A stretch of 64,000 nt of DNA, from assembly GCF_015278315.1 (NCBI RefSeq), contig NZ_JADIJE010000001.1, positions 186,001-250,000 on the forward strand, written 5' to 3'. Position 1 is the first letter of the stretch. Each line of letters opens with the position of its first letter. The DNA is from Microbacterium ureisolvens (lineage in GTDB: Bacteria > Actinomycetota > Actinomycetes > Actinomycetales > Microbacteriaceae). The notes under the pieces are model-generated. The model was not told where the DNA came from, searched no databases, and saw only the letters and a list, made by a program, of their open reading frames with translations. Below, one piece after another: positions 1 through 64,000 of the stretch. Made by a program: the position numbers and the translations under genes.

Positions 1-1499
1 ACGGGATACCAGGCGCCGGCGCAGTTGTCGCAGCGCCCGCAGGGCGCGGCGGTGTCGTCGTCGAGCGAGCGCTGCAGGAACTCCATACGGCAGCCGGGCG
101 ATTCCTCGTAGTCGATCATGTGCTGCTGCTCGGCCACCCGTTCGGCCGCGATGCGGCGGTAGCGGTCTTCGTCGTAGCTCCACGGCTCACCGGTGGCGAC
201 CCATCCGCCGCGCACGCGCGCGACCGCCCCGTCGACGTCGAGCACCTTCAGCAGCAGCTCGAGCGGCGTGCGGCGGATGTCGACGATCGCCTCGAGCGCC
301 GGCGTCGACAGCGGACCGCCGGCTGCGGCGAGGGCCGTCAGCACCCGCTCGGCGCGATCGCGATCGGGCATGGACGCCGTGGCGAAGTAGTGCCAGATCT
401 CGCGATCCTCGGTGCCCGGCAGCAGCAGTACGTCGGCCGAGTCGGTGGCACGACCGGCGCGTCCGACCTGCTGGTAGTACGACACCGGCGACGACGGCGC
501 ACCGAGGTGCACGACGAAGCCGAGATCGGGCTTGTCGAAGCCCATGCCGAGCGCGCTGGTGGCGACCAGGGCCTTGACGCGGTTGTCTTTGAGGAGGGCC
601 TCGGACTCCTCGCGCTCGTCGGTGTCGGTCTGCCCGGTGTACGCGCGGACGTCGTAGCCGCGCTCACGGAGCAGCCGGGCGGTGTCGCCCGCGGCGGCCA
701 CGGTGAGGGTGTAGATGATGCCCGAGCCCGGCAGGTCGCCCAGGTGGCTGATCAGCCACGCGAGCCTGCTCGGCGAATCGGGGAGACGCAGCACGCCCAG
801 CCGCAGCGAGGCGCGGGCGAGCGGGCCACGGATGGTGAGCACCCCGGGCGCGGCGCCGTCGGCCGCGTCGTCGCCTGCGCCGGCGTCGAGCTGTTCGGCG
901 ACGTCGGCGACCACGCGGCTGTTGGCGGTGGCGGTGGTGGCGAGCACCGGGATGCCCGCGGGCATGCGCGCGATCAGGTCGCGCAGGCGGCGGTAGTCCG
1001 GACGGAAGTCGTGGCCCCAGTCGCTGATGCAGTGCGCCTCGTCGACCACGAGCAGTCCGATGCGGGCGACGAGCTGCGGCAGCTGCTCGTCGCGGAACGA
1101 CGGGTTGTTGAGGCGTTCGGGCGACACGAGGAGCACGTCGACCTCGTCGCGGTCGAGCTGCGCGAGCACATCGCCCCACTCGTGCGCGTTCGTCGAGTCG
1201 ATCTTGACGGCCCGCACCCCCGCCCTCGCCGCGGCGGCGATCTGGTCGCGCATGAGCGCCAGCAGCGGCGACACCAGCACGGTGGGTCCCGCGCCGCGAC
1301 GGCGCAGCAGCAGGGTGGCGACGAAGTACACGGCCGACTTGCCCCAGCCGGTGCGCTGAACGACGAGGGCCCGCCGCCGGTCGTCGACCAGCGCCTCGAT
1401 CGCTTCGAACTGCCCGTCGTGGAAGTCGGCGTCGTCGCGGCCGACGAGCGAGCGCAGGACGTCGAGGGCCTCGGCGCGGGTGGTGGTCGTCGCAGTCAC
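1..1499 (-). CDS. recQ: RecQ-family ATP-dependent DNA helicase (3' end outside window)
   Basis: The minus-strand frame reads a superfamily 2 helicase from its first codon to the window edge, so the C-terminus is missing. Visible features are an N-terminal FHDGQFEAI Q-motif region, Walker A-like RTGWGKS (G-W in place of the usual G-G), the DEAH-type box VVDEAHCISDWGHDFRP, motif III LATTATA, and the second RecA lobe ending YYQQVGRAGR. A zinc-binding CGRCDNC cluster lies near the window edge. RecQ proteins unwind forked DNA in repair. GTG at 1499 has an AGGG seven bases upstream; an in-frame ATG at 1517 is an alternative. The gene is divergent from the DUF6412/YidC pair, with a long palindrome between them. 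Confidence 0.93.
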   Translation of the reverse strand, partial: MTATTTTRAEALDVLRSLVGRDDADFHDGQFEAIEALVDDRRRALVVQRTGWGKSAVYFVATLLLRRRGAGPTVLVSPLLALMRDQIAAAARAGVRAVKIDSTNAHEWGDVLAQLDRDEVDVLLVSPERLNNPSFRDEQLPQLVARIGLLVVDEAHCISDWGHDFRPDYRRLRDLIARMPAGIPVLATTATANSRVVADVAEQLDAGAGDDAADGAAPGVLTIRGPLARASLRLGVLRLPDSPSRLAWLISHLGDLPGSGIIYTLTVAAAGDTARLLRERGYDVRAYTGQTDTDEREESEALLKDNRVKALVATSALGMGFDKPDLGFVVHLGAPSSPVSYYQQVGRAGRATDSADVLLLPGTEDREIWHYFATASMPDRDRAERVLTALAAAGGPLSTPALEAIVDIRRTPLELLLKVLDVDGAVARVRGGWVATGEPWSYDEDRYRRIAAERVAEQQHMIDYEESPGCRMEFLQRSLDDDTAAPCGRCDNCAGAWYP

Positions 1500-1626
1500 G
1501 CCTCCACCCTGCCCCATGCCCCTGACAGCGGCGTCCTCGAGGGGCCGCCCGGTGGACGGCCGGGGTCCGACGCTCCTGCGCCCGCTCATGTGGAGGAGGC
1601 CCCGGCGCGCCGCCGCCGTTATCAGA

Positions 1627-1691
1627 ACAGGTGATCTCGCGGAGGTAGGACGATCCGTCGCGTTTCGTCCTACCTCCGCCAGATCACCTGT
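1627..1691. repeat. 27-bp inverted repeat with 11-nt loop
   Basis: Arms 1627-1653 (starts ACAGGTGATCT, ends GTAGGACGA) and 1665-1691 are reverse complements with one mismatch. They sit between divergent genes, so this is not an ordinary terminator. No T-run follows. It resembles a REP-like dispersed palindrome, but no second copy is in the window. Confidence 0.85.
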
Positions 1692-1774
1692 CCCGAAGAC
1701 CCGGTTGCCGACCGACTCCCCCGAAACCGGGCCTGGCACCGCGTGCTACCGTGGCGGCGACGGAGGAGGTGCGC

Positions 1775-2122
1775 GTGCTCGAGAACATCGGCGTGCTGCT
1801 GCGCCTGTTCACCGAGGTGGTCGTCTCGGCTCTGCGTCCCGCCGTCGAACTGATCGAGGCGGTGGCCGGTTCGCTGGCCGAGCTCGCCCCCTCGGCCCTG
1901 CCGGCCGAGGCAGGAGCCCTCCTGGTCGCGACCGCGCTGCTGGCGTCCCTGGCGCTGCTCGCCGTCGCGCTCGCGGTCTTCCTGTCGCCCGCGCACGCGG
2001 TCGCCACCGTGGCGCACCCGCGCCGCGCGATCACCGACGCGACGCGCCTGTCCGCGTCCCACCCTGACGCGCCGGGACACTCCCGTCCGCGCGCTCCGGG
2101 GCTCGCGGCTCCGGCCGCGTAG
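1775..2122 (+). CDS. DUF6412-like small membrane protein
   Basis: A protein of about 115 residues with one clear hydrophobic segment around residues 45-65 (ALLVATALLASLALLAVALAVFL) and a cytosolic-looking tail ending in SHPDAPGHSRPRAPG. That tail motif, and the position immediately before a YidC/Oxa1-type gene, are as I remember for the actinobacterial DUF6412 family. GTG 1775 is chosen because GGAGGAGG lies five bases upstream (1762-1769); GTG at 1751 or 1769 is possible in the same frame. Function is unknown. The context suggests a partner of the downstream insertase-like protein. Confidence 0.7.
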   Translation: MLENIGVLLRLFTEVVVSALRPAVELIEAVAGSLAELAPSALPAEAGALLVATALLASLALLAVALAVFLSPAHAVATVAHPRRAITDATRLSASHPDAPGHSRPRAPGLAAPAA

Positions 2123-2209
2123 CCCGTCGTCCGTCCTCCGCACGAGGCCGCCCGCCGGTGCCTTCGTGGCCCTACGCCACGAACCGACACCGGACGAACG
2201 GACGACCCC

Positions 2210-2962
2210 ATGGACCTCTACGCCTTCCCATCCATCGCCGCGATCCTCGACGCGGCCTACGCCTTCCTCATGCAGCTCGCCGCGCTGCTCGAGCCTGTCG
2301 CCGGATCCGCCGCGGCCGCGGCATCCGTCATCCTCCTCACGCTGATCGTGCGCGCCGCGCTCGTGCCCGCCGGCATCGCGCAGGCGAAGGCCGAGCAGAC
2401 CCGCAGCCGCCTGGCCCCCCGGCTGCGAGCTCTGCAGCAGCGACACAAGCGCGACCCGGAGCGGATGCAGCGCGAGACGATGAAGCTATACGCCGACGAG
2501 AAGACGTCGCCTTTCGCGGGCTATCTGCCGATGCTCGCGCAGGCGCCGGTCGTCGCGATCGTGTACGCGCTCTTCCTCCACACCGCGATCGCCGGGCACG
2601 CGAATGCGCTTCTCACCGAGCAGCTGCTCGGCGTGCCGCTGGGTACGAGCCTCGTGGCCGCCATCTTCTCGGGAACCGCGACCGCGGCGACCCTCGGGGT
2701 CTTCGCCGGCGTGATCGCGGTGATCGTCGTGGTGGCGGAGATCACGCGGCGCGCGTTCCGCCCGCCCGTCGACGATTCTCCGGATGCCTCGCCTCTGGCG
2801 GGTGCCGGCATGGCCAGGCTCGCCGGGGTGCTGCAGTTCACGACCGCCGTGTTCGCGATGTTCGTGCCGCTCGCGGCCGCCCTGTACCTGGCCACGACCG
2901 TCGCGTGGACGCTCGTGCAGCGCGTGCTGCTGCGGCGCGTCTACCCTCTCGCCGCGAGCTGA
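2210..2962 (+). CDS. YidC/Oxa1-family membrane insertase-like protein
   Basis: The 250-residue protein has the YidC/Oxa1 layout. A first membrane segment (VILLTLIVRAALVP) is followed by a basic cytosolic hairpin (LAPRLRALQQRHKRDPERMQRE), then PFAGYLPMLAQAPVVAIVYALF and further hydrophobic segments. R48 in LIVRAAL occupies the position of the conserved groove arginine. It is shorter than the housekeeping YidC of actinobacteria and is not next to rpmH/rnpA, so it is probably an accessory paralog. It follows the DUF6412 gene by 87 bp, probably as an operon. It converges with the FUSC gene, overlapping it by 22 bp at the 3' ends (2941-2962). Confidence 0.85.
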   Translation: MDLYAFPSIAAILDAAYAFLMQLAALLEPVAGSAAAAASVILLTLIVRAALVPAGIAQAKAEQTRSRLAPRLRALQQRHKRDPERMQRETMKLYADEKTSPFAGYLPMLAQAPVVAIVYALFLHTAIAGHANALLTEQLLGVPLGTSLVAAIFSGTATAATLGVFAGVIAVIVVVAEITRRAFRPPVDDSPDASPLAGAGMARLAGVLQFTTAVFAMFVPLAAALYLATTVAWTLVQRVLLRRVYPLAAS

Positions 2963-4008
2963 TTCCCGCGAGGGTGCAGCACGCCGCTCAGGGCGCCCAG
3001 CGCAGCGCCGGCGAGGGTGTCGACGACGCGCTCGGCGGCCACCGCCACGCTGTCGACCGACCCGGTCGCGGCCCCTGTCAGCAGCAGCACGAGCGGCGTG
3101 ATGAAGACGAGGGCGAGCGCGTAGTTGCGCACGATGAAGAGCTCGATGGTGAACTGCAGCACGCCCAGCACGAGCGCCAGCCATACGACGGGCAGCGGCA
3201 CCGGGGCCACGAGCAGGTAAACCCCCGCGCCGAGGATGGTGCCGACCATGCGATGCAGTCCGCGGCTGAACGCCGCGCGGCGATCGGCGGTGACGCCGAT
3301 GACCGCGACCGCCGCACCCACGATCCAGTACGCGCGGTGCGGATCCAGCGCCAGTCCGATCGCGATGCCGACGGCGCTCACGAGGGCGACCCGGGCGAGC
3401 AGCATCCGCTCACCCGCCGGCCACGACGGTCCGGGCAGCACCTCGCGGAGCGGGCGGGCGCGGACGCGGCGGCGACTGGCCAGCAACAGCGGGGCCAGCG
3501 ACACGACCGCGGCGAACAGGATGCCGCAAGTCACCGCGGCGAGATAGGCCGCGGGAGCCGCTCCCGCACTCACGATGTGCGACGAGAGGCCGTACACGAG
3601 CACGACGAAGAGCGGCCCGGGCGGGCCCACGGCGAATCCGAACATCGCGGCCGCGGCGGCGATCGCCACGACCCCGAGGCCCACGAGCGTCGCCACGGGC
3701 GACGGACCGGCGAGTGCCCCCAGCACCGCAGCGACGACGAGACCGCCCGCGATGAACGGCACCACCCGCAGGCGCTCCACGACCGGCAGCTGCGTCGCGT
3801 AGAGCGCGACGAACGCACCGGTCGCGGCGTGGAAGCCCGCCTCGGGGTTCCCGAGGAGTGCCATGATCGCGATGGGCGCCGCCATCGCGATCCCCGCCCG
3901 CAGCCCGATGGGCCAGCGCGGCGCCGGTGCGGGGGCGAGGCGGAAGAGGCTCGCCACCGCCTCTCGCAGCTCGGCCGCGAGTGCGCGGCCACGACTCGGG
4001 CGCGGCAT
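2941..4008 (-). CDS. FUSC-family membrane protein
   Basis: A 355-residue protein with two blocks of hydrophobic segments separated by a soluble stretch (about residues 175-195). The second block includes GRDPHRAYWIVGAAVA-like sequence (DPHRAYWIVG) typical of the FUSC/ArAE (fusaric-acid-resistance, aromatic-acid exporter) module. The N-terminus begins MPRPSRGRALAAELREAV. Family members are putative exporters of aromatic compounds; the substrate here cannot be read. The gene is convergent with the YidC-like gene and faces away from the small membrane protein at 4081. Confidence 0.8.
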   Translation of the reverse strand: MPRPSRGRALAAELREAVASLFRLAPAPAPRWPIGLRAGIAMAAPIAIMALLGNPEAGFHAATGAFVALYATQLPVVERLRVVPFIAGGLVVAAVLGALAGPSPVATLVGLGVVAIAAAAAMFGFAVGPPGPLFVVLVYGLSSHIVSAGAAPAAYLAAVTCGILFAAVVSLAPLLLASRRRVRARPLREVLPGPSWPAGERMLLARVALVSAVGIAIGLALDPHRAYWIVGAAVAVIGVTADRRAAFSRGLHRMVGTILGAGVYLLVAPVPLPVVWLALVLGVLQFTIELFIVRNYALALVFITPLVLLLTGAATGSVDSVAVAAERVVDTLAGAALGALSGVLHPRGNQLAARG

Positions 4009-4080
4009 CCTTCCTCCCTTCCCGCGTCCATCCTCCTCCGCGCCTCGCGCGGACGCCGATGTCGGCGCTACTCTCGCCCC

Positions 4081-4401
4081 ATGACTCCCCGGGCCGGAGG
4101 TCCGCTCGCCGAGCGGTCGGAGACGCGGCGGCCCGGCATCATGCTGGGGCTCCTCGCAGGCGCGGGTCTTCTCGTCTTCGACCTGGTGCTGATGTTCGTG
4201 CTGCTGACGTTCGCGTCGCAGATCACGGTCGGCAGCGGGGGGACGCTCATCCTGCTGCTGCCGTTCATCGTCGTGCTGGCAGGCTCCCTGCTGCTGACGA
4301 TCTCGTGGTACTGGCGGTGGTTCGCCCTCGGCCTGGCGATCGTGACCGCCGCGTCGTGCATCGCGGTCGGGCCCTTCCTCGGCATGCTGATGCGAGGCTG
4401 A
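4081..4401 (+). CDS. Small three-helix membrane protein, unknown
   Basis: A 106-residue protein with three predicted membrane helices: IMLGLLAGAGLLVFDLVLMFVLL, LILLLPFIVVLAGSLLLT, and WFALGLAIVTAASCIAV. The N-terminus is polar and basic. ATG at 4081 is the first in-frame start. It is divergent from the FUSC gene and convergent with the TetR gene. I do not recognise the family. Confidence 0.65.
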   Translation: MTPRAGGPLAERSETRRPGIMLGLLAGAGLLVFDLVLMFVLLTFASQITVGSGGTLILLLPFIVVLAGSLLLTISWYWRWFALGLAIVTAASCIAVGPFLGMLMRG

Positions 4402-4407
4402 GCCGCC

Positions 4408-5031
4408 TCACGCGGGCCGGGTCGCGGCATCCGGAACCGACAGCAGCTGGTCGAGGAGGGCCAGCGCGGCGTCCTGCGGAGCGTCGGCGTCGAGCAGCCA
4501 CTGGGTCTGGAGGCCGTCGGATGCCGCGATCACGAGCGCCGCGACCGCCACGGGGTCGACGTCGGCCCTGATGCGCCCGGCCTGCTGGTTGTGGCGCACG
4601 CGCTCGGCGATCTCGCGCCGCACGCGCGCGAAGCGCTCCGTCGCGAACTCGCGTGCCGCGGGGTGCCCCTCTTCGAGCGCCGACGCGACGAGCGTGGAGT
4701 ACAGCTGCACGAGCCCCTGCACCTCGTGGTTGGCATCGCTCCAGCGCCGCAGCAGCTCGGTCGGAGTGACGTCCGGCGGCACCGGCTCCCAGTCGTCGCC
4801 CCGGTGCTCGGACTGGCGGTACACCGCGACCAGCAGCTCCTCGAGCGATCCGAAGTAGTGCTTCAGCGCGGCGTGGGTGACCCCGACCTCTTCCGCGATC
4901 GCGCGGAGGCTGGTGCGGTCGGAGCCTCGCCGTGCGAACACCTCGATGGCACGGTCCAGGATCTCCTGCCGCCGGGCGACCCCCTTCGCATACGACCCGC
5001 GCAGGGCGGAGGGGGTCTCCTCATCGGACAT
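4408..5031 (-). CDS. TetR/AcrR-family transcriptional regulator
   Basis: A 207-residue repressor. The N-terminal TetR helix-turn-helix spans about residues 18-65 (ILDRAIEVFARRG, then TSLRAIAEEVGVTHAALKHYFGSLEELL). The C-terminal ligand and dimer domain ends in ALALLDQLL. It is divergent from the isomerase/oxidoreductase pair, and the 126-bp intergenic region holds a near-perfect palindrome (5050-5073), the likely operator. The effector is probably a metabolite of the adjacent pathway, which is an inference. Confidence 0.92.
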   Translation of the reverse strand: MSDEETPSALRGSYAKGVARRQEILDRAIEVFARRGSDRTSLRAIAEEVGVTHAALKHYFGSLEELLVAVYRQSEHRGDDWEPVPPDVTPTELLRRWSDANHEVQGLVQLYSTLVASALEEGHPAAREFATERFARVRREIAERVRHNQQAGRIRADVDPVAVAALVIAASDGLQTQWLLDADAPQDAALALLDQLLSVPDAATRPA

Positions 5032-5049
5032 GCGACCATGCTAGCGAAT

Positions 5050-5073
5050 GAAAACCTCCAGGTGGAGGTTTTC
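5050..5073. promoter_or_regulatory. Candidate TetR operator
   Basis: GAAAACCTCCA-GG-TGGAGGTTTTC is an 11-bp perfect inverted repeat with a 2-bp centre. It starts 19 bp upstream of the tetR start codon and lies within the divergent promoter region of the 5158 operon. Size and position fit a TetR-dimer site controlling both directions. Confidence 0.75.
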
Positions 5074-5157
5074 GTGGTAGCGTGATGCCGTCCGGGCCCC
5101 GCGCCCGCTGACGACACCCCAGACACCGTCGAAGCAGACAACGAAGGAGCGCGACCG

Positions 5158-5976
5158 ATGCCGGTCCAGACATCCATCCAGCTGTTCACCGTGAGGGAAG
5201 CGCTCGAGGCCGACCTCGAAGGCACCCTCGCCGAGCTCGCCTCGCGCGGCTTCACCGCCGCCGAGCCCTACGACTTCGTGCGCCGCGCCGAGCCCCTCGC
5301 CGCCGCCCTGAAGGCCAACGGCATCGCCGCCCCGACCGGTCACGCGTTCCTCGCGTCCACCTCGTTCGTGAACCCGGACGGCACGACGACGAGTCGCCCC
5401 GTCCCCGCCCCCGAGGCCGTCTTCGACGCCGCCGACATCCTCCGCATGACGACCGTGATCGAGCCCTACACCGACCCCGCGCTCTGGCAGAGCCAGGAGC
5501 ACATCGCCGACATCGCGCGGCAGCTCAACGCCGCCGCCGAGATCGGCGCGGCCCGCGGCATCCGCGTCGGCTACCACAACCACGCGCACGAGCTGGAGTC
5601 GACCTTCGACGGCAAGACCGGCCTCGAGGTGTTCGCCGAGCTGCTCGACCCCCGCGTCGTGCTCGAGATCGACCTGTACTGGGTCGCCCGCGCGGGCGTC
5701 GACTCGCCCACGCTCCTGAAGACCCTCGGCGACCGCGTGATCGCCGTGCACGTCAAGGACGGCACGCTCGACCCCGAGGCCGTCGCCGCCTACCCGCCGG
5801 CCGACCAGGTCCCCGCCGGCCAGGGCGTCATCCCGCTCGCGCAGGCCATCGCCGCGGCACCGGCACTCGAGGTCGCCATCGTCGAGTTCGACCACTTCAG
5901 CGGCGATCTCTTCGACGCCGTCGAGCAGAGTCGCGTCTACCTCGACGAGACGCTCGGCGCGAAGGTCGCCGGCTGA
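5158..5976 (+). CDS. Sugar phosphate isomerase/epimerase (xylose-isomerase-like TIM barrel)
   Basis: A 272-residue AP-endonuclease-2/xylose-isomerase-like barrel. Metal-site motifs are visible: GYHNHAHELE (about residue 140), LEIDLYWVARAG, VIAVHVKDG, and the final Glu in VAIVEFDHFSGD. The family epimerises or isomerises keto-sugars and inosose-like compounds. ATG 5158 has GAAGGAG ten bases upstream. Its stop overlaps the start of the oxidoreductase gene by one base, so the two are translationally coupled. The combination of TIM barrel and Gfo/Idh/MocA dehydrogenase is typical of cyclitol or rare-sugar catabolism; the substrate is not determinable. Confidence 0.88.
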   Translation: MPVQTSIQLFTVREALEADLEGTLAELASRGFTAAEPYDFVRRAEPLAAALKANGIAAPTGHAFLASTSFVNPDGTTTSRPVPAPEAVFDAADILRMTTVIEPYTDPALWQSQEHIADIARQLNAAAEIGAARGIRVGYHNHAHELESTFDGKTGLEVFAELLDPRVVLEIDLYWVARAGVDSPTLLKTLGDRVIAVHVKDGTLDPEAVAAYPPADQVPAGQGVIPLAQAIAAAPALEVAIVEFDHFSGDLFDAVEQSRVYLDETLGAKVAG

Positions 5977-7103
5977 TGGCGGCCTCCAGCGGAGCCGTCG
6001 GCGTCGGCATCATCGGCGCGGGCAACATCAGCGACCAGTACCTCACGCACCTGACGAGCTTCCCCGACGTGCGCGTCATCGCGATCGGCGACCTCCTCGA
6101 GGACCGCGCGAAGGCGCAGGCCGAGAAGTACGGCGTGCCCCGCGCGGGCGGCGTCGACCTCGTGCTGAACGACCCCGACGTCGACATCGTCGTGAACCTC
6201 ACGATCCCGGCCGTGCACGTCGAGGTCTCCGAGGCGATCATCGCCGCCGGCAAGCACGTGTGGACCGAGAAGCCGATCGGCATCGACCGCGAGGAGTCGC
6301 AGCGACTGCTCCAGAAGGCGGATGCCGCTGGCCTGCGCGTCGGCGTCGCGCCCGACACCGTCCTCGGCCCGGGAGTGCAGACGGCCAAGCGCGCGATCGC
6401 GCGCGGCGACATCGGCCGCCCGCTGTTCGCGACGACGACGTTCCAGTGGCAGGGTCCGGAGCTGTGGCACCCGAACCCGGCGTTCCTGTACGCCAAGGGA
6501 GCGGGCCCCCTGCTGGACATGGGCCCGTACTACGTCTCGACGCTCCTGCACGTGTTCGGTCCGGTCGCATCGGTCGCCGCGCTCGGCCTCCAGGGCGTCC
6601 CGACCCGCACCGTGAAGTCCGGCGAGCTCGCCGGACAGGAGTTCCCGGTCGAGATCCCCTCGACGCTGTCGGTGCTCATGGACTTCGAGGGGGGCGGCCA
6701 GGCGCAGAGCCTGTACAGCACCGACTCGCCGCTCAAGCGCCACGGCATCGTCGAGATCAACGGCACCGACGGCACCATCGTGATCCCGGACCCGAACATG
6801 TTCGGCGGCGACATCACGATCACGCGGCCGCTGACCGACGCGTCGGTGAGCGAGCAGCAGGTGGTCCAGGTGCCGCAGGAGGGCGTGCTCGCCGGCCGCG
6901 GTCTGGGCCTGCTCGACATGGCCCGCTCGATCCGGGGCGGCCGCCCGCACATCGCCACCGGCGAGTTCGGGTACCACGTGCTCGACACGCTGCTGTCGAT
7001 CGAGGAGGCCGCCGCCTCGCACACCTACGTCACCGTCGAGAGCAGCCTCGGCGAGGTCGGCTCGCTCCCCGCGGACTTCGACCCGCTGGCCGCGACGCTC
7101 TGA
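5976..7103 (+). CDS. Gfo/Idh/MocA-family NAD(P)-dependent oxidoreductase
   Basis: A 375-residue sugar or polyol dehydrogenase. The N-terminal Rossmann fold carries GIIGAGNISDQYL (residues about 10-22), and the family signature VWTEKPIG lies near residue 97. The C-terminal GFO_IDH_MocA domain includes a DMGPYY motif, the position where these enzymes carry catalytic Asp/His residues. It is coupled to the upstream TIM-barrel gene and probably shares its TetR control. Products are likely a keto-sugar and NAD(P)H, inferred from the family. Confidence 0.9.
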   Translation: MAASSGAVGVGIIGAGNISDQYLTHLTSFPDVRVIAIGDLLEDRAKAQAEKYGVPRAGGVDLVLNDPDVDIVVNLTIPAVHVEVSEAIIAAGKHVWTEKPIGIDREESQRLLQKADAAGLRVGVAPDTVLGPGVQTAKRAIARGDIGRPLFATTTFQWQGPELWHPNPAFLYAKGAGPLLDMGPYYVSTLLHVFGPVASVAALGLQGVPTRTVKSGELAGQEFPVEIPSTLSVLMDFEGGGQAQSLYSTDSPLKRHGIVEINGTDGTIVIPDPNMFGGDITITRPLTDASVSEQQVVQVPQEGVLAGRGLGLLDMARSIRGGRPHIATGEFGYHVLDTLLSIEEAAASHTYVTVESSLGEVGSLPADFDPLAATL

Positions 7104-7134
7104 CCCTCGCGCGGCGCATCCGCCGCCCGAGACC

Positions 7135-7188
7135 CGCGAAAGGGGAGATTCCCGCCACCACGCGTGTGCGGGAATCTCCCCTTTCGCG
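7135..7188. repeat. Perfect 21-bp inverted repeat (hairpin)
   Basis: Arms CGCGAAAGGGGAGATTCCCGC (7135-7155, given here as positions with core AGGGGAGATTCCC) and its exact reverse complement at 7168-7188 flank a 12-nt loop. It lies 32 bp after the stop of the oxidoreductase gene, so it may act as a terminator, but its length and sequence suggest a dispersed palindromic element. Confidence 0.85.
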
Positions 7189-7208
7189 ATTCCTGGCCGG
7201 CGGATCGA

Positions 7209-7232
7209 CGGATGCCGCGGCCGCGGCATCCG
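7209..7232. terminator. GGATGCC-type palindrome
   Basis: A perfect 24-bp palindrome CGGATGCCGCGG/CCGCGGCATCCG just after the hairpin at 7135-7188 and upstream of the flavoprotein gene. It is one of several copies of this palindrome located at gene ends in the window. It has no central loop and no T-run, so its role as a terminator is by analogy with the other copies. Confidence 0.5.
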
Positions 7233-7338
7233 CTCTCCTTCTGTCGTGCGGAATAGGGCAGATGCCCGATGCGGGGCGCTCGACCGAGTGGTGCGATCAC
7301 CCCGGGGATTCATCGCACGATCGCTGGGGAGAAATGTC

Positions 7339-7998
7339 ATGAAACTGCTGCACGTCATCGCGAGTCCGCGGCTCGCCGGCTCGACGACGCTGACGATCAC
7401 CGACGCGCTGCTCGGCGGCCTCGCCGAGGCCGCGCCCGACCTCGAGGTCGAGACCCTCGACCTGTTCCAGGCCGACCTGCCTGCCATCGCCGGCGACAAC
7501 ATCGAGGCGAAGTACACGCTTCTGGGAGGCATGCCGGTCGCGGCCGAGCACCGGGAATCGTGGGCGCAGATCGAGCGCGCGATCGAGCGTTTCCGTGCCG
7601 CCGACGTCTACGTCATCTCCGCCCCGATGTGGAACTTCGGGGTGCCGTACGTGCTCAAGTACTACATCGACTGCATCGTCCAGCCGGGCTATCTGTTCCG
7701 CTTCGACGAGCACGGCATTCCGCGGCCACTCCTGGAGGGCAAGCGGATGCTGGTCGTGTCCTCGTCGGGCAGCGACTACCGCGAGGCCAGCCCGCTGCAC
7801 GCGCTCGACCACTTCGAGCCGTACCTGCGGTCGATCTTCGGCTTCGTGGGCATCGAGGAGATCCGCTTCGTGCGCGCTCACGGTGTGGACGCCTCCCCCG
7901 CCTCGCGTGAGGCCGGGATCGCCCGCGCGCTCACCGAAGCGGAAGACGTGGTGGCGGAGCTGTGGCCGACCGCTGCGGAGGCCGCGACCGCCGCGTGA
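7339..7998 (+). CDS. FMN-dependent NADH:azoreductase-like flavodoxin-fold protein
   Basis: A 219-residue flavodoxin-fold protein. The FMN phosphate loop is SPRLAGSTTLT (residues about 9-19). The family signature APMWNFGVPYVLKYYID (about residue 95) and GYLFRF follow as in AzoR. It has the GSDYREASPLHALDHFEPYL segment typical of the family. It reduces quinones or azo compounds at the expense of NAD(P)H, by family. ATG 7339 has GGGGAGA at 7327-7333; an upstream in-frame start at 7246 lacks such a site and precedes non-conserved sequence. Confidence 0.87.
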   Translation: MKLLHVIASPRLAGSTTLTITDALLGGLAEAAPDLEVETLDLFQADLPAIAGDNIEAKYTLLGGMPVAAEHRESWAQIERAIERFRAADVYVISAPMWNFGVPYVLKYYIDCIVQPGYLFRFDEHGIPRPLLEGKRMLVVSSSGSDYREASPLHALDHFEPYLRSIFGFVGIEEIRFVRAHGVDASPASREAGIARALTEAEDVVAELWPTAAEAATAA

Positions 7999-8124
7999 GC
8001 GCCGGCCGGGCGGCCTGTGCGCGGGCCTCCCGATGCTCTACTCTGAGCGCGGGAGCGTCCGCACCGCCGGGGAGTCGCGGAACGATCGTCCGCGACGCGG
8101 GTCGGCGCCCCGTTGGGGAGCGCC

Positions 8125-10539
8125 GTGGAACTGGCGGGACGCGAACGCGAGATCGACGATCTCGTGCGCTTGGCGACCGAGGGCGAGCCGGGCATCATCC
8201 GGCTCACCGGTCGACCCGGCGTCGGCAAGAGTGCGCTCCTGCGGGCCGCCGTGAAAGCGGTGCCACCCCAGCGGTGCACGGTCTGGCCCGTCGACCTGCG
8301 TGGTTCGGCTCGGGGCGCGGAGCTCATCGACGAGATCGCCCGCGCTCTCGGCCTGTGGTCGGCGGCCGATCGGGGCGGCGCGCCCGAGACGCTCGCCACT
8401 GCGGTCTCGACGGGACGCGTGCTGATCGCCGCCGACCACGTCGACGCGGTCACCGAGGGTCATGCGGCGCTCGCAGCGCTCACCGAGCGGTGTCCGCGCC
8501 TCTCGGTCGTGCTCGTCTCGCGGCGGGTCGACCCGTCGGTCGCAGCGTCGGGACCGGGGCTGGCCCTCGCGCCCTTGGCCGTCCCGCCGGAGGATGCCAC
8601 CAGGGTCGCGACGCTGAGCGCGCCGAGCGTGCAGCTGTTCATCCGCGCCGCGCAGCGCGTCCAGGCCGCGCTGAGTCTGGACGACGAGGAGGTCGCCGCG
8701 ATCGGCGAGGTCTGCCGGCTCGTCGGTGGGCTCCCCCTGGCGATCGAGCTCGCGGCGGCGCGCAGTCGGCTGCTGCCGCTCGCGCTGCTCGCCCGCCAGC
8801 TGGGATCGCGGCCGGGCGAGTGCGCCGACCTGGATCTGCTGGAGGGCGCGCGGATCGGGATCCGCGACACGCTCGGCGCGACCCGAGCGCTGCTGACAGC
8901 GGACGAGGACCGGCTCCTGGCACGGCTCGCCGGCTTCCACGGGCGCTTTCCGCTCGGTGCCGTCCTCGCCGTGGCCGAAGCCCCGCTCGGCGAGGTGCTG
9001 GACGCGCTCGAACGTCTGATCGATCTCGGTCTCGTGCAGCCGTCGCCCGGGCGCGACGCCGATCCCGAGTTCACGCTGCTGCCGATGGTTCGCTCGTTCG
9101 CGCTCGAGCACTCCGACGACGCCTCCGCGCCGGTAGCCCGATATCTCCGCGAGCTCGCCGCGGAGGCGGCGGCCGCTCACGCCCGCCTGGCGCACTCGGA
9201 CGCCGTCGACCGGCTGCGCGCTCTCCGCCGTGATGTGGCGGTGGAGCTGCGACGCCTCGTCGCGACGGATCTCGTCGCGGCGACCTCGCTCGCCGTCGAC
9301 GCTGCTCCCGTCCTCGAGGGGTACGCCGAGGGGGCTGAGGTCGGCGAGGCGCTCGAGGCCGCGATCCAGTCCGACGTCATGGCGCGGCTGGACGAGCACA
9401 CCCGCGCCGGCGTATGGCTCTGGTCATCGCGCACGCTCGCGCTCTCGCCCGACGGGGTGCAGTACAGCGCCCTGATCTCGGAGCGCTGGGAGCGGGGCAA
9501 CGCGCTGATCGACCCCCGCGAGCGGCCGCTCCTCGCGCTGCAGGCGCGGATGATCGCCGCGCTCAACGGCACGACCACGGGGGACCTGCGGCTCTCGCTG
9601 CAGGCGGCCATGGAGGGCCTCGCCATCGCGCGCGACGCCGCCCTTCCGGCGTGGACGGCGCGGCTCGAGCTGTGGGCGGCAGGCGCGGCGCACCACACGC
9701 AGGGGCCCGAGCGGGCCTTCGCGCTCGCGCTGGCCGCGCTCGAGCGCGCTCAGCGCATCGACGACCCGGCGTCGATCGCGTGGGCGATCATGGTGATCAG
9801 CACCATGCCCCGGCCCACCGGTCCGACCTCGGTTCCCGTGCCTGAGCTGGAGGAGGCGCTGGCGGTCGGCGAGCGGCTGGGCGACCCGGTGCTGCTGTCG
9901 TTCGCGTATGCGGCGCTCGCCATGCGCGAGGTGCGCGCGCGGCGCATGGCGATGGCCGCGTACTGGTGCGCACAGCGGCTCGACCTCGCGCGTCGGCGCG
10001 GGTGGTGGGCCCTCAGCGGGATCTCGTTCGCGGACACGGTCCTGATCGCCGGCGCGACGCAGGGCGATGCCGACGCGGACCTCACGGCCGCCCGTCTGGT
10101 GGGCGTCATCCGGCTGGACCTCGACCGGCTGCTGCGCTCGATGGCGCCCTCGAGCGGGCCGCAGTTCGAGGCGGCGGTGGCTCGGATCCGCGCCCGCATG
10201 GGTGACCACCGCTTCGCGCGCGCGGCCGCCGAAGGCGGCATGATGTCGACCCCGCAGGCTGCAGCGCTCGCGGTCGACTGGCTGCGCCGCCATGCCGACA
10301 CCCCGCTGCGCGCCTCGCCTGCGCAGGCCCCCCTGACACCGCGGGAGGGCGAGGTCCTGCAGCTGCTCGCCTCCGGCCTCACGAACAAGGAGATCGCGGG
10401 GCGCCTCCACCTGTCGGTGAAGACCGTTATGCACCACTCGGTGTCGATCTACCGCAAGCTGGCCGTCCGCGGCCGCGCCGAGGCGACCGCGTACGCGTAC
10501 CGCAACAGGCTCATCACCGATCGCGGGCCGACCGGATGA
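8125..10539 (+). CDS. LuxR-family (LAL-type) ATP-binding transcriptional regulator
   Basis: About 804 residues. The N-terminal P-loop ATPase has Walker A GRPGVGKSALLRA and Walker B-like RVLIAADHVD, followed by an NB-ARC-like region with GGLPLAIELAAARSR. A long alpha-helical TPR-like middle leads to a C-terminal LuxR helix-turn-helix (LTPREGEVLQLLASGLTNKEIAGRLHLSVKTV). Such large regulators activate carbon-use or secondary-metabolite genes. GTG 8125 is preferred because GGGGAG lies four bases upstream; TTG at 8113 is in frame. The targets cannot be read. It stands alone and ends at a bidirectional hairpin. Confidence 0.88.
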   Translation: MELAGREREIDDLVRLATEGEPGIIRLTGRPGVGKSALLRAAVKAVPPQRCTVWPVDLRGSARGAELIDEIARALGLWSAADRGGAPETLATAVSTGRVLIAADHVDAVTEGHAALAALTERCPRLSVVLVSRRVDPSVAASGPGLALAPLAVPPEDATRVATLSAPSVQLFIRAAQRVQAALSLDDEEVAAIGEVCRLVGGLPLAIELAAARSRLLPLALLARQLGSRPGECADLDLLEGARIGIRDTLGATRALLTADEDRLLARLAGFHGRFPLGAVLAVAEAPLGEVLDALERLIDLGLVQPSPGRDADPEFTLLPMVRSFALEHSDDASAPVARYLRELAAEAAAAHARLAHSDAVDRLRALRRDVAVELRRLVATDLVAATSLAVDAAPVLEGYAEGAEVGEALEAAIQSDVMARLDEHTRAGVWLWSSRTLALSPDGVQYSALISERWERGNALIDPRERPLLALQARMIAALNGTTTGDLRLSLQAAMEGLAIARDAALPAWTARLELWAAGAAHHTQGPERAFALALAALERAQRIDDPASIAWAIMVISTMPRPTGPTSVPVPELEEALAVGERLGDPVLLSFAYAALAMREVRARRMAMAAYWCAQRLDLARRRGWWALSGISFADTVLIAGATQGDADADLTAARLVGVIRLDLDRLLRSMAPSSGPQFEAAVARIRARMGDHRFARAAAEGGMMSTPQAAALAVDWLRRHADTPLRASPAQAPLTPREGEVLQLLASGLTNKEIAGRLHLSVKTVMHHSVSIYRKLAVRGRAEATAYAYRNRLITDRGPTG

Positions 10540-10570
10540 GGACGGATGCCGCGGCCCGCGGCATCCGTCC
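10540..10570. terminator. Bidirectional hairpin terminator
   Basis: GGACGGATGCCGCGG (10540-10554) and its exact reverse complement (10556-10570) lie between the convergent LuxR and tatA genes, directly against the LuxR stop codon. The position fits a shared terminator. Confidence 0.75.
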
Positions 10571-10577
10571 CCTCCCC

Positions 10578-10766
10578 TCACACCTCGTCGCGGGAGGCGC
10601 TCCCGGCGGGACCGGACTCGGCGGGCGCGTCCTTCGTCTCGGTCTTGAGGATCCGGACGGACTGGCCCACGCCCTTCGCGAGAGCCGGGAGTCGGGCCGC
10701 GCCGAAGAGCAGGAGCACGACGACGAGCACCAGGATCAGGTGCATGCCGTTGATGTTCGCGAGCAT
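10578..10766 (-). CDS. tatA: Sec-independent translocase subunit TatA
   Basis: A 62-residue protein with one N-terminal membrane helix (LILVLVVVLLLFG), the hinge FGAARLPALAKGVGQ and an amphipathic helix SVRILKTETKD, then a polar tail. This is the classical TatA/E architecture. ATG 10766 has GAGAGGA about seven bases upstream. It starts only 11 bp after the stop of a Tat-signal-bearing enzyme in the same direction, so it is very probably co-transcribed with it. TatB and TatC are not in the window, so this is likely an accessory TatA. Confidence 0.88.
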   Translation of the reverse strand: MLANINGMHLILVLVVVLLLFGAARLPALAKGVGQSVRILKTETKDAPAESGPAGSASRDEV

Positions 10767-10777
10767 GGGGTCCTCTC

Positions 10778-13522
10778 TCAGATGTGGTCGCCGACCAGGG
10801 CGAGGCACTGGATGGCCGCGAGGCCGTACTGCGCGCTCGCGTTGGTGCTGAACGGGGCCTCGTCGACAGGGTTCAGCACGGCGGGCCCGTCGATGCGGGT
10901 CGAGGTGAAGGCCAGGCTCTCGGGGTAGCCGGCATGGCCGGTGCGGAACTCGCGCCATGCGCGCTGGGCGAGGGCGACGTCGCCGAGCTGGTGCGCGGCA
11001 TAGGCGGTCGCGCGCGAGTAGGCCTGCCGGAGATTCTGGCTGCCCCACGAGACGCCGGTCGCCTCGCGCTGCTCCGCCGACGTGCCGTTGTAGAGGCGGC
11101 AGTAGGTGACCCACTTCGCGGTCACCTCGGGGTCGTCGATGAGTTCGATGAGCTCGGTCATGAGCTCGATGAGGCCGAAGACCGAGTCGAGCGAGCCGAC
11201 CTCGACGGTGCGCTCGGTCTCCTCGCCGTACGTGCCGTCGGCGAGGTTGTAGCGCAGCGTCCCGCCCTGCGCCCAGCCGTTGGGCATCGCCGCGATCGTC
11301 TTGGCGCCGTTGACGAGCTTCGCCTGGGCGATCGGATCGCCGTTGCGCTCCCACTCCGCCAGCCACGCCAGGGCCAGGGCTCCCCAGTCGGTGGTGTTCG
11401 AGACGCCCAGCGCGTCGGGCTGCGGCGTGTACTCGTCGGTGCGGATCTTGCGCGCGGGGTCCAGCACCAGGAACGTCTTGTCGGCGTCGACCAGGTCGCG
11501 CATCAGGTCGCCGACCCGCTCGTCGGCGGTGAGGAAGTAGTAGAAGCGGCGATACCCGGCGTTGCTGATGCGCTGCTGCTTGGCGCTGTCGCCCCAGTGC
11601 ATGATGCCGTGGCGGGTGCCGAGGTCGCGGTATTTGCCGAGGTGGTAGACATCCACCTCGCCGGTGTGCCGCGTCATTGCCTCCGCGAAGCGGAACGCCG
11701 TGGCATCGCCCGTGCGGAGGTAGTGGTACCAGAGCCACATGTCGGTGCTCAGCTCGGAGTTGTCCCACGCGTAGCCGCCGATGTCGTACCGCCACACGTG
11801 CCGGTCGCGGTCGTACTCGTGGATGACGTCGCCGTAGTCCCAGAAGCCGTACCAGGAGCGCTGGTCGACCTGCTGCACGTAGTGCTGGTGCATGAAGGCG
11901 AGCTTGTCCTCGACGGCGACCTTCGCCAGGTTCGACCGGTCGACGGGCGCCCACGAGCCGAAGACCCCGGCCGAGTGGTTGTGCTCGGGCGAGCTCACCA
12001 GGAGCGGAGGCGTCGTGTTGGCGTCGGCCAGCGCGCTGAAGTCCGCTGCCGTGGGCGTGGCGCCGAGCGCCCAGAAGCTGAGCTCCGTCGTGCGGGCGGT
12101 GCCGTACGGCGAGCCGAAGCCCGGCTCGTAGTCCTCGTACGTGATCTCGAGCGCGTCCAGCTGCTTCGGGTACGTGTCCTGCCCGAGGCCGTCGTGGTAG
12201 AAGCGCAGGTCCATCGCGTCGGCCTTGGGCGACCACATCCAGGTCGTGGCGGTCGCGACATCGGTGCCCGCACCCGAGATCTCGAGCTCGGTCGGGTGGA
12301 GCTGCCAGAAGTTGCGCATGCCGAACGCCAAGCCACCCGCCGGGCTGCCGACGTACGCCAGGCCGCGAGACCGGCGTCCGGAGTCGACCCGGATCCACGA
12401 GTGGCCGGCCGACGTGCGCTTGCGGATCTCGAATCCGTTGGCGGTGAGCTGACTCAGGCTGTAGTCGCCCCACGCCGGGATCCACTGCAGCCGCGACGTC
12501 ACTCGCTGGTCCCATGTCGCCGGGTCGGGCGTCCAGGTGCCGGCGATCTGGGCGGCGCGCGCCGCCGCCCCCGGGTCGCGACGCAGGCCGGTGATGCCGC
12601 GGACGGCCTCGCCGAGCACGCCCGCTCCCTCGCCGGCGAACCGGACGTGCCGATCGTGCAGCTGGGTCGACAACGGCACCGAGAAGCTCAGGCCGAGGCC
12701 CGTGATGAAGTCGGTGTTCTCGTCGCCGTCGAACACGAAGCTGTGGACGACGCGGACGCCGTCGGATCCGGCGTACAGGTAGAACCGCACGTCGAAGGGC
12801 AGCCAGCTCCGGTTGCCCTTGCGGTGCTGGCCGGTCACGCGGACGACCGCGCGCACCGGTCCCTTCTGCTCGACCTTCACCTCGCCGACCTCGCTCTTGA
12901 ACCACTCGCGCGCGATCTTCTCGGCGCCGTCGGTGTCGGGCCGGTCCTGGCGCGAGGCCACGAGCCGGCCGTCCTGGGCGATGACGGTGTCGCCGCGACG
13001 GATGGCCGAGACGAGGTTCGGCCCGTTCTTGGGGAATTCGACCCGGATGACGCCGGTATCGACGACGACGCGCCCCGGATTCTCGTCGACGGAGATGGCG
13101 GCTGCCGGTGCCGCCGGCGTGCCCGGCTGCAGCGAGTATGCGGCGGCACGGCCCGACGCCCCACTCACCGCGTGAGCGGTCCACTTGACGGAGCCGTCCG
13201 GCCACCACCCCGTGGGCCAGCTCTGCACGGGCACCGACTCGCCGGTCTCGGAGACGAGCGCGAAGGTCTGCTCGGGACTGAGCGCCCCCTTCGGCCATGG
13301 CACGCCCCAGGTCGTGCCTGCCACGAGCTGACCGGGGGTGCCGCCCTCCAGCCAGCGGATCGGGACGGGACCGTGACCGGTCAGCGCCGCGGCGACGGGC
13401 TGGCCGAAGGCCCCGCGCACGACGGGTGCCGCGTTCGCGGCGGACGGGCCTGCCGAGACGAAGGCCGCGGCGACCCCGGCGGCGACCGTCGACTGCAGCA
13501 GTGTTCGACGACTGATGTCCAT
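10778..13522 (-). CDS. Tat-exported PL26/YetA-like exo-rhamnogalacturonan lyase-type protein
   Basis: A 914-residue secreted protein with a twin-arginine signal (ISRRTLLQS, then a hydrophobic stretch and AANA-AP cleavage site near residue 32). The mature part, with GAFGQPVAAAL, PIRWLEGGTPGQLVAGTTWGVPWPKG and a long alpha/alpha-barrel-like second half (DYGDVIHEYDRDRHVWRYD, SNTTDWGALALAWL), fits the PcRGLX/YetA-like family, which I know as exo-acting rhamnogalacturonan lyases (PL26). This agrees with the adjacent Lpl-type ABC importer and YesL. It is followed by tatA. Upstream are GAGGAGT before the ATG, a small hairpin at 13547-13566 and the shared motif at 13611. Activity is inferred; no catalytic residues were verified. 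Confidence 0.75.
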   Translation of the reverse strand: MDISRRTLLQSTVAAGVAAAFVSAGPSAANAAPVVRGAFGQPVAAALTGHGPVPIRWLEGGTPGQLVAGTTWGVPWPKGALSPEQTFALVSETGESVPVQSWPTGWWPDGSVKWTAHAVSGASGRAAAYSLQPGTPAAPAAAISVDENPGRVVVDTGVIRVEFPKNGPNLVSAIRRGDTVIAQDGRLVASRQDRPDTDGAEKIAREWFKSEVGEVKVEQKGPVRAVVRVTGQHRKGNRSWLPFDVRFYLYAGSDGVRVVHSFVFDGDENTDFITGLGLSFSVPLSTQLHDRHVRFAGEGAGVLGEAVRGITGLRRDPGAAARAAQIAGTWTPDPATWDQRVTSRLQWIPAWGDYSLSQLTANGFEIRKRTSAGHSWIRVDSGRRSRGLAYVGSPAGGLAFGMRNFWQLHPTELEISGAGTDVATATTWMWSPKADAMDLRFYHDGLGQDTYPKQLDALEITYEDYEPGFGSPYGTARTTELSFWALGATPTAADFSALADANTTPPLLVSSPEHNHSAGVFGSWAPVDRSNLAKVAVEDKLAFMHQHYVQQVDQRSWYGFWDYGDVIHEYDRDRHVWRYDIGGYAWDNSELSTDMWLWYHYLRTGDATAFRFAEAMTRHTGEVDVYHLGKYRDLGTRHGIMHWGDSAKQQRISNAGYRRFYYFLTADERVGDLMRDLVDADKTFLVLDPARKIRTDEYTPQPDALGVSNTTDWGALALAWLAEWERNGDPIAQAKLVNGAKTIAAMPNGWAQGGTLRYNLADGTYGEETERTVEVGSLDSVFGLIELMTELIELIDDPEVTAKWVTYCRLYNGTSAEQREATGVSWGSQNLRQAYSRATAYAAHQLGDVALAQRAWREFRTGHAGYPESLAFTSTRIDGPAVLNPVDEAPFSTNASAQYGLAAIQCLALVGDHI

Positions 13523-13546
13523 GGCGATGACTCCTCGATGAATCCG

Positions 13547-13566
13547 CGGAGCCGTCGCTGGCTCCG
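13547..13566 (-). promoter_or_regulatory. Small 5'-leader hairpin
   Basis: CGGAGCC (13547-13553) and GGCTCCG (13560-13566) form a 7-bp stem 25 bases upstream of the PL26-like start codon. It may influence mRNA stability, but this is weak evidence on its own. Confidence 0.3.
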
Positions 13567-13605
13567 ACCGCCACCGAAACTAGGGGCGCCGACGGATCAG
13601 GCTGA

Positions 13606-14256
13606 TCAATCGGACAAAATCGGACAATCCGCGCCGCCGAGTGCCTGCGCCGCGGCGCGCCAGCCCCGCCCGAAGGCGGCCTCCGCGCCATCCGACGCCC
13701 CCTCGGCCGCCGTCGCGCGAGCTCCGTCGGACGCGCCGGCGGGAACGATCGCCGGAAGCCCGCCGTGCGCCGCATAGAGTGCGAGCTCGCGCCGGACGCC
13801 GGGATCGATCGTCGAGGCGCGCGAGGTGACGACGAAGATCGCGCGCGGGCGCTGCCCGCGCAGCGTCCGCACCAGCTCCGCGGCACGCTCGCCGTCGAGG
13901 CGGCACGCCGACACCGCGACGAGGCTGTCGTGGGCGTCGGCCCAGCCGTGGATTCCGGCGGCGGTCTGCATCGCGGTCTCATCGCGCAGCGAGTCGACGA
14001 CGACGGCGACCGCATTCGAGCGCCGGCCCGCCGTCGCCTGCGCGCGGAGGTCGACGACATAGCCGAGCCGCGCGGCGGCGGCGCGCACGCGCTCCTCGTT
14101 CTCGGGGCGGACCCGACGCGCGGAGCCGTTGAGCACGCGGGAGGCGGTCGACTGCGAGACGCCCGCTGAGCGGGCGACGTCTTCGAGTGTCACCTCGACG
14201 GCCGCAGCGGCGGCCGGGGCGTCACTGCGCGCGAGCGACGACCGCACGGCCCGCAA
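13606..14256 (-). CDS. LacI-family regulator, shortened (about 216 aa; lacks second sensor lobe)
   Basis: The N-terminus has a good LacI DNA-binding domain (VTLEDVARSAGVSQSTASRVLNG with hinge ATAGRRSNAVAVVV). The sensor domain stops after roughly one lobe, with an Ala/Gly-rich end, whereas LacI proteins are normally about 330-350 residues. It may be a decayed regulator or a reduced one. The start is uncertain: TTG 14256, GTG 14247 or GTG 14193 directly before the TLEDVA motif; the longer forms overlap yesL by up to 35 bp. It is the last gene of the permease operon. Its final codons contain the 13611-13626 motif that belongs to the next promoter. Confidence 0.7.
   Translation of the reverse strand: MRAVRSSLARSDAPAAAAAVEVTLEDVARSAGVSQSTASRVLNGSARRVRPENEERVRAAAARLGYVVDLRAQATAGRRSNAVAVVVDSLRDETAMQTAAGIHGWADAHDSLVAVSACRLDGERAAELVRTLRGQRPRAIFVVTSRASTIDPGVRRELALYAAHGGLPAIVPAGASDGARATAAEGASDGAEAAFGRGWRAAAQALGGADCPILSD
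13611..13626 (+). promoter_or_regulatory. Shared pectin-locus operator candidate, site 1
   Basis: CGGACAAAATCGGACA, within the end of the shortened lacI gene and about 90 bp upstream of the PL26-like start. Twelve of 16 positions are identical in sites 2 (18211) and 3 (19346, reverse strand): CGGACAAWWNCGRWCA. Confidence 0.6.
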
Positions 14257-14851
14257 GGACGAGCATGCCGGGCACCAGGACCATCAGCGGGGCGAACATC
14301 CACACCACGACGCCGGCGAGGCCCAGGGCGAGAAGGAGCAGCAGCGATCCCCTCTGGTCGCGCCACGATCGATCGGCGGCCTCGCGGATCAGGGCGCTCC
14401 ACGAGGGGCACCCGGCGGTCCACTTCGCGCTCGCCCGGAGCAGCACCACGGCCGCGGCGGCGCCGAGTACGGCGGACGCCCACCGGAAGACCTCCCCGCC
14501 CGGCATCCCGGCGATCAGCGGACTCGTGAGCGTGGCCGAGATGGCCGCGAAGGCGGCAGCGGCCCCGATGCCCCAGAGCCACCCCTTTCGCAGCGCCCGC
14601 AGGAAGTCCCTGCCGAACTCGAGGAGCGAGTCGGACTCGCCCTCGACGTGACGTCGGAAGTGCGCGGCCCCGGCGGCGAGTGCCGGCAGCGCGGTCACGG
14701 CGGGGATCGCGAGCACCGCGACGGCGAGGCTGACGACGATCGTCTCGGAGAAGAGCGCCAGACCCCGGCTCGACATCGCCCGCGCGACGCGGCCGGCTCC
14801 TTGCGGCGCGCGCCCGCCCGCCGGGCGGCGCGCGGTCTCGGTGGAGGTCAT
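14222..14851 (-). CDS. YesL-family (DUF624) membrane protein
   Basis: A 209-residue protein with about five hydrophobic segments (LFSETIVVSLAVAVLAIPAV, GIGAAAAFAAISATL, ASAVLGAAAAVVLLRAS, LLLLLALGLAGVVVWMF, MVLVPGMLVLAGRAV). DUF624/YesL proteins accompany Lpl- and Yes-type pectin-oligosaccharide ABC importers, matching this context. The biochemical role is unknown. It begins four bases after the stop of the upstream permease gene, with AAGGG before the ATG, so it belongs to that operon. Confidence 0.82.
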   Translation of the reverse strand: MTSTETARRPAGGRAPQGAGRVARAMSSRGLALFSETIVVSLAVAVLAIPAVTALPALAAGAAHFRRHVEGESDSLLEFGRDFLRALRKGWLWGIGAAAAFAAISATLTSPLIAGMPGGEVFRWASAVLGAAAAVVLLRASAKWTAGCPSWSALIREAADRSWRDQRGSLLLLLALGLAGVVVWMFAPLMVLVPGMLVLAGRAVVARAQ

Positions 14852-14855
14852 GTCG

Positions 14856-15755
14856 TCAGCCCTTCAGTCCCTGCGTCGCCACCCCGTCGACCAGATAGCG
14901 CTGGAAGATCAGGAAGAAGAGGAACACGGGGATCAGCGCCAGCACGGCCATCGCCATCTGCCCGCCGTAGTCGGCCGCCGAGCTCTGGTCGACGAACAGG
15001 CGCAGCGCGATCGGCAGGGTGTAGAGGTCGGGGTCCTTCAGGTACAGGAGCGGGCCGAAGAAGTCGTTCCAGGTCCAGATGAAGGTGAAGATGGCGCTCG
15101 TGACGAGCGCCGGCTTCAGCAGCGGCAGCATGATCGACCAGAACGTGCGGTAGTGGCCCGCGCCGTCGATGCGCGCGGCCTCGTCGAGCTCCCGCGGAAG
15201 CCCGCGCATGAACTGCACCATGAGGAACACGAAGAAGGCCTCGGTCGCGAGGAACTTGCCCAGCAGCAGGGGCGTGAAGGTGTTCACCATGCCGAGGGCG
15301 TTGAACATGATGTACTGCGGGATGATCACGACGTGGAACGGCAGCAGCAGCGTCGCGATCATGATGCCGAAGTACACCGTGCGGCCGGGGAAGCTGATGC
15401 GCGCGAACGCGTAGGCGGCGAGCGCCGACGACAGCACGACGCCGATCACCGACAGCACGGCGAGGATCGTGGAGTTCTGGAAGAAGGTCCAGAACGAGAC
15501 GCCGCCGATGCCGCTCAGCGCCTTCTCGTAGTTGTCCATCGTGACTTCGCGCGGCAGCAGCTGCGCGTTGCCGACGATCTGCGACGACGGCTTGAAGGTC
15601 GACAGGAGCATCCACGCGACCGGGTAGAGGATCACCGCGAGGATCGCGAGCACGACGACGTGGAAGACCACCTCTTTGAGGGTCCACCGGGGACGGTCGC
15701 CCGAGCGGCGCTTCGTGCGGCGGTCGGCGGTCACGAGCAGCTGCGTTGCGCTCAT
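14856..15755 (-). CDS. Carbohydrate ABC transporter permease (LplC/MalG type)
   Basis: A 299-residue inner-membrane subunit with six hydrophobic segments. The EAA cytoplasmic loop reads ELDEAARIDGAGHYRTFWSIMLPLLKPAL (about residues 193-222), which docks the ATPase. The C-terminus RYLVDGVATQGLKG is typical of LplC/YtcP-type permeases of the CUT1 family. Its start overlaps the stop of the partner permease by four bases (ATGA). No ATPase gene is in this locus, so a shared MsmX-like ATPase elsewhere is expected. Confidence 0.92.
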   Translation of the reverse strand: MSATQLLVTADRRTKRRSGDRPRWTLKEVVFHVVVLAILAVILYPVAWMLLSTFKPSSQIVGNAQLLPREVTMDNYEKALSGIGGVSFWTFFQNSTILAVLSVIGVVLSSALAAYAFARISFPGRTVYFGIMIATLLLPFHVVIIPQYIMFNALGMVNTFTPLLLGKFLATEAFFVFLMVQFMRGLPRELDEAARIDGAGHYRTFWSIMLPLLKPALVTSAIFTFIWTWNDFFGPLLYLKDPDLYTLPIALRLFVDQSSAADYGGQMAMAVLALIPVFLFFLIFQRYLVDGVATQGLKG

Positions 15756-16714
15756 CGTCCTTCATCTCCTGCGTAGTGGACCCAGAACTTGGAGCTGCGG
15801 AAGAAGATCACCGTGATGAAGGCGATCACAAGCACCAGGACCCAGGCCATGGCCGAGGCGTACCCCATCTGGAAGTCGCGGAAGCCGCGGAAATAGAGGT
15901 ACAGCGTGTAGAAGAGCGTCGACCGGGCCGGGCCGCCGGTTCCGCCCGAGATGATGAACGCCGACGCGAACACCTGGAACGCGTTGATCGTCTCGAGGAG
16001 GAGGTTGAAGAAGATGACCGGCGACAGCATCGGGATGGTGATCGCCCGGAACTTGCGGATCGGCCCGGCGCCGTCGACGGATGCCGCCTCGTAGAGCTCC
16101 TGCGGAACCTGCTTGAGGCCCGCAAGGAAGATGACCATGGGCGCGCCGAACTGCCAGACCGCCAGCAGGATGAGCATCGGCATGGTCTTGTCGGGATCGC
16201 CGACCCAGCCGCCGGCGGGGAAGCCGAAGAACTGCTGAATGGTGTCGACCGGGCCGTCGTCGATGAACATCGCCTTCCACACCACGGCGATCGAGACCGA
16301 GGCGCCGACGAGGGAGGGCAGGTAGAACGCCGAACGGTAGAACCCGCTGCCGCGGAAGGCCGCGTTGAGGATCAGGGCGACGCCGAGTGCCGCCGCCAGC
16401 TTGAGGGGCGTGCCCACCAGGACGTAGACCGCCGTCACCTTCCACGCCTGGAGGTAGTCGGGGTCGTTCCACAGCCGCACGAAGTTGTCGAAGCCGACCC
16501 ACTGCGGCGGGCTGAAGAGGTTGTAGTCCGTGAAGGCGAGGTACAGGGACGCCACCATGGGGCCCGCGGTCAGGAGCAGGAACCCGATCAGCCACGGGGC
16601 GAGGAAGACGTACCCGGCGCGGATGTCCTCCCACCGGCGTCGGGGCCGGCGGGGTGCCGGCGGCGCGGCCTGCACCTCCGGCGGCGCCGGCGGAGCGAGT
16701 GTTTCGGCGGTCAT
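15752..16714 (-). CDS. Carbohydrate ABC transporter permease (LplB/MalF type)
   Basis: A 320-residue CUT1 permease. A proline-rich cytosolic N-terminus precedes six membrane segments. The EAA loop is ELYEAASVDGAGPIRKFRAITIPMLSPV (about residues 215-243). It pairs with the MalG-type permease (ATGA overlap) and follows the binding-protein gene by 61 bp, a gap filled by a strong hairpin. The likely substrate is an unsaturated rhamnogalacturonan disaccharide or oligosaccharide, inferred from the locus. Confidence 0.92.
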   Translation of the reverse strand: MTAETLAPPAPPEVQAAPPAPRRPRRRWEDIRAGYVFLAPWLIGFLLLTAGPMVASLYLAFTDYNLFSPPQWVGFDNFVRLWNDPDYLQAWKVTAVYVLVGTPLKLAAALGVALILNAAFRGSGFYRSAFYLPSLVGASVSIAVVWKAMFIDDGPVDTIQQFFGFPAGGWVGDPDKTMPMLILLAVWQFGAPMVIFLAGLKQVPQELYEAASVDGAGPIRKFRAITIPMLSPVIFFNLLLETINAFQVFASAFIISGGTGGPARSTLFYTLYLYFRGFRDFQMGYASAMAWVLVLVIAFITVIFFRSSKFWVHYAGDEGR

Positions 16715-16738
16715 TGCGTTGCCTCTCGGGATGCCGCG

Positions 16739-16766
16739 GGGCGGCGCGCATCGCTGCGCGCCGCCC
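16739..16766 (-). promoter_or_regulatory. Intercistronic hairpin between binding protein and permease genes
   Basis: GGGCGGCGCGC (16739-16749), a 6-nt loop, then the exact reverse complement (16756-16766). An 11-bp GC stem in this gap is the usual arrangement for processing or partial termination that leaves more binding-protein mRNA than permease mRNA. Confidence 0.7.
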
Positions 16767-16775
16767 GCGACGCGA

Positions 16776-18107
16776 TCAGTTCAGTGCGTTCTCGGCCTCG
16801 GCGAACCAGCGCTCGGCCGCTTCGGCGGGAGTGGCGGCGTCGTAGGCGACGTCCTGGCTGATCGCCACGAACGTCTGCTCGAGGGTTCCGAAGCCCTTGA
16901 CGGCCGGCGGCGCCTGACCGTCGAGCTTGTCGGCGACCTCGTCCTGGTACGCCAGGATCTTCTCGTCGAGCTCGTTCGCCTCGATGCCCTCGGCGGCGGT
17001 CGACGACGCGGGCACGCCGCGCGACATTCCGAAGATCGCCCCGACCTCGGGGTCGTTGACGAGGAAGTCGACGAACGCCGCCGCCTGCGCCGGGTGCTCG
17101 CTGTTGGTGGCGATCGAGAGCATCAGGCCGGGCTTGAGGAACATGCCCGTGTTGTCGGGGTCGTCGTACGGAGGCAGTGCGAGCGAGAGCTCGGGCGCGG
17201 CCGGACCCTCCGTGAAGCGGGGAAGGAAGTTCGCCCAGCTGATGTCGCTCGCGATCTCGCCGGCGCCGAGAGCGTCGACGCCCTCGAACTGCGCCTGGCG
17301 CTCCGCCGGCATCGCGCCGCCGGACTCGTTGATGGGAGCGCTGCGCGCCCACCAGTCCTCGAGGTCGCTCTGCTCGAAGCCGAGCTCTTCGCCGTCGATG
17401 AACGACAGGCCCTGCTGGCCGAGCCAGATCTGGAAGAGCCAGAAGTACTGGGTGTAGTCCAGCGAGCCGTAGACGGTGGGGTCGCTCGCCGCGCCGGCGG
17501 CCGAGACGTCGGCGAGGAACTCGTCGTACTCGTCCCACGTGATCTGCCCCTCGGGCACCTCCACGCCGAGCTGCTCGAGCAGCGGGCCGTTGTACAGCGT
17601 CCCGAGGGTGCTGCTGGAGGAGGCGAGTCCGTAGATCTTGCCGTCGACGGCGCCGGCCTCGACGAGCGACGGCTCGATGCCGTCGGTCGCGATGGCGTCG
17701 CCGAGGTAATCGTCGAGGGCGACCACGTGGCCGAAGCCGCCGTACTCGGCGAGGTAGGCGAGGTCCATCTGGAAGACGTCCGGGAGGGTACGGCTCGCCG
17801 CCTCGGTGTTGCGGGCGGTCCAGTAGTCGCCGAAGCTCGCGTAGCTGGTCTGGATCGTGATGTTCGGGTTCTGCTCCTCGAACAGGTCGATCGCCGCCTC
17901 GTAGCGCTCGGCGCGGCTGGCGTCGCCCCACCACGCGAAGTTGAGCGTGACCTCCTCGTCGGGGTCCGCGGTCGCGGCCGGCTCGCCGCCTCCGCCGGCG
18001 CAGCCGGTGAGGAGTGCGAGGCTGCCCGCCGCGAGGAGAGCCCCCGCGGTGAGGGAGCCGCGCCGTGCCGTGGACCTGGCGGCGCTGGTGATTGCTCGGG
18101 ATGTCAT
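16776..18107 (-). CDS. Extracellular solute-binding lipoprotein of the pectin-oligosaccharide importer
   Basis: A 443-residue family-1 binding protein. A basic N-terminus and hydrophobic stretch end in the lipobox LLTGC, giving a lipid-anchored mature protein starting CAGGGGEP. Mature motifs include FAWWGDASRAERYEAAIDLFEEQNP and LPDVFQMD. ATG 18107 is supported by a perfect AAGGAGG ten bases upstream. It is the first gene of the operon binding protein, permeases, yesL, lacI remnant. It is a paralog of the protein at 30986. The 5' leader holds a 7-bp hairpin (18142-18161) and the shared motif lies about 104 bp upstream. Confidence 0.93.
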   Translation of the reverse strand: MTSRAITSAARSTARRGSLTAGALLAAGSLALLTGCAGGGGEPAATADPDEEVTLNFAWWGDASRAERYEAAIDLFEEQNPNITIQTSYASFGDYWTARNTEAASRTLPDVFQMDLAYLAEYGGFGHVVALDDYLGDAIATDGIEPSLVEAGAVDGKIYGLASSSSTLGTLYNGPLLEQLGVEVPEGQITWDEYDEFLADVSAAGAASDPTVYGSLDYTQYFWLFQIWLGQQGLSFIDGEELGFEQSDLEDWWARSAPINESGGAMPAERQAQFEGVDALGAGEIASDISWANFLPRFTEGPAAPELSLALPPYDDPDNTGMFLKPGLMLSIATNSEHPAQAAAFVDFLVNDPEVGAIFGMSRGVPASSTAAEGIEANELDEKILAYQDEVADKLDGQAPPAVKGFGTLEQTFVAISQDVAYDAATPAEAAERWFAEAENALN

Positions 18108-18141
18108 CGGAGCCTCCTTGCTCGTTGCCTCTCGTCGGTCA

Positions 18142-18161
18142 CCCGGCGAAAGAGCGCCGGG
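18142..18161 (-). promoter_or_regulatory. 5'-leader hairpin of the binding-protein operon
   Basis: CCCGGCG, a 6-nt loop AAAGAG, then CGCCGGG; 35 bases upstream of the start codon. It could stabilise or attenuate the leader. No further support. Confidence 0.35.
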
Positions 18162-18210
18162 GGCCGTGCAGAGACAGGGTAGGTCGGGGGTTCGAACGGT
18201 TGTGGCCAAG

Positions 18211-18226
18211 CGGACAAAAGCGATCA
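18211..18226 (+). promoter_or_regulatory. Shared pectin-locus operator candidate, site 2
   Basis: CGGACAAAAGCGATCA, overlapping the stop codon of the chimeric repressor gene and upstream of the binding-protein operon. Same 16-bp consensus as sites 1 and 3. Confidence 0.6.
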
Positions 18227-19300
18227 GAGCACCGCTCCGCAGGACTCCCGCACGGTCAGCCGCGGCAGCATCGTGATGTGCCGGGCAGCGCTCGGCCCGG
18301 CGTCGGAGGCCGCGATCCGCTCGGTCACGATGCGCATCGCCTCCTGTCCGAGGTCGCGTCCGGGCGGCGTGACGCTGGTGAGGGGCACCATCGCCAGGCC
18401 CGCGGTGTCGTCGTCGAAGGCGACGACGGCGAGGTCGTCGGGAACCCGGATGCCGCGGTCCGTGGCGAGCTCGACCAGGCGCGCGGCGTGCACGTCGGTG
18501 TGGACGAGGGCCGCGCTCGCACCGGCGTCGGCGCACGCCGCGATGAAGGCGGTGAGGGCGTCGTCGAGGGCGTTGCTCTCGCCGTCGCCGCCCTTCGGCA
18601 GTGACACGCTCGGCGCCTCCGCGAGCCCCAGCCGGGACGTCGCCGCCCGGTGGCCGTCGCGGACGAGCGGGGCGGTCGGCGTGCGGTCGAAGACCGCGAG
18701 CCCGACGCTACGGTGCCCGAGCCCGGCGAGGTGCTCGACGGCCAGCTCCGCTCCGCGCTCGTGGTCGGTGCGCGCGCTGTCGTACGCGGCGAGCGCGGTG
18801 GACTCCAGCCGCCGCTCCAGGAAGACCACGGGCACGGGGATCGTGCGCACCCAGTCGGCGAGCTCGGCCTCGGTGCGGTCGCGCATGGTGGGCGCGAAGA
18901 CGATCCCGGCCACCCCGATCTCGACGAGTCGCTCGACCTGCCGCTGCTCGAGGTCTTCGCGGTACTGCGAGGTCGCGAGCACGACGCGGGTGCGCCCGCC
19001 GTGGGACGCGGCATCCATCCCCCGCACGATCTGCGGGTAGTGGCTCACCGAGCCGGGCACCACGACCCCGACGTTCGTGCGCGCCGCCTGGGGGATCGTC
19101 GGGGCGCCGACGGCGATGGCCCCGCCGTGCACGCGCGCCAGCTTGCCGGCCTTCTCGAGCTCCACGATGTCGCGGCGGACCGTCACCTGCGACACCCCGA
19201 GCTGCGCGGCGACCTCGGCGGCGCTCACGCTGCCGTGCAGCTCGACCTGGCGCAGCAGGTGCTCGTGGCGGGTTCTGGGCAGTGAGTTGTGTCCAGCCAT
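18224..19300 (-). CDS. Chimeric repressor: DeoR-type HTH fused to LacI-type sugar sensor
   Basis: A 358-residue regulator. Residues about 6-60 form a DeoR winged helix (RHEHLLRQVELHGSVSAAEVAAQLGVSQVTVRRDIVELEKAGKL, then VHGGA). From about residue 75 onward it has a full periplasmic-binding-protein-like sensor (NVGVVVPGSVSHYPQIVRG, GIVFAPTM, ALVHTDVHAARLV, DDLAVVAFDDD, PLTSVTPPGRDLG) as in LacI/GalR. ATG 19300 is the first codon of the conserved domain. It is divergent from the DUF2264 gene and upstream of the ABC operon, so it is the natural owner of the three CGGACAA sites, including one overlapping its own stop codon and one in its promoter region. Confidence 0.9.
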   Translation of the reverse strand: MAGHNSLPRTRHEHLLRQVELHGSVSAAEVAAQLGVSQVTVRRDIVELEKAGKLARVHGGAIAVGAPTIPQAARTNVGVVVPGSVSHYPQIVRGMDAASHGGRTRVVLATSQYREDLEQRQVERLVEIGVAGIVFAPTMRDRTEAELADWVRTIPVPVVFLERRLESTALAAYDSARTDHERGAELAVEHLAGLGHRSVGLAVFDRTPTAPLVRDGHRAATSRLGLAEAPSVSLPKGGDGESNALDDALTAFIAACADAGASAALVHTDVHAARLVELATDRGIRVPDDLAVVAFDDDTAGLAMVPLTSVTPPGRDLGQEAMRIVTERIAASDAGPSAARHITMLPRLTVRESCGAVL

Positions 19301-19345
19301 GGTGCGAAGTCCGTTCGTCGCAGTCTGATCCGATTGACCGATCGG

Positions 19346-19361
19346 TGATCGGAATTGTCCG
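19346..19361 (-). promoter_or_regulatory. Shared pectin-locus operator candidate, site 3
   Basis: On the minus strand CGGACAATTCCGATCA, located between the divergent repressor (start 19300) and DUF2264 (start about 19388) genes. A degenerate second copy (CGGTCAATCGGATCA, minus strand) lies next to it around 19325-19339. Confidence 0.6.
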
Positions 19362-19387
19362 AAAGGGCGGATGGCTACAGGATCGTA

Positions 19388-21394
19388 ATGCACGATCGAC
19401 GCGTGACGATGACGTACCGGGATGCCGACATGGCGACGACGACCGACCGCGGCCGCTGGGAGACGCTCGCCGACCGACTGGTCGACAGCGCCCTGCCGTA
19501 CGCGTCGCCGAGCGGTTCGCTCATCGTCCTGCCCGGTCCGGCGAGCGCGTCCGGACGCTGGAGCGACGGGCTCGAGGGCTTCGCGCGCGTCGGCCTGCTC
19601 GCCGCCTTCCGCGTGCGCGGCGCCGACGGCGCCGATCCCGCGGGCGTGCTCGACCGCTACGCGCGCGGTCTCGCCGCCGGGACGGACCCGTCGCATCCCG
19701 AGCGCTGGCCCACGATCGCCGAGCGGCGGCAGGCGGTGCCCGAGGCGGCGTCCGTCGCGATCCTGCTGTCGGAGACGCGGCCCTGGCTCTGGGACCGGCT
19801 CGACCCAGCGGTGCAGGAGCGCACGATCGCGTGGCTCGCGGGAGTCGTCGGCACGAGCGGCTACACGAACAACTGGATCTGGTTCCAGAACGTGATCGAG
19901 GCGTTCCTGCAATCGGTCGGAGGACCGAGGCGGCAGGACGATCTCGACCGCAACCTCGAGATCCAGGAGAGCCTGTACCGCGGCGACGGCTGGTACTCCG
20001 ACGGTGCCGGACCGGACGGCTCGCAGCAGAACTTCGACCACTACGCCGGGTGGGCCTGGCACGTGTACCCGCTCCTTCACGCCCGCATCCTCGGATCCGA
20101 GCTCGACGGCGTCCACCGCGCGCGCCTGCGCGAGTTCCTCGCTCAGGCGCAGGACCTGGTCGGCGCGGCCGGCGCTCCCCTCTTCCAGGGCCGGTCGCTC
20201 ACGTACCGCTTCGCCACCCTGGCGCCGTTCTGGGCCGGGGCGATCGCCGGTGAGACCCCGCTGGCCGCGGGAGCCACCCGCTCGCTCGCCGATGCGACGC
20301 TCGACCACTTCCTCGAGCGGGGTGCGATCGACGACCGCGGACTGCTCTCCATCGGCTGGCACCGCGAGTTCCGCGGTCTGCGGCAGGCGTACACCGGGTC
20401 GTCGTCCACCTACTGGGCGAGCAAGGGTCTGATGGGCCTTCTGCTGCCGGCCGACCACCCCGAATGGTCCGCCGCCGCTCCCGGGCCGGCCGAATCGGTT
20501 GAGCCGGTCCGCGTCCGCTCGCTGCAGGCGCCCGGCTGGCTCGTGGTCCGCAGCGAGGCCGACGGCATCGTGCGGGTGCTCAACCACGGCTCCGACGGGT
20601 TCCGCGGCGCGGCGGGGGGCGCACGCGCCGACAACCCCTTCTACCAGCGCCTGGCCTACTCGACCGAGACGGCGCCGGACCTCTCCGCGCGCGGCGCCGC
20701 GCAGCCCCTCGAATCGCACGTCGCGCTGCTCGACGCCGCCGGAGCGCCGTCGCATCGCGACCGCATCGAGCGGGTGCACCTGGACGACCGCGTCGCGGTG
20801 TCGCGATCGCGGGTGCACTGGCTCGACACCCCGGAGACGGGCCGCACGACCGACGTCGCGGGATGGGCCGGGGTCCGCCGTGGACCGCGGGTGACCGTGG
20901 CGTCGGTCGTGCACGGGGTGCACGAGCTGCGTCTCGCGTGGTGGGTCGACGCGCCTCGGCCCGCGCACCCGTCGGCGGTCGACGACCTGGACGCCGTCTG
21001 GCCGGAGGACGAGGGGCCCTGGTCGTTCCGCATCGGCGGCTGGGCGCTGCCGGTGCAGGACGGCCGCTGGACCGCCTCGGACGAGTCGGCCGTCACGCGC
21101 GACGACGGCGTGCTCTCGGCTGTGCGGGGCGTCCGCGGGCTCGAGCACCATGGCCTCACCCACCGCGTCGGAGGCGACCCCTTCGCGGCCGGCTCGGCGA
21201 CGCCCTGGGCTACGGGCTCCTCCCCGGTCGGCGCCGGCGAGCTGGTCGCCGCGCTGGTGGCGCTCGGCAGCCCGGGCGCCGGCCTCGACGTGTCGTTCGT
21301 CCCCGAGATCGAGCTCGCCGGTGAGGCGATCCGCGTCCGCTGGCCGGACGGCCGCGTCGACGACGTGCCGACCCACGGCGAGGTCACCGCATGA
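19388..21394 (+). CDS. DUF2264-domain protein, probable pectin-oligosaccharide-associated enzyme
   Basis: About 668 residues with no signal peptide, so cytosolic. The first 350 residues are an alpha/alpha-barrel-like domain with NNWIWFQNVIEAFLQSVGG, DGWYSDGAGPDGSQQNFDHYAGWAWH and SSSTYWASKGLMGLL, motifs I associate with DUF2264. The C-terminal half is beta-rich. DUF2264 genes recur in rhamnogalacturonan loci and may process the imported oligosaccharide; the reaction is unknown to me. ATG 19388 has AGGA five bases upstream; TTG 19355 would overlap the operator candidate and ATG 19430 is also possible. It overlaps the next gene by four bases. Confidence 0.78.
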   Translation: MHDRRVTMTYRDADMATTTDRGRWETLADRLVDSALPYASPSGSLIVLPGPASASGRWSDGLEGFARVGLLAAFRVRGADGADPAGVLDRYARGLAAGTDPSHPERWPTIAERRQAVPEAASVAILLSETRPWLWDRLDPAVQERTIAWLAGVVGTSGYTNNWIWFQNVIEAFLQSVGGPRRQDDLDRNLEIQESLYRGDGWYSDGAGPDGSQQNFDHYAGWAWHVYPLLHARILGSELDGVHRARLREFLAQAQDLVGAAGAPLFQGRSLTYRFATLAPFWAGAIAGETPLAAGATRSLADATLDHFLERGAIDDRGLLSIGWHREFRGLRQAYTGSSSTYWASKGLMGLLLPADHPEWSAAAPGPAESVEPVRVRSLQAPGWLVVRSEADGIVRVLNHGSDGFRGAAGGARADNPFYQRLAYSTETAPDLSARGAAQPLESHVALLDAAGAPSHRDRIERVHLDDRVAVSRSRVHWLDTPETGRTTDVAGWAGVRRGPRVTVASVVHGVHELRLAWWVDAPRPAHPSAVDDLDAVWPEDEGPWSFRIGGWALPVQDGRWTASDESAVTRDDGVLSAVRGVRGLEHHGLTHRVGGDPFAAGSATPWATGSSPVGAGELVAALVALGSPGAGLDVSFVPEIELAGEAIRVRWPDGRVDDVPTHGEVTA

Positions 21395-22392
21395 GCCGGC
21401 CCCCGGCGCTGCTCGCGATGGAGTCCGCCCAGCTGGCGTCCGATCTGTTCGGCGCGCGCGCCCGGCGCGACCTCGATCGCATCCTGGCCGTGCACGACGC
21501 CGTGCTCACGCCCAATACGCCCGCGATCCCGGCCTCGTCCGCCGACACCGAGATCCTCATCACCGGCTGGGGCGCCCCGCGGCTCGACGAGGCGACGCTC
21601 GCGCACTGGCCACGGCTGCGAGCGGTGGTCCACGCCGCCGGTTCGGTGAAACGCCTGGTGACTCCCGCGGTGTGGGAGCGCGGCATCCGTGTCTCCAGCG
21701 CCGCGGGCGCGAACGCGGTCCCCGTCGCGGAGTACACGCTCGCGACGATCCTGCTGAGCGCGAACGACGTGCTGCGCTCGGCCCGCGACTTCGGGCGCAC
21801 CCACGACATGGCCGCCGCCCGGCCGCGCGGCGACGTCGGGGCGTTCGGCATCACCGTCGGCGTGATCGGCGCATCGCGCATCGGGCGCCGCGTGCTCGCG
21901 CTGCTGCGGCCGTTCGACATCGAGTGCCTGCTGTTCGATCCCTCGCTCAGCTCCGTCGAGGCGGCGGAACTCGGCGCGGAGCTCGTGTCGCTTCCCGACC
22001 TCCTGCGCCGCTCGCAGGTCGTGACGATCCACGCTCCCGCCCTGCCGGAGACGTACCGCATGATCGGGCGCGACGAGCTCGCCCTGATGGCCGACGGCGC
22101 GACGCTGATCAACACCGCGCGCGGGTCGCTCGTCGACACCGACGCGCTCGTCGACGAGCTGCGCGCGGATCGGCTCCAGGCCGTGCTGGATGTGACCGAC
22201 CCCGAGCCGCTCCCGTCCGGGCATCCGCTCTTCTCGCTGCCAGGCGCCACGCTGACGCCGCACATCGCCGGCTCCATTGGCAACGAGCTGCGCCGCATCG
22301 GGCATCACGTCGTGGCCGAGGTCGAGCGCTTCGTCCGCACCGGCGAGTTCGCCGACGAGGTCACCTCACCGGATCTCGCCCGCATCGCGTAG
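21391..22392 (+). CDS. D-2-hydroxyacid dehydrogenase family protein
   Basis: A 333-residue NAD-dependent 2-hydroxyacid dehydrogenase of the SerA/GyaR type. The NAD site reads VGVIGASRIGRRVL (about residues 153-166). Downstream are the helix HAPALPETYRMIG, INTARGSLVDTDALVDELR with the conserved catalytic Arg, the Glu of DVTDPEPL, and the catalytic His in TPHIAGS. It overlaps the DUF2264 stop by four bases (ATGA), so the two are coupled. It probably oxidises or reduces a sugar-acid intermediate of the locus; the substrate is inferred only. Confidence 0.9.
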   Translation: MSRPPALLAMESAQLASDLFGARARRDLDRILAVHDAVLTPNTPAIPASSADTEILITGWGAPRLDEATLAHWPRLRAVVHAAGSVKRLVTPAVWERGIRVSSAAGANAVPVAEYTLATILLSANDVLRSARDFGRTHDMAAARPRGDVGAFGITVGVIGASRIGRRVLALLRPFDIECLLFDPSLSSVEAAELGAELVSLPDLLRRSQVVTIHAPALPETYRMIGRDELALMADGATLINTARGSLVDTDALVDELRADRLQAVLDVTDPEPLPSGHPLFSLPGATLTPHIAGSIGNELRRIGHHVVAEVERFVRTGEFADEVTSPDLARIA

Positions 22393-22415
22393 GACGGCGG
22401 CGCGAAACGAAAGGA

Positions 22416-22450
22416 GATGACGGATGCCGCGGCCCGCGGCATCCGTCATC
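22416..22450. terminator. Bidirectional hairpin terminator
   Basis: GATGACGGATGCCGCGG (22416-22432) and its exact reverse complement (22434-22450) lie between the convergent dehydrogenase and the gene at 22459. This is a 17-bp stem of the GGATGCC type. Confidence 0.75.
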
Positions 22451-22458
22451 CTCTTCGG

Positions 22459-23361
22459 TCAGCGGAAGAGGTCGCCGAGGCCCGGGATCTCGAAGTTCGA
22501 CAGCTGCTCGCCGAAGCCCGAGAGGGTGTCGCCCGCGCCCGACAGCATGTCGCCCGCGGCGCCCGAGACGACATCGCCCGCCGCGCCGAGATCCACACCG
22601 CCGGCGATGGCGTCGAGGTCGATGCTCCCGGCGATCGCGTCGAAGTCGATGCCCGAGGCGACCGCCTCGCCCAGGAGGGGCGCTGCCACCGTGCTGGCGA
22701 CTGCCGCACCGGCGACCGCGCCCAGCAGACCGCCCGCACCCATCAGCGCGGCGCTGCGTCCGAGTCCGCCGCCGGAGCCGCCGCGGGAGCCGCGCCCGAC
22801 CCGCGCGAGAAGACCCGCCATGGCGCCGGGGCGCGCAGCCTCGGTGCGCGCGGCCGCGCGGGCGAGGTCGGGCGCCTCGGCCGTGCGCGGCTGCTCGCCG
22901 AGCCGCAGCTCGGCGCGCATGCCCGCCTGCACCTGCGCACGCTGTGCGGGAGTGAGGCGCGCGAACGCCTCGCGGTGGATGGCCTCGACCTGGTGCGGGT
23001 CGGAGGTCTGGAGGAGGTACTCGTAGCGCGCGATCGCCGCGCGGTCCGCGGCGCCGTTCGCGGCGTTCGGGGCACCGGGCGCGGCGGCGGTGCCGGGCGC
23101 ACCGGCGGGCGGCGGCGTCAGCCCGACGCCGGGTGCGGCCTGGCCGGGGGCCGCGGGGTACGGCGAGGAGGCCTGAGGCTGCGGGGCGCCGTACGGCGTC
23201 TGCTGCTGCCTGGGTGCCTGCCGGGAGTCGCCGGTGACGGCTCCGGCGACATCGCGCACCATCGACTTCCAGTCGCGGTCGCCGCCGCCGGATCGGTTCG
23301 CGGAGCCGGACGAGTCCAACGCCTTGGCGGCAAGGCCGAAGAGTCGATTGAGGGAGCTCAT
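22459..23361 (-). CDS. Low-complexity protein with Gly/Ala-rich C-terminal region, unknown
   Basis: A 300-residue protein. Residues 1-40 are polar (MSSLNRLFGLAAKALD). Residues 50-105 are Pro/Gln/Gly/Ala-rich and disordered. Residues about 110-150 form a conserved-looking helical block (RYEYLLQTSDPHQVEAIHREAFARLTPAQRAQVQAGM). A Gly/Ala hydrophobic stretch (about 200-235) is followed by Asp/Gly repeats. I recall similar Microbacterium proteins carrying the unsupported name cation-transporting ATPase, but nothing of an ATPase is visible. ATG 23361 has GGAAGGA upstream. Confidence 0.65.
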   Translation of the reverse strand: MSSLNRLFGLAAKALDSSGSANRSGGGDRDWKSMVRDVAGAVTGDSRQAPRQQQTPYGAPQPQASSPYPAAPGQAAPGVGLTPPPAGAPGTAAAPGAPNAANGAADRAAIARYEYLLQTSDPHQVEAIHREAFARLTPAQRAQVQAGMRAELRLGEQPRTAEAPDLARAAARTEAARPGAMAGLLARVGRGSRGGSGGGLGRSAALMGAGGLLGAVAGAAVASTVAAPLLGEAVASGIDFDAIAGSIDLDAIAGGVDLGAAGDVVSGAAGDMLSGAGDTLSGFGEQLSNFEIPGLGDLFR

Positions 23362-23627
23362 GGGGGTTCCTTCCGGATAGGAGTCTGGCGTGACGAAGAA
23401 CGCCAAGGTCTCCTCCGCCCCGAGGGGCCGGCAACCCGGGATCCGGCGCTGGATCCGTAATGACGAGGTGCCGCAGGCGGGAGTACTCCCCTTGTGCGCT
23501 CCAGCCTATGGCCCCGGAACCCGATGGCTCCGCCGTTGCGGCGGGGTCAGCGGAGTCTCCCAGCAGATTGATCGGTTGGCTCAGGGCCCCGGCCGCACCC
23601 GCCCGCCGGTCAGGCTCGGGTGGGCGG
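23362..23627. other. Intergenic region, nothing specific recognised
   Basis: 266 bp between the tail of iolD and the start of the unknown protein. It must contain the latter's promoter. I see only imperfect GC-rich inverted stretches near the end of iolD and no clear terminator. Confidence 0.4.
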
Positions 23628-25540
<1,913 letters not shown>

Positions 25541-25541
<1 letters not shown>

Positions 25542-26455
25542 CAGCGGTCGCCTTCCTTGTCGTTCGTGTAGGGCAGTCGCTCGTCGACGCTCTGCCCGGT
25601 CCAGGTGTCGCGCACCCACGCGTGCGCGGGGTCATCGCTGATCAGCCACTGCCGCTCGGGGTCGGGGCCCGCCATGACGTTGAGGTAGTACAGGTCGTAG
25701 CCGGGGGCGGCGACGGCGGGCCCGTGGTAGCCGAAAGGCACCAGCGCGATGTCGCCGGTACGGACCATCGCGTTGATGTCGATCTCGCCCGCCGGGGAGG
25801 AATAGGTGCTGAACATGCCGAACGAGGCCTCGGCCGCAGCATCCGATCCCGCCACCGGCGCCGTCTCGAAGTAGTAGATCTCCTCGAGGCGCGACTCGTG
25901 ACCGGGCACGTGCTCGTCGTGCTTGTGAGGCGGGTACGACGACCAGTTCTCGGCCGGCGTGATCACCTCGCACACGATCAGCCGCGCGGCGTCGAGCGCC
26001 TGCGGAGTGCCGAAGTTGTGCACCTGCCGGCTCGAGCGGCCCGCACCCCGAAGCTCGACAGGGGTGTCGGACGCCGGGATGTACCGCCACTCCCGCGCCT
26101 CGCCCGTCGGCGCCTCGGCGACGGCGACACGGCCGTTGCCGCGGATCTCGGCGGTCGTGCCCGCCGGGAGGTAGAGCACGTCGGTCGGGCCGTCGAACAC
26201 CGAAGCGCGGCCGTGCAGACGGGTCTCCCACTCCCCCGGGAAGTGGCGGTGGACCACGTGGAACGATCCCGCGAGAGGAACGACGATCCGTTCGACACCA
26301 CGCTCGTCGAGGCTGAGGTGCGACCCGTCGGCGAGGTCCGCCACGCGGATGCCGGTGTGCTCCCACCCCGGTGTGGTCGCGTCGACGACGCTCTCCCACC
26401 CGTCACGGGCGAGGTCGCCTCGGCGATGGAACCAGCGCTGGTCCGTTGTGCTCAT
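25541..26455 (-). CDS. iolB: 5-deoxy-glucuronate isomerase
   Basis: A 304-residue cupin-type isomerase converting 5-deoxy-glucuronate to 2-deoxy-5-keto-gluconate. Recognisable are WFHRRGDLARDGW at the N-terminus, LPAGTTAEIRG, and the metal-site segment YPPHKHDEHVPGHESRLEEIYYFE, plus GYHGPAVAAPGYDLYYLNVMAG near the C-terminus. It is coupled to iolD. It is separated from iolA by 89 bp containing a 14-bp stem, so it may have some independent expression. Confidence 0.94.
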
Positions 26456-26491
26456 GTCGTGCTCTCGTGTGTGTCGATTGTGCGGGACGGA

Positions 26492-26531
26492 TGCCGCGGC
26501 CGCGAGTCCCCCCGGATTCGCGGCCGCGGCA
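26492..26531 (-). terminator. Hairpin between iolA and iolB
   Basis: TGCCGCGGCCGCGA (26492-26505) and its exact reverse complement TCGCGGCCGCGGCA (26518-26531) with a 12-nt loop, immediately after the iolA stop. The 14-bp GC stem may partially terminate or stabilise the upstream message; transcription to iolB would have to read through it. Confidence 0.6.
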
Positions 26532-26544
26532 GCTCAGGGGCCGG

Positions 26545-28098
<1,554 letters not shown>

Positions 28099-28123
28099 GG
28101 GGTGTCCTTCGTGAGGGAGGGGT

Positions 28124-29020
28124 TCAGAGGTCGGTGTGGACGAGGCCGGCCGCGATGTCCATGGCGGCGGCGACGTCGTCGTCGGGCGGGTAGAGGAGAG
28201 TGCGGCCCACGGTCAGCCCGCGCACGCCGGGGAGGCACAGCGCGTCCTCCCACGAGGCGAAGGTCTCGTCGGGGTCGACACCGGCGTCGCCGCCGAGGAG
28301 CAGCGTCGGCATGGTGGTGGCGGCCATGACGCGCTCCATATCGTCCACGACGGGCAGCTTCATCCACGTCGAGGCGCTGGAGGCGCCGAGGCCGGAGGCG
28401 ATCGCGATCGACAGGATGACGGCATCCGTCGACAGATCGTTCACGACGCGACCGTCCACGCGGTTGCTGAGGAAGGGCTCGAGCATGATCGGGAGCCCCG
28501 CGAGCGACGCCTGCGTGACGACGTCCGCCATGGCGGCGAGGGTCGACACCGTGCCGGGGTCGGCGAGGTCGATGCGCACGAGCGTCTTGGCGAAGTCGAT
28601 GCCGGCCGACACCATCGAGGGGACGTCGTAGGCGGTCATGCGGTCGTCCATCTCGAACGACGCTCCGCGCAGCCCGCCGCGGTTCATCGAGCCGACGATG
28701 ATCTTGTCGTCGAGCAGTCCGAGTGCGGCCAGGTCGTCGATGATGTCGGGGGTGCCCAGCACGCCGTCGACGCCGGGTCGGGTGAGCGCCGTCGCGAGCC
28801 GGTCCAGCAGCTCGTACCGGTCGGCCATCGCTGTCGTGTTCTTGCCGACGGCCAGCGCGCCGCGGGCCGGGTGGTCGGCGGCGACGATGAACAGCCGCCC
28901 GTCGCCGTTGAGCACGTCGCGGCGCCGCCGGGACGTGAGGGCGTCCCCGATCGCCTCGGGCCGCATCGCGCGGATGTCGCGCAGGCGCGCGAAGTCATCG
29001 GCCGTGAGGAACTGCGTCAT
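28124..29020 (-). CDS. Cgl0159-family (beta/alpha)8 aldolase of the inositol cluster
   Basis: A 298-residue TIM-barrel protein. Visible motifs are FIVAADHPARGALAVG (about residue 44), GVLGTPDIIDDL, SMNRGGLRGASFEMDDR, and the lysine in STWMKLPVVDDM, a plausible Schiff-base site, then LLLGGD. I recall this family from the Corynebacterium glutamicum inositol cluster (Cgl0159). It is expected to act as the aldolase that splits 2-deoxy-5-keto-gluconate 6-phosphate to malonate semialdehyde and DHAP, in place of IolJ. ATGA overlap with iolC. Confidence 0.82.
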   Translation of the reverse strand: MTQFLTADDFARLRDIRAMRPEAIGDALTSRRRRDVLNGDGRLFIVAADHPARGALAVGKNTTAMADRYELLDRLATALTRPGVDGVLGTPDIIDDLAALGLLDDKIIVGSMNRGGLRGASFEMDDRMTAYDVPSMVSAGIDFAKTLVRIDLADPGTVSTLAAMADVVTQASLAGLPIMLEPFLSNRVDGRVVNDLSTDAVILSIAIASGLGASSASTWMKLPVVDDMERVMAATTMPTLLLGGDAGVDPDETFASWEDALCLPGVRGLTVGRTLLYPPDDDVAAAMDIAAGLVHTDL

Positions 29021-29976
29021 CGGGAGACTCCCGTCTCGAGGATCGCGGCGACCTCGGCTTCGGTGGGCATCGCGGTCGAGCACTCCAGCCGCGAGGCGAC
29101 GATCGCTCCGGCGACGTTCGCGAACCGCAGCAGCCGTTCGAGGTCCCACCCGGCGAGGAGCCCGTGACACAGCGCTCCGCCGAACGCGTCCCCGGCGCCG
29201 AGGCCGTTGACGACGTCGACCCAGTGCGGGGGGACGACGACGGACTCGTCGCGGGTCTTGGCGAGGACGCCCTTGGGTCCCTGCTTCACGATCGCGAGCT
29301 CGACCCCGCGATCCAGCAGCGCGTCGGCGGCACGATCGGGGTCGGTCTCCCCCACCGCGACCTCGCACTCCTCGCGATTGCCGACGGCGACGGTCGCGTG
29401 CTCGAGTGCACGGGTGATCTGAACGGTCGCCTCGGCCGGGTCGGCCCAGAACATCGGCCGGTAGTCGAGGTCGAAGACGGTGTGCCCGGCGGCGCGCGCC
29501 TGCAGGGCAGCGTGGTGGGCCGCGCGGCTCGGCTCCTGGCTGAGGCCGGTGGCGGTGAACCACAGGATGCGGGTCGCGCGCACGGCGTCGAGGTCGAGGT
29601 CGCCCGGCCCGACGTTGAGGTCGGGCGCCTTGGGCTCGCGGTAGAAGTACAGCGGGAAGTCGTCGGGCGGGAAGATCTCGCAGAACGTGATCGGCGTCTT
29701 GTACGTGTCGTCCGTGCGGACGTAGCGAGCGTCGACGCCGAGCCGTCCGAGCTCGGCGCGGAGGTACCGGCCGAACGGGTCGTCGCCGACCGCGGAGATG
29801 AGGGCGGCGCGGCGGCCGTGACGGGCCGCGGCCACGCTGACGTTGGCGGCGCTGCCCCCGAGGAACTTGCCGAACGTCTGCACCTCTTCGAGCCCGACTC
29901 CCGACTGGAGGGGGTAGATGTCGACGCCGAGGCGCCCGAAGGCCAGGACGTCGAGGGGAGAACTGTTCTCGGTCAT
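29017..29976 (-). CDS. iolC: 5-dehydro-2-deoxygluconokinase
   Basis: A 319-residue PfkB-family kinase that phosphorylates 2-deoxy-5-keto-gluconate. PfkB signature 1 is visible as FGKFLGGSAANVSVAAARHG (about residues 30-50), and signature 2 as VNGLGAGDAFGGALCHGLL with the catalytic Asp (about residue 260). It is the first gene of the operon iolC, aldolase, iolA, iolB, iolD and divergent from the GntR gene; the 171-bp intergenic region carries two TTGTC-NN-GACA sites. Confidence 0.93.
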   Translation of the reverse strand: MTENSSPLDVLAFGRLGVDIYPLQSGVGLEEVQTFGKFLGGSAANVSVAAARHGRRAALISAVGDDPFGRYLRAELGRLGVDARYVRTDDTYKTPITFCEIFPPDDFPLYFYREPKAPDLNVGPGDLDLDAVRATRILWFTATGLSQEPSRAAHHAALQARAAGHTVFDLDYRPMFWADPAEATVQITRALEHATVAVGNREECEVAVGETDPDRAADALLDRGVELAIVKQGPKGVLAKTRDESVVVPPHWVDVVNGLGAGDAFGGALCHGLLAGWDLERLLRFANVAGAIVASRLECSTAMPTEAEVAAILETGVSR

Positions 29977-30027
29977 ACTCCGCTGTACAACTCTCTGCGC
30001 GGACTACACCGTGCATCGTCGGACTAT

Positions 30028-30039
30028 TTGTCCTGACAA
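30028..30039. promoter_or_regulatory. Candidate GntR operator, site 1 (TTGTCCTGACAA)
   Basis: A perfect inverted repeat TTGTC/GACAA with 2-bp spacer, 52 bp upstream of the iolC start. A sister site lies at 30111. Size and symmetry fit a GntR/HutC dimer site. Confidence 0.55.
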
Positions 30040-30110
30040 TAGCACAAGCTTGCGGACGTGCAACACCCCGACACGCCGCAGCCGGGTGACATAGTGGAGT
30101 CGTTGTACCA

Positions 30111-30122
30111 TTGTCGGGACAT
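30111..30122. promoter_or_regulatory. Candidate GntR operator, site 2 (TTGTCGGGACAT)
   Basis: Same TTGTC-NN-GACA half-sites as 30028, 26 bp upstream of the gntR start, so well placed for autorepression. The two sites are 83 bp apart, close to eight helical turns, compatible with looping. Confidence 0.55.
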
Positions 30123-30147
30123 TATGCTGTCTGGACTTGGAGTGATG

Positions 30148-30906
30148 ATGGCAGACGACGTGGTCAAGCTCGACGACTTGCTCGCCACCCTGGATCGCAC
30201 CGGCCCCGTGCCGCTGTATTTCCAGGTGTCGAGCGCGATCGAGCGCGCGATCCGCTCGGGCGAGATCCCCGCCGGCGCGCGGCTGGAGAACGAGATCGCG
30301 ATCGGCCAGCGGCTGGGGCTGTCGCGGCCGACGATCCGCCGCGCGATGGAGGAGCTGGTCGACAAGGGGCTGCTGGTCCGGCGCCGCGGAATCGGCACGC
30401 AGGTGGTGCAGGGCCAGGTGACCCGCCAGGTGGAGCTGACGAGCCTCTACGAGGATCTCAAGAGCTCGCAGCACGAGCCGGGCACCCAGGTGCTCGAGCA
30501 CGACACCCGTCCGGCCGACCCGGCCACCGCCCAGGCGCTGAGCGTTCCCGCCGGATCCGACATCGTCTACCTCCGCCGCCAGCGCTCCACCGACGGGGTG
30601 CCGGTCGCCGTCCTCACCAACTACCTGCCGCTGGACTTCGCCGACATCACGACCGAGCAGCTCCAGCAGAAGGGCCTCTACGAGATCATGCGCGCCCGCG
30701 GCGTGACGATCCGGGTCGCGAACCAGAAGATCGGCGCGCGCCGCGCGCACGGCGACGAGGCGGGCCTGCTCGACATCGACAAGGGCGGACCGGTCCTCAC
30801 GATGGAGCGCGTCGCCTTCGACGCCTCAGGTCGCGCGGTCGAGTTCGGTCACCACTGCTACCGCCCCGACATGTACAGCTTCGAGACGACGCTCGTCGCG
30901 AAGTGA
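30148..30906 (+). CDS. GntR-family (HutC-type) regulator of the inositol operon
   Basis: A 252-residue regulator. The N-terminal GntR winged helix is GPVPLYFQVSSAIERAIRSGEIPAGARLENEIAIGQRLGLSRPTIRRAMEELVDKGLL split around residues 16-68, followed by a UTRA effector domain (ELTSLYEDLKSS, YLRRQRSTDGVPVAVLTNYLP, GPVLTMERVAFDASGRAVEFG). ATG 30148 is chosen because GGAG at 30139-30142 is properly spaced; upstream in-frame starts overlap the operator. Divergent from iolC, hence probably an IolR-like repressor responding to inositol or an intermediate. Confidence 0.9.
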   Translation: MADDVVKLDDLLATLDRTGPVPLYFQVSSAIERAIRSGEIPAGARLENEIAIGQRLGLSRPTIRRAMEELVDKGLLVRRRGIGTQVVQGQVTRQVELTSLYEDLKSSQHEPGTQVLEHDTRPADPATAQALSVPAGSDIVYLRRQRSTDGVPVAVLTNYLPLDFADITTEQLQQKGLYEIMRARGVTIRVANQKIGARRAHGDEAGLLDIDKGGPVLTMERVAFDASGRAVEFGHHCYRPDMYSFETTLVAK

Positions 30907-30939
30907 GGCATACGGGCACGCACGGCGTCGCCAGACGAC

Positions 30940-30977
30940 GACAGGCGCGACCCGGGACAAGTCGGGTCGCGCCTGTC
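30940..30977. terminator. Bidirectional terminator hairpin
   Basis: A 15-bp perfect stem, GACAGGCGCGACCCG (30940-30954) with its reverse complement (30963-30977) and an 8-nt loop, between the convergent gntR and binding-protein genes. A second, outer 9-bp inverted repeat AGTGAGGCA/TGCCTCACT (30902-30910 and 30982-30990) contains both stop codons. Confidence 0.8.
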
Positions 30978-30985
30978 GGCCTGCC

Positions 30986-32299
30986 TCACTGGCTCAGGAC
31001 GACGTCCATCTCCGCGAAGAACTGGTCGACGGCCTCGTCGACCGTGATGGTGCCGAAGTTCAGCTCGATGCCGATCTGGCGGAACTTGTCCTCGATCGTG
31101 CCGTAGCCCGTCACGGGCACCGGCGGGGCGTCACCGAGGCGGTCCGCGATGGACTCCTCGTAGTCCGCGATCTGCTGGTTGATGCCGTCCAGCGTCGCCC
31201 CCGACATCGCGGTCTCGGATGCCGGGAACCCTCGGTTGGTGCCGAACACCTCGCCCGTCACCGGGTCGTTGACCAGGTAGTCGATGAGGATCGCGGCCGC
31301 CTCCGGGTGCTCCGTGTCCGCCGACGCCGACAGGAGCATGCCGGCCTTCTTGTACAGATCCTTCGCGCCCTCTTCCGTCACCGGCGGTGCCGTGATCTGG
31401 AGCTCGGTGTACGGCTCACCGAGGTTGGCGAGGTAGCTCACGCCGAAGCTGTCCCAGGTCATCTCACTGGTCTGCAAGGCCGTGTCGAAGCCGCTCATGG
31501 GCAGCACCTCCTCCAGGCGCTGCTGCGGGGTCGCGATGCCGTCGCGCAGCTCCTGACCCGACTCCCAGTAGGCGCGAAGCTCGTCCTCGGTGAAGTTCAC
31601 CTCGCCGTCCTCCGTGAACAGGTCCTCGCCCTTGGCCCGCTGCTGGATCTCGAAGCTCTGGATGCGCCCGGTGTAGTCGGCACCACCCCAGACGTCGAGT
31701 CCCTTGGCCTCGGCAGCCTCGGTGACGTCTGCCATCCAGTCGTTGTAGTCCTGCCAGTCGCCCTCTTCGAACGGCTCGACGCCGATCTCGTCGAGCAGCA
31801 CGCTGTTCTGGTACATGCTCCACGCGTTGGTGGAGATGGTGATGCCGGTCGTGACGCCGTCGAGCTGTCCGATCTGCAGCACGTTCTCGGGGAGCGGCTC
31901 GGTGTCGATGAGCGAACCGAGGTACGGGGTGAGGTCGAGGAAGAGCCCGTTCTCGGCGTACTGGCGCAGGTAGTTGATGTCGGTCTGCATCACGTCGGGA
32001 AGTCCGCCGCCCGCCGCCTCGGTCTGCCGCTTCTCCCAGTACTCGGGGAACCCGAGGAACGAGGTGTTGACCGTGATGTTCGGGTGCTCTTCGTGGAAGG
32101 CCTCGAGGACCTCGTTGTAGAGCTCGGCCCGCACGTCGTTGCCCCAGAAGGCGAAGTCGAGCGTCACCTTCTCGTCGGGGTCGTAAGTGGGGGTCGTCTC
32201 GGCGGCGGGCGACCCTCCGGCGCAGCCGGTGAGTGCGAGGCCGATCGCGGCTGCGCCGGCGACGGCGCCCGCCACGGCCCTCTTCCTGTGCGTGAACAT
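30986..32299 (-). CDS. Sugar ABC transporter binding lipoprotein without adjacent permeases
   Basis: A 437-residue family-1 solute-binding protein. The lipobox is LALTGC, with the mature protein starting CAGGSPA. Motifs parallel those of the protein at 16776: VTLDFAFWGNDVRAELYNEVLEAF, GLPDVMQTDINYLRQY, GTNRGFPASE, GYGTIEDKFRQIG. ATG 32299 has AAAGGA nine bases upstream. No permease or ATPase gene follows; the downstream neighbour is the convergent gntR. It must either donate substrate to permeases encoded elsewhere or act as a sensor partner. It is divergent from a LacI regulator with a palindromic operator between them. Confidence 0.92.
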   Translation of the reverse strand: MFTHRKRAVAGAVAGAAAIGLALTGCAGGSPAAETTPTYDPDEKVTLDFAFWGNDVRAELYNEVLEAFHEEHPNITVNTSFLGFPEYWEKRQTEAAGGGLPDVMQTDINYLRQYAENGLFLDLTPYLGSLIDTEPLPENVLQIGQLDGVTTGITISTNAWSMYQNSVLLDEIGVEPFEEGDWQDYNDWMADVTEAAEAKGLDVWGGADYTGRIQSFEIQQRAKGEDLFTEDGEVNFTEDELRAYWESGQELRDGIATPQQRLEEVLPMSGFDTALQTSEMTWDSFGVSYLANLGEPYTELQITAPPVTEEGAKDLYKKAGMLLSASADTEHPEAAAILIDYLVNDPVTGEVFGTNRGFPASETAMSGATLDGINQQIADYEESIADRLGDAPPVPVTGYGTIEDKFRQIGIELNFGTITVDEAVDQFFAEMDVVLSQ

Positions 32300-32338
32300 C
32301 GTCGTCCTTTCGGAATGCAGTGGAGGTGCGGGAAACGA

Positions 32339-32397
32339 GTGAACCTTCATTTAGTGATCGATCACTTCGTTGAGAAGCGAGAATAGTGAAGGTTCAC
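32339..32397. promoter_or_regulatory. Divergent regulatory region with nested palindromes (LacI operator candidate)
   Basis: A perfect 14-bp palindrome AGTGATCGATCACT (32353-32366) lies within an 11-bp inverted repeat GTGAACCTTCA (32339-32349) / TGAAGGTTCAC (32387-32397). It sits between the binding-protein gene (start 32299) and lacI (start 32431). The inner palindrome has the size and central CG expected of a LacI-family operator. Confidence 0.7.
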
Positions 32398-32430
32398 AAA
32401 CTGTGTCAACATGGACGGCGAGGAGGCGCC

Positions 32431-33438
32431 GTGTCGGACACCGCATCGCACCGCCGGCCGACGATCATGGAGGTCGCGCGGCTGGCCGAGGTCTCGCACC
32501 AGACCGTGTCGCGCTATTTCCGCGCCCCCGACGGACTCAAGCCCGCCACGAAGGCCCGGGTGCAGGCCGCGGTCGAGCAGCTGAACTATCGCCCGAACCT
32601 GGTGGCACGCTCCATGCGCACCCGTCGCACCGGCCGGATCGCGGTCGTCGTGCCGACGCTGGCCTACAGCCCCGCCCGCATGCTCACCGGGGCGAGCGCC
32701 GCCGCCCACGCGGCCGGGTATGCGGTCGAGGTGCTGGCCCTGGAGGGCGGCGCGGCGGAGCGCACCGAGCGGGTCGCCGAATTGGCCGACTCGGGACAGG
32801 TCGACGGCATCGTCTCGTTCGCGCCCGTGCTCGCCTCGCCCGACCTTCAGGCATCCAGCGGCACCCTCATCTTCGCGTCCGCGGACTTCGACGACGAGAT
32901 GCGCGGCATCGGCGAGCTCGCGGATGCCTCGGCCCTCGTCGAAGTCATCCAGGGGCTCGCCGCCCTCGGTCACCGACGGTTCCTGCACATCACCGGCGAT
33001 CTGCAGTTCGCCTCCGCCCGCGCGCGGCGAGACACCTTCGTGCGCACGCTCGACGAGCTCGGGCTGGATTCCACCGGTGTGGTGGAAGGCGACTGGTCAG
33101 CCGAGGCCGGCATGGCGGCGGTTCGCGCCTTCCCCGACGCCGACCGGCCCACCGCCGTCGTGGCCGCGAACGATCTGGTCGCCGGCGGCGTCATCCGCGA
33201 GGCCCTCGACCGCGAACTGCGGGTGCCGCTGGACCTCAGCGTCAGCGGGTGGGACGATCAGCCGCTCGGCCGGCTGCTGAGCCCGGCGCTCACGACCGTC
33301 GAGATCGACCTCGAGGGCCTCGGGTCGCGGGCGATGACCCGCCTCATCTCCGCACTGCGCGACGAGCCCGCGCCCCTCGAGAGCGAGCCCCTCCATCGCG
33401 TGATCTGGCGGGAGTCGACCGGACCGGCTCCGCACTGA
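32431..33438 (+). CDS. LacI-family transcriptional regulator
   Basis: A 335-residue repressor. The HTH is TIMEVARLAEVSHQTVSRYFR with hinge QLNYRPNLVARSMRTRRTGRIAVVV. The periplasmic-binding-like sensor follows to the end (DGIVSFAPVLA, GHRRFLHITGDLQFASARARRDTF, PTAVVAANDLVAGGVIREALDREL, VSGWDDQPLG). GTG 32431 is preceded by GAGGAGG. Full length for the family. It is divergent from the binding-protein gene at 32299, its probable target. Confidence 0.92.
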   Translation: MSDTASHRRPTIMEVARLAEVSHQTVSRYFRAPDGLKPATKARVQAAVEQLNYRPNLVARSMRTRRTGRIAVVVPTLAYSPARMLTGASAAAHAAGYAVEVLALEGGAAERTERVAELADSGQVDGIVSFAPVLASPDLQASSGTLIFASADFDDEMRGIGELADASALVEVIQGLAALGHRRFLHITGDLQFASARARRDTFVRTLDELGLDSTGVVEGDWSAEAGMAAVRAFPDADRPTAVVAANDLVAGGVIREALDRELRVPLDLSVSGWDDQPLGRLLSPALTTVEIDLEGLGSRAMTRLISALRDEPAPLESEPLHRVIWRESTGPAPH

Positions 33439-33466
33439 CGCCGCGTCGCGGCATCCGCTCCGCTCC

Positions 33467-34327
33467 TCATCCCGCCGATCGCGCCGCGAGCTCGGCTCGG
33501 GCGGCCTCGATCGCCACGTCCGTGGCCGCGTACACGTGCTCGGGACCGGGGAAGACGCCGCCGCGCACCTCGCGTGCGTAGGCCTCCACTCCCGCCACCA
33601 TGTCGGGCCCGACGGACGCGTACCGCTTCACGAACGCCGCCGTCTTGCCCTCGGTGATGCCGAGCAGGTCGTGGAGCACGAGCACCTGCCCGTCGGCGGG
33701 CCCGGCGCCGATCCCGATGACCGGGATCTCGAGCGCCGGCAGCACGACGGCGGCGACCTCGGCGGGGACGGCCTCGATCACGAGCACGCTCGCGCCGGCC
33801 TCCTGCACCGCGAGCGCCTCGCGCACGATCCGGGAGGCCGACTCGGCCGTGCGCCCCTGGGCGCGCAGCCCGCCGAGCGCCACCGCGGTCTGCGGTGTCA
33901 GGCCGACGTGGGCGACGACGGGGATGCCAGCCTCTGCGATCGCGCGGATGCGGCTGAGACGCGCGTCACCGCCGCCCTCGAGCTTGACGGCGTCGGCACC
34001 GGCCTCCTTCACGAAGCGCACCGCGGTGGCGATGGCCTGCTCGTCCGACACCTCGGTCGAGCCGAACGGCAGATCGCACACGACGAACGCCGAGCGCACC
34101 CCGCGACGCACCGCCCGCGCGAGCACCAGCATCTCCTCGACCGTGACGGCGACCGTGGAGTCGTTCCCCAGCACGACCTGAGCGCCGGAGTCGCCCACGA
34201 GCACCATGTCGACCTCGGCGTGCTCGGCGGTGCGGGCCGTCGGATAGTCGTAGGCCGTGACCATCACGATGGGCTCGCGATGCGCCTTCATCTCGGTCAG
34301 TCGCTGCAGTGTCACCTGTGCGCGCAT
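33467..34327 (-). CDS. panB: 3-methyl-2-oxobutanoate hydroxymethyltransferase (ketopantoate synthase)
   Basis: A 286-residue TIM-barrel enzyme catalysing the first committed step of pantothenate synthesis. Signature residues are visible in MVTAYDYPTARTAE, MVLVGDSGAQVVLGNDSTVAVTVEEML (Mg-binding Asp), FVVCDLPFGS, AVKLEGG, PVVAHVGLTPQTA and VIGIGAGPADGQVLVLHDLLG. The start overlaps the panC stop by one base. Last gene of the DUF2520, panC, panB operon. Confidence 0.96.
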   Translation of the reverse strand: MRAQVTLQRLTEMKAHREPIVMVTAYDYPTARTAEHAEVDMVLVGDSGAQVVLGNDSTVAVTVEEMLVLARAVRRGVRSAFVVCDLPFGSTEVSDEQAIATAVRFVKEAGADAVKLEGGGDARLSRIRAIAEAGIPVVAHVGLTPQTAVALGGLRAQGRTAESASRIVREALAVQEAGASVLVIEAVPAEVAAVVLPALEIPVIGIGAGPADGQVLVLHDLLGITEGKTAAFVKRYASVGPDMVAGVEAYAREVRGGVFPGPEHVYAATDVAIEAARAELAARSAG

Positions 34328-35172
34328 CAGGCACCTCCTATGACGGTGTTGTCGATGAGCCGCGTCGCCCCGACGCGGGCGGCGATCGCGACCAGCACCG
34401 CGCCCTCGACCACCGGTACGGGCGCGAAGGTGGCGGGGTCGACGAGCGCGACGTATTCGGGACGGATGCCGGATGCCTCGAGCGTCGCCATCGCTCGCGC
34501 CCGCAGGGCCTCGGGGTCGGTGATGCCGGTGGCCGCGGCATCCGTCGCCTCCTGGAGAGCGCGCGGAATGGCCAGCGCCCGCGTGCGCTCTTCGGGAGAC
34601 AGGCGCGTGTTGCGGCTCGAGCGGGCGAGGCCGTCGTCGTCGCGCGAGGTCGGGCAGACCATGAGGGTCACGGGGATGCCGAGATCGGCGACCACGCGCC
34701 GGATGACGGCTACCTGCTGCGCGTCCTTCGCGCCGAAGTAGGCGTGGTCGGGCAGTGCGGCCAGCAGCAGCTTGGTCACGACGGTGGCGACGCCGTCGAA
34801 GTGCGCGCGACCGCGCTCGGCGCCCTCCAGGGTCTCGGCGATCGCGCCCGTCACACTGACGGTCGTCGCGAAGCCCTGCGGATAGACCTCGGCGGCGTCG
34901 GGGGCGAAGACCACGTCGACCCCCTCGGCCTCGGCGAGCGCGAGGTCCGCCTCTTCGGAGCGAGGGTACGCGGCGAGATCGGACTGCTCGTTGAACTGCG
35001 TCGGATTGACGAAGATCGACATGACCACGGTCGCGTTGTCGCGCCGGGCGGCCCGCAGCAGCGTGGCGTGCCCCTCGTGCAGGGCACCCATCGTGGGGAC
35101 CAGGCCGACGGGCGCGGTTCGGCGGTCGCGCAGGGCCTCGCGCAGGTCGGCGACCTTGCGGACCACGATCAC
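34327..35172 (-). CDS. panC: Pantothenate synthetase (pantoate-beta-alanine ligase)
   Basis: A 281-residue ATP-dependent ligase. The nucleotidyltransferase motif VPTMGALHEGHATLLRAAR (about residues 24-42) contains the HxGH element, here HEGH. FVNPTQFNEQSDLAAYPR, YFGAKDAQQVAVIRRVV and SSRNTRLSPEERTRAL are all typical. It is coupled at its start to the DUF2520 gene (ATGA overlap) and at its end to panB. Confidence 0.96.
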   Translation of the reverse strand: MIVVRKVADLREALRDRRTAPVGLVPTMGALHEGHATLLRAARRDNATVVMSIFVNPTQFNEQSDLAAYPRSEEADLALAEAEGVDVVFAPDAAEVYPQGFATTVSVTGAIAETLEGAERGRAHFDGVATVVTKLLLAALPDHAYFGAKDAQQVAVIRRVVADLGIPVTLMVCPTSRDDDGLARSSRNTRLSPEERTRALAIPRALQEATDAAATGITDPEALRARAMATLEASGIRPEYVALVDPATFAPVPVVEGAVLVAIAARVGATRLIDNTVIGGA

Positions 35173-35912
35173 GACGCCACCCCCGCAGGAGGCCGGCCCG
35201 CCAGCTCCCGGGTGGCCGAGACGAGCGCCTCGAACAGCGCGGCGCGCTCGGGCAGACGCTCGTGCACCGCGGCGCGCTGGCGCTCGACGACCGCATCGTC
35301 GCCGCGGGCGATGGGCCCCGTGAGCGCGGCAGCGCCGTGCGCCTGCCAGTTCGCGACGGTCGCGCGCACGAGCGGCCCGAGCGCCTCGCGGGGGACGCCC
35401 GCCGTCGCGGCGAGGTCCTCGGCGAAGGACTCCAGGGTCACCAGGAAGTTCGATGCGATAGACGCTGCCGCGTGATACGCGGCGCGATCGGCGTCGTGCA
35501 CCTCGAACGGCTCCATGCCGAGCACGCCGGCGAGCGCGAGGGCCGTCTCGAGCGCCCTGGCGGTCGATCCTGCGACGGCCGCCGGCACGCCGTCGAAAGA
35601 GGTCGACGCGAGGACGGTCGTGAGGGGATGGATGCCGAGAGCCTCATGCGGTGCGAGCGGCTCGAGGGTCGTCGCCCCCGAGAAGTGGCCGACGAGGGGT
35701 CCGGGTGCGATGGCGGCGGCGGCAGCGGCGATCTCGGCGTCCGGCACCGCCAGCAGCACGACCTGCGAGTCCGCGACGGTGGCACCGCGGCCGAGCGGAC
35801 CCTGAACCTCCACCCCGGCGGCGTGCAGCGCGGACGCGACGGCCCGGCCGACACGGCCGTCGCCGACGATCGCCACGCGGGCAAGCGTGTGCGCGGAGTG
35901 CGAGTCCGGCAT
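35169..35912 (-). CDS. Rossmann/DUF2520 protein, candidate ketopantoate reductase
   Basis: A 247-residue NAD(P)-binding protein. The N-terminal Rossmann segment is RVAIVGDGRVGRAVASALHAAG, followed by VVLLAVPDAEIAAAA. The C-terminal DUF2520 all-helical domain has GIHPLTTVL, AYHAAASIASNFLVTLESFAEDLA and LVRATVANW. It is the first gene of an operon with panC and panB, both ends ATGA-coupled. Fold and context make it a candidate for the missing ketopantoate-reductase step; this is an inference. It is divergent from helR. Confidence 0.85.
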   Translation of the reverse strand: MPDSHSAHTLARVAIVGDGRVGRAVASALHAAGVEVQGPLGRGATVADSQVVLLAVPDAEIAAAAAAIAPGPLVGHFSGATTLEPLAPHEALGIHPLTTVLASTSFDGVPAAVAGSTARALETALALAGVLGMEPFEVHDADRAAYHAAASIASNFLVTLESFAEDLAATAGVPREALGPLVRATVANWQAHGAAALTGPIARGDDAVVERQRAAVHERLPERAALFEALVSATRELAGRPPAGVAS

Positions 35913-36075
35913 CGTCGTCGTCTCCCGTCGCGGCGCGTGGATCCGGTCCAGGACGGCTGGACCAGGTTCAAAAGTACCCGACGTGCCGATGCGCACCGGA
36001 ACGGAGGGGACCGGGGCGGGCGGTCTGCGCACGCAGAGGCGCGACTCCTCCTGCCATGTCCAGGATATCGGGCGG

Positions 36076-36101
36076 AGGGGGCCTTGCGGCAAGGGCCCCC
36101 T
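36076..36101. promoter_or_regulatory. RAE-like inverted repeat upstream of helR
   Basis: AGGGGGCCTTGCGGCAAGGGCCCCCT split as arms around the perfect palindrome CTTGC-G-GCAAG (36083-36093); flanking G5-6/C5-6 runs pair with one bulge. It matches, as I remember it, the rifamycin-associated element found before rifamycin-resistance genes including helR in actinobacteria. A CATACT box (36109-36114) follows, possibly a -10 element. It lies 97 bp before the helR start and is not followed by a T-run, so a terminator is unlikely. Confidence 0.75.
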
Positions 36102-36197
36102 GCGGGCGCATACTTGTCGGTCGCGACGCGTTCCCGCCATCTTCCCCCGCCATGTTCCGCCGAAAGCCGCGCCGCGATGCCGCCAGGAGGCGATGCC

Positions 36198-38336
36198 GTG
36201 ATTTCCCCTCAGACCACCCCTTTCCTCCTCCCCGACCGACTCGCCGCGAAGGCCGACCCCGCGCTCATCGGCGGTGACGAGGAGCATTTCGCAGCGATCG
36301 CCGACGCCCTCGCACGCTCGATCGCGGGCCTCGAGGAGCGGCTCGCCGATCTGCGCCGCCGGCCCGGCGGGCATGGGCAGGCGGGCCTGGAGCGCGACCT
36401 CGAGATCCACCGCGTCTCCGCCCGGCTGCGGGTGCTCCGCCGGTTCGGCGTCGACGCGTGCCTCGGCCGCATGGTGCCGGCCGACGGCTCGGAGCCCGTC
36501 TACATCGGGCGCTTCGGGCTGCTGGATGCCGACGGCCGCCGTCTGCTCGTGGACTGGCGGACCCCGGCTGCCGAGCCGTTCTTCGGCGCGACCCATGCAC
36601 ATCCGTCGGGCCTGGCCAGTCGCCGCCGCTACCGCTGGACCGGCGGCCGGGTGACGGACTACTGGGACGAGGTCTTCACCGCCGAGGGGCTCGACCACAA
36701 TGCGGCGCTCGACGATCAGTCGGCCTTCATCGCGAGCCTCGGAGCCAGCCGCTCCCCTCGCATGCGCGACGTGCTCGGCACGATCCAGGCCGATCAGGAT
36801 GCGATCATCCGCGCGGGCTCCCGCGGCGCACTGGTCGTCGACGGCGGACCCGGCACCGGCAAGACGGTCGTCGCGCTCCATCGCGCCGCCTACCTGGTCT
36901 ACTCCGACCCGCATCTCGGCGAGGGACGCGGCGGGGTCCTGTTCGTGGGTCCGAGTCCGGCCTATCTGTCCTACGTCGAGGATGTGCTGCCGAGCCTCGG
37001 CGAGGAGAGCGTGCAGACCTGCACGGTGCGCGACCTCGTGGCCGAGGGCGCCCACGCCGGCCCCGAGCGCGACCCGCTCGTCGCGCGTCTCAAGGCCGAC
37101 GCCCGCCTGGTCGACGCGATCGAGCCGGCGGTCGGCCTCTACGAGGAGCCGCCGACCGCGGCGGTCCTGATCGAGACGCCGTGGGGCGAGCTGTCGCTGA
37201 GCCCACAGGACTGGACGGAGGCGTTCTCGTCGGCCGAGGCGGGCCTGCCGCACAACGAGGCGCGCGATCAGGTGTGGGAGACGGTGCTCGACATCCTCAC
37301 CGACCAGGTCGACGGTGAGGAGGTGCCGCTGCACCAGCTGCGGCGGGCGCTCGCGCGCCACGAAGAGCTGACGCGCGTCTTCGGTCGCGCGTGGCCGCTG
37401 GTCGAGGCATCCGTCCTCGTCTCGGATCTGTGGACCGTGCCCGCGTATCTGCGCCGCTGTGCGCCGTGGCTCACCGCCGACGAGATCGAGGCGCTGCAGA
37501 GGACGGATGCCTCGGCCTGGACCGCGTCGGACCTGCCACTGCTGGACGCGGCCCGGCGCCGGCTCGGCGATCCGGCCGCCTCGCGTCGGCGCCGGCAGCG
37601 CGAGGCGACGCTGGCGCGGGAGCGCGAGTACATGGCGCAGGTCGTCGACCGCCTGAAGGAGGCCGGCGACGAGATGATGCAGTGGCTCGACGGCGACGAC
37701 CTGCGCAACAGCCTGGTCGACGAGTCGGTGGCTCCGGCCGCCGATCGGGATCTGCTCGCGGGACCGTTCGCGCACGTGGTCGTCGACGAGGCGCAGGAGC
37801 TCACGGACGCGGAATGGCGGATGCTGCTGGCACGGTGTCCGTCGCGGAGCTTCACGGTCGTCGGCGACCGCGCTCAGGCGCGGCACGGCTTCGGCGAGTC
37901 GTGGCAGGCGCGACTGGAGCACGCGGGGCTCACGGACGTCGAGATCGCCTCGCTCACCATCAACTACCGCACGCCGAGCGAGGTGATGGCCGAGGCGGAG
38001 CCTGTCATCCGCGCCGCGATCCCCGACGCGAACGTGCCGACGTCGATCCGTTCCAGCGGCATCCCGGTGCGGCACGCCGCCGTGGCCGAGCGGGATGCGA
38101 TCCTCGGCGACTGGCTGGCGGCGCACCCGGAGGGCATCGCCTGTGTGATCGGCGACCCGTCGTTCACCGCCGGTGAGCGCGTGCGGTCGCTGACGCCGGA
38201 GCTGGCGAAGGGTCTCGAGTTCGACCTGGTCGTGCTCGTGGAGCCGTCGCGGTTCGGCGAGGGCATCGAAGGGGCGGTCGATCGCTACGTCGCGATGACC
38301 CGCGCGACCGAGCGCCTCGTGGTGCTGGAGGGCTGA
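36198..38336 (+). CDS. helR: HelD-like RNA polymerase recycling motor ATPase (HelR type)
   Basis: A 712-residue UvrD/Rep-like superfamily 1 ATPase. The N-terminus has a coiled-coil-like arm region (HFAAIADALARSIAGLEERLADLRRR), then a structural region with VYIGRFGLLDADGRRLLVDWRTPAAEPFF. Walker A is GGPGTGKTVVALHRAAYL, motif II VVVDEAQELTDAEW, motif III VVGDRAQ, and the C-terminal lobe carries AKGLEFDLVVLVEP and YVAMTRATERLVVL. HelD/HelR proteins pull RNA polymerase off DNA; HelR gives rifamycin tolerance in Streptomyces. GTG 36198 has AGGAGG seven bases upstream. The RAE-like element upstream supports the HelR assignment. Confidence 0.9.
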   Translation: MISPQTTPFLLPDRLAAKADPALIGGDEEHFAAIADALARSIAGLEERLADLRRRPGGHGQAGLERDLEIHRVSARLRVLRRFGVDACLGRMVPADGSEPVYIGRFGLLDADGRRLLVDWRTPAAEPFFGATHAHPSGLASRRRYRWTGGRVTDYWDEVFTAEGLDHNAALDDQSAFIASLGASRSPRMRDVLGTIQADQDAIIRAGSRGALVVDGGPGTGKTVVALHRAAYLVYSDPHLGEGRGGVLFVGPSPAYLSYVEDVLPSLGEESVQTCTVRDLVAEGAHAGPERDPLVARLKADARLVDAIEPAVGLYEEPPTAAVLIETPWGELSLSPQDWTEAFSSAEAGLPHNEARDQVWETVLDILTDQVDGEEVPLHQLRRALARHEELTRVFGRAWPLVEASVLVSDLWTVPAYLRRCAPWLTADEIEALQRTDASAWTASDLPLLDAARRRLGDPAASRRRRQREATLAREREYMAQVVDRLKEAGDEMMQWLDGDDLRNSLVDESVAPAADRDLLAGPFAHVVVDEAQELTDAEWRMLLARCPSRSFTVVGDRAQARHGFGESWQARLEHAGLTDVEIASLTINYRTPSEVMAEAEPVIRAAIPDANVPTSIRSSGIPVRHAAVAERDAILGDWLAAHPEGIACVIGDPSFTAGERVRSLTPELAKGLEFDLVVLVEPSRFGEGIEGAVDRYVAMTRATERLVVLEG

Positions 38337-38387
38337 TCAGCAGGGACGCCCGCGTATCTGCGGCGCGCCGCAGCGGCTCTTCCCCGT

Positions 38388-39359
38388 GTGAGCACTGACG
38401 TCGAAAGGGAGGCCTCCGAAGCCGTCGAGGCTGCGGACGGCGAGACGCGCGGATCGCTCGTGCGCTCGCTCCTCGCCGTCGTCGCCAACGTCGGTGTGCT
38501 GACCGCCCTCCTCGTGTACTTCGGCTGGGTGCGCAGCGACCAGATGTCGAAGATGCTCGGCGTCGACGAAGCCATCTTCGGAATGACAGTCGACGACTAC
38601 GTCCGCCGCAGCGTGCAGCCGGTCGTGCTCCTTCCCATCTGCGCGGCGATCGCGGGCCTCGGGTGGGTCGCCCTTGATCAGTGGCTCCGTCGGCGCCGCG
38701 TGCGGTTGGGGAACGATGATCGCATCGTCTCTCGGGTGGCGCAATGGATGTGGCTCATCGCCATCGGCGTGTTCGCGCTGGGCCTGCTTCTCGGGCTCAT
38801 CGGCTATCCGGTGACGTACATTGCCGCCCCCCTCGTCTGTGCCGGCGGCATGCTCCTGCTGCTCTACGGGCTGATGCTGCGCGGCGGATTGCCCGACGCA
38901 GTCGGCTTCGCGCCGATGACCGAGGGTGTGCTGCGAGGTGCGATCGCGATCCTCGCCGCCATCGGCCTCTTCTGGTCTGCCATGAACTACGCCACGGTGG
39001 AGGGGACGGAACTCGCCCGCGACTTCCCGAACCAGATCGAGACACTGCCGGGAGTGATGGTCGACAGCGTCACGCCGCTCGACATCGTGTCGCCGGGCGT
39101 CACCGTGACATGCGCTGGATCCGGAGACGAGGTCCGCTACCGATACCGCGGGCTGCGGCTGCTCGAGTCGACGGGCGGCAACTACTTCCTCGTCTCCGAC
39201 AGATGGACATTCGACTACGGGGTGGTCGTCATGCTGCCTGTGGATGGCGACGGACTGCGGTTCACCTTTGTGCGCGACGTGTTCGGGATCGCGGATGCCG
39301 GAGGTTTCGGCCCATGCACGACACCGACGTCAGAGGGCGAGGTGGCGGGGCAGCGCTGA
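38388..39359 (+). CDS. Membrane protein with C-terminal extracytoplasmic domain, unknown
   Basis: A 323-residue protein starting at GTG 38388. It has about five membrane helices (SLLAVVANVGVLTALLVYFG, VVLLPICAAIAGLGWVAL, MWLIAIGVFALGLLLGLIGYPV, LVCAGGMLLLLYGLML, GAIAILAAIGLFWSAM). A C-terminal domain of about 110 residues contains two cysteines (VTVTCAGSGDEV, GFGPCTTPT) that could form a disulfide outside the cell. It lies 59 bp before a lipoprotein gene, probably as an operon. No family recognised. Confidence 0.75.
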   Translation: MSTDVEREASEAVEAADGETRGSLVRSLLAVVANVGVLTALLVYFGWVRSDQMSKMLGVDEAIFGMTVDDYVRRSVQPVVLLPICAAIAGLGWVALDQWLRRRRVRLGNDDRIVSRVAQWMWLIAIGVFALGLLLGLIGYPVTYIAAPLVCAGGMLLLLYGLMLRGGLPDAVGFAPMTEGVLRGAIAILAAIGLFWSAMNYATVEGTELARDFPNQIETLPGVMVDSVTPLDIVSPGVTVTCAGSGDEVRYRYRGLRLLESTGGNYFLVSDRWTFDYGVVVMLPVDGDGLRFTFVRDVFGIADAGGFGPCTTPTSEGEVAGQR

Positions 39360-39418
39360 GTATCTCCCCCGCCGATTCGTCCTCCACAACTGCAGATACC
39401 CTACAAAGGAGGACAGCG

Positions 39419-40864
39419 ATGTCTCCGACAGGAACCACCCCGAAGCGGTCCCTCGCGATCGGATCCGCGGTCGCGGTCGCGGTCGCCCTCGGCCTCGCGG
39501 GATGCGGCGAATACTCACCGGTAGCTCCTGAGAAGGAGAAACCGCCCCCGACACAGCGGGACGACTCCCGGAGCGACGTGGATCCGCCCGACCCGGACGA
39601 CTTGTCCGCCTCGGACGGGATTCCGGATGCCGCGCCCCCGACGTCGCCGCCGGCCAACGACACTCGGCAGCCCGGCTCCGGGGAGGCCGCCGATCCGCGG
39701 AACCGCCAGAGTGGCGGCGGATCGGGTGGTTCGGTCGGTTCTGGCGGGAGCGGCGGCTCGGGGGCCTCAGGCGGCAGCCGAGGATCCCGGGAAAGCGGCG
39801 GCTCGAGCGGCAACGGCGGCCAGCCTTCGCAGCCCGTATACGCGTGGCGGCTTCCGCTGAGCGACACGAGCCCCAACGACTTCCAGGACGGTCCGGCATA
39901 CGCGAGGCTGCTGGACGCGGACTGCGACGGGGCGGCCCGCTTCCTCGATTCAAGCAACTTCACCAACGACCCGGACTTCGGTGTGTACAGGATGAAGACG
40001 CCGCGCTACGTCGTCCTGCTCTCGGCGGGCATCGCGATGTGCCGCTCCTCGTTCGACGAGGCCCGGGCACGCTACTCCGATGCGATGAACACGTGGGGCA
40101 GGCAAGGTCTGGACCACCCGTCGCACCCGGCCGCGGAGGATGGCAACCCGGTGACTTCCCCGTGGCGTCGGGGGTACCGCGAGCCCGAGTGCGATCTGTA
40201 CCGGGCCCTGACGTCTGCACTGACCGGCGTCGAACGCGACAGCCTGCAGTGCCCCGGCGGTCTTCGGCCGGTGCACAACTACATGCAGTACACGACCGTG
40301 ATCCTGGTGGAGTCCGAGACCGATCCGGGGGAATTCGTGAAGCAGAACGTCGACGTGATCGTTTGGGACAACCCGCTGACACCCGGCGACGAGAGCCTCA
40401 CCCCGCCCGATCACTGGAACCAGCAACCTGGCATCAAGGGCACGTCTCCCGAGGTCGGAGAGGACAACACCGGCGACCCGGGCGACGAGTTCGACGTCCC
40501 GGAGCAGCCGCTCGACACTGCCAACGAGCGTCAACCGGCGGAACCCGCTCCAGTCGCAGCCGCGGTCGCGGAAGCTGCCACGACAGTCGCTCCCGCCGAG
40601 GCCACTCCCGCCGAGGCGGCGCCGGCCCAGCCCGCAACCGCCGACGAGCTCGCATCGACCCAGCCTGGGCCCTCGGAGGCCGCTCCCGCCGAGGCCGCCC
40701 CGGTCGACGAGCCCTCACCGGCCCAGCTTTGGCCGGCGGAGCAGCCCCCGCCCGAGGCATCCGTTTCCGCCGCCGAACCGTCCTCGCCCCCCGCGGAGCC
40801 GGCGACGGCCGAGCCGGCCGCCATTTCGGCCGAGAGCGGGCACCCGGCACCGACGGTCCCGTGA
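39419..40864 (+). CDS. Large lipoprotein with Gly/Ser linker and Pro/Ala-rich tail, unknown
   Basis: A 481-residue protein. The lipobox LGLAGC (about residue 29) gives a lipid anchor. Residues about 95-135 are a Gly/Ser linker. Residues about 140-310 are a globular, probably disulfide-containing core (LLDADCDGAARFLDSSNF, YRMKTPRYVVLLSAGIAMCRSSFDEARARY, CDLYRALTSAL, SLQCPGG). From about 360 the tail is built of PAEA/APAE-type repeats. ATG 39419 has AAAGGAGG at 39405-39411. It is likely an outward-facing surface protein working with the preceding membrane protein. The family is not recognised. Confidence 0.78.
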   Translation: MSPTGTTPKRSLAIGSAVAVAVALGLAGCGEYSPVAPEKEKPPPTQRDDSRSDVDPPDPDDLSASDGIPDAAPPTSPPANDTRQPGSGEAADPRNRQSGGGSGGSVGSGGSGGSGASGGSRGSRESGGSSGNGGQPSQPVYAWRLPLSDTSPNDFQDGPAYARLLDADCDGAARFLDSSNFTNDPDFGVYRMKTPRYVVLLSAGIAMCRSSFDEARARYSDAMNTWGRQGLDHPSHPAAEDGNPVTSPWRRGYREPECDLYRALTSALTGVERDSLQCPGGLRPVHNYMQYTTVILVESETDPGEFVKQNVDVIVWDNPLTPGDESLTPPDHWNQQPGIKGTSPEVGEDNTGDPGDEFDVPEQPLDTANERQPAEPAPVAAAVAEAATTVAPAEATPAEAAPAQPATADELASTQPGPSEAAPAEAAPVDEPSPAQLWPAEQPPPEASVSAAEPSSPPAEPATAEPAAISAESGHPAPTVP

Positions 40865-40871
40865 CCGGCGG

Positions 40872-41795
40872 TCAGCGCACCCGCAGCTCCTGCGGCTCGA
40901 CCACGACGTCGACCAGCGCCCCGTTGCGCCACACGGTCATCTCCATCCGCCGCCCGATCGCGCCCTCGACCATGCGGCGCTGCAGCGCCGTCGGATCCGC
41001 GATGGCGACGCCGTCGAGCGACAGCACGATGTCGCCGGCATGCGCTCCGGCGGAGGCGGCGGGGCTGTTCGGCACCACCGAGACCACCTGCATGCCCAGC
41101 CGTGCCCCGGCCTTGGCGGCGACGTCGGGGCCGAGCGGCACGGTGGATCCCGCGATGCCCAGCCACGCCCGGCGCACGCGCCCGGCCGTGCGCAGCGCCT
41201 CGATGATCTCGAGCGTCGTGGCGTTGATCGGCACCGCGAGTCCCAGGCCGATGCCCGCGACGGCGGTGTTCACGCCGATCATGCGACCCGCGCTGTCGGC
41301 GAGGACTCCCCCGCTGTTCCCGGGGTTGAGGGCGGCGTCCGTCTGGATGACCTCGTCGATGACGCGCCCCGAGCGGGTCGGCAGCGATCGCCCGAGCGCC
41401 GACACGATGCCCGCGGTGACGCTGCCCGAGAAGCCGCGTGGATTGCCGAGGGCGACCACGAGCTGACCGACGCGCAGGCCTGCGGCATCGCCCATCCGCA
41501 CCGGCGGCGGGGTGTCGCCGTCGGCCTGCAGCACGGCGAGATCCGACAGCGGGTCGGCACCGACGACACGGGCCGACGCGACGGTGCCGTCGTGGAACGC
41601 CAGCTCCACCCCGGTCGCCCCCTCCACGACATGGGCGCTCGTGAGGAGGTGCCCGCGGTCGGTGATCACCGACGCGCTCCCCGCTCCGGCGCCCTGTCGC
41701 GTGCGGACGCTCACCGCCGCGACCGAGGGCAGCACCGTCTGCGCGACGCGCATCACCGTCGACGAGTACGCGTCGAGCGCTTCCTGGTCGTCCAT
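40872..41795 (-). CDS. Trypsin-like serine protease with PDZ domain (HtrA/DegP-like), no visible export signal
   Basis: A 307-residue protein. The catalytic triad is visible: His in LLTSAHVVEG (about 53), Asp in PLSDLAVLQ (about 86), Ser in NPGNSGGVLA (about 165). A single C-terminal PDZ domain spans about residues 210-300 (RRAWLGIAGST, GMQVVSVVPNSPAASAGAHAGDIVLSLDGVAI). Actinobacterial HtrA proteins usually have a membrane anchor; here the N-terminus is MDDQEALDAYSSTVMRVAQ with no hydrophobic segment. A longer in-frame N-terminus to 41861 is arginine-rich, not a signal. Upstream ribosome site is weak. Confidence 0.88.
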   Translation of the reverse strand: MDDQEALDAYSSTVMRVAQTVLPSVAAVSVRTRQGAGAGSASVITDRGHLLTSAHVVEGATGVELAFHDGTVASARVVGADPLSDLAVLQADGDTPPPVRMGDAAGLRVGQLVVALGNPRGFSGSVTAGIVSALGRSLPTRSGRVIDEVIQTDAALNPGNSGGVLADSAGRMIGVNTAVAGIGLGLAVPINATTLEIIEALRTAGRVRRAWLGIAGSTVPLGPDVAAKAGARLGMQVVSVVPNSPAASAGAHAGDIVLSLDGVAIADPTALQRRMVEGAIGRRMEMTVWRNGALVDVVVEPQELRVR

Positions 41796-41918
41796 GCGAC
41801 CAGTGTCATCCCGTGACGGATGCCGCGGCCCGCGTTCGCGGACGGCGGAAGGTCTGCGCACCGTCAGGTCGCGGCGATGTCCACGAACCGTCGGGGTCGC
41901 GGGAAGGTCCGCGAGCGG

Positions 41919-42887
41919 TCAGGTCGCGGCATCCCACCAGTCCAGCACCCGCGTGCCGATCAACGTGAGCCAGCGCGACGGCTCGCCTTCTGCCGCGTCG
42001 ACGTCGAACCAGGTGCGTCCTGGAAGCGGGGTGGTCTGCAGCCAGGTGCCGTCGGGCTGCCGCGCAGATCGCACCACCTCGACCGCTTCGGCGAGCCGCG
42101 GGTCGGGCCGCGTGCCCTCGAGGAGGGAGACGTCGCGGAAGTGGTCGAGCGCGGCCAGCACGCTGTACCGGTGCCGGTTCGGGTAGACGAAGCGCGTCGC
42201 GAAGTCGCCGACGAGCTCGCCCGTGGACGCGCGGAACATGAGCCGGCGTGACAGCAGGTACTCCTCGCCGCCGTGCCGCGCGTCGCGCATGCACGTGTCG
42301 CCGGTGATCCGCTCGTACGCGAGGATGCCGCGCGCGGCGTTCAGCGTCGAGTGGAACGAGGAGCGCACCGAGTCCCCCTCCTCGGCCTCGCAGTTCCACC
42401 CGCCGTCGGCGAGCCGGTGCTCGGGGAACCAGGCGACCAGCCGCGACACGTCGGCCCCCAGCCAGGCGCCCGACGCGAGCGTGTAGGAGTTGATGCAGAC
42501 GTCGACCTCGCCGCCCCAATAGGGCAGGTCCTCGTACTCCCAGCGGCTGTTCGCCGCGAGCTTGTCGGCGGTGCCGTCGAGCGCGGAGGCGTCGACGCCC
42601 CACTCGCGCAGGTCCTTGAGCACCCAGGTCGTCGCGACCCACGGCTGGCCGGGCTCTTCGGCCTCGGCGCTGCCGAAGAAGTCCGCGGGAAAGAAGGCGC
42701 CGCCCGCCCACTGCCCGTCGGCGTCCTGCTCGGCCAGGAGGCGCGCGCCGAAGCCCTCGGTCGCGACACGGGCCCGCGTCGCCTGCCACACCTCCGGCGG
42801 CGCACCGGCCAGGTCGCGCTCGACCTGCCAGCGCAGCGCCGGATCGGAATCGAGCAGCCAGTCGAGCACACGCGGGTCGGTGGTCAT
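41919..42887 (-). CDS. Squalene-cyclase/prenyltransferase-like alpha-toroid protein
   Basis: A 322-residue protein with repeated motifs of the alpha/alpha-toroid family: ADGQWAGGAFFP, EVDVCINSYTLASGAWLG, LADGGWNCEAEEGDSVRSSFHSTLNAARGI, RQPDGTWLQTTPL. These QW-like Gly-Trp repeats recur in squalene cyclases. It is about half the length of squalene-hopene cyclase and lacks the DxDD catalytic box, so it is probably not a cyclase. Function unknown; it stands alone between htrA-like and corA genes. Confidence 0.75.
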   Translation of the reverse strand: MTTDPRVLDWLLDSDPALRWQVERDLAGAPPEVWQATRARVATEGFGARLLAEQDADGQWAGGAFFPADFFGSAEAEEPGQPWVATTWVLKDLREWGVDASALDGTADKLAANSRWEYEDLPYWGGEVDVCINSYTLASGAWLGADVSRLVAWFPEHRLADGGWNCEAEEGDSVRSSFHSTLNAARGILAYERITGDTCMRDARHGGEEYLLSRRLMFRASTGELVGDFATRFVYPNRHRYSVLAALDHFRDVSLLEGTRPDPRLAEAVEVVRSARQPDGTWLQTTPLPGRTWFDVDAAEGEPSRWLTLIGTRVLDWWDAAT

Positions 42888-42994
42888 GGGGGCACGCTAC
42901 CCGCGTCCTCCGACGCGCGCCGGATCGCGGCATCCGTCGTCCGAAATCCGTGAGGATCGTTGAGCACCGGCCGGGAGGCGGGGAGAATTGCCCG

Positions 42995-43993
42995 ATGCCC
43001 ATCGTCGACAACGGCGTGTACGTCGCCGGCAAGAGGATCCAGAACCCGGCGAGCCTCTCCGAGACCTTCGAATACACCCGCGAGCACCACGGAATGGCCT
43101 GGATCGGGATGTTCCGGCCGTCCCCCGAGGAGATCGCGCAGGTCGCGGATGAGTTCGGGCTGCATCCGCTCGCCGTGGAGGACGCCCTCACCGGGCACCA
43201 GCGGTCCAAGCTCGAGCGGTACGGCGACATCCTGTTCGTCGTGCTGCGGCCGGCGCGGTACGTCGACGAGACCGAGACTGTCGACTTCGGCGAGCTGCAC
43301 GTGTTCGTGGGGCCCGACTTCATCGTGACGATCCGCCACGCCGAGTCGCCGGATCTCAGCCGCGTGCGGCGGCGCATGGAGAGCGAGCCGGAGCTGCTCG
43401 CCCGTGGCCCCGAGGCGGTGCTGTACGCGATCCTCGACGAGGTCGTCGACGAGTACGCACCGGTGATCGACGGCGTCGAGAACGACATCGACGAGATCGA
43501 GGACGCGCTGTTCGAGCACGGCGGCGTCACCCTCTCCAAGCGCATCTACGACCTGTCTCGCGAGGTGATCACGCTGCAGCGGGCGGTGGCTCCGCTGGCC
43601 GACATGCTCGACGGGCTGCAGCGCGGCGCTCCGAAGTACGAGGTCGATCTCGAGCTGCAGCGCGCGCTGCGCGACGTGCACGACCACACGCTGCGCATCA
43701 TCGACAAGATCTCGGCGTTCCGCTCGATCCTCGACAACACGCTGACCGTCAACGCGACGATCGTGACGCAGCGGCAGACCGATACGGCGCTCCAGCAGAA
43801 CGAACAGGTGAAGAAGATCTCAGGCTGGGCCGCGATCCTCTTCGGCCCGACCCTGGTCGGCACCATCTACGGCATGAACTTCGTCTATATGCCGGAATTG
43901 GAATGGCCGCTCGGCTACCCGATGGCGCTCGGCCTCATGGCCGCGACGAGCGTGACGCTGTACTGGGTCTTCCGCCGGCGCCACTGGCTCTGA
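42995..43993 (+). CDS. corA: CorA-family Mg2+/Co2+ channel
   Basis: A 332-residue protein. The long cytosolic domain ends in a stalk helix, then two C-terminal membrane helices. The selectivity loop is YGMNF (GMN motif) between them, and the C-terminus is the basic RRRHWL. FRPSPEEIAQVADEFGLHPLAVEDAL is the usual N-terminal signature. ATG 42995 has GGGAGA upstream. It ends at a bidirectional hairpin terminator. A second CorA is encoded at 57044. Confidence 0.94.
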   Translation: MPIVDNGVYVAGKRIQNPASLSETFEYTREHHGMAWIGMFRPSPEEIAQVADEFGLHPLAVEDALTGHQRSKLERYGDILFVVLRPARYVDETETVDFGELHVFVGPDFIVTIRHAESPDLSRVRRRMESEPELLARGPEAVLYAILDEVVDEYAPVIDGVENDIDEIEDALFEHGGVTLSKRIYDLSREVITLQRAVAPLADMLDGLQRGAPKYEVDLELQRALRDVHDHTLRIIDKISAFRSILDNTLTVNATIVTQRQTDTALQQNEQVKKISGWAAILFGPTLVGTIYGMNFVYMPELEWPLGYPMALGLMAATSVTLYWVFRRRHWL

Positions 43994-44003
43994 AGACGGG
44001 TGC

Positions 44004-44038
44004 GGGGACGGATGCCGCGGCTCGCGGCATCCGTCCCC
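44004..44038. terminator. Bidirectional hairpin terminator
   Basis: A 16-bp stem, GGGGACGGATGCCGCG (44004-44019) and its reverse complement (44023-44038), with a 3-nt loop, between convergent corA and the alcohol dehydrogenase. GGATGCC type. Confidence 0.75.
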
Positions 44039-44080
44039 TCCTCTGTCCGGCGGATCGGGTAGGCCGGACGTGCGGCGTCC

Positions 44081-45100
44081 TCAGACGGTCAGCAGCACCT
44101 TCGTGGCCCGGCGCTCGTCCATCGCGCGGTAGCCCTCGGCGGCGTCCTCGAGCGGCAGCGTGAGGTCGAAGACCTTGCCCGGATCGATCCGGCGATCCCA
44201 GATGAGCTGGATGAGCTCGGGCAGGAATCGGCGCACGGGTGCCGGGCCGCCGTGCAGGTGCACGCCCGAGAAGAAGAGCTCGAGCCCGTCGAGCGAGACG
44301 TCGTGCGAGACGCCGACGTAGCCGAGGTGCCCGCCGGGGCGCGTGGCGCGGATGGCCTGCATCATGGACTCCTGCGTGCCGACGGCTTCGATGACGCTGT
44401 GCGCGCCGTAGCCTCCGGTGAGCTCCTTGATCCTCGCCACGCCGGCGTCGCCGCGCTCCTCGACGATGTCGGTCGCGCCGAACTCGCGCGCGAGCGCCTG
44501 CCGTTCGGCGTGCCGGCTCATCGCGATGATGCGCTCGGCGCCGAGCTGCTTCGCGGCGAGGATGCCGAGGAGGCCCACCGCGCCGTCGCCGACGACCGCG
44601 ACGGTCTTGCCGGGTGCGACCTCGGCGGCGACCGCGGCGAACCAGCCGGTGCCGAGCACGTCGGACGCCGCGAGCAGCGACGGGATGAGCTCGGGGTCGG
44701 GGGTGCCGGGCGTCGCGACGAGGGTGCCGTCGGCGAGCGGGATGCGCGCGAACTCGGACTGCGTGCCGATCGCACCCATCGGGTGGGCGTGGATGCAGCG
44801 TGACTGGTAGCCCGCCTCGCAGATCTCGCAGGTGTTGTCCGACGCGAAGAACGAGCCGACCACGAAGTCGCCGACCTTCAGGTTCTTCACGTCGTCGCCG
44901 ATCTCGGTGACCACGCCGACGTACTCGTGCCCCATCGGCGTCTGGTCCACCGCGTCGTCGCCGCGGTACGGCCACAGGTCGGACCCGCAGATGCAGGACG
45001 CCGCGAGGCGGATGATGGCGTCGGTGGGCTCGAGGATGGTCGGGTCTTCCCGCTCTTCGACGCGGACGTCTCGGGGGGCGTGCATGACGACTGCGCGCAT
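44081..45100 (-). CDS. Zinc-dependent alcohol dehydrogenase family protein
   Basis: A 339-residue medium-chain dehydrogenase. Catalytic zinc ligands are in CICGSDLW and GHEYVG. The structural zinc site is reduced: NTCEICEAGYQSRC shows three cysteines rather than four in the usual spacing. The NAD(P) fold is VAVVGDGAVGLLGILAAKQLGAERII. The product is oxidised aldehyde or ketone; substrate unknown. ATG 45100. Upstream lies the G-rich tandem repeat at 45131-45226, and the gene is divergent from nothing close, so its promoter must lie in or next to that repeat. Confidence 0.9.
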   Translation of the reverse strand: MRAVVMHAPRDVRVEEREDPTILEPTDAIIRLAASCICGSDLWPYRGDDAVDQTPMGHEYVGVVTEIGDDVKNLKVGDFVVGSFFASDNTCEICEAGYQSRCIHAHPMGAIGTQSEFARIPLADGTLVATPGTPDPELIPSLLAASDVLGTGWFAAVAAEVAPGKTVAVVGDGAVGLLGILAAKQLGAERIIAMSRHAERQALAREFGATDIVEERGDAGVARIKELTGGYGAHSVIEAVGTQESMMQAIRATRPGGHLGYVGVSHDVSLDGLELFFSGVHLHGGPAPVRRFLPELIQLIWDRRIDPGKVFDLTLPLEDAAEGYRAMDERRATKVLLTV

Positions 45101-45130
45101 GTGGTTCTCCTGTTCGTGGGGTTCGGGTTC

Positions 45131-45226
45131 GGGTCGTGGGTGGGGTTCGGGTCGTGGTTCGGGTCGTGGGCGTGCTTCGGGTCGTGGGTGGGGTTCGGGT
45201 CGTGGTTCGGGTCGTGGGTGTGGTTC
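45131..45226. repeat. Two tandem copies of a 48-bp G-rich unit with G-quadruplex motifs
   Basis: Units 45131-45178 and 45179-45226 are built of 18-, 12- and 18-bp subrepeats beginning GGGTCGTG. Each holds GGGTCGTGGGTGGGGTTCGGG-type sequence on the plus strand, which satisfies a four-tract G-quadruplex pattern. It lies in the 254-bp gap (45101-45354) between the dehydrogenase start and the exporter stop, about 30 bp upstream of the dehydrogenase start codon. Confidence 0.8.
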
Positions 45227-45354
45227 GGGGGTGGAATTGGGTTCGTGGGATCGCGTCGTCGCGGGCGGGATCCGGAGTCCTGGGTGGTCCGCGGGGCTCG
45301 TGCTCCAGTCGGCGAGGTCCGCTTTCGGTCCGACGTTCCGGGTCCGACTCCGGC

Positions 45355-46719
45355 TCAGATGACGGATGCCGCGACCTCGGGCCGCTCTTCGTGCGCGTCC
45401 GGGGACGTCCCGGAGGCCGGGCGGCGTCCGAACGTCGCGAAGGCCACCGCCGACAGAGCGACCCCGACCACGGTGACGATGCCGAGAGGCAGGATGCTCG
45501 CGGCGCCGGCCACGCCGACGAGCGGCGCGGCGACGCCGCCGAAGCCGAACCGCATCATGCCGAGGAGCGACGAGGCGGTACCGGCCATCTGCGGGTAGTC
45601 GACGAGCGCCAGCGTCGTGGCCGGCGGCGACGAGATCGCCACCCCCACCGCGAGCGCGAACAGCGACACGACGACCACCCAGAGCGGCATCGCCGCAAAG
45701 CCGCTGACCAGCAGGCCCGCCGCTCCGACGGCCGAGACCGCGATCCCTGCGGTGAGCGTGCCGCGCACGCTCCAGCGCTCCGCCGTGCGGCCGGCGAGGT
45801 AGCCGAACACCATGTAGCCGGCCGAGTTCAGCCCGAACGCGAGCGCGTAGCCCAGCGGCGACAGGCCGTAGATGTCCTGCAGCACGAAGGTCGCGCCGGC
45901 GAGATAGGCGAACAGCGCCGCGTAGAGGAAGCCCTGGTTGAGGACGGCGCCGAGGAACGGGGCATCCGTCGCCAGCGTCCGGTAGTCGCGAAGGGTCTGC
46001 GTCCAGCCGCCGTTCGTCCGGCGCGCCGGCGGCAGGGTCTCGGGGAAGGCGATGAGGGCGATGAGCAGGATGCCGGCGCCCACGGCCGCCAGGAAGAGGA
46101 AGAGTCCGCGCCAGTCGGTGACGGCCGAGAGGAGGCCGCCGAGCAGCGGGCCGACGATCGCGGCGAGGCCGCCCACCACGGTGAGCCGTCCGTAGAAGCG
46201 GATCAATGCGCCGCCGGAGTAGACGTCGCGGCCCGCGGCCTGCGCGATGACGATGCCGACACCGCCCGCGAGCCCCTGCACGAAGCGCGCGACGATGAGC
46301 AGTTCGACCGTCGGGGCCGCGGCGCACAGCGCGGAGGTCGCGATGTAGGCCGTGATGCCGATCATCAGGATGCCGCGTCGGCCGAACCGGTCCGACAGCG
46401 GTCCGGCGACCAGCTGACCTGCGGCCAGGCCGATCAGGCACGCGGTCACCGTGAGCTGCGCGACGGAGGTGGCGGCACCCAGCTCGGCCGTGAGCGCGGG
46501 GAGGGCGGGAAGGTAGAGGTCCATCGAGATCGGCCCGAACACCGTGAGCAGGAGCAGCAGGGTCGGCAGCACACGGGTGAGGGCGGGCCGGGTGCCGGAG
46601 CGGCGGGCGCCGGAGGCCTGGATGCCGGCGGGTCGGGTGCCGGCGGGCCGGGTGCCGGAGGGCCGGGTGCCGGAGGGCCGGGTGCCGGTGGGCCGGGTGC
46701 CGGTGGGGAGGTCCGTCAT
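45355..46719 (-). CDS. Bcr/CflA-family drug-efflux MFS transporter
   Basis: A 454-residue, 12-helix transporter. The family motifs are VFGPISMDLYLPALPAL in helix 1 and LIGLAAGQLVAGPLSDRFGRRGILM (motif A). Residues 1-45 are an unusual tail of GTRP(A/S/T) pentapeptides encoded by a 15-bp tandem repeat. It exports small drugs by proton antiport, by family. The start is ATG 46719 or ATG 46731; neither has a clear ribosome site. It is divergent from an XRE regulator, likely its controller. Confidence 0.88.
   Translation of the reverse strand: MTDLPTGTRPTGTRPSGTRPSGTRPAGTRPAGIQASGARRSGTRPALTRVLPTLLLLLTVFGPISMDLYLPALPALTAELGAATSVAQLTVTACLIGLAAGQLVAGPLSDRFGRRGILMIGITAYIATSALCAAAPTVELLIVARFVQGLAGGVGIVIAQAAGRDVYSGGALIRFYGRLTVVGGLAAIVGPLLGGLLSAVTDWRGLFLFLAAVGAGILLIALIAFPETLPPARRTNGGWTQTLRDYRTLATDAPFLGAVLNQGFLYAALFAYLAGATFVLQDIYGLSPLGYALAFGLNSAGYMVFGYLAGRTAERWSVRGTLTAGIAVSAVGAAGLLVSGFAAMPLWVVVVSLFALAVGVAISSPPATTLALVDYPQMAGTASSLLGMMRFGFGGVAAPLVGVAGAASILPLGIVTVVGVALSAVAFATFGRRPASGTSPDAHEERPEVAASVI
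46586..46705 (-). repeat. 15-bp tandem repeat encoding GTRP(A/S/T) pentapeptides
   Basis: Five near-identical copies of GGCCGGGTGCCGGNG (46631-46705) and about three degraded ones toward 46586, all in frame at the start of the exporter gene. Copy-number change would alter only tail length, because the unit is a multiple of three. Confidence 0.8.
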
Positions 46720-46821
46720 GGTTTCGAGCATCACGGCGGTGGCTGCATGCGGGGAGTTCCTGATGAGACGTGTACTGAGAGGGCACCCCTTGCCGCGCCT
46801 GCCCGATCTAGCCTTTCTCGT

Positions 46822-47703
46822 ATGGACAACCGAGCAGAGGTGCGCGAGTTCCTCATGACTCGGCGCGCGCGGGTCACGCCGGAGGCGGCCGGGATGACGG
46901 GCGGACCCAACCGTCGCGTCGCGGGTCTGCGGCGTGGCGAGGTGGCGATCCTCGCGGGCGTCAGCGTCGAGTACTACGCCAAGCTCGAGCGCGGATCGAT
47001 CGGCGGCGCCTCGGGCTCGGTGCTCGACGCCGTCGCCCGGGCGCTGCAGCTCGACGATGCCGAGCGCGCGCACCTGTTCGACCTCGCGCGGGCGGCCGAC
47101 GGCATCCCCGCGAGCGGACGCCCGCGGCGCCGCAGCGGCAAGCCGACGGCGGCTCGGCCGAGTCTGCAATGGGCACTGGCATCCATCACCGACGGCATCG
47201 CGTTCGTCCGCGACCAGCGCCAGAATCTGCTGGCGCTGAACGAGCTGGGACGCGCGTTCTATTCGCCGGTGATCGGGGACGGCGGGCGCACGCCGAACCT
47301 CGCGCGCTTCCAGTTCCTCGATCCGGCCGCGCGCGAGTTCTACCCCGATTGGGACCGGTTCGCTGATATGTGCGTCGCCGTCATGCGCGCCGAGGCGGGG
47401 CGCGATCCGCACGATCCGGCGATGCAGGAGCTCGTCGGTGAGCTGTCGACGCAGAGCGAGACCTTCCGCCGGCTGTGGGCGGCGCACGACGTGCGGATCC
47501 ACGGTTCGGGCACCAAGCGGTTCCATCACCCCGTCGTCGGCGAGTTGATCCTCGCCTACGAGGAGCTCGCCCTCACGGCGGAGCCCGGCCACGTCCTGCT
47601 CATCTATACGGCGGAACCCGGGTCGCCTTCGGCGGAGCGCCTCGCGCTCCTCGCGTCCTGGGCGGCTGCCCACCGGCCGCAGGTGTCCACGCCGCTCGCC
47701 TGA
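46822..47703 (+). CDS. XRE-family regulator with MmyB-like ligand-binding domain
   Basis: A 293-residue protein. The N-terminal HTH_31-type domain includes RRVAGLRRGEVAILAGVSVEYYAKLERG and the helix VLDAVARALQLDDAERAHLFDLARA. A C-terminal MmyB-like domain follows (SITDGIAFVRDQRQNLLALNELGRAFY, ARFQFLDPAAREFYPDW, LVGELSTQSETFRRLWAAHDV, HHPVVGELILAYEELAL). Such proteins control neighbouring transporters or dehydrogenases in actinobacteria. ATG 46822. Divergent from the Bcr/CflA exporter with about 100 bp between them. Confidence 0.93.
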   Translation: MDNRAEVREFLMTRRARVTPEAAGMTGGPNRRVAGLRRGEVAILAGVSVEYYAKLERGSIGGASGSVLDAVARALQLDDAERAHLFDLARAADGIPASGRPRRRSGKPTAARPSLQWALASITDGIAFVRDQRQNLLALNELGRAFYSPVIGDGGRTPNLARFQFLDPAAREFYPDWDRFADMCVAVMRAEAGRDPHDPAMQELVGELSTQSETFRRLWAAHDVRIHGSGTKRFHHPVVGELILAYEELALTAEPGHVLLIYTAEPGSPSAERLALLASWAAAHRPQVSTPLA

Positions 47704-47740
47704 CGTCGCGCGGGCGGCTCGCCGGGTGACGGCGTTGAGG

Positions 47741-47956
47741 TTGGCGATGCCGGGCGCAGGAGGTGGCGGCTGCACTGCTGGCTGTCGGAGGCAAGGTGTT
47801 GCCCCGGCAATGGGTGACACTCGGGCGGCGGACGGCTGGCGATGCCGGAGCCAAGGTGGTGCCCCAACGGCGGGTGACACCGGGCCACCAGACGACGGCG
47901 GCACGACTGGCGAAGCCGGGCGCAAGGTGAGTGCCCCAACGACGGATGACACCGGG
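47741..47956. repeat. Imperfect direct repeats of about 50 bp, 58-71 bp period
   Basis: The 409-bp gap 47704-48112 contains no gene I can support. Its centre has three clear copies (47778-47825, 47836-47884, 47907-47956) of CTGGCGATGCCGGAG...GGTGACACCGGG and a partial one at 47741. Nothing visible ties them to a mobile element. The rest of the gap carries the HNH-gene promoter. Confidence 0.65.
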
Positions 47957-48086
47957 ACGACCCCGCGACGGCGGTGACGCCTGGGGCGGGGCGGGGCGAG
48001 TCGAACGGCCGGGCCGGCCGAGTGCGGGCCGAGCTGTCGCTGCGCCAAAAAGCTGCCCGGTAGCATCCCGGCGGCTCTTGCGTTGT

Positions 48087-48102
48087 TCGAAACTATGTTC
48101 TA
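48087..48102 (+). promoter_or_regulatory. Possible LexA (SOS) box
   Basis: TCGAAACTATGTTCTA resembles the actinobacterial SOS box TCGAAC-N4-GTTCGA, with about three mismatches. It lies 11 bp before the DUF222-HNH start codon and overlaps a TATGTT -10-like sequence. Confidence 0.4.
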
Positions 48103-48112
48103 AACTCGAAGC

Positions 48113-49441
48113 ATGTCCGAGCCGACCACTCCTACGATGGAGGAACCCGCGCGGGCGGATGACTTCGACGAAGAGTCGTTCCCGCCGGTGCCCGATGCGG
48201 TCGATCTCGTCGTCGAGACGGCGGCGATGATGTCGGTGTTCGCGGCCGAACGGCTGATGCGCATCGATCTGATGCGGCGTGAGGCGCTGCGCGAGACGAT
48301 CGGGCGGGCAGACGCCACTCGCGACATCGTCGAGCGGTCGATCCGACTCGAACTGGCCGCGGCGATGCGTATCACCGAGTATTCCGCCGGCCGCCTGATC
48401 GTGCAGGCCGAGGCGCTGGTTCGCCACTACCCGTCGGCGCTCGCCGCGCTGAGCGCGGGCAGGATCACCGAGAAGCACGCAGAGGTGCTGGTGGATCTGC
48501 TCGATGAGGCGCCGCAGGAATTGCGAGACGGGCTGCTCCCCCGCGCGGTCACGCTCGCCGAGTCGGAACCCGTCGGCACATTCCGACGCGCACTGCGCGG
48601 ATTGATCGAGACGGTCCAGGCCCTGACTCTCGAAGAGCGTCACACCCGGGCAGTGGCTCAGCGCCGGGTCGTCGTGGAGGCCGGCCAGGACGGTATGGCC
48701 GCATTGTGGCTGTTCGGCCCCGCTGTCGAGATCCATGCCATCCACGGCCGCCTGACCCGGATGGCCAAGACGATGGCACGGGCCGAAGGCGGGACCCGGA
48801 CTCTCGATCAGCTCCGCATGGATGCCGCAGCTGACCTGCTGATCGACGGTGCGACAGACCACCTGCCGGCGGAAGCATCAGGTATCCGGGCGCAGGTGGT
48901 GGTCACGGTCCCGGCACTGTCGCTCCTCGATGGCGAGTTCACCGCCGCCGGCGACCCGCCGGTCGTCGAAGGCGTCGGGCCGATCCCGCTGTCGAAGGCA
49001 CGCGCGCTCTGCGGCGGCGACGCACGATGGATGCGTGTGCTGACCCACCCCGAGACGGGAATGGTGCTCTCGGTCGGACGCGACAGCTACCGACCTCCCG
49101 CCGCCCTGCAGCGGCTGGTGAGATGGCGGGCGGACCGATGCATGGGACCGGGTTGCTCGATGCCTGCCTCCCGATGCGAGATCGATCATCAGGTTCGGTG
49201 GGCCGACGACGGCGACACCTGTCTCGACAACACACTGCCCTTCTGCAAGGGCCACCATCTCGTCAAAGACAACACCGACTGGCGCGTGCGCCAAATCGAA
49301 GGTTCCGGGGGTGCCGTGGTCTGGACCTCGCCGACCGGGCGCACCTACGTCGTCCGCCCCGAGCGCAAGGTGCCCACCTTCACCTCACGCCCATCGGCGA
49401 GTGGTGATGCGGGCGGCTTGAGCGCTGCCCCACCTTTCTGA
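48113..49441 (+). CDS. DUF222/HNH endonuclease protein (13E12-repeat type)
   Basis: A 442-residue protein. A helical DUF222 region (about residues 25-330) includes ALSAGRITEKHAEVLVDLLDEAP and AVAQRRVVVEAGQDGMAALWLFGP. The C-terminal HNH motif reads GCSMPASRCEIDHQVRWADDGDTCLDNTLPFCKGHHLVKD, with the conserved Cys pairs, Asp-His and His-His. Actinobacterial genomes carry many copies (13E12 family in mycobacteria). They are suspected mobile or recombining elements; no activity is established. ATG 48113, with little ribosome-site support. The repeats upstream and possible SOS box are notable. Confidence 0.88.
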   Translation: MSEPTTPTMEEPARADDFDEESFPPVPDAVDLVVETAAMMSVFAAERLMRIDLMRREALRETIGRADATRDIVERSIRLELAAAMRITEYSAGRLIVQAEALVRHYPSALAALSAGRITEKHAEVLVDLLDEAPQELRDGLLPRAVTLAESEPVGTFRRALRGLIETVQALTLEERHTRAVAQRRVVVEAGQDGMAALWLFGPAVEIHAIHGRLTRMAKTMARAEGGTRTLDQLRMDAAADLLIDGATDHLPAEASGIRAQVVVTVPALSLLDGEFTAAGDPPVVEGVGPIPLSKARALCGGDARWMRVLTHPETGMVLSVGRDSYRPPAALQRLVRWRADRCMGPGCSMPASRCEIDHQVRWADDGDTCLDNTLPFCKGHHLVKDNTDWRVRQIEGSGGAVVWTSPTGRTYVVRPERKVPTFTSRPSASGDAGGLSAAPPF

Positions 49442-49735
49442 GCCGGAGGTCGCCCTGACTCCGCTTCGGCATGTACTACCCGTGGCACCGCGCAACGCGC
49501 ACCTACGCGCCATCGTCATCACCGGCCCCGCGCACGCTCGGCATCCATGGTGAGCACATGCGCGCGGCGGGGGACGAACGCGGGCCGCCCCGGCACCGCG
49601 TTCGGCTCGAACACCGCGTCGCGCGCCCGAGCCCGTCCACACCGACATGACGCCCCGCGCCGCCGCATTACCCTCCGTGTCCGGCTGTGTCAGTCACCAG
49701 AGGCCAGTCCGGAACCGGCTGTCTACCGTCGAGCC
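49442..49735. other. Intergenic region, nothing specific recognised
   Basis: 294 bp between the HNH gene and the flavin reductase. I see no tRNA, hairpin terminator or repeat. It must contain the flavin reductase promoter. Confidence 0.4.
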
Positions 49736-50356
49736 ATGACCGCTCGCCCCACGACCCTTCCCGCCGTTGCCGCCGCGCGCCCCTCCGCTGCCGCCGCGCA
49801 TCCCGTCGCTGCCGCCGCGCATCCCTCCGGCCGCACGATCGGCGGCTCAGTGACCTCCGACGACTTCCGGTCGCTCTTCCGCGGGCACCCGAGCGGCGTC
49901 GCCGTCATCACCGCGACGGGCCCTGAAGGACCCGTGGCCCTCACCGCGTCGTCGGTGTCGTCCGTCAGCGCCGACCCGCCGCTCCTCGTGTTCTCCGTGT
50001 CGGCGCTCTCGTCCTCCACGCCGACGATCACGGCCGCCGGGTCCATCGTCGTCCATCTGCTCGACGCCGACGATGTCGATCTGGCGCGGCTGGGCGCGAC
50101 GAGCGGCGCCGACCGCTTCGCCGACACCGAGTCATGGACACCGCTCGCGACCGGCGAGCCGGTGTTCCGCGGCGTGCGCGCGTGGGTGCGCTGCGCGGTG
50201 GTGAGCCGGATGGATGCCGGTGGTTCGACCGTCATCGCGGCGCACGCGCTGCAGTCGCACGTGGCCCGGGACGTCGATGCCGACATCTCGGACAACGCCC
50301 TGGTGTACCACAACCGCACCTGGCACCGCCTCGGACGGCCCTCCCGCGTCGACTGA
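49736..50356 (+). CDS. Flavin reductase family protein
   Basis: A 206-residue protein. After a 40-residue Ala/His/Pro-rich tail (a 21-bp DNA repeat gives three AAAxPS-type units) comes a flavin-reductase-like FMN-binding domain: FRSLFRGHPSGVAVITATGPEGPVALTASSVSSVSADPPLLVFSVS. The C-terminal part has DNALVYHNRTWHRLG. These proteins supply reduced flavin to two-component monooxygenases; no monooxygenase is adjacent. ATG 49736 is the first start before the domain. Confidence 0.88.
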   Translation: MTARPTTLPAVAAARPSAAAAHPVAAAAHPSGRTIGGSVTSDDFRSLFRGHPSGVAVITATGPEGPVALTASSVSSVSADPPLLVFSVSALSSSTPTITAAGSIVVHLLDADDVDLARLGATSGADRFADTESWTPLATGEPVFRGVRAWVRCAVVSRMDAGGSTVIAAHALQSHVARDVDADISDNALVYHNRTWHRLGRPSRVD

Positions 50357-50396
50357 CCGCGGCGCCGACAACACGCCTGCTCGAGAGGAGTACGAC

Positions 50397-50567
50397 ATGT
50401 CGTGGACGCATACCTTCAGCATCGGGGGCCTGGACGACGGGATCCCGACCCGGCTTCTCGAGGCGCGAGACGCCTTCATCGACGCGCAGCGCGCACTAGA
50501 GGCCGCCCGTGACGATCTGCTCCAAGCCCACGCGGAGACCAACCGGCTCTGGGGCAGCGGCCGCTGA
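50397..50567 (+). CDS. 56-residue helical protein, unknown
   Basis: ATG 50397 has GAGAGGAG eight bases upstream. The sequence begins MSWTHTFSIGGLDDGI, then forms an amphipathic helix RLLEARDAFIDAQRALEAARDDLLQAHAETNRLW. It lies 40 bp after the flavin reductase, possibly in the same transcript. The good ribosome site and helical pattern support a real small protein. Confidence 0.55.
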   Translation: MSWTHTFSIGGLDDGIPTRLLEARDAFIDAQRALEAARDDLLQAHAETNRLWGSGR

Positions 50568-50639
50568 CAGACAGCCGCCGGCTGCAGACCAGGGCGCCGC
50601 AACCCGCGCGAGCGCAACAGCCCGATCCCGATAAGGCGG

Positions 50640-51647
50640 TCAGAGCGCGACCTGGAACTTCGGCCCCGGCCCGGCGCCCTCCGGCCGCGAGCCCGCCAGG
50701 ATCGACGGCAGCTCGTCGAGCGCGACGGTCGCGGCGATGAGAGGCCGCGGGTCCACGACCCCGGCGGCGTAGGCGTCGATCGTGCCCGCGAGCCCGGGCG
50801 AGGCGCTCAGCACCCCGACGGCCGTGACGTCCTTGAGCGCGAGGTCCCGCGTGTCGATGAGGCTCGGCGTGCCGGCCAGCCCGATGAACACGACGCGTCC
50901 GCCCGGTTCCACGAGCTCTACAGCCGTCGCGGGAAGATGCGGAGCGTTGGATGCCTCGATCACGGCGTCCCACGGCAGCTGCGGCATCCGCTCCACCGTC
51001 CAGACGTCGTCGAACCCGAGCGATCTCGCGAACGCGGCCGAACGCTCGTCGGCCGCGAGCAGGTGCACCTCCGCGCCCGCGGCCCGCGCGAACATCGCCG
51101 ACAGCAGACCGATCGTGCCGGGGCCGATCACGAGACACCGGTCGCCGGAACCCAGCCCCGCACCCTGGACCGCCCGGAAGGCGTTGCCGCCGGGCTCGAC
51201 CATGGCGCCCGCGGCGTCATCCACGGCGGAAGGCAGCCGGTGCAGCGACCTCAGGGTCGTCGCGACCTTCTCGGCGAGCGCTCCCGCCTTGCCGCCTCGG
51301 ATCCCGAGCTCGAGGCGCTGCGCGCACACGTGCTGCCGCCCTCGCGTGCACCGGCGGCACGCGCCGCAGCCCAGCATCGTGTCGCCTGTGACCCTCTGCC
51401 CGATCCACGAGGGGTCGACGCCGGCGCCGACGGCCGAGACCGTGCCCATCCACTCGTGCCCGATCCGCATCGGGTACGCCGCGTCGTCGGTGTGGAGATA
51501 CGCCATCTCGCCGGTGAAGAACTCGACGTCGGTGCCGCAGATCCCGGCGCGGTGCACATCGACGACCACCTGCCCGGGCTCGGCGTCCGGCTCGGGCACG
51601 TCTTGGACCTCCGCGCGACCCGGCCCCGTGAGGACCAGCGCCTTCAT
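50640..51647 (-). CDS. Zinc-binding medium-chain dehydrogenase (sugar/polyol type)
   Basis: A 335-residue dehydrogenase. The catalytic zinc ligands are in GICGTDVEFFTGE and IGHEWMG. The structural zinc loop GCGACRRCTRGRQHVC has all four cysteines. The NAD(P) fold reads CLVIGPGTIGLLSAMFARAAGAEVHLL. Its start overlaps the SMP-30 stop by four bases, so it belongs to the IlvD/SMP-30 sugar-acid operon and probably oxidises the sugar or alcohol that enters it. Confidence 0.92.
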   Translation of the reverse strand: MKALVLTGPGRAEVQDVPEPDAEPGQVVVDVHRAGICGTDVEFFTGEMAYLHTDDAAYPMRIGHEWMGTVSAVGAGVDPSWIGQRVTGDTMLGCGACRRCTRGRQHVCAQRLELGIRGGKAGALAEKVATTLRSLHRLPSAVDDAAGAMVEPGGNAFRAVQGAGLGSGDRCLVIGPGTIGLLSAMFARAAGAEVHLLAADERSAAFARSLGFDDVWTVERMPQLPWDAVIEASNAPHLPATAVELVEPGGRVVFIGLAGTPSLIDTRDLALKDVTAVGVLSASPGLAGTIDAYAAGVVDPRPLIAATVALDELPSILAGSRPEGAGPGPKFQVAL

Positions 51648-52552
51648 CGACCGTCCCAGAGCGCGGAAGGGATGCCGCGAACCCCCGGCCGGCAGGTGAA
51701 CAGCCGGCCCGACAGCGGGAACTCCTCGAGCTGGTCGGCCGTGAGGTTCTCGGTCGCGGTGGTGATGACGAGCGTGTCGAGGTCTGGACCCGCGAACACC
51801 GGGCAGGTCGTGTGCGGTGCGGGAACCTCGACCCGCGCGACGATCCGGCCATCCGGTGCGATCCGCAGCACGCAGCCTCCGCCGAAGACGGCCACCCACA
51901 GATGCTCCTCGGCATCGATCGTCATGCCGTCGGGATGCCCGTGCTCCAACTCGGCGAACACGGATCGCTCCCCGACCTCGCCTGAGACCGGGTCGTAGTC
52001 CCTCACGAAGATGCGCCGCGTCGAGGTGTCGACGCTGTAGAACCGCCGCCCGTCGGCGGTCCACGCCAGCCCGTTCGACAGGGTCAGATCGTCGTCGATG
52101 ACCGTCGCCGGCTCGCCGCGCTCGATCCGCAGGAGCAGCTCGCCGCCCGGCCCCGTCGTGCCGGCGAGGAACCTGCCCGCGGGATCGGGCTTGCCGTCGT
52201 TGAACCGGCGGTCCTCGCCGTCGAAGAGCTCGGGGCCGGACTCGATCCGCCCGTCGACGCCGCGATAGTGCAGCCGGCGTCGTCCCGCCACGACCATCGC
52301 GCCGTCGGCGTCCACGGCGACCGCGCCCGCGGTGTCGGGGAACTGCACGCTCTCGCGGTGGTCGATGCGGCCGTCCTCCTGCAGACTGCCGCCGTGCACC
52401 GTGCCGGCCATGATGTCGACCCAGAGGAGCCGTCCTCGCACGCGGTCCCACACGGGTCCTTCACCGAGATGGTGCGGAGTGTCGGTGGCGACCTGCGCCG
52501 TCCCGAGCGACGGGACGCCGGCGTAGCCCGCCTGCGGGTCAATGGGACTCAC
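51644..52552 (-). CDS. SMP-30/gluconolactonase/LRE family lactonase
   Basis: A 302-residue six-bladed beta-propeller. Metal and substrate residues sit in HLGEGPVWD (Glu), RFNDGKPDPAGRFLAG (Asn/Asp), LTLSNGLAWTADGRRFYSVDT (Asn) and HPDGMTIDAEEHLWVA (Asp). It hydrolyses aldonolactones produced by sugar dehydrogenases. GTG 52552 is chosen because GGAGG lies six bases upstream and the conserved domain follows closely; it overlaps the dehydratase gene end by 14 bp. Coupled to the downstream dehydrogenase. Confidence 0.92.
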   Translation of the reverse strand: MSPIDPQAGYAGVPSLGTAQVATDTPHHLGEGPVWDRVRGRLLWVDIMAGTVHGGSLQEDGRIDHRESVQFPDTAGAVAVDADGAMVVAGRRRLHYRGVDGRIESGPELFDGEDRRFNDGKPDPAGRFLAGTTGPGGELLLRIERGEPATVIDDDLTLSNGLAWTADGRRFYSVDTSTRRIFVRDYDPVSGEVGERSVFAELEHGHPDGMTIDAEEHLWVAVFGGGCVLRIAPDGRIVARVEVPAPHTTCPVFAGPDLDTLVITTATENLTADQLEEFPLSGRLFTCRPGVRGIPSALWDGR

Positions 52553-54251
52553 GGAAGACCTCCGAACCGGATGAGCCGACCAGGAAGTCGAGGTCGGCGC
52601 CCTTGTCGGCCTGCAGCACGTGGTCGACGTACAGACGCTCCCACCCCCGGCGGGGGTCGGCATACCCCTTGACGGTGGCCGGGTTCGGCATCCGTCCCGC
52701 CAGCTCGTCGGCGGGCACGTCGAGGTCGAGGCGGCCGGCACGCACATCGAGACTGATCCAGTCGCCGGTCTCGACGAGCGCCAGCGGTCCGCCGGCGGCG
52801 GCCTCGGGGGTGACGTGCAGCACGACCGTGCCGTACGCGGTGCCCGACATGCGGCCGTCGCAGATCCGGACGATGTCGCGGATGCCGCGCTCGAGCAGCT
52901 TGGTCGGCAGCGGCATGTTCGACACCTCCGGCATGCCCGGATATCCCTTCGGGCCGCAGCCGCGCAGCACCATCACGCTGGTCTCGTCGATGTCCAGATC
53001 CGGATCGTCGACGCGCGCGTGGAAGTCCTCGATCGAGTCGAACACCACCGCCCGCCCCCGGTGCTTCAGCAGGTGCGGCGACGCCGCGGCGGGCTTGATG
53101 AGCGCACCGCCGGGGGCGAGCGAACCGCGCAGCACCGAGATGCCTGCCGCTGGGAGCAGCGGCGACTCCCGCGGGGTGATCACGTCGGGGTCCCAGATTC
53201 GCGCGTCGTCGAGATACTCCACGAACGGCCGCCCGGTGATCGTGAGCGCGGCGGGGTCGAGCAGGTCCCGGACCTCGCGCATCACGGCGAGGAACCCGCC
53301 CGCGCGGAACAGGTCGTCCATCAGATACCGGCCCGCCGGCTGCAGGTTCACCAGCAGCGGCACGTCGGCGCCGATCCGGTCGAAGTCGTCGATGGTCAGG
53401 TCGATGCCGAGCCGCCCGGCGATCGCCAGCAGGTGCACCACCGCGTTCGTCGACCCGCCGATCGCGGCGAGCGCCACGATCGCGTTGTGGAAGCTTCCCT
53501 TTGTCAGGAACGTCGACGGGCGACGATCCTCGGCGACCAGCGCGACCGACAGCGCGCCGGTGAGGTGCGCGGCCTCGAGCAGCCGCGCATCGGCGGCGGG
53601 AGTGCCCGCGACACCGGGCACCACCACCCCGAGCGCCTCGGCGACGAGCGCCATGGTCGAGGCGGTGCCCATCGTGTTGCAGTGCCCCTTGGAGCGGATC
53701 ATCGACGATTCGCTCTTGAGGAACATCGCCTCGCTCAGCGTTCCGGCCCGCACCTCCTCCGACAGGCGCCACACGTCCGTCCCGCACCCCAGCGCCGCGC
53801 CGCGGAAGTGCCCGGTGAGCATCGGTCCGCCCGGCACCACCACCGCGGGAAGATCGACGGATGCCGCGGCCATGAGCAGCGACGGGATCGTCTTGTCGCA
53901 GCCCCCGAGGAGCACCACTCCGTCGATCGGGTTGGCGCGCAGCATCTCCTCTGTGGCCATCGCCGCCATGTTGCGCCACAGCATCGCCGTCGGGCGGACG
54001 TTCGTCTCGCCGAGCGACACCACCGGCAGCTCCAGCGGGATGCCGCCGGCCTCGTAGATGCCGTTCTTCACCGACTGGGCGACCTCGTCGAGGTGCGCGT
54101 TGCACGGCGTCAGATCCGACGCGGTGTTCGCGATCGCGATCTGCGGACGACCGGTGAAGGCCGAGTCCGGCACTCCGCGCCGCATCCACGCCCGATGGAT
54201 GTAGGCGTTCCGGTCATCACCCGAATACCAGTGCGAACTGCGCAGCGTCAC
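52539..54251 (-). CDS. IlvD/Edd-family sugar-acid dehydratase (arabonate-dehydratase type)
   Basis: A 570-residue Fe-S dehydratase. Conserved cysteines are in SDLTPCNAHLDEV, LLGGCDKTIPSLLMAAAS and KGHCNTMGTASTM. The C-terminal lobe carries GGALIKPAA, VMVLRGCGPKGYPGMPEV and ICDGRMSGTAYGTVVLHV. The N-terminus SSHWYSGDDRNAYIHRAWMRRG resembles L-arabonate/xylonate-type dehydratases more than biosynthetic IlvD. GTG 54251 has GGAGGGG upstream. With the lactonase and dehydrogenase it makes an oxidative, non-phosphorylating aldose pathway. Sugar identity unknown. Confidence 0.9.
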   Translation of the reverse strand: MTLRSSHWYSGDDRNAYIHRAWMRRGVPDSAFTGRPQIAIANTASDLTPCNAHLDEVAQSVKNGIYEAGGIPLELPVVSLGETNVRPTAMLWRNMAAMATEEMLRANPIDGVVLLGGCDKTIPSLLMAAASVDLPAVVVPGGPMLTGHFRGAALGCGTDVWRLSEEVRAGTLSEAMFLKSESSMIRSKGHCNTMGTASTMALVAEALGVVVPGVAGTPAADARLLEAAHLTGALSVALVAEDRRPSTFLTKGSFHNAIVALAAIGGSTNAVVHLLAIAGRLGIDLTIDDFDRIGADVPLLVNLQPAGRYLMDDLFRAGGFLAVMREVRDLLDPAALTITGRPFVEYLDDARIWDPDVITPRESPLLPAAGISVLRGSLAPGGALIKPAAASPHLLKHRGRAVVFDSIEDFHARVDDPDLDIDETSVMVLRGCGPKGYPGMPEVSNMPLPTKLLERGIRDIVRICDGRMSGTAYGTVVLHVTPEAAAGGPLALVETGDWISLDVRAGRLDLDVPADELAGRMPNPATVKGYADPRRGWERLYVDHVLQADKGADLDFLVGSSGSEVFRESH

Positions 54252-54346
54252 CGTCGACCCCTCCGTACCCGGCTGCGGAGACCGGGCTTCCAGCAATCCT
54301 GCCTGAGATCGGCCGCTGCGAGTCCGTTTGACGGCGCCGGCGAAAG

Positions 54347-54373
54347 TTTGCACGATCACCTATCAAGTGCAAA
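54347..54373. promoter_or_regulatory. Candidate TetR operator between dehydratase operon and tetR
   Basis: TTTGCAC (54347-54353) and GTGCAAA (54367-54373) form a 7-bp inverted repeat with 13-bp spacer, 11 bp before the tetR start. Additional TGCA half-sites (CTGCAT, GTGCAG) lie just downstream. It also lies about 100 bp upstream of the dehydratase start. Confidence 0.45.
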
Positions 54374-54383
54374 ACTGCATGAT

Positions 54384-56933
<2,550 letters not shown>

Positions 56934-57043
56934 GGCCGCCGGCTCGAGCAGTCATGCACACAGCGCGCTCGGTGACAAGCCCCTTCGCGGGAGGCCGGCA
57001 GGAGCCTACATTCGCCCGGCACCCGAGCTGTGAGGATCCGCCG

Positions 57044-58279
57044 ATGCCGCACCCCACCGAGCAGGACCAGGAGTCGCGCGCGGTCGAGCCCGATACCGCG
57101 CCGGAAGTCCCCGAGGCGGCGCCGGAGGTTCTCGACAGCGCACCGGAGGTCCCCGACACCGAGGATGCTGAGGGCGCAGCCGACGAGCAGACCGACGAGA
57201 CCCCCGATGCAGGCGGGCACCGCGACGAGGCAGGCCGGCAGAGCGACGACGGCGACGAGCCCGACACCGAACAGCCCGCACGGCCCGAGCCCGCCGAGGC
57301 CCTCCGGATCTTCCGCGTCGGCGACGCGATCGAGCCGGTCCACGACCTCGAGCTGGAGGACGTCCCGTCGAAGCTCCGTCGCGTCCGCCGGAGGGATCGC
57401 TTCGTGTGGCTGCACCTCGTCGAGCCCGACGAGGAGACGGTGCGCCAGGCGCGCGACGTGCTCGGCATCCATCCCACCGCCGTGGCCGACGTCGTCTCGC
57501 GCCGCCAGCAGCCGAAGGTGCAGAAGTTCGACGAGCACCTGTTCGTCATGCTGTGGAACGTGCTGCGCACGGACGACGACGCGCTGCTGCTCGGGGAGAC
57601 CTATCTGTACATCGGCGAGGGCTGGCTCCTCACGGTGCAGCGCGGGAACGGCGGCGAACTGCCGGACCTTCCGAAGCTGCTGGCTGACGCACCCAGCGAC
57701 GCCCACTCCGACACCATGCCGGCCGCGTACACGATCATGGCCCAGATCGTGGACGGCTACGCCAAGGCGGCCGCCGACATCGAGACGGCCCTGGAGGAGC
57801 TGGAGGAGCAGGTCTTCAGCGAGTCCGGGCGCGAAGACCACCGACGCATCTACCGCATCCGCAAGAAGATCGGGCGCGTGGATCGCGCCGTCTCCAGCAT
57901 CGCCGCCGCGCTGCACGAGAGCACGAGGCACCTCGAGACGCTGAAGGTCGGCAGCGAGCAGATCGTCCCCTATCTGCACGATCTTCTGGACGACGCCGCC
58001 GGAACCGCGGCGCTGATCAACAACCAGAGCAAGGGCCTCGACGCGATCCTCTCCAGCTACGAGAACAACGTGGCCGCGCGACAGAACCAGGACATGCGGA
58101 CGATCTCCGCATTCGCTGCTCTCCTCGCCGTGCCGACGCTCATCGCGGGACTGTACGGCATGAACTTCGAGAACATCCCGCTCGTGCAGTGGCAGTACGG
58201 ATGGGTCGCCATCGGCCTTGCCATCGTGACCCTCGACCTCATCATCTACGGGCTGTTCAAGCGACGCCGCTGGCTCTGA
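57044..58279 (+). CDS. CorA-family divalent cation channel with acidic N-terminal extension
   Basis: A 411-residue protein. Residues 1-75 are a highly acidic, Pro-rich, probably disordered extension (EVPEAAPEVLDSAPEVPDTED). The CorA cytosolic domain follows, with a stalk helix, and two C-terminal membrane helices around YGMNF (GMN motif), ending RRRWL. ATG 57044 has GAGGA seven bases upstream. It is the second CorA in the window; the extension is the main difference from the one at 42995 and may bind cations or tune gating, which is speculative. Confidence 0.92.
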   Translation: MPHPTEQDQESRAVEPDTAPEVPEAAPEVLDSAPEVPDTEDAEGAADEQTDETPDAGGHRDEAGRQSDDGDEPDTEQPARPEPAEALRIFRVGDAIEPVHDLELEDVPSKLRRVRRRDRFVWLHLVEPDEETVRQARDVLGIHPTAVADVVSRRQQPKVQKFDEHLFVMLWNVLRTDDDALLLGETYLYIGEGWLLTVQRGNGGELPDLPKLLADAPSDAHSDTMPAAYTIMAQIVDGYAKAAADIETALEELEEQVFSESGREDHRRIYRIRKKIGRVDRAVSSIAAALHESTRHLETLKVGSEQIVPYLHDLLDDAAGTAALINNQSKGLDAILSSYENNVAARQNQDMRTISAFAALLAVPTLIAGLYGMNFENIPLVQWQYGWVAIGLAIVTLDLIIYGLFKRRRWL

Positions 58280-58290
58280 CCGCCTCCGCG

Positions 58291-61011
58291 TCAGGCGAGG
58301 ACCTGAGCGGCATCCAGGTGCCGGCGCGCCGCGCCGATCGCGAGGCGTGCGTGCTCCTTCGCGCCCACCTGCGCCACGAGCATCGCTCGCGGGATCTCGA
58401 GGGCATACGGGATGCCGCCGGGCAGCGCCCCCAGGATGCTCAGCATGTCGATGCCGCCCTCACCGGGAAAGAGCCGCTCGAAGCGCGCGGTGTGGATCAG
58501 CTCCGCCGTCGTGCTCGGGATCTCGGCGGGCGCGTCGCACACGTGCGCGTAGTGGAACCACTCCTGCGGGAGTTCCCTGAGCTCCTCGATGCTCGATCCG
58601 GAGCGGGCGAAATGGAGCAGGTCGATGAGCAGTCCGGCGTTCGGCTGGTCCGCCGCGCGGAGGACGCGCGTCGCCTCGGCCAGGTCTCCCGTCTCGGTCC
58701 ACGAGGGGAACTCGAGGTCGATCGTCAATCCGAGCGGCTGGGCGAGCCGGCACAGCTCGGCGAATCGATCGGTCTTGCGGGCGAAGTCCGCGTCGGGCAG
58801 CTGCGTGATGACGTGGCGCGCTCCGAGCTCGGCGCCTGCCTCCAGGAACCGCAGGTAGTCGCGGGGGCTGTCGCCGGAGGTCATGCGGGCGAGCTCGATG
58901 TCGAGCACCTCGACCCCGGTCGCGGCGAGGTGCGTCTTCGTCGCCCGCATCAGGGCAGGGTCGTACGACAGCGGGTAGTGGGGCTCCTGGGCGGTGACCT
59001 TGGTCATGCGCAGCCCCACGTACCGGTAGCCGGCTGCGGCGGCGGCGTCGACGAGTTCGGGCGGCGAGAGACTCAGGGCGGTGAGGTGGGCGAGCGAATA
59101 GTCGTGCCGGGGCTCGCTGGTCGACTCGGTCGCCGCGGTCGCCAGTGTCCGCATCCGCTGGCGGCGGTGCGCGGCCATCCGCAGCGGCACGCTGCGCGGG
59201 TCGCCGAAGCCGTCGTAGCCGTCGATGCGCTGCACGACCTCGAAGAAGACCCGCGAGCCGACCATCTCGGTGAAGAAGTGCAGGAACTCGCCCCGGTCGC
59301 CGCGGTCGTAGAGGATCGAGTTCTCGCGCAGCGCGGCTGCGAACCCGGCCGGGAGAGCGAGCCGAGCCTCGAGATCGTCGTAGTAGTTGGCGGGCATCTC
59401 GAGGATGCGCGCCCCGCGGTCGCGCAGAGCCCGGGCACTGGCGATCGCGTCGTCGGTGGCGAAGGCGATCAGCTGCGGGCTCGTCACGCCCGGCGACCAG
59501 TCGCCGCGGCGCAGGGGGTTGGTGCTGAGGGCGACACGCACCCGCCCGTCCGGGTCGCGGGCTGACCACGTGCGGATCAGGCCGAAGGGCGCCGTGATCT
59601 CGGTCAGCTCCTGCGGGACGAGTCCGAGCACCGAGTGGAGGAACAGCGCGGATTGGTCGAAGTCGTCGATGGACTCGGTGACCGCCACGTGGTCGATGGT
59701 GGTCAGGAGCGCTGACGCGTCGGCCGCGGAACCGGTCGGCGCGAAGTCGTCGAGCCACCTGGTCGGTGCACCGTCGTCGCAGAAGAACAGGGCCGTTCCG
59801 TCGGGCGTCGCCACCGCGGCGAGGTCGCTCTCGTCGGCTGCGCGCCGGCGAGGGAGCTGGGGCGCGATCAGGCTCTCGGCCCGGCGCATCGACGCCGCGG
59901 CGTCCGCGGTCCGCACCGCGAGGGCGCAGATCGCCGAGGTCGCCGGTGTGATGGAACGGTCCGGCGCGGAGTTGAGCAGCACCCGTGCCTCGCCCTGCTG
60001 CCAGAGCTCCACCGGCTTCGACCGGTGCCGGCCCGCGTGTGTGAACCCGAGCCCGGTCAGCGCGCGCGACATCAGAGGGGCCGACACGTCGTCGACCGCG
60101 AGCTCGACGAAGGCGAAGCCGTCCAGCCGAGGAGCCTCGGCCAGCGCACCGGCCGACGGCGCGGCGGGCGCGTCGCCGCGATGGCGGGATGCCACCGCCT
60201 CGGTGAGCGCACGCATCGACCGCATCGCATCGATGGCGGCGTGCCGGGGATCCTCCTGTTGATAGACGTCGTTGAAGACCTCGAGCGCGACGGGTCCCGC
60301 GTACCCGGTCGCGAGCACCCTGTCGAGGAACCCGGCGACGTCCAGGACGCCCTGGCCAGGGAACATCCGGTAGTGAAGACTCCACTCCCGGACGTCCATG
60401 TCCAGACGCGGCGCGTCGGCCAACTGCACGTGGAAGATCTTCTCGGCGACAGTCCGCTCCAGGGTGCCCGAGTCATCGCCGGCCGACAGCACGTGGAAGC
60501 TGTCCAGACACAGCCCGAGCGCCGGGTGATCGACCTGCCTGACGAACCGCCACGCATCCTCGGTCGAGCGCACGCGCCCCCACGGCACAGCCTCGTACGC
60601 GAGGCGCAGTCCGTTCTCGCCCGCCCGCTCCGCCAGCGCCTGCAGCTGCGCGAGCGTCAGGTCCTCGTCGTCGACCCCGCTGTCGCTGCGCGACGGGCAG
60701 CACACCAGCACGCGGGCGCCGAGCCGCGACAGCAGGTCGAACTTGCGCTCGGCACGGTGGAGTGCGGCGCCGAAGAGGTCCGGCGGGAGGGTCTCGACGT
60801 GGAACGGCTGATACACCTCGATCGACAGGCCGAGGTCCGCGGCCTCCCTCGCGACACGCTCGGGAGACCACGACGAGACGATGAGGTCGTACTCGAGCAT
60901 CTCGATGCCCGAGAACCCCGCCGCGGCGGCGGCACGGAGCTTGTCCTCCAGCGTGCCCGACAGGCACACGCTGGAGATCGACACGTCCAGCGCAGCGGTC
61001 GCCGCGGTCAT
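58291..61011 (-). CDS. Three-module fusion: QuiC1-like TIM barrel + HPPD-like VOC + second TIM barrel
   Basis: A 906-residue protein. Residues 8-275 are a xylose-isomerase-like barrel with metal-site residues as in bacterial 3-dehydroshikimate dehydratase QuiC1 (E140 in AYEAVPW, D170/H173 in CLDSFHV, Q196 in HVQLADAP, E244 in ALEVFND). Residues about 297-605 are a two-half VOC/HPPD-like domain (H441 in TTIDHVAVTE, E591 in FFEVVQR), but the usual QHIAF histidine is leucine (L514). Residues about 637-906 are a second complete barrel (E767, D797/H800, D826, E872). Known QuiC1 proteins end after the HPPD part. Start ATG 61011 overlaps a 7-codon leader ORF. Confidence 0.85.
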   Translation of the reverse strand: MTAATAALDVSISSVCLSGTLEDKLRAAAAAGFSGIEMLEYDLIVSSWSPERVAREAADLGLSIEVYQPFHVETLPPDLFGAALHRAERKFDLLSRLGARVLVCCPSRSDSGVDDEDLTLAQLQALAERAGENGLRLAYEAVPWGRVRSTEDAWRFVRQVDHPALGLCLDSFHVLSAGDDSGTLERTVAEKIFHVQLADAPRLDMDVREWSLHYRMFPGQGVLDVAGFLDRVLATGYAGPVALEVFNDVYQQEDPRHAAIDAMRSMRALTEAVASRHRGDAPAAPSAGALAEAPRLDGFAFVELAVDDVSAPLMSRALTGLGFTHAGRHRSKPVELWQQGEARVLLNSAPDRSITPATSAICALAVRTADAAASMRRAESLIAPQLPRRRAADESDLAAVATPDGTALFFCDDGAPTRWLDDFAPTGSAADASALLTTIDHVAVTESIDDFDQSALFLHSVLGLVPQELTEITAPFGLIRTWSARDPDGRVRVALSTNPLRRGDWSPGVTSPQLIAFATDDAIASARALRDRGARILEMPANYYDDLEARLALPAGFAAALRENSILYDRGDRGEFLHFFTEMVGSRVFFEVVQRIDGYDGFGDPRSVPLRMAAHRRQRMRTLATAATESTSEPRHDYSLAHLTALSLSPPELVDAAAAAGYRYVGLRMTKVTAQEPHYPLSYDPALMRATKTHLAATGVEVLDIELARMTSGDSPRDYLRFLEAGAELGARHVITQLPDADFARKTDRFAELCRLAQPLGLTIDLEFPSWTETGDLAEATRVLRAADQPNAGLLIDLLHFARSGSSIEELRELPQEWFHYAHVCDAPAEIPSTTAELIHTARFERLFPGEGGIDMLSILGALPGGIPYALEIPRAMLVAQVGAKEHARLAIGAARRHLDAAQVLA

Positions 61012-61031
61012 GGCAGTCGTGCCGTGTTCAT
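61008..61031 (-). CDS. Seven-codon leader ORF coupled to the fusion gene
   Basis: The only good ribosome site (GAGGAGG) ahead of the fusion gene serves an ATG at 61031 that encodes MNTARLP; its TGA overlaps the ATG of the fusion gene at 61011 (ATGA). Ribosomes would translate the leader and reinitiate. It could instead be an accident of start-site choice. Confidence 0.45.
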   Translation of the reverse strand: MNTARLP

Positions 61032-61074
61032 GATGGACCTCCTCACGAGATCCGTGCGCCGCCGGGGCGACGGA

Positions 61075-62838
61075 TCAGTGGGTCGCGACGTGCTCGATCG
61101 GCTGATCGGGCGAGTAGATGTCGAGGATGTTCCAGTGCCCCGTCGTCGGCGTCGGCACGTTGACCATCGACACGTCGATCACGACCGGGCGCCCCAGCGC
61201 GATCGCGCGTTCGAGCGCCGGCTTGAACTCCGCCGCGGAGTCGACCTTGATCCCGGTGACCCCGTACGCCTCCGCGATGGCGGCGAAGTCGGTGTACATC
61301 GGGTCGTCGGCGCTGCCGAACACCGTCCCGTAGGTGGTGTCGAACGCCGCCTTCTCGAGCCCTGCGATGGTGCCGAAAGCGTTGTTGTTCATCACGACCC
61401 AGACGACCGCGACGTCCTCCTCGCGCGCCGTGGCCAGCACCGCCGGATTCTGGCCGAAGCCACCGTCCCCGACGAGAGAGACGACGACACGGTCGGGATG
61501 GGCGATCTTCGCTCCGACGGCCGCCGGCGCCCCGAAGCCCATCGTCGCGAACCCGCCGGGGGTGAGGAACGTGCCGGGAGTGAGGATGTCGAACTGCTGG
61601 CCCACGCCGTTCTTGTTCCACCCGACATCCGTCGTGATGATCGCGTCGGCGGGAAGCACCTCGCGGGTCTCGGAGAGGATCCGCTCGGGCCGCATCGGCC
61701 ATGCCTCCGAGACCTGTGCCTCGGCATTCTCGCCCCTCACCGCCTCCCTGCTCTCGGCGATCCGCGCGAGCAGCGCGGAACGGTCCACGCCTTCCGGCGC
61801 GAGTCGCCGCGCCACCCGGACGAGCACGGTGAGCGCCGCCTTGAGGTCGGCGATCGCGCCGATCTCGAGCGGATAGTTCCGGCCGAGCTCGGCCGGATCG
61901 ATGTCGACCTGCATCAGCTTCGTGCCGGGGATGTCGAAGGTGTACTCGGAGTACCACGAGCTCGAGTCGGCCTCGGCGAACCTGGTGCCGAGGGCGAGGA
62001 TCCAATCCGCGGTCCTCGTCGCCTCGTTGGTGAACGCGGTGCCCCAGAACCCCGTCATGCCGAGCACGAGGGGGCTGTCGTCAGGCACCGCGCCCTTGCC
62101 CATCAGGCTGTGCGCGACCGGCAGCGACAGCAGGTCTGCGAACTCGGCGAGCTCGGCCGCGGCGTCGGCGGCGACGATGCCGCCGCCGACGTACAGCACC
62201 GGCTTCTCGGCGTCCAGCAGGTTCCGCACGATCCGCTCGGCGACGGCCTCGTCGAGGGAGGGCCGCGCGAGGGCGCGCGTGTTGCCGATCACCTTGTCGA
62301 ACAGCGCGACGTCGACCTCTGCCGAGAACACGTCCATCGGCACATCGACCAGCACGGGCCCGGGGCGACCGCTCTCGGCGAGCGTGAAGGCCTTGTCGAG
62401 CACCTCGGCGATGAGGTGCGGCTGGTCCACGCGCCAGGCGCGCTTCACGAACGGGCGGTAGATCTCGTACTGCGCGGCGTCGGCGTGGAGGTTGATCTCC
62501 TGGTGGGGGTGCTTGCCGAAGTAGTGCGTCGGCACGTCGCCCGCGATGACGACGAGCGGGATGGAGTCCAGTGCGGCGTTGGCGACGCCGGTCGCCGCGT
62601 TCGTCAGACCGGGGCCGAGGTGCGTGAGCACGACGCCCGCTCGCCCCGTCACACGGGCGTAGCCGTCGGCGGCGTGGGCGGCGATCTGCTCGTGGCGGAC
62701 GTTCACGAACGAGATGCGCTCGCTCTTCTCCAGCGCCGCGAGCAGCGCGATGTTGGTGTGGCCGCAGAGCCCGAAGACGTGCGCGACGTCGCGCGCTTCG
62801 AGGTAGCGCACGATCTGGTCTGACACCAGGTCCTTCAT
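61075..62838 (-). CDS. Thiamine-diphosphate-dependent enzyme (acetolactate-synthase-like family)
   Basis: A 587-residue ThDP enzyme. The N-terminal Pyr domain has VFGLCGHTNIALLAAL and the catalytic Glu in VRHEQIAAHAADGYAR (E50). The central domain has LYVGGGIVAADAAAELAEFADLL. The C-terminal PP domain has the ThDP motif VGDGGFGQNPAVL to VMNNNAFG and GGFATMGFGAPAAVGAK. It is not encoded beside an ilvN subunit, so it is unlikely to be biosynthetic; a 2-oxoacid decarboxylase or lyase role in the operon is the natural inference. Overlaps the citrate-synthase-like gene by four bases. Confidence 0.88.
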   Translation of the reverse strand: MKDLVSDQIVRYLEARDVAHVFGLCGHTNIALLAALEKSERISFVNVRHEQIAAHAADGYARVTGRAGVVLTHLGPGLTNAATGVANAALDSIPLVVIAGDVPTHYFGKHPHQEINLHADAAQYEIYRPFVKRAWRVDQPHLIAEVLDKAFTLAESGRPGPVLVDVPMDVFSAEVDVALFDKVIGNTRALARPSLDEAVAERIVRNLLDAEKPVLYVGGGIVAADAAAELAEFADLLSLPVAHSLMGKGAVPDDSPLVLGMTGFWGTAFTNEATRTADWILALGTRFAEADSSSWYSEYTFDIPGTKLMQVDIDPAELGRNYPLEIGAIADLKAALTVLVRVARRLAPEGVDRSALLARIAESREAVRGENAEAQVSEAWPMRPERILSETREVLPADAIITTDVGWNKNGVGQQFDILTPGTFLTPGGFATMGFGAPAAVGAKIAHPDRVVVSLVGDGGFGQNPAVLATAREEDVAVVWVVMNNNAFGTIAGLEKAAFDTTYGTVFGSADDPMYTDFAAIAEAYGVTGIKVDSAAEFKPALERAIALGRPVVIDVSMVNVPTPTTGHWNILDIYSPDQPIEHVATH

Positions 62839-63695
62839 GAAGGTGTTCCTCTCTCATCGAGGTCGAGCGGGACGGACCTGCGCGCCGGCCCCGTGTACGT
62901 GTATCCGATCGATTTGGGCATCGGTCCCTTGATCCGGCCGCCCTGGGTCAGCTGCTCGGCCGCGTGCGCGAGGATCCCCACCGACCGGGCGAGGATGAAG
63001 ACCCCGCGGCCGAGCTCGGGGGTGAACCCGAGCTCGCAGTAGATGACGGCGGTCACGCCGTCGACGTTCATGGGGATGCGCCGCGGCCGGCCGGCGCTGA
63101 TGGCATCCTCGACCGCACGGCCGATGGCCGCGAACCGGCCGTCCACCGTGCCGTCGGCCGCCGCGGCGTCGACGAGGGAGAGCAGACGCGGGGTGCGGGG
63201 GTCGAGCGGGTGGAAGCGGTGGCCGAAGCCGGGGACGTAGTCGACACCCGCCTCCCGCTGCCGCTGCAGCACCAGGCGCGTCGCCTCCGCGAGGTCTCCC
63301 GTTCGTCGCAGCTCGTCATCGATCTCGAGGTAGATCTCCATGCACTGCTGGCCCGGACCGCCGTGCACATCGCCGAGCACGTTGATCGCCGATGCCATCG
63401 CGGCGTTGACGGGAACCCCGCAGGTCGTCGCCATGCGGGCGATCGCGATCGACGGCGCCTGCGGACCGTGGTCGACCGATGCCACGAGCGCGGCTTCGAA
63501 AAGGCTCGCCTCCGCCGGCGAGGGCAGCTCGCCCCGCAGCATCAGCCAGATCGTGTCGACGAAACCGACGCGACCCAGCAGATCCTCGATCGGGTACCCG
63601 CGCAGCGCGATCTCGCCGGGCCGGACTTCGATGATGTCGGTCTGCCACCACCGCCGGGCCTCGTCGACGAGCTCCTCGGCCGATTCTCCGCTCAT
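62835..63695 (-). CDS. Citrate-synthase-like/citryl-CoA-lyase-like protein
   Basis: A 286-residue protein, shorter than true citrate synthase (370-430). It has the fold's catalytic landmarks: GDVHGGPGQQCMEIY (first His), VPGFGHRFHPLDPRTPRLL (second His and Arg), and SIGYTYTGPARRSVPL at the C-terminus. ALRGYPIEDLLGRVGFVDTIWLMLRGELP is the usual N-terminal segment. Such short members act as lyases or condensing enzymes on acyl-CoA substrates; which one is not determinable. Coupled to the ThDP gene by ATGA. Confidence 0.88.
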   Translation of the reverse strand: MSGESAEELVDEARRWWQTDIIEVRPGEIALRGYPIEDLLGRVGFVDTIWLMLRGELPSPAEASLFEAALVASVDHGPQAPSIAIARMATTCGVPVNAAMASAINVLGDVHGGPGQQCMEIYLEIDDELRRTGDLAEATRLVLQRQREAGVDYVPGFGHRFHPLDPRTPRLLSLVDAAAADGTVDGRFAAIGRAVEDAISAGRPRRIPMNVDGVTAVIYCELGFTPELGRGVFILARSVGILAHAAEQLTQGGRIKGPMPKSIGYTYTGPARRSVPLDLDERGTPS

Positions 63696-63723
63696 CGTCC
63701 TGCCCTCCCTGTCGCCCCGGCGG

Positions 63724-64000
63724 TCATCGCACGGCCGCGGTCGTGTCGGCGGACTCGAGAGCGGCGTCGTAGAAGTCGCCGAAGAGGTCCTCGTCGGAGG
63801 GGCGGTCCTCGGCGATCGTGCGCGAGACCCACGTCGTGTTGAGGTAGTGGCGGAGGGACACGTTCTCGGACGTGATGTTGCCGCCCCACGTGCCGCAGCC
63901 CATCGACGACGTCATCGGCATGCCGTTGGTGAACGCCCCGGCGTTGGCCTTGGAGTTGGGCTGGCGCACCATGATGCGCGAGACGGGCATGTGGCGAGCG
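63724..64000 (-). CDS. Acylating (CoA-dependent) aldehyde dehydrogenase, C-terminal part
   Basis: At least 92 C-terminal residues are in the window; the rest lies beyond the right edge. The GCGTWGGN motif followed by SENVSLRHYLNTTWVSR is the C-terminal signature of CoA-acylating aldehyde dehydrogenases (EutE, AdhE N-domain, sulfoacetaldehyde dehydrogenase SauS and succinate-semialdehyde dehydrogenase types). It is followed after 28 bp by the citrate-synthase-like gene, so it is part of the same operon and would feed it an acyl-CoA. Confidence 0.85.
   Translation of the reverse strand, partial: ARHMPVSRIMVRQPNSKANAGAFTNGMPMTSSMGCGTWGGNITSENVSLRHYLNTTWVSRTIAEDRPSDEDLFGDFYDAALESADTTAAVR

Follow-up and report, generated by a model that had tools for sequence, protein, structure and literature searches.

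The closest described counterparts of the locus analyzed here are the class II HelD/HelR genes of S. venezuelae (SVEN_6029) and M. abscessus (MAB_3189c), which are likewise preceded by the palindrome known as the rifamycin-associated element (RAE) and for which, as opposed to the M. ureisolvens locus, where both are predictions from sequence, induction and resistance have been demonstrated (PMC10719064). According to reviews, HelR displaces rifamycins from RNA polymerase in both species, and the RAE is a 19-bp palindrome that overlaps the -35 box of promoter 2 (PMC10719064). In mycobacteria, where the overlap likewise involves the -35 box of the downstream promoter, the available part of the source describes two sense promoters and makes no mention of one facing away from the gene (PMC10719064), whereas an away-facing promoter motif is predicted in M. 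ureisolvens. Closer relatives, sharing both genus and protein group and compared here by gene listing, are mip_00070 of PAMC 28756 and mhos_01135 of M. hominis, which were placed in the helR group in 2021 (PMC8655204). Since Microbacterium helR genes had thus been listed already, the RAE-helR association is not in itself new, and the unit reported here is an ordinary RAE-helR pair in a genus with listed helR genes; what may be new, judging from the alignments, is a mirrored promoter-like anatomy.

Two further systems provide points of comparison. The helD/pps alarm of B. subtilis also involves a helD-family gene, rifampicin and a sense promoter lying close to an opposing one, but its promoters converge, with starts 39 bp apart, whereas the motifs described below diverge and share a -35 palindrome (PMC12802891). 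In the accessible part of their work, its authors state that actinobacterial helD genes carry an RAE instead of a dual-promoter alarm, and that the precise mechanism of the RAE "remains to be elucidated" (PMC12802891, published in 2026). The second system is that of bidirectional promoters by symmetry, in which pseudo-symmetric DNA accommodates RNA polymerase in two mutually exclusive orientations; the RAE resembles them in this respect, but its symmetry has overlapping -35 boxes at the centre and is found class-wide before rifamycin genes (PMC12825309).

The window studied in this work is a stretch of 64,000 nucleotides of the M. ureisolvens genome, and the gene and repeat at its focus are the following:

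36198..38336, plus strand: helR, encoding a class II HelD-type RNA polymerase recycling ATPase of 712 aa (assigned through NF041254, 6yxu and motifs)
36076..36101, no strand assigned: RAE inverted repeat of 26 nt, AGGGGGCCTTGCGGCAAGGGCCCCCT, the right arm being longer by one G
36083..36093, no strand assigned: RAE core, CTTGCGGCAAG, present as a single copy in the genome and found in exact form before most HelR loci

The preliminary description had taken the gene at 36198 for a class II HelD/HelR-like ATPase, and profile searches bear this out. The gene has a GTG start behind AGGAGG and runs in a single frame without internal stops. Its product reaches 1225.5 bits against the NCBIfam family NF041254 "motor_HelR" (cut-off 750), scores under the cut-offs of the HelR_2 and HelD_MYCSM profiles, and aligns from residue 42 to 710 with the class II HelD of M. 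smegmatis (PDB 6yxu, E 2.9e-105), the alignment crossing with short gaps the middle region in which we presume the primary channel loop area to lie. It carries the motifs DWRTP at 119, GGPGTGKT at 216 and DEAQ at 530, among which we take one to be the mark of class II, and its closest named relative is the HelR of M. hibisci (locus L032, 91%). From the named families we infer that the protein would also displace rifamycins. It would have a target, since the rifampicin region of the organism's own RpoB is of the sensitive form, unchanged at what we take to be the usual resistance sites; a search of the genome for an Arr gene returned none. That the RAE and HelR together provide rifamycin-inducible protection is a prediction that we regard as very probable.

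A 26-nt inverted repeat had been reported at 36076-36101 and likened to the RAE. The repeat is indeed present, and its stem folds at -20.3 kcal/mol. Such strength alone proves little, since strong inverted repeats are not rare here: the window contains 199 perfect 5-1-5 repeats, and repeats with a comparable stem number five, the RAE repeat among them. This abundance, along with the existence of HelR loci devoid of the element, could be read as a chance repeat in front of a constitutive helR. That reading must contend with the single genomic copy of the core lying before helR and with an exact spacing conserved in 176 of 394 class genomes, and we consider it extremely improbable. The genome-wide scan for further copies that had been proposed located the exact core CTTGCNGCAAG once in the 4,493,068 bases (4.49 Mb) of the genome, as compared with five occurrences per strand of the same letters reversed, and this sole copy begins 115 bp upstream of the helR start codon. 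Because the core is single-copy, no gene of M. ureisolvens other than helR is predicted to be governed by an exact-core RAE. A search of Rfam gave one match only, far under the gathering score (18.7 vs 60 bits).

The identity of the element finds support in several features. At 36076-36101 the palindrome combines a CTTGCnGCAAG core with G-run and C-run arms; it stands before a rifamycin-resistance gene (helR here, and a gene of rifamycin type at 30 of 30 class loci); and, by sequence, it overlaps the -35 box of a downstream promoter whose -10 box would be CATACT at 36109. Core, geometry and position before rifamycin genes are identical across the class. The core also agrees with the accessible review descriptions and with oligonucleotides from upstream of M. 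smegmatis arr, which carry it unchanged in a paper whose available text does without the name RAE (PMC7882622). As far as the accessible portions of the reviews define it, the element before helR is an RAE (PMC10719064, PMC8655204, PMC12802891).

Among 81 HelR loci (the 80 closest in a named collection and that of our own window), the exact core lies within 500 bp upstream of HelR in 63 and within 1000 bp in 65, a figure that rises to 68 with three loci whose module is 1.4-1.5 kb upstream. One-base variants of the core account for four loci, and nine show no module, although in two of these the sequence upstream of the gene extends for less than 300 bp. Of the genus loci, the best 29 were fetched besides our own, and in each of them the core precedes the extrapolated start of HelR by 27-141 bp. 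Within the genus, helR is patchy, with strong matches (E <1e-100) in 65 of 149 Microbacterium genomes by hand count. A hand cross-tabulation places at least one exact core anywhere in the genome in 60 of these 65 versus 29 of the other 84, the exact core being absent genome-wide from five of the genomes with a strong HelR match. For the class as a whole, a search pattern with the spacing of our own module (TA-N15-core-N15-CANNNT) matches in 176 of 394 genomes; the reversed pattern yields one match over 394 rows, by eye, and lengthening the left spacer by one base leaves the module in just two of the 394. At every one of the 30 class loci that were fetched, our own among them, the module stands before a gene of rifamycin type. 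These genes are 23 HelR (22 identified by blastp, one by profile), 3 Rox above cut-off, 1 Rox-like, 1 Rgt-like and 2 Rph, where the Rox-like and Rgt-like genes, both Rph and the HelR of locus L150 score below full-length cut-offs, both Rph and L150 being cut by the end of the locus.

The main result of the comparative analysis concerns the flanks of the palindrome. For a gapless alignment, 94 modules were picked on the core and HelR only; 93 were complete, and collapsing at 90% identity left 77 non-redundant modules, 28 from Microbacterium and 49 from other groups. With the core numbered 0-10, 62 flanking positions were scored (-31 to -1 and 11 to 41), and invariance in 77 of 77 modules is restricted to five of them: C at -28, A at -21, T at -17, A at +27 and T at +31. 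Columns -21 and +31, and likewise -17 and +27, are mirror images about the palindrome centre. If columns are treated as exchangeable, the probability, calculated post hoc, that five random columns include these four is 9e-6, a value that holds for any -10 reading in whichever direction. The four columns match the positions of the most important A and T of a -10 box, once on either side of the palindrome in mirrored arrangement, and from them the following elements may be predicted:

36084..36089, plus strand: predicted -35 box TTGCGG of a promoter facing helR, 19 bp from CAnnnT
36109..36114, plus strand: predicted -10 box CATACT of the helR-facing promoter, whose A+27 and T+31 are shared by all 77 modules
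near 36120-36123, plus strand: predicted RNA start of the helR-facing promoter
36087..36092, minus strand: predicted -35 box TTGCCG of a promoter facing away, read from the core on the minus strand and overlapping the other -35 box
36062..36067, minus strand: predicted -10 box TATCCT of the away-facing promoter, a TAnnnT 19 bp from its -35 box
36061-36066, plus strand: the upstream box as read on the plus strand, CAGGAT, with CA/TAnnnT in 76 of 77 modules
36055, minus strand: predicted RNA start of the away-facing promoter, a G, corresponding to the C at -28 in 77 of 77 modules

On the helR side, CAnnnT occupies +26 to +31, 19 bp from TTGCGG, in 72 of the 77 modules, with GAnnnT in the other five, and on the minus strand TAnnnT occupies -16 to -21, 19 bp from TTGCCG, in 73, the other four having GATAAT. 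Neither CAnnnT nor TAnnnT was found at spacers of 14-18 or 20-24 bp in any of the 77. Spacers of 19 bp are long by the standard of sigma-A promoters, which speaks against the promoter reading, and the presence of a -35 box in the core carries no independent weight, since the core served as the search key. As in bidirectional promoters, the mirrored elements fall within one pseudo-symmetric stretch, with the mirror columns kept in all 77 modules. The same four anchor columns are found in only one (L028) of 16 fetched genus loci that have the core and no HelR match, where the module precedes a Rox gene (826.6 bits against a cut-off of 800).

The helR-facing half has bench support elsewhere, in the same geometry at the M. 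smegmatis arr promoter. When the arr oligonucleotides in the accessible text are combined, the core is followed by 15 nt and by CACAAT at -43 to -38 of the start codon, and the RNA start cited there lies 31 bp before that codon (PMC7882622), that is, 7 nt past the -10 box by the positions derived from the oligonucleotides. In the same study, dCas9 directed at the arr core region (guide 5) or at the -10 box (guide 9) produced the strongest sensitisation (PMC7882622).

The direction of the upstream box calls for separate consideration. AnnnT is its own mirror image, so that A-21 and T-17 are neutral as to direction, and the mirrored A/T columns were dropped as proof of it. The box can in fact be read as a plus-strand -10, CA/TAnnnT at -22 to -17, in 76 of 77 modules and in all 28 from Microbacterium. 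It might then belong to a same-direction promoter P1 in a tandem arrangement, with the RAE between P1 and P2 and nothing firing away, and a sense P1 with a mapped start some 20 bp upstream of the RAE is in fact described, in the accessible text, for M. smegmatis helD (PMC10719064). In the present modules, however, a sense start would sit about 6 bp, not 20 bp, before the 19-bp RAE, and none of the 77 has a TTG at spacers of 14-22 bp from this box or a TG extension. Tandem promoters would also leave unexplained the strict distance between box and core and the invariant C-28. On the minus strand, the latter is a G seven bases past the away-facing -10 box, preceded by T in 78% of modules. It is kept in 77 of 77 modules and in 30 of 30 class loci (our own included) that were chosen without regard to that column, A-21 being present in 29 of the same 30. 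The lack of a same-direction -35 box, the invariance of C-28 and the strict distance between box and core thus favour the away-facing reading, and we consider the tandem arrangement unlikely.

Two divergent promoters are hence the arrangement that the alignment favours over a same-direction one, and we lean, if only slightly, towards the predicted away-facing promoter being active. A search of the literature within our reach, subscription papers lying outside it, found no away-facing promoter in an RAE. Under a bidirectional reading, the promoter of the resistance gene would be weak and the one facing away more consensus-like. It may be proposed more generally that the RAE is no simple transcription-factor box but a bidirectional promoter of deep conservation whose single palindrome provides both overlapping -35 boxes, and that it is thereby the actinobacterial counterpart of the two-promoter alarm of B. 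subtilis; we see about even chances for this proposal.

The palindrome arms add a different line of evidence, for they covary across 227 distinct modules. Native arms fold better than swapped ones: in 82 sequences, none of 100 swaps folded as well at arm lengths of 8 and 14 and eight did at 20; in Microbacterium alone, the corresponding numbers were 9, 1 and 6 of 100 (lengths 8, 14 and 20). Of the symmetric pairs, 6-8 lie above every one of 300 shuffles and 5 does not (42/300), while 2-4 are nearly invariant. Watson-Crick excess is highest along the symmetric diagonal, whose best pair (-6/+16) ranks only eighth by mutual information but first by Watson-Crick excess. The covariation z-scores derive from column shuffles and sequence weights, not from a tree, which controls relatedness in part and makes them too generous.

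Together with the mirror symmetry of -21/+31 and -17/+27, covarying arms could reflect a protein binding about a dyad. The mirrored A/T columns might then mark where a dimeric or tetrameric regulator makes its outermost contacts with one large symmetric operator, and the upstream box would be no promoter at all. Against such an operator, the helR-facing pair sits where the RNA start of M. smegmatis arr was mapped, as reported in the accessible text (PMC7882622), the next position is asymmetric (A at -16 in 95%, C at +26 in 94%), and nothing mirrors C-28 (C in 57% and T in 39% at +38), all of which leads us to rate it as decidedly unlikely. Covariation in the form of base pairs might also indicate an RNA hairpin or attenuator, the palindrome being transcribed from an upstream promoter and its hairpin controlling read-through. 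This would be in keeping with the Watson-Crick covariation of pairs 5-8 (433 observed vs 350 expected from column shuffling), with the position of the symmetric diagonal and with the depletion of A-C at pair 1 (z -3.0). Each of the favoured RNA starts, however, is located past the palindrome in the direction of its transcription, so neither RNA would contain the palindrome. At pairs 5-8, moreover, G-T shows no advantage over A-C (z -1.9 and -0.6), and an RNA hairpin is thus not indicated, even if the comparison of G-T with A-C pairs is not decisive as an RNA-strand test. In 177 of the 227 modules the sense strand has the better fold of the two strands, but swapped arms give nearly the same gap (-1.93 vs -1.79 kcal/mol). 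We deem a hairpin very unlikely. Arm covariation in the form of base pairs is nonetheless not demanded by a fixed protein site, and counts against the explanation that we prefer.

That explanation retains the two divergent promoters. The palindromic core would offer a -35-like box on each strand and, 19 bp off, a mirrored -10-like box, one pair facing helR and the other facing away; the two pairs would likely form overlapping promoters that presumably compete at the RAE. A putative factor reading the palindrome would hold both off by competing with polymerase at the shared -35 region, exposure to rifamycin would release it, and the HelR made as a result would clear rifamycin-blocked RNA polymerase. 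Taken as a whole, this proposal seems to us somewhat likelier to be right than wrong, the part that makes the palindrome-reading factor the sensor being evenly poised.

The case for such a factor comes from two results. In simulations of two mutually exclusive promoters with part of the polymerase rifampicin-bound, helR output never rose in 200,000 random parameter sets, which rules out mutual exclusion as the whole mechanism, whereas removal of a blocking factor raised it more than 10-fold in 28% of parameter sets. The core, for its part, appears tighter than two TTG boxes require: a search that left positions 0, 4, 5, 6 and 10 free and fixed the GGG and CC of the arms matched in 160 of 394 genomes (no reversed match being seen by eye), and among the 150 matches listed, none differed at positions 0 and 10 and eight differed at 4 or 6, again by eye. 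Simple competition without induction and a very tight core thus favour a factor that reads the palindrome. Control of the MerR type was considered in view of the 19-bp spacers; MerR sites lie in the promoter spacer, however, and as the centre of the palindrome falls on the -35 box instead, the idea was not retained.

Sensing might also dispense with any factor, as at B. subtilis helD, if opposing or upstream polymerase traffic kept the helR promoter low and rifampicin-arrested polymerase lifted the interference. The gene family and the drug are those of the B. subtilis alarm, and the consensus T is kept in the away-facing -10 box (73/77) and never in the helR-facing one (0/77). In addition, conservation stops near -36, which would make the away-facing RNA a device in cis and not a gene, and the patchiness of helR (65/149 strong matches) suits a sensor present in every host. 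The motifs nonetheless lie back to back here, sharing the -35 region, and are convergent in B. subtilis, where, according to the accessible text, shortening the gap until the polymerases clash abolished induction (PMC12802891). The simulated inability of mutual exclusion alone to induce and the fixed core positions 0 and 10, which factor-free sensing leaves unexplained, weigh against it as well. It stands as a strong rival, to which we still assign a low probability. A point against our preferred explanation also arises from E. coli, where basal two-way promoters are reported, in the available text, to be too weak for polymerase competition (PMC12825309). A mirrored second promoter motif provides the question of rifamycin sensing by the RAE with one concrete test, that of a single RNA end. 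If the mirrored promoter-like anatomy is true, it would join the two known designs of rifampicin response and change the way in which the RAE should be studied.

The preliminary description had also suggested that the element might affect the pantothenate operon with which it shares an intergenic region, and whose nearest genes are:

35169..35912, minus strand: DUF2520 gene, first of the divergent pan operon (PF10728, E 7.8e-30)
34327..35172, minus strand: panC (TIGR00018, 298.6 bits, cut-off 212.75)

Among 39 helR loci of Microbacterium, viewed with 1.5-3 kb of flanking sequence and with certain species represented twice, DUF2520 is a neighbour in five and panC in four, and the notion of the pan operon as a regular partner of helR was rejected on these counts. 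Because the two genes adjoin so few helR loci, any link between the RAE and pantothenate would be local at best. In M. ureisolvens itself, the predicted away-facing promoter does point at DUF2520-panC, and the distance from its predicted start at 36055 to the DUF2520 start codon at 35912 is 143 bases, which makes a pan leader arising from this start possible in this genome.

The rifamycin-associated element (RAE) module also precedes a Rgt-like glycosyltransferase gene followed by helR in L042 (Actinomadura), L044 (a Streptomyces MAG) and L046 (Microtetraspora), loci fetched from other genomes for comparison. Against the profile of Rgt, a rifamycin-type family, the products of these glycosyltransferase genes score 602, 523 and 527 bits, respectively, all of them under the cut-off of 800 bits. 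In a further locus, L106, the element leads one long reading frame:

L106:2107-5148, RAE-led single open frame of 1014 aa, Nonomuraea

The HelR portion of this frame spans residues 307-1012 of 1014. The beginning of its N-terminal part resembles Rgt by eye, and a search of that part for Rgt returned no match at 1e-50.

A complete RAE module, with 4/4 anchor columns, lies on the minus strand of L028 upstream of a gene of the Rox family (826.6 bits; cut-off 800), and no HelR match was found in this genome, which belongs to the same genus as that of the window. Within the window, the gene following helR (38388-39359) gave zero matches to Pfam and NCBIfam at E 0.001.

A second short dyad, GTCGGTCGCGAC, occupies 36116-36127, shortly after the predicted helR-facing -10 box; a dyad is also kept at the corresponding position of other RAE modules, many of them reading GGCCGAGGCC. 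Judged by eye from raw counts, uncorrected for base or codon use, most of the 149 genus genomes carry fewer copies of the core CTTGCNGCAAG than of its reversed control (1 versus 5 in the window's own genome), as if stray copies were avoided.
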